DNA from: Prevotellaceae bacterium
GTDB taxonomy: Bacteria; Bacteroidota; Bacteroidia; Bacteroidales; UBA932
DNA length: 13,078 bases
Assembly (NCBI GenBank): GCA_031257455.1
Contig: JAIROQ010000216.1
Span: 1 to 13,078 of the forward strand
Reading direction: 5' to 3'
The translations under genes and the position numbers were made by a program. The first letter of the stretch is position 1, and every line of letters begins with the position of its first letter. A model generated the notes under the pieces. The model had not been told where the DNA came from. It made no database searches and worked only from the letters and a program-made list of their open reading frames with translations. Of this stretch, positions 1 through 13,078 are shown piece after piece.

Positions 1-131
1 ACCGGAGCAGTATTAATAAATAAATTTAATGTTTGATTAATCGAGCGGGTTTGCCAGCCATTGCTTTCAGAAAGTTGTTTTAATTTACGGATGTCTTGTT
101 TATCTCGTACCCGTACAATCATTGTTTCCAT
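1..131 (-). CDS. Partial small protein, N-terminal 43 codons only, possible antitoxin-like
   Basis: Reading the minus strand from an ATG at 131, the frame stays open to the left edge. It gives a peptide that starts METMIVRVRDKQDIRKLKQL and ends NLFINTAP before the cut. The C-terminus lies outside the window. I do not recognise the family with confidence. A short basic N-terminus with a beta-strand-like start (MIVRVRD) followed by an amphipathic helix (DIRKLKQLSES) resembles the small antitoxin-type proteins common in Bacteroidota, but that is only a resemblance. A TATATTTG -7 element lies 21 bp upstream, which supports expression. It is divergent from dnaE. It could also be a chance open frame, since only 43 codons are visible. 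Confidence 0.5.
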   Translation of the reverse strand, partial: METMIVRVRDKQDIRKLKQLSESNGWQTRSINQTLNLFINTAP

Positions 132-151
132 AATAAAATCTTATTTTTCCA

Positions 152-159
152 CAAATATA
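152..159 (-). promoter_or_regulatory. Bacteroidota-type -7 element (TATATTTG) for the left-edge gene
   Basis: On the minus strand this reads TATATTTG, matching the phylum consensus TAnnTTTG. Transcription would begin near 145, leaving a leader of about 14 nt before the ATG at 131. No clear -33 TTTG element is seen at the usual distance. Confidence 0.5.
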
Positions 160-230
160 CGCAAAAGATTAAAAAGAACCCCCGGTACATTTCCATTAAA
201 GTAGTTAAAGTAGTTAGAGGAGTTTTTTTA

Positions 231-404
231 GTGGAGAATGGAGAGTGGAGAGTGGAGAGTGGAGAGTGGAGAACGGCGGCAGGCGCGGAGGCGTAAGCCA
301 ATTCGTAATTTCTAATTTCTAATTTCTAATTCGCATTGGCGTCAGCCCAATTAGTCACATTAGCACATTAGTCACATTAGCACATTAGCACATTTTCACA
401 TCTT
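231..404 (+). repeat. Composite intergenic repeat, copy A, with a second core
   Basis: Six 7-bp units (gtggaga, one variant atggaga) fill 231-272. A G+C-rich core follows at 275-300, containing GGCGGCAGGCGC and ending GGCGTAAGCCA. Four 7-bp units (taatttc, the last taattcg) fill 306-333. A second shorter core, GGCGTCAGCCCAA, is at 338-350. Units of 8 to 9 bp (cacattag and variants) then run to about 404. The same order of purine heptamers, GGCGTnAGCC core and A+T-rich array recurs at 5338-5444 and 11222-11297. No coding sense was found here. The stretch from 132 to 472 holds only this element and the two divergent promoters. Confidence 0.85.
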
Positions 405-431
405 CAAATTTCTAAATTTTTAAATTGTTTG

Positions 432-439
432 TATCTTTG
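432..439 (+). promoter_or_regulatory. -7 element (TATCTTTG) of the dnaE promoter
   Basis: TATCTTTG fits the Bacteroidota consensus TAnnTTTG and lies 33 bp before the dnaE ATG, giving a leader of about 27 nt. The downstream bases (TATCTTTGCAATAGA) closely resemble those at the dnaB promoter (TATCTTTGCATAGA). No convincing -33 TTTG is visible in the A+T-rich repeats upstream. Confidence 0.7.
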
Positions 440-472
440 CAATAGAGAAAATATCCTTTTCCATTTTGAATT

Positions 473-3400
473 ATGTCACAATTTGTACACTTACATGTCC
501 ATACCCAATACTCTATTTTAGACGGGATGTCCACGATTGGGGGATTGTTCCGAAAAGCCCAAGAAGACGGTCAACAGGCGCTGGCCATTACCGACCACGG
601 GAATATGTTCGGCGTAAAGGAATTTTTGGATGTAGCGGAAAAAAAATTCAAGGAAATAAAGCCGATTGTCGGGTGTGAAGTGTATGTATCGCCCGAAGGT
701 CGCTTTATGCGGCGCGGCAAAGAAGACCAAAGCAGCAATCACCTTGTCCTGTTGGCCAAAAATAAAACCGGTTACTATAATTTGATAAAGCTGGTTTCCC
801 TTGCTTATATCGAAGGTTTTTATTACAAGCCGCGCATTGACCATGAACTGCTGGAACAGTATCACGAAGGATTGATTGCCTGTTCCGCCTGTCTGGCGGG
901 CGAAGTACCGCGTGCAATCCTGCACGGGAATTTGGAAGAAGCGGAAAAGACCATTGTGTGGTATAAAAATTTATTCGGCGAGGATTATTATCTCGAATTG
1001 CAACGCCACGAAACGCAAGACCCCCTGGCCGACCAGCAGGTCTATCCGATGCAAAAGGCCGTAGCGGAACATATCCGGGCATTCGCGGAAAAATACCGGA
1101 TTAAAATTATTGCCACCAATGACGTGCATTTTGAAAATGCCGAAGACGCCGAAGCGCATGACCGCTTGATTTGCTTGAATACCGGCGCCGACCTCAATGA
1201 CGCCAAACGCATGCGCTACACCAAACAGGAATGGATGAAAACACAGGCGGAAATGGCGCAACTTTTTTCCGACCTTCCCGAAGCGCTAAGCAATACATTG
1301 GAAATAGCGGAAAAGGTCGAACGTTACAGCATCAACAACCCGCCGATAATGCCGTATTTTCCGATACCCGAAAATTTCACGGACTCCAACGAATACCTGC
1401 AGCGCCTGACTTATGAAGGCGCAGCCAAACGCTATAAAGAAATCACGGAGGCCATAAAAGAGCGGATTGATTTTGAACTGGCGACAATAAAAAAAATGGG
1501 CTATCCCGATTACTTTTTGATTGTGCAGGATTTTATTGCCGCCGCGCGTGAAATGGATGTCTGGGTAGGTCCCGGACGCGGTTCGGCTGCCGGGTCGGTG
1601 GTGGCCTATTGTTTGCAGATTACCGATATTGACCCGTTGAAATATAATTTGCTGTTTGAGCGTTTCCTCAATCCCGACCGCATTTCGTTGCCCGATATTG
1701 ACATTGATTTCGATGATGACGGCCGCGCAAAAGTATTAAAATATGTGGAAGAGAAATACGGGAAAGACCATGTATCGCATGTCATCACTTTCGGCACGAT
1801 GGCGACCAAGTCGGCTATCCGCGATGTGGCGCGCGTGCAGAAACTGCCGTTGGATGTATCGGATAAACTGGCCAAATTGATACCCGTGCGCTGGGACAAA
1901 AAGGAAACAGTCGTTAAAAAAGATGAAGACGGCAACGAAGAAAAAGAAGAACAAACCTTGCCGATTAACTTGGAAAACTGTCTTACCCATATCCCCGAAC
2001 TTAAACAGGCAATGGAATCGGACGACCCGCTGCTGCAGGACACGTTCAAGTTTGCCAAACAGCTGGAAGGCTCTGTCCGCAATACCGGCGTGCATGCCTG
2101 CGCCATTATCATCGGGCGGAATAATTTAATGGAACACATCCCTATTTCTTCCGCCAAAGACAAGGATACCGGCGAAGACATGTGGGTATCGCAGTACGAA
2201 GGCTCGTGCATCGAAGAAGTAGGCATGTTGAAAATGGATTTCCTTGGGCTAAAAACCCTGTCCATTCTGCGCGGCGCTGTTGAAAACATAAAATCGACAC
2301 GCGGCATTGACATTGATTTGGCCGCCATTTCGCTGGATGATAAGAAAACCTATGAACTGTTCAGTCGCGGGAATACAGTGGCCACGTTCCAGTTTGAATC
2401 GGACGGCATGAGGAAATGGTTGCAGGAACTCGAACCCACGCGTTTTGAAGACCTGATAGCCATGAACGCGCTCTACCGTCCCGGCCCGATGAATTATATT
2501 CCCAACTTTGTCAAACGCAAACATGGCGGCGAAAAAATAGAATACGACCTGCCCGAAATGGAAGAATTTTTGAGCGACACATACGGCATCACCGTGTATC
2601 AGGAGCAGGTCATGCTGTTGTCGCAAAAACTGGCCGGATTTACCGGCGGGCAAGCCGACACCCTGCGCAAAGCCATGGGGAAAAAGCAAAAAAAGACGCT
2701 GGCAAAAATGAAAAACGATTTCATTGCCGGCGCCATACAAAACGGACACTCCGAAGCCATTTGCAATAAAATCTGGAGCGACTGGGAAGCGTTTGCCGAA
2801 TACGCTTTCAACAAATCGCATTCCACCTGTTACGCTTTGCTCGGATACCAGACCGCCTACCTGAAAGCCAACTATCCGGCGGAATACATGGCCGCCGTGC
2901 TTAGCTGCAACCTGGATAATATTGACGAAATCGCCAAACTGATGAACGAATGCCGGCGGATGGGCATTGCCGTATTGGGGCCGGCCATCAACGAAAGTAA
3001 CCGGCGCTTTGCCGTCAATAAAGCGGGAGATATCCGTTTCAGCATGGCTGCCATTAAAAACGTGGGAGCGGCCGCTATTGACGCCATCGTAAACGAACGG
3101 CAACGTCACGGGCCATTCAAAGACATATTTGATTTTGTGGAACGCATACCCTTGTCCACCGTAAACCGCCGGGCGATGGAAGCGCTGGTACTGGGCGGCG
3201 CGTTTGATGAATTTAAAGAAATCAAACGCTATCAATACCTGTCGCCCAATGCGCAAAAAGAAATTTTTCTGGAAAGCCTGCTGCGCTACGCCAACAAATG
3301 GCAGGCCGATAAACAACAAAACACGAATTCATTATTCGGCGGCAGTTATGACGTGGCCGTACAAAAACCGAAAATCCCCACAGACGTGGAAGAATGGATT

Positions 3401-4102
3401 GCCACCGAAACCCTGAAAAAAGAAAAAGAACTGGTAGGCATCTACCTCTCGGCGCACCCCTTGGACGTTCATTCTTTCGCGATACGGCATTTTACCAACC
3501 ATACCCTGCAAGAGATACCTGATTTATTAAACAAAGCGCTGAACGACAAAGACGGAATGCTGCAGCGGAAAACAATCCTGCTGGCCGGCCTTGTAACCAA
3601 AGCGGAAGAGGCGAAATCAAAAAAAACGGAAAAGCCTTATCTGCGTTTTACACTGGAAGACTATTCCGATTCTATGAATATGGCGCTATTCGGGATAGAT
3701 TACGACAATTTCTCCAAATCCATAAAAACGGAACAGGCATTATTACTGCGCTGCCAGATACAAAAATGTTTCCGGAAAAAGGATGACAAGCGACCCGAAG
3801 AATGGGAACTTAGAATACGCTCCGTCCATAATCTGGCACACGTGTGCGATGAACTGGTGCAGGCCATCCAGCTTGTCTTGCCGGTGGAAGAACTGTCCGC
3901 ATCCTTTACGAAACGGTTAATGGATGCGATTTCAAAAAACCGGGGAAATATAACGTTGCAACTGAAATTGACGGAACAAAAACACCGGTTGACACTGCCA
4001 TTATGGTCGCGTTCGCACCCGGTGGCGCTGACGCCGGATTTTATAGATTTTATACAGTCGGAAAATATAAATTATTCTTTAACTAAAAAAATTGGTTGTT
4101 GA
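473..4102 (+). CDS. dnaE: DNA polymerase III alpha subunit, replicative polymerase
   Basis: This is the chromosomal replicative DNA polymerase (C family, DnaE type), 1209 aa, close to the usual length. Domains in order: PHP (about 1-285), palm, thumb and fingers (about 290-900), helix-hairpin-helix region (about 850-910) and OB-fold (about 1030-1125). Palm catalytic aspartates are D408 and D410 in LPDIDIDF and D589 in MLKMDFLGL. The PHP domain appears to keep all nine metal ligands seen in proofreading bacterial DnaE enzymes: H8, H10, D17, H42, E69, H90, C140, D217 and H219. Intrinsic 3'-5' exonuclease activity is therefore plausible. A likely clamp-binding motif is TNSLFGG at 951-957. A charged Lys/Glu segment (477-494) looks like a lineage insertion. 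The ATG at 473 is preferred because MSQFVHLHVHT matches the family N-terminus and a -7 promoter lies just upstream. The stop codon sits inside the start of an octamer repeat array. Confidence 0.98.
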   Translation: MSQFVHLHVHTQYSILDGMSTIGGLFRKAQEDGQQALAITDHGNMFGVKEFLDVAEKKFKEIKPIVGCEVYVSPEGRFMRRGKEDQSSNHLVLLAKNKTGYYNLIKLVSLAYIEGFYYKPRIDHELLEQYHEGLIACSACLAGEVPRAILHGNLEEAEKTIVWYKNLFGEDYYLELQRHETQDPLADQQVYPMQKAVAEHIRAFAEKYRIKIIATNDVHFENAEDAEAHDRLICLNTGADLNDAKRMRYTKQEWMKTQAEMAQLFSDLPEALSNTLEIAEKVERYSINNPPIMPYFPIPENFTDSNEYLQRLTYEGAAKRYKEITEAIKERIDFELATIKKMGYPDYFLIVQDFIAAAREMDVWVGPGRGSAAGSVVAYCLQITDIDPLKYNLLFERFLNPDRISLPDIDIDFDDDGRAKVLKYVEEKYGKDHVSHVITFGTMATKSAIRDVARVQKLPLDVSDKLAKLIPVRWDKKETVVKKDEDGNEEKEEQTLPINLENCLTHIPELKQAMESDDPLLQDTFKFAKQLEGSVRNTGVHACAIIIGRNNLMEHIPISSAKDKDTGEDMWVSQYEGSCIEEVGMLKMDFLGLKTLSILRGAVENIKSTRGIDIDLAAISLDDKKTYELFSRGNTVATFQFESDGMRKWLQELEPTRFEDLIAMNALYRPGPMNYIPNFVKRKHGGEKIEYDLPEMEEFLSDTYGITVYQEQVMLLSQKLAGFTGGQADTLRKAMGKKQKKTLAKMKNDFIAGAIQNGHSEAICNKIWSDWEAFAEYAFNKSHSTCYALLGYQTAYLKANYPAEYMAAVLSCNLDNIDEIAKLMNECRRMGIAVLGPAINESNRRFAVNKAGDIRFSMAAIKNVGAAAIDAIVNERQRHGPFKDIFDFVERIPLSTVNRRAMEALVLGGAFDEFKEIKRYQYLSPNAQKEIFLESLLRYANKWQADKQQNTNSLFGGSYDVAVQKPKIPTDVEEWIATETLKKEKELVGIYLSAHPLDVHSFAIRHFTNHTLQEIPDLLNKALNDKDGMLQRKTILLAGLVTKAEEAKSKKTEKPYLRFTLEDYSDSMNMALFGIDYDNFSKSIKTEQALLLRCQIQKCFRKKDDKRPEEWELRIRSVHNLAHVCDELVQAIQLVLPVEELSASFTKRLMDAISKNRGNITLQLKLTEQKHRLTLPLWSRSHPVALTPDFIDFIQSENINYSLTKKIGC

Positions 4103-4265
4103 GTTGTTTAATTGTTGAGTTGTTTAATTGTTGAACTGTTGAATTGTTTATTTGTTTATTTGTGTATTAGCTGATGCCAACTATCATTCAACAGTTCAAC
4201 AGTTCAACAGTTCAACAGTTCAACAACTCAACAACTCAACAAATCAACAAATCAACAAATCAACC
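4098..4265. repeat. Inverted pair of 8-bp tandem arrays between dnaE and the transferase gene
   Basis: The left array (4098-4161) has eight 8-bp units of the form gttgagtt, gtttaatt, gttgaact and gtttattt. The right array (4187-4265) has almost ten units: ttcaacag four times, ttcaacaa, ctcaacaa twice, then atcaacaa twice and a truncated unit. The arrays are reverse complements of each other. The inner 16 bp (4129-4144 against 4186-4201) pair perfectly, and the outer units pair imperfectly to 4098 and 4232. The RNA could form a stem of up to about 47 bp around a 41-nt loop. It begins at the dnaE stop codon and ends one base before the next gene's ATG, so it may end or protect the dnaE message, or affect downstream translation. 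Confidence 0.85.
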
Positions 4266-4266
4266 T

Positions 4267-5337
4267 ATGAGTACTTTTTTCTATGCCTGTATTACCGCCT
4301 TGCTATGCAGTTTTTTATTAATGCCGTTACTGGCGCGGTTTCTGCGCCGCAGGCATATCCTTGACAAGGGCGGCCACCGGAGGGTTCACAAAGGATTTGT
4401 GCCGTCAATGGGGGGAGTTATCATTTGCCTGTCATTCCTGTTTGCGATGCTATTGTGGATACCCATCGACAGCATCAGCGAGCGCCGGTTTGAGCTGGCG
4501 GCTATTGCACTCATGTTTTTTACCGGCGTCCGCGATGACATGCAACCTTTGCGTCCGTTATATAAATTCTTTGTACAAATGATTGCGGCAATTATAGTAG
4601 TCGTTGCCGGCAATATGTATATCCATTCGTTCTACGGCCTGTTCGGCATATATGAAATACCGGAACTGTTGGGCTGTGCAATCAGCGTACTGTTCATTAT
4701 TTTTATCACCAATGCATTTAATTTAATTGACGGCCTTGACGGACTGGCAGCCGGCATGGCCATAGTGGCTTTTTCATTTCTCGGTTATTGGTTCTATGTG
4801 GCCGGCTACGAAATGGAAACCCTGCGCATGGCCTGTATCATCGGCGCACTTGTCGGATTCCTGTACTATAATTGGCAACCGGCCTCCATTTTCATGGGCG
4901 ACACCGGTTCGCTGGTTGTCGGGTTTATCCTCTCCACGAGCGCCCTCTCTTTCATCTCCGCAAACGGCAGTTTGCCGGACGATGTATCCTATAAATTCCC
5001 TGCGGTATTCAGTACCGGGATGACCATCGTATTATTGCCGCTTTTCGACACGACCCGCATATTCATCCTGCGAATAAAACAGGGGAAATCGCCCTTCCTT
5101 CCCGACAAGCAACACCTGCATCATGTGCTGCTGCACGTGATGCGCACGCATGCAAGAACCGTCCGCGTCATGTTGACAGGATATATCCTTTTTTCCGGAT
5201 GTGTTCTCATTGCCGGTAAATTCTGTAAGGACTGGGTAGTACTTACCGGGGGAATCGTTACGTGTATTCTCATCGATTTGCTACTGACGCGTAATATCGG
5301 CCGGCTGGTGCGGAAATCTTTAAGAGGCCGGAAGTAG
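4267..5337 (+). CDS. wecA: WecA/TagO-family undecaprenyl-phosphate hexosamine-1-phosphate transferase
   Basis: This multi-pass inner-membrane enzyme is predicted to move a HexNAc-1-phosphate (most likely GlcNAc-1-P) from its UDP form to undecaprenyl phosphate, the first step of a lipid-linked glycan. From the ATG at 4267 it has 356 aa, a usual length. Signature motifs are D90-D91 (VRDD), NAFNLIDGLDGL at 149-160 (D155, D158), MGDTGS near 210-215 and PLFDTTR around D261. HLHH at 283-286 is the WecA-type motif that separates this group from MraY. About ten hydrophobic segments are seen. An in-frame upstream ATG at 4174 would add 31 residues encoded by the octamer repeat (QQFNSSTV-type 8-residue units). 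I reject it because the N-terminal membrane helix begins right after M at 4267. The exact sugar and product glycan cannot be determined. No separate promoter was found, so it may be read through from dnaE. Confidence 0.93.
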   Translation: MSTFFYACITALLCSFLLMPLLARFLRRRHILDKGGHRRVHKGFVPSMGGVIICLSFLFAMLLWIPIDSISERRFELAAIALMFFTGVRDDMQPLRPLYKFFVQMIAAIIVVVAGNMYIHSFYGLFGIYEIPELLGCAISVLFIIFITNAFNLIDGLDGLAAGMAIVAFSFLGYWFYVAGYEMETLRMACIIGALVGFLYYNWQPASIFMGDTGSLVVGFILSTSALSFISANGSLPDDVSYKFPAVFSTGMTIVLLPLFDTTRIFILRIKQGKSPFLPDKQHLHHVLLHVMRTHARTVRVMLTGYILFSGCVLIAGKFCKDWVVLTGGIVTCILIDLLLTRNIGRLVRKSLRGRK

Positions 5338-5444
5338 GAGTTAAGAACTAAGAGTTAAGAGTTATGAGTTATGAGTTATGAGTGGCGGCAGGCGCACCGG
5401 CGTTAGCCAAATCCGTAAATCTGTAAATCCGTAAATCCGTAAAT
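5338..5444 (+). repeat. Composite intergenic repeat, copy B
   Basis: Six 7-bp units fill 5338-5379 (gagttaa, gaactaa, gagttaa, then gagttat three times). The core at 5384-5410 contains GGCGGCAGGCGC and ends GGCGTTAGCCAA. Four 8-bp units (ccgtaaat, one variant ctgtaaat) fill 5413-5444. It occupies the whole gap between the convergent transferase and galE genes. No ordinary stem plus T-run terminator is visible there, so the element itself may serve that role. Confidence 0.85.
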
Positions 5445-5448
5445 GGCT

Positions 5449-6477
5449 TCACGCTTTATGCCTCACGACTAATTCCCATTTCCATGCCGCGCGGAGGGTG
5501 TCTTCAATAGATTCCTGCGCGTGCCAGCCAAGAACGGTATGCGCTTTTTCGGGATTAGCCCAGACCTGTTCAATATCGCCGGCACGGCGGCCGACAATCT
5601 TATAAGGTAGTTTTATTCCCGTAGCTTTTTGAAAGGCGTCAATCAGTTCCAGTACCGACAATCCTTTGCCCGTGCCGATATTAAAGGTTTCCACAGCCGT
5701 TTTATTTTTCCCGTCCGCGAGGTAATTAACCGCCTGCACATGCGCACGCGCCAAATCCACTACGTTGATATAATCGCGGATGCAACTGCCGTCCGGCGTG
5801 TGGTAATCATTACCGAAAACGCTTAATTCCTGCCGGACGCCCGCCGCCGTCTGCGTGATGAAAGGCACTAAATTTTGCGGCACACCCACCGGCAATTCCC
5901 CTATCTCGGCAGACGGATGAGCGCCTATAGGATTGAAGTAACGCAACAAAACGCCCTGCAATGCAAAGGAAACAGCGGTATCGCGCAAAATCTCTTCACA
6001 AATCTGCTTCGTATTCCCGTAGGGCGACATGGCCGGCAGGACAGGAGCATCTTCCGTAACCGGCAACACGGCAGGCTGGCCGTAAACCGTGCACGATGAA
6101 GAAAACACTATATGGAAAACGCCATGCGCTATCATCTCTTCCACGACATTGAGCAGCGACAGGAGGTTATTCCGGTAATACAGCAGGGGCTTTTCCACAC
6201 TCTCGCCCACCGCCTTGGACGCTGCAAAATGAATGACCGCCGTAATGCCGGAATACTTATCAAAAATAGCCGCCATAGCGTTCCTGTCGCAACAGTCCGC
6301 CTGCTCAAAATGCGGACGAACGCCGGTAATGCGCGTAATGCCGTCCACCACCGCCGCTGTGGAATTTGATAAATTATCTACAATAACGGTTTCAAACCCC
6401 GCCTGCTGTAGCTCAACTACGGTATGCGAGCCAATGTAGCCCGTGCCGCCGGTAACAAGAATAATCGGTTGTAACAT
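5449..6477 (-). CDS. galE: UDP-glucose/UDP-N-acetylglucosamine 4-epimerase
   Basis: This is a cytoplasmic NAD-dependent extended short-chain dehydrogenase that inverts C4 of UDP-hexoses. From the ATG at 6477 it has 342 aa, near the 338 of the E. coli enzyme. The NAD-binding motif is TGGTGYIG at 9-16. The catalytic triad is S128, Y153 and K157 (SPYGNTK). RYFNPIGAHP (179-188) and NLVPF (202-206) are also typical. By motif alignment (GDIEQVWANP against E. coli GDLPAYWAD) the residue at the E. coli Tyr299 position is V305. A small residue there is associated with acceptance of UDP-GlcNAc and UDP-GalNAc, so it may be bifunctional. A longer frame starting at TTG 6495 is possible, but that TTG lies inside the TACCTTTG promoter element. 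The gene is convergent with the transferase gene and divergent from dnaB. Its last codons run into repeat-like sequence (cttcacgctttatgcctcac). Confidence 0.95.
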   Translation of the reverse strand: MLQPIILVTGGTGYIGSHTVVELQQAGFETVIVDNLSNSTAAVVDGITRITGVRPHFEQADCCDRNAMAAIFDKYSGITAVIHFAASKAVGESVEKPLLYYRNNLLSLLNVVEEMIAHGVFHIVFSSSCTVYGQPAVLPVTEDAPVLPAMSPYGNTKQICEEILRDTAVSFALQGVLLRYFNPIGAHPSAEIGELPVGVPQNLVPFITQTAAGVRQELSVFGNDYHTPDGSCIRDYINVVDLARAHVQAVNYLADGKNKTAVETFNIGTGKGLSVLELIDAFQKATGIKLPYKIVGRRAGDIEQVWANPEKAHTVLGWHAQESIEDTLRAAWKWELVVRHKA

Positions 6478-6492
6478 ATATTTTTTTTGAAA

Positions 6493-6500
6493 CAAAGGTA
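6493..6500 (-). promoter_or_regulatory. -7 element (TACCTTTG) of the galE promoter
   Basis: The minus strand reads TACCTTTG, an exact TAnnTTTG match, with a TTTG (complement of 6518-6521) 17 bp upstream as a possible -33 element. The expected start near 6486 leaves a leader of only about 9 nt before the ATG at 6477, so the message is nearly leaderless. This placement rules out the upstream TTG as the start codon. Confidence 0.65.
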
Positions 6501-6514
6501 GCGATTTTAAGACA

Positions 6515-6587
6515 ATTCAAAGATTTAAAGATTTAAAAATTTAAAAATTTAAAGGTTGAAATCTTTGAATTTTTAAATCTTTAAATC
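6515..6587. repeat. Long inverted repeat of 8-bp units between the galE and dnaB promoters
   Basis: gatttaaagatttaaaaatt (6522-6541) is the perfect reverse complement of 6568-6587, a 20-bp stem with a 26-nt loop. An alternative perfect 10-bp pairing joins attcaaagat (6515-6524) with atctttgaat (6561-6570). The arms are octamer arrays (agatttaa, aaatttaa). The element lies exactly between the two divergent promoters. It may insulate them or bind a protein. There is no T-run arrangement typical of a terminator. Confidence 0.85.
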
Positions 6588-6601
6588 ATGAAATTTTATA
6601 T

Positions 6602-6609
6602 TATCTTTG
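6602..6609 (+). promoter_or_regulatory. -7 element (TATCTTTG) of the dnaB-ispD promoter
   Basis: TATCTTTG matches TAnnTTTG and is followed by CATAGA, nearly the same context as the dnaE promoter. Transcription should start near 6616, giving a leader of about 24 nt to the ATG at 6640. It likely drives dnaB and ispD together. Confidence 0.7.
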
Positions 6610-6639
6610 CATAGAAATCCATTATTAACACAAAATTCT

Positions 6640-8154
6640 ATGGCAAAAACAACCAAACCGGCGCCCAAACTGCGTACTATTGATGCGATAGCATTGGAAG
6701 CGGGAAAAATGCCGCCCCATTCGCCCGACTTTGAAAAGTCGGTACTGGGCGCTTTGATGCTCGAAAAGGAAGCTATCGTTGAAATACAGGAACTGCTGAA
6801 ACCCGAGTCATTCCACAATGAATTGCATGCAAAAATATTCCGCGCTATTCAGGATATCAACCTGCGGCACGAGCCTGTCGACATGCTCACTGTTGCCGAA
6901 GAACTGAAAAAGAAAGGCGCACTGGACGAAATCGGGGGGCCTTACTATCTCTCGCAACTGACGATGACGGTGAACTCGGCGGCGCATGTGGAATACCATG
7001 CAAAACTGTTGGCGCAAAAATATATTCAACGGCAGTTGATCACCGCTTGCTCCAAAATAGTGGGGAAGGCCTTTGAAGAAGATGTTGTAGTGGATGAATT
7101 GCTGGACAGCGCACAACAGGAGATTTTTGACATCGCCGAAGGAAATATCCATCGGGAAACGGAGCATGTCGGGGCAGTGGTGGCACAAGCCATCAAAGAA
7201 CTGGAAGCAGCGCAGCTCCGGGATGACGGGTTGATCGGCATAGCGTCCGGCTATTCGGCGATTGACCGCATTACGCTGGGGTGGCAGCCGGCGGACATGG
7301 TTGTCGTAGCGGCGCGCCCTTCCATGGGGAAAACGGCTTTTGTGCTTACTATGGCGCGCAACATGAGTGTAGATCATAAAGTGCCTACTGCTTTTTTCTC
7401 GTTGGAAATGCCCTCCGTGCAGCTCGTAAAGCGGCTAATGATGAACGAATCGGGCCTTGATTCAAACAAAATACGCGGCGGTACAAAACTGTTGCCGCAT
7501 GAATGGACACAAATAGAAACAAGTGTCCGTAGCCTTGTAGAAGCCCCCCTGTTTATTGATGATACGCCGGCATTGTCGATTTTTGAGTTCCGCTCCAAAG
7601 CGCGCCGGCTGGTACTTTCGCACAATATAAAAATCATCATCGTTGACTACCTGCAATTGATGACCGGGCCGCCGGAGACGCAGAAAAGCATCAGGGAACA
7701 GGAGGTTTCCGCCATTTCGCGCGCCTTGAAAGCCATTGCCAAAGAACTAAACGTACCGATTATTGTGCTCTCGCAGTTGAACCGTTCGGTAGAAACGCGT
7801 GGCGGAAATAAACGCCCGCAATTAAGCGACCTTCGCGAATCCGGCGCTATTGAACAGGACGCCGACCTGGTACTGTTCATCCATCGTCCCGAATATTATG
7901 GTATCACAGAAGACGAGCAACATCAATCTACAAAAAATATGGCGGAAATTTTGATTGCCAAACATCGCAATGGCCAAACAGGGAATGTGAAATTAAAGTT
8001 TTCACAGGCAAAGTTTACGGAATGGGAAGAACCGGTCTGGGTGGAAGATGATACTGCCTCAACCAATGTAACAACTACCACCATGCCGTCAAAAATGAAT
8101 TATAATAAAGACTTTGATTTGGAGCCTCCACCCAGCAAACCGGCCTCATTCTAA
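6640..8154 (+). CDS. dnaB: Replicative DNA helicase DnaB
   Basis: This is the hexameric 5'-3' helicase of the replication fork, which loads at the origin and recruits primase. From ATG 6640 it has 504 aa, typical of Bacteroidota DnaB. The N-terminal primase-interacting domain spans about 25-130 (PPHSPDFEKSVLGALMLE onward). A linker follows, then the RecA-like ATPase domain from about 200. The Walker A motif is ARPSMGKTAF with K231 and T232. Walker B is IIIVDYLQL with D336. Motif H3 is IIVLSQLNRSVE (374-385). The subunit-contact motif KHRNGQTG (441-448) carries the probable arginine finger R443. The C-terminal 35 residues are low-complexity (Thr, Pro, Asn). A TTG start at 6607 would add 11 residues but overlaps the -7 element, so it is rejected. 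There is no intein. ispD follows after 12 bp. Confidence 0.98.
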   Translation: MAKTTKPAPKLRTIDAIALEAGKMPPHSPDFEKSVLGALMLEKEAIVEIQELLKPESFHNELHAKIFRAIQDINLRHEPVDMLTVAEELKKKGALDEIGGPYYLSQLTMTVNSAAHVEYHAKLLAQKYIQRQLITACSKIVGKAFEEDVVVDELLDSAQQEIFDIAEGNIHRETEHVGAVVAQAIKELEAAQLRDDGLIGIASGYSAIDRITLGWQPADMVVVAARPSMGKTAFVLTMARNMSVDHKVPTAFFSLEMPSVQLVKRLMMNESGLDSNKIRGGTKLLPHEWTQIETSVRSLVEAPLFIDDTPALSIFEFRSKARRLVLSHNIKIIIVDYLQLMTGPPETQKSIREQEVSAISRALKAIAKELNVPIIVLSQLNRSVETRGGNKRPQLSDLRESGAIEQDADLVLFIHRPEYYGITEDEQHQSTKNMAEILIAKHRNGQTGNVKLKFSQAKFTEWEEPVWVEDDTASTNVTTTTMPSKMNYNKDFDLEPPPSKPASF

Positions 8155-8166
8155 AAATAACGGGCA

Positions 8167-8832
8167 ATGAAACGTTCGGTAATTATAGTGGCCGGCGGTA
8201 ACGGGCGGCGTATGGGGATGCAAACACCCAAACAATTCCTGTTGCTTGCCGGCCTGCCTGTGCTGATGCATGCCATCCGCCGGTTTCATCATTTTGACCC
8301 TGCCATGCCGCTGGTAGTGGCATTGCCGCCGGCGCATATTCCCACGTGGGCGCAACTCTGCGCCGAACACCGCTTCACGGTCGCGCATACCGTAACGGCC
8401 GGCGGCGACACACGGTTTGACTCCGTGAAAAAAGCCCTCCAGGCCCTGCCCGAAACGGAATGGATAGCCGTACATGACGGCGTACGGCCATTGGTTTCGC
8501 CGGCGCTGATTGCCCGCTGCTTTGAAACGGCCGTGCAACATGGCGCAGCCGTGCCTGTTGTTCCCCTTTCCGATACTCTTCGTATGCTGGAAGCCGGCGG
8601 TAGCCGCGGTGTGCCGCGTGAAGATTACTGCATGGTACAAACCCCGCAAGTCTTCCGCGCCGGATGGCTGAAAAACGCTTACCGTACGCCCTTCCGTCCG
8701 GCATTCACCGATGACGCTTCCGTAGTGGAAGCCGCAGGATACCGCGTCTCCCTTGCCGAAGGCAGCCGCGAAAACATTAAAATCACCGAACCGGTGGACT
8801 TGAAAATAGCGGAACTTCTTATTAATTCTTAA
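8167..8832 (+). CDS. ispD: 2-C-methyl-D-erythritol 4-phosphate cytidylyltransferase
   Basis: This cytoplasmic enzyme of the MEP isoprenoid pathway joins CTP and methylerythritol 4-phosphate to form CDP-methylerythritol. It has 221 aa, a usual length. The N-terminal nucleotide-binding loop is VAGGNGRRMG (8-17), with PKQFL at 21-25. Other family signatures are GGDTRFDSV (79-87), VHDGVRPLV (102-110), TDDASVVE (181-188) and GSRENIKITEPVDL (199-212), which includes the conserved lysine at 205. It starts 12 bp after dnaB with no promoter between, so the two are probably co-transcribed. Its last 11 bases overlap the 3' end of dxs on the other strand. Confidence 0.96.
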   Translation: MKRSVIIVAGGNGRRMGMQTPKQFLLLAGLPVLMHAIRRFHHFDPAMPLVVALPPAHIPTWAQLCAEHRFTVAHTVTAGGDTRFDSVKKALQALPETEWIAVHDGVRPLVSPALIARCFETAVQHGAAVPVVPLSDTLRMLEAGGSRGVPREDYCMVQTPQVFRAGWLKNAYRTPFRPAFTDDASVVEAAGYRVSLAEGSRENIKITEPVDLKIAELLINS

Positions 8833-10690
8833 TCCCCAATTCACACTTGATGCGGCGGTAAATGCCGTCTGCATCGAAGCCGCATTGCGCCTGCAATTGC
8901 GCAATAGAACCATGTTCCACAAAATGGTCGGGAATACCCATCCTGATAATTTTGGCGGGATACCGGTGGGTCGTGAAAAATTCCGCTACCGCACCCCCGA
9001 GCCCGCCGTTCACCGTGCCGTTTTCAAGGGTAATGACGGTAGAAAATTTCTTGCCGGTTTCGTGTAATACCGCTTCATCTATGGGTTTCAGGAAGCGCAT
9101 GTCGTAATGTTGGACGGAAATATTTTCGCCAGCCAGCCGCGCTATTGCCGTGACCGCTTTATTTCCGATATCGCCGATGCTCAATAGCGCAAGGTCGTTG
9201 CCTTCGCACAGCCGGCGCGCCTTGCCGACAGGTATTGTTTCAAAAGGGCGTTTCCAGTCCAACCCCACGCCACGCCCGCGCGGATAGCGGATGACGGTGG
9301 TGCGCATACCGGGAAGTTGTGCGGTGTAAAGCATATTGCGCAATTCCACTTCATTCATCGGCGCAAAAATAACGAGGTTCGGAATACAGCGGAAATACGC
9401 CAAATCGTAAGCGCCATGATGCGTAGCGCCGTCTTCGCCGACCAGTCCGCCACGGTCCAAGCAGAAAACCACCTGCAGATTTTGCAACGCCACATCATGT
9501 ATCACCTGGTCATAGGCGCGCTGCATGAATGACGAGTAGATATTGCAATAGGGCAACATGCCGGCAACAGCCAGTCCGGACGAGAAAGTTACGGCATGTT
9601 GTTCGGCAATGCCTACGTCAAATGCGCGGTGGGGCATTTTTTCCATCATCAGGTTGAGCGAGCAGCCGGTGGGCATGGCCGGCGTAATGCCGACTATTTT
9701 CGGGTTCTGTTCGGCGAGTTCTATCAGGGTTTGTCCGAATACGTCCTGATAGCGCGCCGGGCCGCCGGACGGGAGGCGTTCGCCGGTTTCTTTGTCATAC
9801 ATGCCGGGCGCATGCCACAGTATCTGGTTTTCTTCGGCCGGTTTATATCCTTTGCCTTTGGTCGTGATAATATGCAACACCTTCGGCCCCTCGATATTTT
9901 TCAAGGCTTGCAGGGTTTTTGTAAGCTGCCGGATGTCGTGCCCGTCCACCGGACCGAAGTAACGGAAACCTAAAGCCTCAAAAAGGTTGCTGTTACGTAA
10001 AACCGCGATTTTTGTAGTGCTCACAAACTTTTGCACCATCCGGCGGATAATATTATTGCCGAAAAAATTCCACACTTTTGCTTTGAACTGGTTGTAGCGT
10101 ACAGACGTGGTCAGCTTCAACAGGTAGTTATGCACAGCGCCGACATTTTTGTCGATAGACATATTATTATCGTTCACCACCACTAAAATATTGGCTTTGG
10201 ATACGCCGGCATTGTTCAATCCTTCAAAAGCCAGGCCGCCGCCGAGAGCGCCGTCTCCAATTACGGCAATGGCCTGCCGGCGGATGCCCTGCATTTTCGC
10301 AGCCGTAGCAATGCCCAATGCCGCCGACACGGACACCGATGAATGGCCGCCGCCAAAAGCGTCATATTCGCTTTCGCTGATTTTGGGGAAGCCGCTGATG
10401 CCGCCATACGAGCGGTTGGTGGCGAAAACGTCCCGGCGGCCGGTGAGTATCTTATGTGCATAAGCCTGATGCCCCACATCCCAAATCAATTTGTCCTCCG
10501 GCGTGTTGAACACATAGTGCAACGCCACCGTGAGTTCTATCACTCCCAAGCTGGCGCCCAAATGTCCCGGATTTTTCGAACACTGGTAAATGATAAATTC
10601 GCGCAATTCTTCCGACAACTGCGACAATGCTTCCGGCGTCAGTTTCCGCAAGTCGGACGGGCTGTTGATAGTGGCTAATAAGGAAAACAT
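8822..10690 (-). CDS. dxs: 1-deoxy-D-xylulose-5-phosphate synthase
   Basis: This thiamine diphosphate enzyme condenses pyruvate and glyceraldehyde 3-phosphate, the entry and usual control step of the MEP pathway. It has 622 aa, matching the family. Visible motifs are DVGHQAYAHKILTGR (71-85, H74), GGHSSVSVSAALG (114-126) and the cofactor motif GDGALGGGLAFEGLNNAG (145-162) with NDNN at 173-176. FDVGIAEQHAVTFSSGLA (357-374) carries catalytic E363, and GATHHGAYDLAYFR spans 421-434. The C-terminal transketolase-like domain runs to the end. The ATG at 10690 is supported by a -7 element just upstream. It converges on ispD with an 11-bp overlap, so two MEP genes lie tail to tail. Confidence 0.97.
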   Translation of the reverse strand: MFSLLATINSPSDLRKLTPEALSQLSEELREFIIYQCSKNPGHLGASLGVIELTVALHYVFNTPEDKLIWDVGHQAYAHKILTGRRDVFATNRSYGGISGFPKISESEYDAFGGGHSSVSVSAALGIATAAKMQGIRRQAIAVIGDGALGGGLAFEGLNNAGVSKANILVVVNDNNMSIDKNVGAVHNYLLKLTTSVRYNQFKAKVWNFFGNNIIRRMVQKFVSTTKIAVLRNSNLFEALGFRYFGPVDGHDIRQLTKTLQALKNIEGPKVLHIITTKGKGYKPAEENQILWHAPGMYDKETGERLPSGGPARYQDVFGQTLIELAEQNPKIVGITPAMPTGCSLNLMMEKMPHRAFDVGIAEQHAVTFSSGLAVAGMLPYCNIYSSFMQRAYDQVIHDVALQNLQVVFCLDRGGLVGEDGATHHGAYDLAYFRCIPNLVIFAPMNEVELRNMLYTAQLPGMRTTVIRYPRGRGVGLDWKRPFETIPVGKARRLCEGNDLALLSIGDIGNKAVTAIARLAGENISVQHYDMRFLKPIDEAVLHETGKKFSTVITLENGTVNGGLGGAVAEFFTTHRYPAKIIRMGIPDHFVEHGSIAQLQAQCGFDADGIYRRIKCELGIKN

Positions 10691-10707
10691 GACAAAATTT
10701 CAGTCTG

Positions 10708-10715
10708 CAAAAATA
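10708..10715 (-). promoter_or_regulatory. -7 element (TATTTTTG) of the dxs promoter
   Basis: The minus strand reads TATTTTTG, matching TAnnTTTG, 17 bp before the dxs ATG. The leader would be about 11 nt. The -33 zone would fall in the first unit of the 20-bp tandem repeat, where no clear TTTG is seen. Confidence 0.55.
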
Positions 10716-10720
10716 CGGAA

Positions 10721-10780
10721 TAATTTTGTATATAAATGCATAATTTTGTATCTAAGGGCATAATTTTCGTACCCAAGTGT
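10721..10780. repeat. Three tandem 20-bp repeats between divergent promoters
   Basis: Units are at 10721-10740 (taattttgtatataaatgca), 10741-10760 (taattttgtatctaagggca) and 10761-10780 (taattttcgtacccaagtgt). The period is exactly 20 bp with no gap, and the taatttt start is kept in all three. The array fills the space between the dxs promoter and the promoter at 10780-10808, the position expected of an operator array. The spacing puts successive units on nearly the same face of the helix. Confidence 0.8.
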
Positions 10781-10808
10781 TGTATTTTAAATATTTTTTT
10801 TACCTTTG
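10780..10808 (+). promoter_or_regulatory. Complete Bacteroidota promoter (TTG, 18 bp, TACCTTTG) for the RNA candidate
   Basis: TTG at 10780-10782 and TACCTTTG at 10801-10808 are separated by 18 bp, close to the 19-bp phylum spacing. This is the best -33/-7 match in the window. No coding frame starts nearby downstream. The first ATG of a credible gene is about 630 bp away. The promoter most likely serves an untranslated RNA. Confidence 0.7.
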
Positions 10809-10814
10809 CATACC

Positions 10815-11072
10815 ATTTCACGTTCTTTAAAACATTTTGATTGCTTTTATTCAGTTTCTGAAATCTAGTAAATTTCACTTTATCTATTTTGAATAAAAGC
10901 AAAAACTCCACGTGAGGGAAACGTGAATTTTTGCTTTATAATAGATAGGTATACTAGAACCTCAGAAACTTTAGGCACAGTTCACGTTTCGGAGTTTTAT
11001 CTAAACCCAATCGCTCTGCAAAGAGAAATCCCAAAACAAGACTGACTGAATAAAAGTAGTGCAAAACTACAA
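10815..11072 (+). ncRNA. Candidate structured non-coding RNA, about 250 nt
   Basis: The region follows a strong promoter, has no credible coding frame and is rich in complementary segments. A long arm is formed by nested helices: 10853-10861 with 10962-10970 (9 bp), 10864-10870 with 10952-10958 (7 bp), 10881-10888 with 10940-10947 (8 bp), 10896-10905 with 10928-10937 (10 bp) and 10909-10913 with 10921-10925. An asymmetric bubble lies at 10871-10880/10948-10951. An outer closing helix joins 10844-10855 with 11045-11056 (12 bp perfect, sharing 3 nt with the arm). A small hairpin CTCT-GCAA-AGAG is at 11014-11025. Competing pairings exist: 10843-10852 with 10891-10900 (10 bp) and 10919-10927 with 10981-10989 (9 bp). 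The leader holds a boxA-like GTTCTTTAAAACA (10822-10834). A long arm with a central bubble resembles 6S RNA or the Bacteroidales-1 RNA class, but I cannot confirm either. Ends are estimates. Confidence 0.6.
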
Positions 11073-11087
11073 AGATTATGATTTTTT
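11056..11087 (+). terminator. Possible weak terminator of the RNA candidate
   Basis: GTAGT (11056-11060) pairs with ACTAC (11066-11070) around a GCAAA loop. A run of six T follows at 11082-11087, which is 11 nt beyond the stem. That distance is too long for a classical intrinsic terminator, so the 3' end is uncertain. Confidence 0.3.
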
Positions 11088-11093
11088 AATACA

Positions 11094-11123
11094 GATTACG
11101 CGGATTTATATGGATTACGCGGA
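11094..11123. repeat. Direct repeat of gattacgcgga
   Basis: The 11-bp gattacgcgga occurs at 11094-11104 and 11113-11123, a 19-bp period. No gene or promoter is associated with it. Confidence 0.7.
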
Positions 11124-11142
11124 CATAGTTAGTGCGGAAGGA

Positions 11143-11201
11143 GGGATTGTTTTGGAATGAAGTGTTTGTTTGGGGATAGATTATAAGTGCAAAACAATCC
11201 C
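11143..11201. repeat. Perfect 12-bp inverted repeat
   Basis: GGGATTGTTTTG (11143-11154) and CAAAACAATCCC (11190-11201) are exact reverse complements 35 bp apart. No T-run follows and no frame is present in the loop. The role is unknown. It could be a stem in a longer transcript or a protein-binding site. Confidence 0.75.
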
Positions 11202-11221
11202 GAAACCGCGAATAGAGCTAG

Positions 11222-11297
11222 GAGTTATGAGTTATGAGTTATGAGAGGCTGGCGCGTCAGCCAAATTAGAAATTGGAAATCAGAAATTAGAAATTAT
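11222..11297 (+). repeat. Composite intergenic repeat, copy C
   Basis: Three gagttat heptamers fill 11222-11242. The core GGCTGGCGCGTCAGCCAA is at 11247-11264, where GGCTG and CAGCC can pair as a 5-bp stem. Five 7-bp units of the aaattag type fill 11263-11297. Order and orientation match copies A and B, but the core is shorter. Confidence 0.8.
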
Positions 11298-11340
11298 GGG
11301 AGTTGATGCCGGAAAAGTAGAAAATAGGAACTGAAAATGG

Positions 11341-11385
11341 AAAGTGGAGTTATTGCCTCTCGCTTTACATTTTCCACTTTTTTTT
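11341..11385 (+). terminator. Hairpin followed by a T-run
   Basis: AAAGTGGA (11341-11348) pairs with TCCACTTT (11373-11380) around a 24-nt loop, and a T-run covers 11378-11385. The shape fits an intrinsic terminator, but the stem is weak and the loop long. It could stop read-through from the RNA region before the secreted-protein gene. The bases from 11386 to 11438 hold short repeats of cgctttac and an A+T-rich leader. No TAnnTTTG promoter was found for the next gene. Confidence 0.35.
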
Positions 11386-11438
11386 ACGCTTTACGCTTCA
11401 CACGTCACACTTTATAATAAATCATAAATAAAAAAACT

Positions 11439-13078
11439 ATGAAAAAACAAACAATCATTGCAGCAAAATGGCGCATAGCCGCTATTTGTTTCTTTCTCCT
11501 TTGGGCATTAAGTGGCTTTGCCCAACAGGCGAGTATTACCAACCTCGCGACCGATTATACCGCGAAAAAAATTTCGTTCACTGTCAAGTGGACGGCAGCA
11601 CCGCACGACAACAAAATCTGGGTGATTACCGACTACGTTAAGATAGAAGGCGCCACCACAGTAGGCCCCTGGTCACGCGCCCTTGTTACGAACGTGTCTG
11701 CTTCCACCGGCACTGCCACCATCTATTCTAATGGGCGCGGTTTTTTGCTGACTACTTCCGGCGTCAACGGCAGTGCGAACATTACGGCTACGTTAATCAG
11801 CAGTATGCCCGCCCGGTTCAGCTGGTGCGCCTTTGCATTGAATTACCCGCCCCGTGCAGTCCTTAACGCTTCCGGCTGGTATGATTTAAAAGGCACGAAG
11901 CCGTTTGTCGTGAATGAAACGCCATTAGGCAACGATGTGAACACCTATACGGGTGGTTGCATCACTTCCCTCACCGATGCAACCAACAACCCCCATGCTA
12001 TTATTCCCGGACCGCCAACAATTACGGCAGTTAATTCCCCGACTATTTGTTATAACACGGCCGCCAACCTGACGGCTACCGTAGCCGGTGATATAACCGC
12101 CGCCATGACTTATACATGGAATATTGGCGGAACAATTACCACGACTACCGTACCTGCCAAAACAACCGGCAACTTGACAACCAATACTACCTATACCGTT
12201 ACGGCAAAAAACGCTGCCGGCTGCACAAGCGCCGTATCCAATACAGGAACGATTACCGTACTCGAAGCGTTCTCTCCCGGCGAGATTGCGGCCACCGGGG
12301 AAACCATTTGCTATGCGGATACGCCCGGTATGATAGACAATATTACGGCAGCTTCCGGCGGTGATGGCCACATTACCTACCAATGGAGGTACGCCACCTC
12401 CAGGCCTTTTTCCGGCGCCACGGCCAGCTCTTATGCGCCGGATGCAGCAACTATCCAGTTATATTCTGACACAGGCAACACGTTCACCATTACCCGTTGG
12501 GCAAAAGACGGCACATGTAATACGACCCCTATGCAGAGTACAGGGACGTGGATACTGACCGTTCACGGTGCACTTAATTCCGGCATGATTGTGTCCACCG
12601 GGCAAACCATTTGCTCTGGGGATACGCCCGACGTAATAGGCAATCAGATATCCGCTACCGGCAGCGATGGCAACATTACCTACCAATGGCGGCACAACGG
12701 CGAGACTATTCCCGGCGCCACGGCCACCTCTTATACGCCGGCTGCGTCCTACAGCCAGACAGCCGGCACCCATACCTTTACCCGTTGGGCAAAAGACGAC
12801 GGATGCAATACGACCCCTGTGCAAAGTACAGGGGAGTGGGTACTGACCGTTAACACCGGCCTTGATCCCGGCTCGATTACGACCAGCGGGGAAACCGTTT
12901 GCTATGGGAATACGCCCACCAAGTCAATAAGCAATACTCCAGCTACCGGCGGCGGCAACATTACCTACGAATGGCGGCACAATGGCGTGGCTATTCCCGG
13001 CGCAACCCTCGCCTCTTATACGCCGGCTGCGTCCTACAGCCAGACAGCCGGCGCCCATACCTTTACCCGTTGGGCAAA
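11439..13078 (+). CDS. Partial secreted protein with tandem Ig/PKD-like repeats
   Basis: An ATG at 11439 opens a frame that runs without a stop to the right edge, 546 complete codons. It begins with a signal peptide: basic MKKQ, a hydrophobic core (ICFFLLWAL) and a likely signal peptidase I site after A28 (SGFA before QQ). Residues about 29-195 form a unique Thr/Ser/Asn-rich beta-type region. Residues about 196-277 look like one PKD- or Ig-like domain (TYTWNIGG, TYTVTAKNAAGC). From residue 278 there are tandem repeats of 96-101 aa, with conserved PGSI or similar, TICYGDTP, ITYQWR, SYTPAA, TFTRWAKD, CNTTP and WVLTV. Each complete repeat carries two cysteines. Such proteins are common in Bacteroidota, are often large and usually carry a C-terminal secretion domain, which would lie outside the window. 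No enzyme motif is seen. An adhesion or structural role is inference. The ATG is chosen because the signal peptide starts there. Confidence 0.85.
   Translation, partial: MKKQTIIAAKWRIAAICFFLLWALSGFAQQASITNLATDYTAKKISFTVKWTAAPHDNKIWVITDYVKIEGATTVGPWSRALVTNVSASTGTATIYSNGRGFLLTTSGVNGSANITATLISSMPARFSWCAFALNYPPRAVLNASGWYDLKGTKPFVVNETPLGNDVNTYTGGCITSLTDATNNPHAIIPGPPTITAVNSPTICYNTAANLTATVAGDITAAMTYTWNIGGTITTTTVPAKTTGNLTTNTTYTVTAKNAAGCTSAVSNTGTITVLEAFSPGEIAATGETICYADTPGMIDNITAASGGDGHITYQWRYATSRPFSGATASSYAPDAATIQLYSDTGNTFTITRWAKDGTCNTTPMQSTGTWILTVHGALNSGMIVSTGQTICSGDTPDVIGNQISATGSDGNITYQWRHNGETIPGATATSYTPAASYSQTAGTHTFTRWAKDDGCNTTPVQSTGEWVLTVNTGLDPGSITTSGETVCYGNTPTKSISNTPATGGGNITYEWRHNGVAIPGATLASYTPAASYSQTAGAHTFTRWA
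12270..13078 (+). repeat. Tandem coding repeats inside the secreted protein
   Basis: Repeat 1 is 12270-12572 (101 codons), repeat 2 is 12573-12860 (96 codons) and repeat 3 starts at 12861 and is cut by the edge. The segment 13012-13078 of repeat 3 matches 12727-12793 of repeat 2 at 66 of 67 bases, while the first halves differ more. This points to recent duplication or gene conversion. Repeat 1 is the most divergent and has extra residues after SYAPDA. Confidence 0.85.

Follow-up and report, generated by a model that had tools for sequence, protein, structure and literature searches.

The window analysed here is one whole contig of 13,078 bases from a genome assembled in 225 contigs (the home genome). 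By the look of the protein families, the genes at 473-10690 presumably encode, in this order, DNA polymerase III alpha, a glycosyl-phosphate transferase, GalE, DnaB, IspD and Dxs. The IspD and Dxs frames converge, overlapping at 8822-8832, and a long inverted repeat of the TTGAATTG type, with chance microRNA matches in Rfam on both strands, lies at 4095-4260. Behind these genes there is a promoter-like site, which we take to be of the Bacteroidota type, followed by what looks like a structured leader RNA and by the gene of an exported-looking protein (Table 1). An earlier note on this DNA had described a promoter, the absence of a coding frame and a set of competing helices, and this observation is confirmed: the TTG-18-TACCTTTG motif was found, and no ORF of at least 80 amino acids overlaps 10815-11072 in the ORF list of the window. 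A coding explanation was rejected on this ground, and also since the length changes of the variable stems across copies ignore the reading frame.

Table 1. Features at and behind the promoter-like site (positions of the window)
Feature	Position	Strand	Description and evidence
Promoter-like site	10780-10808	+	TTG 10780-10782, 18 nt, TACCTTTG 10801-10808; read from sequence
Structured leader RNA, minimal element	10815-11059	+	fold z -5.0; 39-copy alignment; match of covariance model R1
Strand Z (1), TTGCTTTTATTC	10841-10852	+	alternative partners: Y 10891-10902, or 11048-11056 at the 3' end (helix P1)
P2 5' strand	10854-10861	+	partner 10962-10969; own 333.5 vs permuted 160.2 ± 8.5
P3 5' strand, TCTAGTA	10864-10870	+	partner 10952-10958; own 231 vs permuted 151.4 ± 8.7; 98.9% of cells paired
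P4 5' strand, hypervariable among copies	10881-10888	+	partner 10940-10947; own 337.5 vs permuted 185.1 ± 8.0, 0/10000
Strand Y (2) and P5 5' strand	10891-10905	+	P5 = 10896-10905 / 10928-10937, 10 bp; sequence
Strand A of hairpin P6, CACG	10909-10912	+	partner CGTG 10922-10925; one-sided changes only in home alignment
Strand B (3), GAAACGTGAA	10918-10927	+	pairs with A (P6) or with C 10981-10990
Strand C (4), TTCACGTTTC	10981-10990	+	T-run after C in most distant copies
Small hairpin CTCT-GCAA-AGAG	11014-11025	+	sequence; present in aligned copies, absent from the three tandem copies of locus L033
P1 3' strand, GAATAAAAG (candidate helix)	11048-11056	+	sequence; nearly invariant in 39 copies
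3' hairpin, GGGATTGTTTT / AAAACAATCCC	11143-11201	+	11143-11153 with 11191-11201; fold energy -21.1 kcal/mol (11138-11206)
Downstream gene, exported-looking paralogue MKKQTIIAAKW...	11439-13078	+	ORF, open at contig end (13078)

The segment 10815-11085 folds at -65.7 kcal/mol compared with -43.4 ± 4.5 kcal/mol for 200 dinucleotide shuffles, none of which was as good, and the minimal element folds at -57.6 kcal/mol. The ends of the transcript are inferred; full copies found by DNA search match the query 10780-11057, close to the boundary drawn in the earlier note. The four competing pairings listed there exist, two of them longer than claimed: Z pairs with Y over 12 bp (10841-10852 / 10891-10902) and B with C over 10 bp (10918-10927 / 10981-10990), and the pairings 10844-10855 / 11045-11056 (12 bp, P1 extended to 11045) and 10896-10905 / 10928-10937 are exactly as described. 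Folded alone, 10815-10915 (-18.6 kcal/mol) and 10916-11000 (-23.0 kcal/mol) each yield the competing helices.

Out of 43 copies, 39 near-complete ones were aligned, the 4 partial ones being excluded. The stretches GAAAUCU, GAAACGUG, AGAACCUC and CACGUU barely vary in this alignment, internal loops are conserved and the promoter is preserved, with changes; other stretches are hypervariable, yet complementary inside each copy. Swapping the strands of P2, P3 or P4 between copies made the pairing collapse, and for each of these helices the observed total exceeded all 10,000 permutations. The P2-P3-P4 arm is a real RNA structure. Helices were also counted on a structure supplied by hand, guided by column pairing, therefore this count leans towards the chosen structure: 88.2% of the cells were paired (76.4% in shuffles), 160 cells had changes on both sides (63.5 in shuffles), and the covariation score was 0.324 against 0.120 in shuffles and at most 0.087 with slid partners. 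Pairs with changes on both sides numbered 17 of 33 compared with a shuffle mean of 14.8. P5 had 93.5% of its cells paired, with changes on both sides in one of eight pairs. P4 was only 59.2% paired in the fixed-column count because its register differs between copies, which the strand-permutation test avoids, and RNAalifold gave a mixed fold on plain alignments since the hypervariable stem was misaligned.

Among the identities suggested for the RNA in the earlier note, a new RNA is the one that survived. The Rfam scan proposed there matched no family to 10815-11072 even at E 10; a chance-level match of SNORD70 (E 7.5) covers the 3' hairpin of the window. No Rfam 15 family covered the element, whether in the window or in any of 28 locus scans (some loci scanned twice), and for distant copies no family reached the gathering score in 12 loci and none matched the element at E 5 in 16 loci. 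No published description was found in titles or abstract starts, subscription papers and supplements being largely beyond reach; a part of the element could coincide with one of the 3161 candidates of PMC8040213, as far as the accessible part of that paper tells. The accessible part of PMC2864571 (Weinberg 2010) presents candidate structured RNAs and orphan riboswitch candidates, which have in common with the element a conserved leader RNA, internal loops that are likewise conserved and perhaps an expression platform. Compared with those seen there, the element is absent from Rfam 15, reaches 130 copies in one genome, and is enriched before exported-looking proteins and not before one metabolic pathway.

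A DNA search of 59 relatives revealed many copies, promoter included. They lie in the home genome and four further members of the genus, and most share 71-82% identity with the window. R1, a model of the core, matched the window at 10853-11000 with 133 bits, the window itself being one of the 39 sequences of the model. It gave 49 matches in the home genome, 130, 66, 63 and 13 in four relatives of the same genus and one match each in the other four genus genomes, that in G004 being weak (E 0.0023). With up to 130 copies in a genome, this RNA class would, to our knowledge, be one of the most highly repeated kinds of leader RNA. On a larger scale R1 matched 87 of 149 genomes of the family (E 0.01), 69 of 295 of the order (E 0.001) and 28 of 395 in a phylum sample (E 0.0001; 26 of them outside the order, in the same class), the home genome included each time; these counts are taken as lower bounds, since few candidates per genome were scored and the filters were stricter. 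A pattern scan of named genomes returned 77 stretches, 24 of them contigs labelled 'Prevotellaceae bacterium', and the other 53 all matched R1 (53/53). These carriers include Alistipes, Rikenella, Prevotella, Paludibacteraceae, Duncaniella and Culturomica, as well as two Fibrobacter bins and one Chryseobacterium bin, where bin labels can be wrong. Many genomes carry a single copy.

Locus L033 (11-841, minus strand) holds three tandem copies about 300 nt apart with no intervening gene, the first two units ending in ATGAAAAAAATTAT, which is also the start of the next promoter. In genomes G000, G001, G002, G005 and G007 many contigs stop shortly 3' of a copy, thus the downstream genes are probably assembly-breaking repeats and the copy numbers probably underestimates.

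At home, 50 loci were considered (the 49 R1 matches and one partial copy), 36 of them with at least 600 nt behind the RNA; the same exported-looking family follows within 2.5 kb in 29 of the 36 and not in the other 7. From the side of the proteins, 52 family matches were found in the home genome, headed by the product of 11439-13078, itself a row of the family model. For 30 of them an RNA match on that strand precedes the gene by no more than 1.3 kb, in 17 the contig ends less than 600 nt upstream, and the remaining 5 show no RNA match in 600 nt or more. Five of 35 testable family genes are without RNA, and one of the five shows at a looser threshold a weak match cut by the contig end (E 0.042). 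The product of 11439-13078 carries Ig_7 above the Pfam cut-off; among seven family proteins scanned Ig_7 exceeded it in three and a Fib_succ_major match stayed below its own cut-off in one, and several homologues carry Fib_succ_major in precomputed annotation. A counterpart of the 3' hairpin was detected by a simple pattern in 15 of the 36 home loci. Short exported-looking peptides (MKTIFFFFAM...PEPPVYYTGNDEPA... and similar) stand behind the RNA in L025, L026, L024, L060 and several other home loci, preceding the larger family gene in L025 and L026. In L024 and L028, ORFs that by eye resemble transposase pieces replace the family gene.

In distant copies a downstream ORF was accepted if it had at least 60 amino acids (or was open at the sequence end) and started 15-180 nt behind the tract. 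Such an ORF is present in 65 of 86 copies and absent in 21, with a median spacing of about 60 nt. Judged by a simple hydrophobicity rule, which is not a signal-peptide predictor, 39 of the 65 look exported compared with 47 of 205 control ORFs (p 8.5e-8). The idea that only exported proteins stand downstream was rejected, exported-looking products being enriched and not exclusive. In L255, L259 and L261, from other families of the class, the RNA precedes ORFs that by eye resemble what we take to be SusC/TonB receptors. Small HTH-like ORFs of similar start, also seen by eye, follow the distant copies L070, L081 and L097 and perhaps represent a recurrent regulated regulator gene.

The competing helices are also supported in the distant set, with permutation z-scores of 11.7 for A:B (78 copies) and 13.6 for B:C (86 copies); single-linkage clustering had put 76 of the 86 copies in one group, therefore the test was rerun with 6, 12 and 20 groups. 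Conservation and covariation thus hold for helices that exclude one another, a feature of attenuators; compensating changes in homologous loci were the check that the earlier note had proposed. For this reason its suggestion, an RNA that would change fold, was the right idea. A T-run of at least 5 was taken as the mark of the U-run, since a looser tract definition, which 113 of 117 copies satisfied, was also reached by shuffles (49.7 of 86) and control windows (81 of 234). Of 85 distant copies, 70 have the motif TAnnTTTG no more than 160 nt upstream, compared with 8.8 in shuffles, at varied distances to P2 (mostly 50-120 nt); being outside the covariance model, it supports the distant matches. 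The attenuator layout, namely a terminator-like stem with a U-run, upstream of a gene and behind a promoter, was thus found in distant copies, but not in the window's own subfamily, where only 3-4 T follow C in 39 of 39 copies.

Trp/his-type attenuators consist of four strands pairing 1:2, 2:3 and 3:4 in order, with a U-run behind 3:4, exclusive helices and a translated leader peptide over strand 1. The element shares this strand order, the U-run after 3:4 and the exclusive helices; it differs in having a long covarying arm as part of the proposed switch and, in some genomes, copies by the tens. No leader peptide or conserved frame over strand 1 was noticed by eye. We take the element to be a leader RNA class new to Rfam, probably of the attenuator type and of unusual copy number. 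As its candidate function we propose an attenuator-type switch of the downstream genes, with a probability of roughly 60%. The full arm and the two separately folded halves would be mutually exclusive folds of one leader, in which B would pair either with A (P6) or with C, and B:C followed by the U-run would form a terminator-like stem. This second fold would have to be kinetic or stabilised, since the two halves together reach a mean of only -49.2 kcal/mol compared with -65.3 kcal/mol for the full arm; the 5' half alone has a mean z of -1.5, with 25 of 85 copies below -2. Several points speak against the attenuator: the short T-run in the window's subfamily; the place of strand D, the partner of C, behind the T-run, where it cannot compete during termination; the lack of a clear G.U excess in C:D (16 G.U vs 9 A.C; permuted 8.9 vs 11.6, G.U up to 17); the varied promoter distances; the distant copies without a near ORF; the non-exported genes; the home copies without the family protein and the family genes without the RNA; and the count of pairs changed on both sides, which 18 of 500 shuffles reached.

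We are less sure of the wider picture, which we offer tentatively: an undescribed attenuator-type switch RNA across Bacteroidia may be a control point that envelope and surface proteins have in common. It would have been amplified in one Bacteroidales genus, to about 50-130 copies in a genome for several species, and nearly every testable member of the surface-protein repertoire of the home genome would carry one. The whole repertoire could then be switched by a single cellular signal, or diversified by stochastic folding of the RNA. If true, many Bacteroidota (Alistipes, Prevotella, Paludibacteraceae and others) would possess an RNA switch unlisted in Rfam before many exported-looking protein genes. 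It would offer a handle on how these bacteria control surface display, and whether a ligand or a protein reads the P3 loops would be a testable question in cultivable relatives.

The element could instead be a free small RNA ending at the U-run and acting in trans, with the gene behind it a neighbour and not a target. The promoter motif of its own with the T-run, the 21 distant copies lacking a near ORF and the tandem copies of L033 agree with this reading. Multicopy paralogous small RNAs are known from Bacteroides, the FopS family reportedly being of this kind; the element resembles them as a multicopy paralogous RNA of Bacteroidales, but is tied to genes as a leader. This alternative is unlikely, since the promoter motif occurs within 160 nt 3' of the tract in only 6 of 85 distant copies, ORF spacing is short, the RNA is closely paired with one gene family at home, and C:D pairing extends beyond the T-run.

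The same C:D pairing, behind the T-run, lies close to the start codon on its upstream side, as seen by eye in distant copies. This would suit a translational or mRNA-stability leader in which exposure of the start region depends on A:B, B:C and C:D and the U-run does not act as a terminator, and so would the window's subfamily, which retains B and C in spite of its few T. We regard such a leader as unlikely: 74 of 86 distant copies have a T-run of at least 5, a much higher share than in control windows, and in some rumen Prevotella copies a compact hairpin seems, by eye, to end in the T-run.

Dispersed copies by the tens, tandem copies, contig breaks behind copies and diverse downstream genes in distant genomes recall a DNA-level element (a recombination or mobile site, or a cruciform) that carries a promoter and spreads before surface genes. 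The strand character of the pairing makes this very improbable: B:C contains 50 G.U against 2 A.C (permuted 21.9 vs 12.7), which favours an RNA of one strand. Furthermore the promoter motif stands mostly upstream, so the orientation is fixed, the divergence of the genus copies does not indicate recent insertions, and many genomes have one copy only.

6S RNA is encoded by one or two free-standing genes and is not known as a gene leader; 6S, 6S-Flavo and Bacteroidales-1 RNAs form a long imperfect hairpin, to which the rod-like fold of the element is similar. The latter is nevertheless multicopy (49 to 130 copies in four genus genomes), tied to downstream genes and without a model match, unlike these three, two of which were described from Bacteroidota (PMC2864571, accessible part). 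Neither 6S (RF00013, RF01685; E <= 10) nor Bacteroidales-1 (RF01693) matched in the window, Bacteroidales-1 was found in 0 of 9 genus genomes (in 1 of 14 control genomes, Bacteroides ihuae), and 6S-Flavo gave nothing above cut-off in the nine, with one weak match elsewhere in G002 (E 7.6e-4). The 6S or Bacteroidales-1 identity suggested in the earlier note is thus refuted as far as Rfam models reach and can hardly be credited. The element, with its tens of copies before genes, is not tied to dxs.

Some Rfam matches were located off the element in distant loci: DUF805b at cut-off in L115 (521-555, minus strand), DUF805 below cut-off in L072 (1376-1436, minus strand), and chance microRNA, snoRNA and sraA matches. 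In L105 (1968-2097, minus strand) a group II intron domain was matched near the distant copy.
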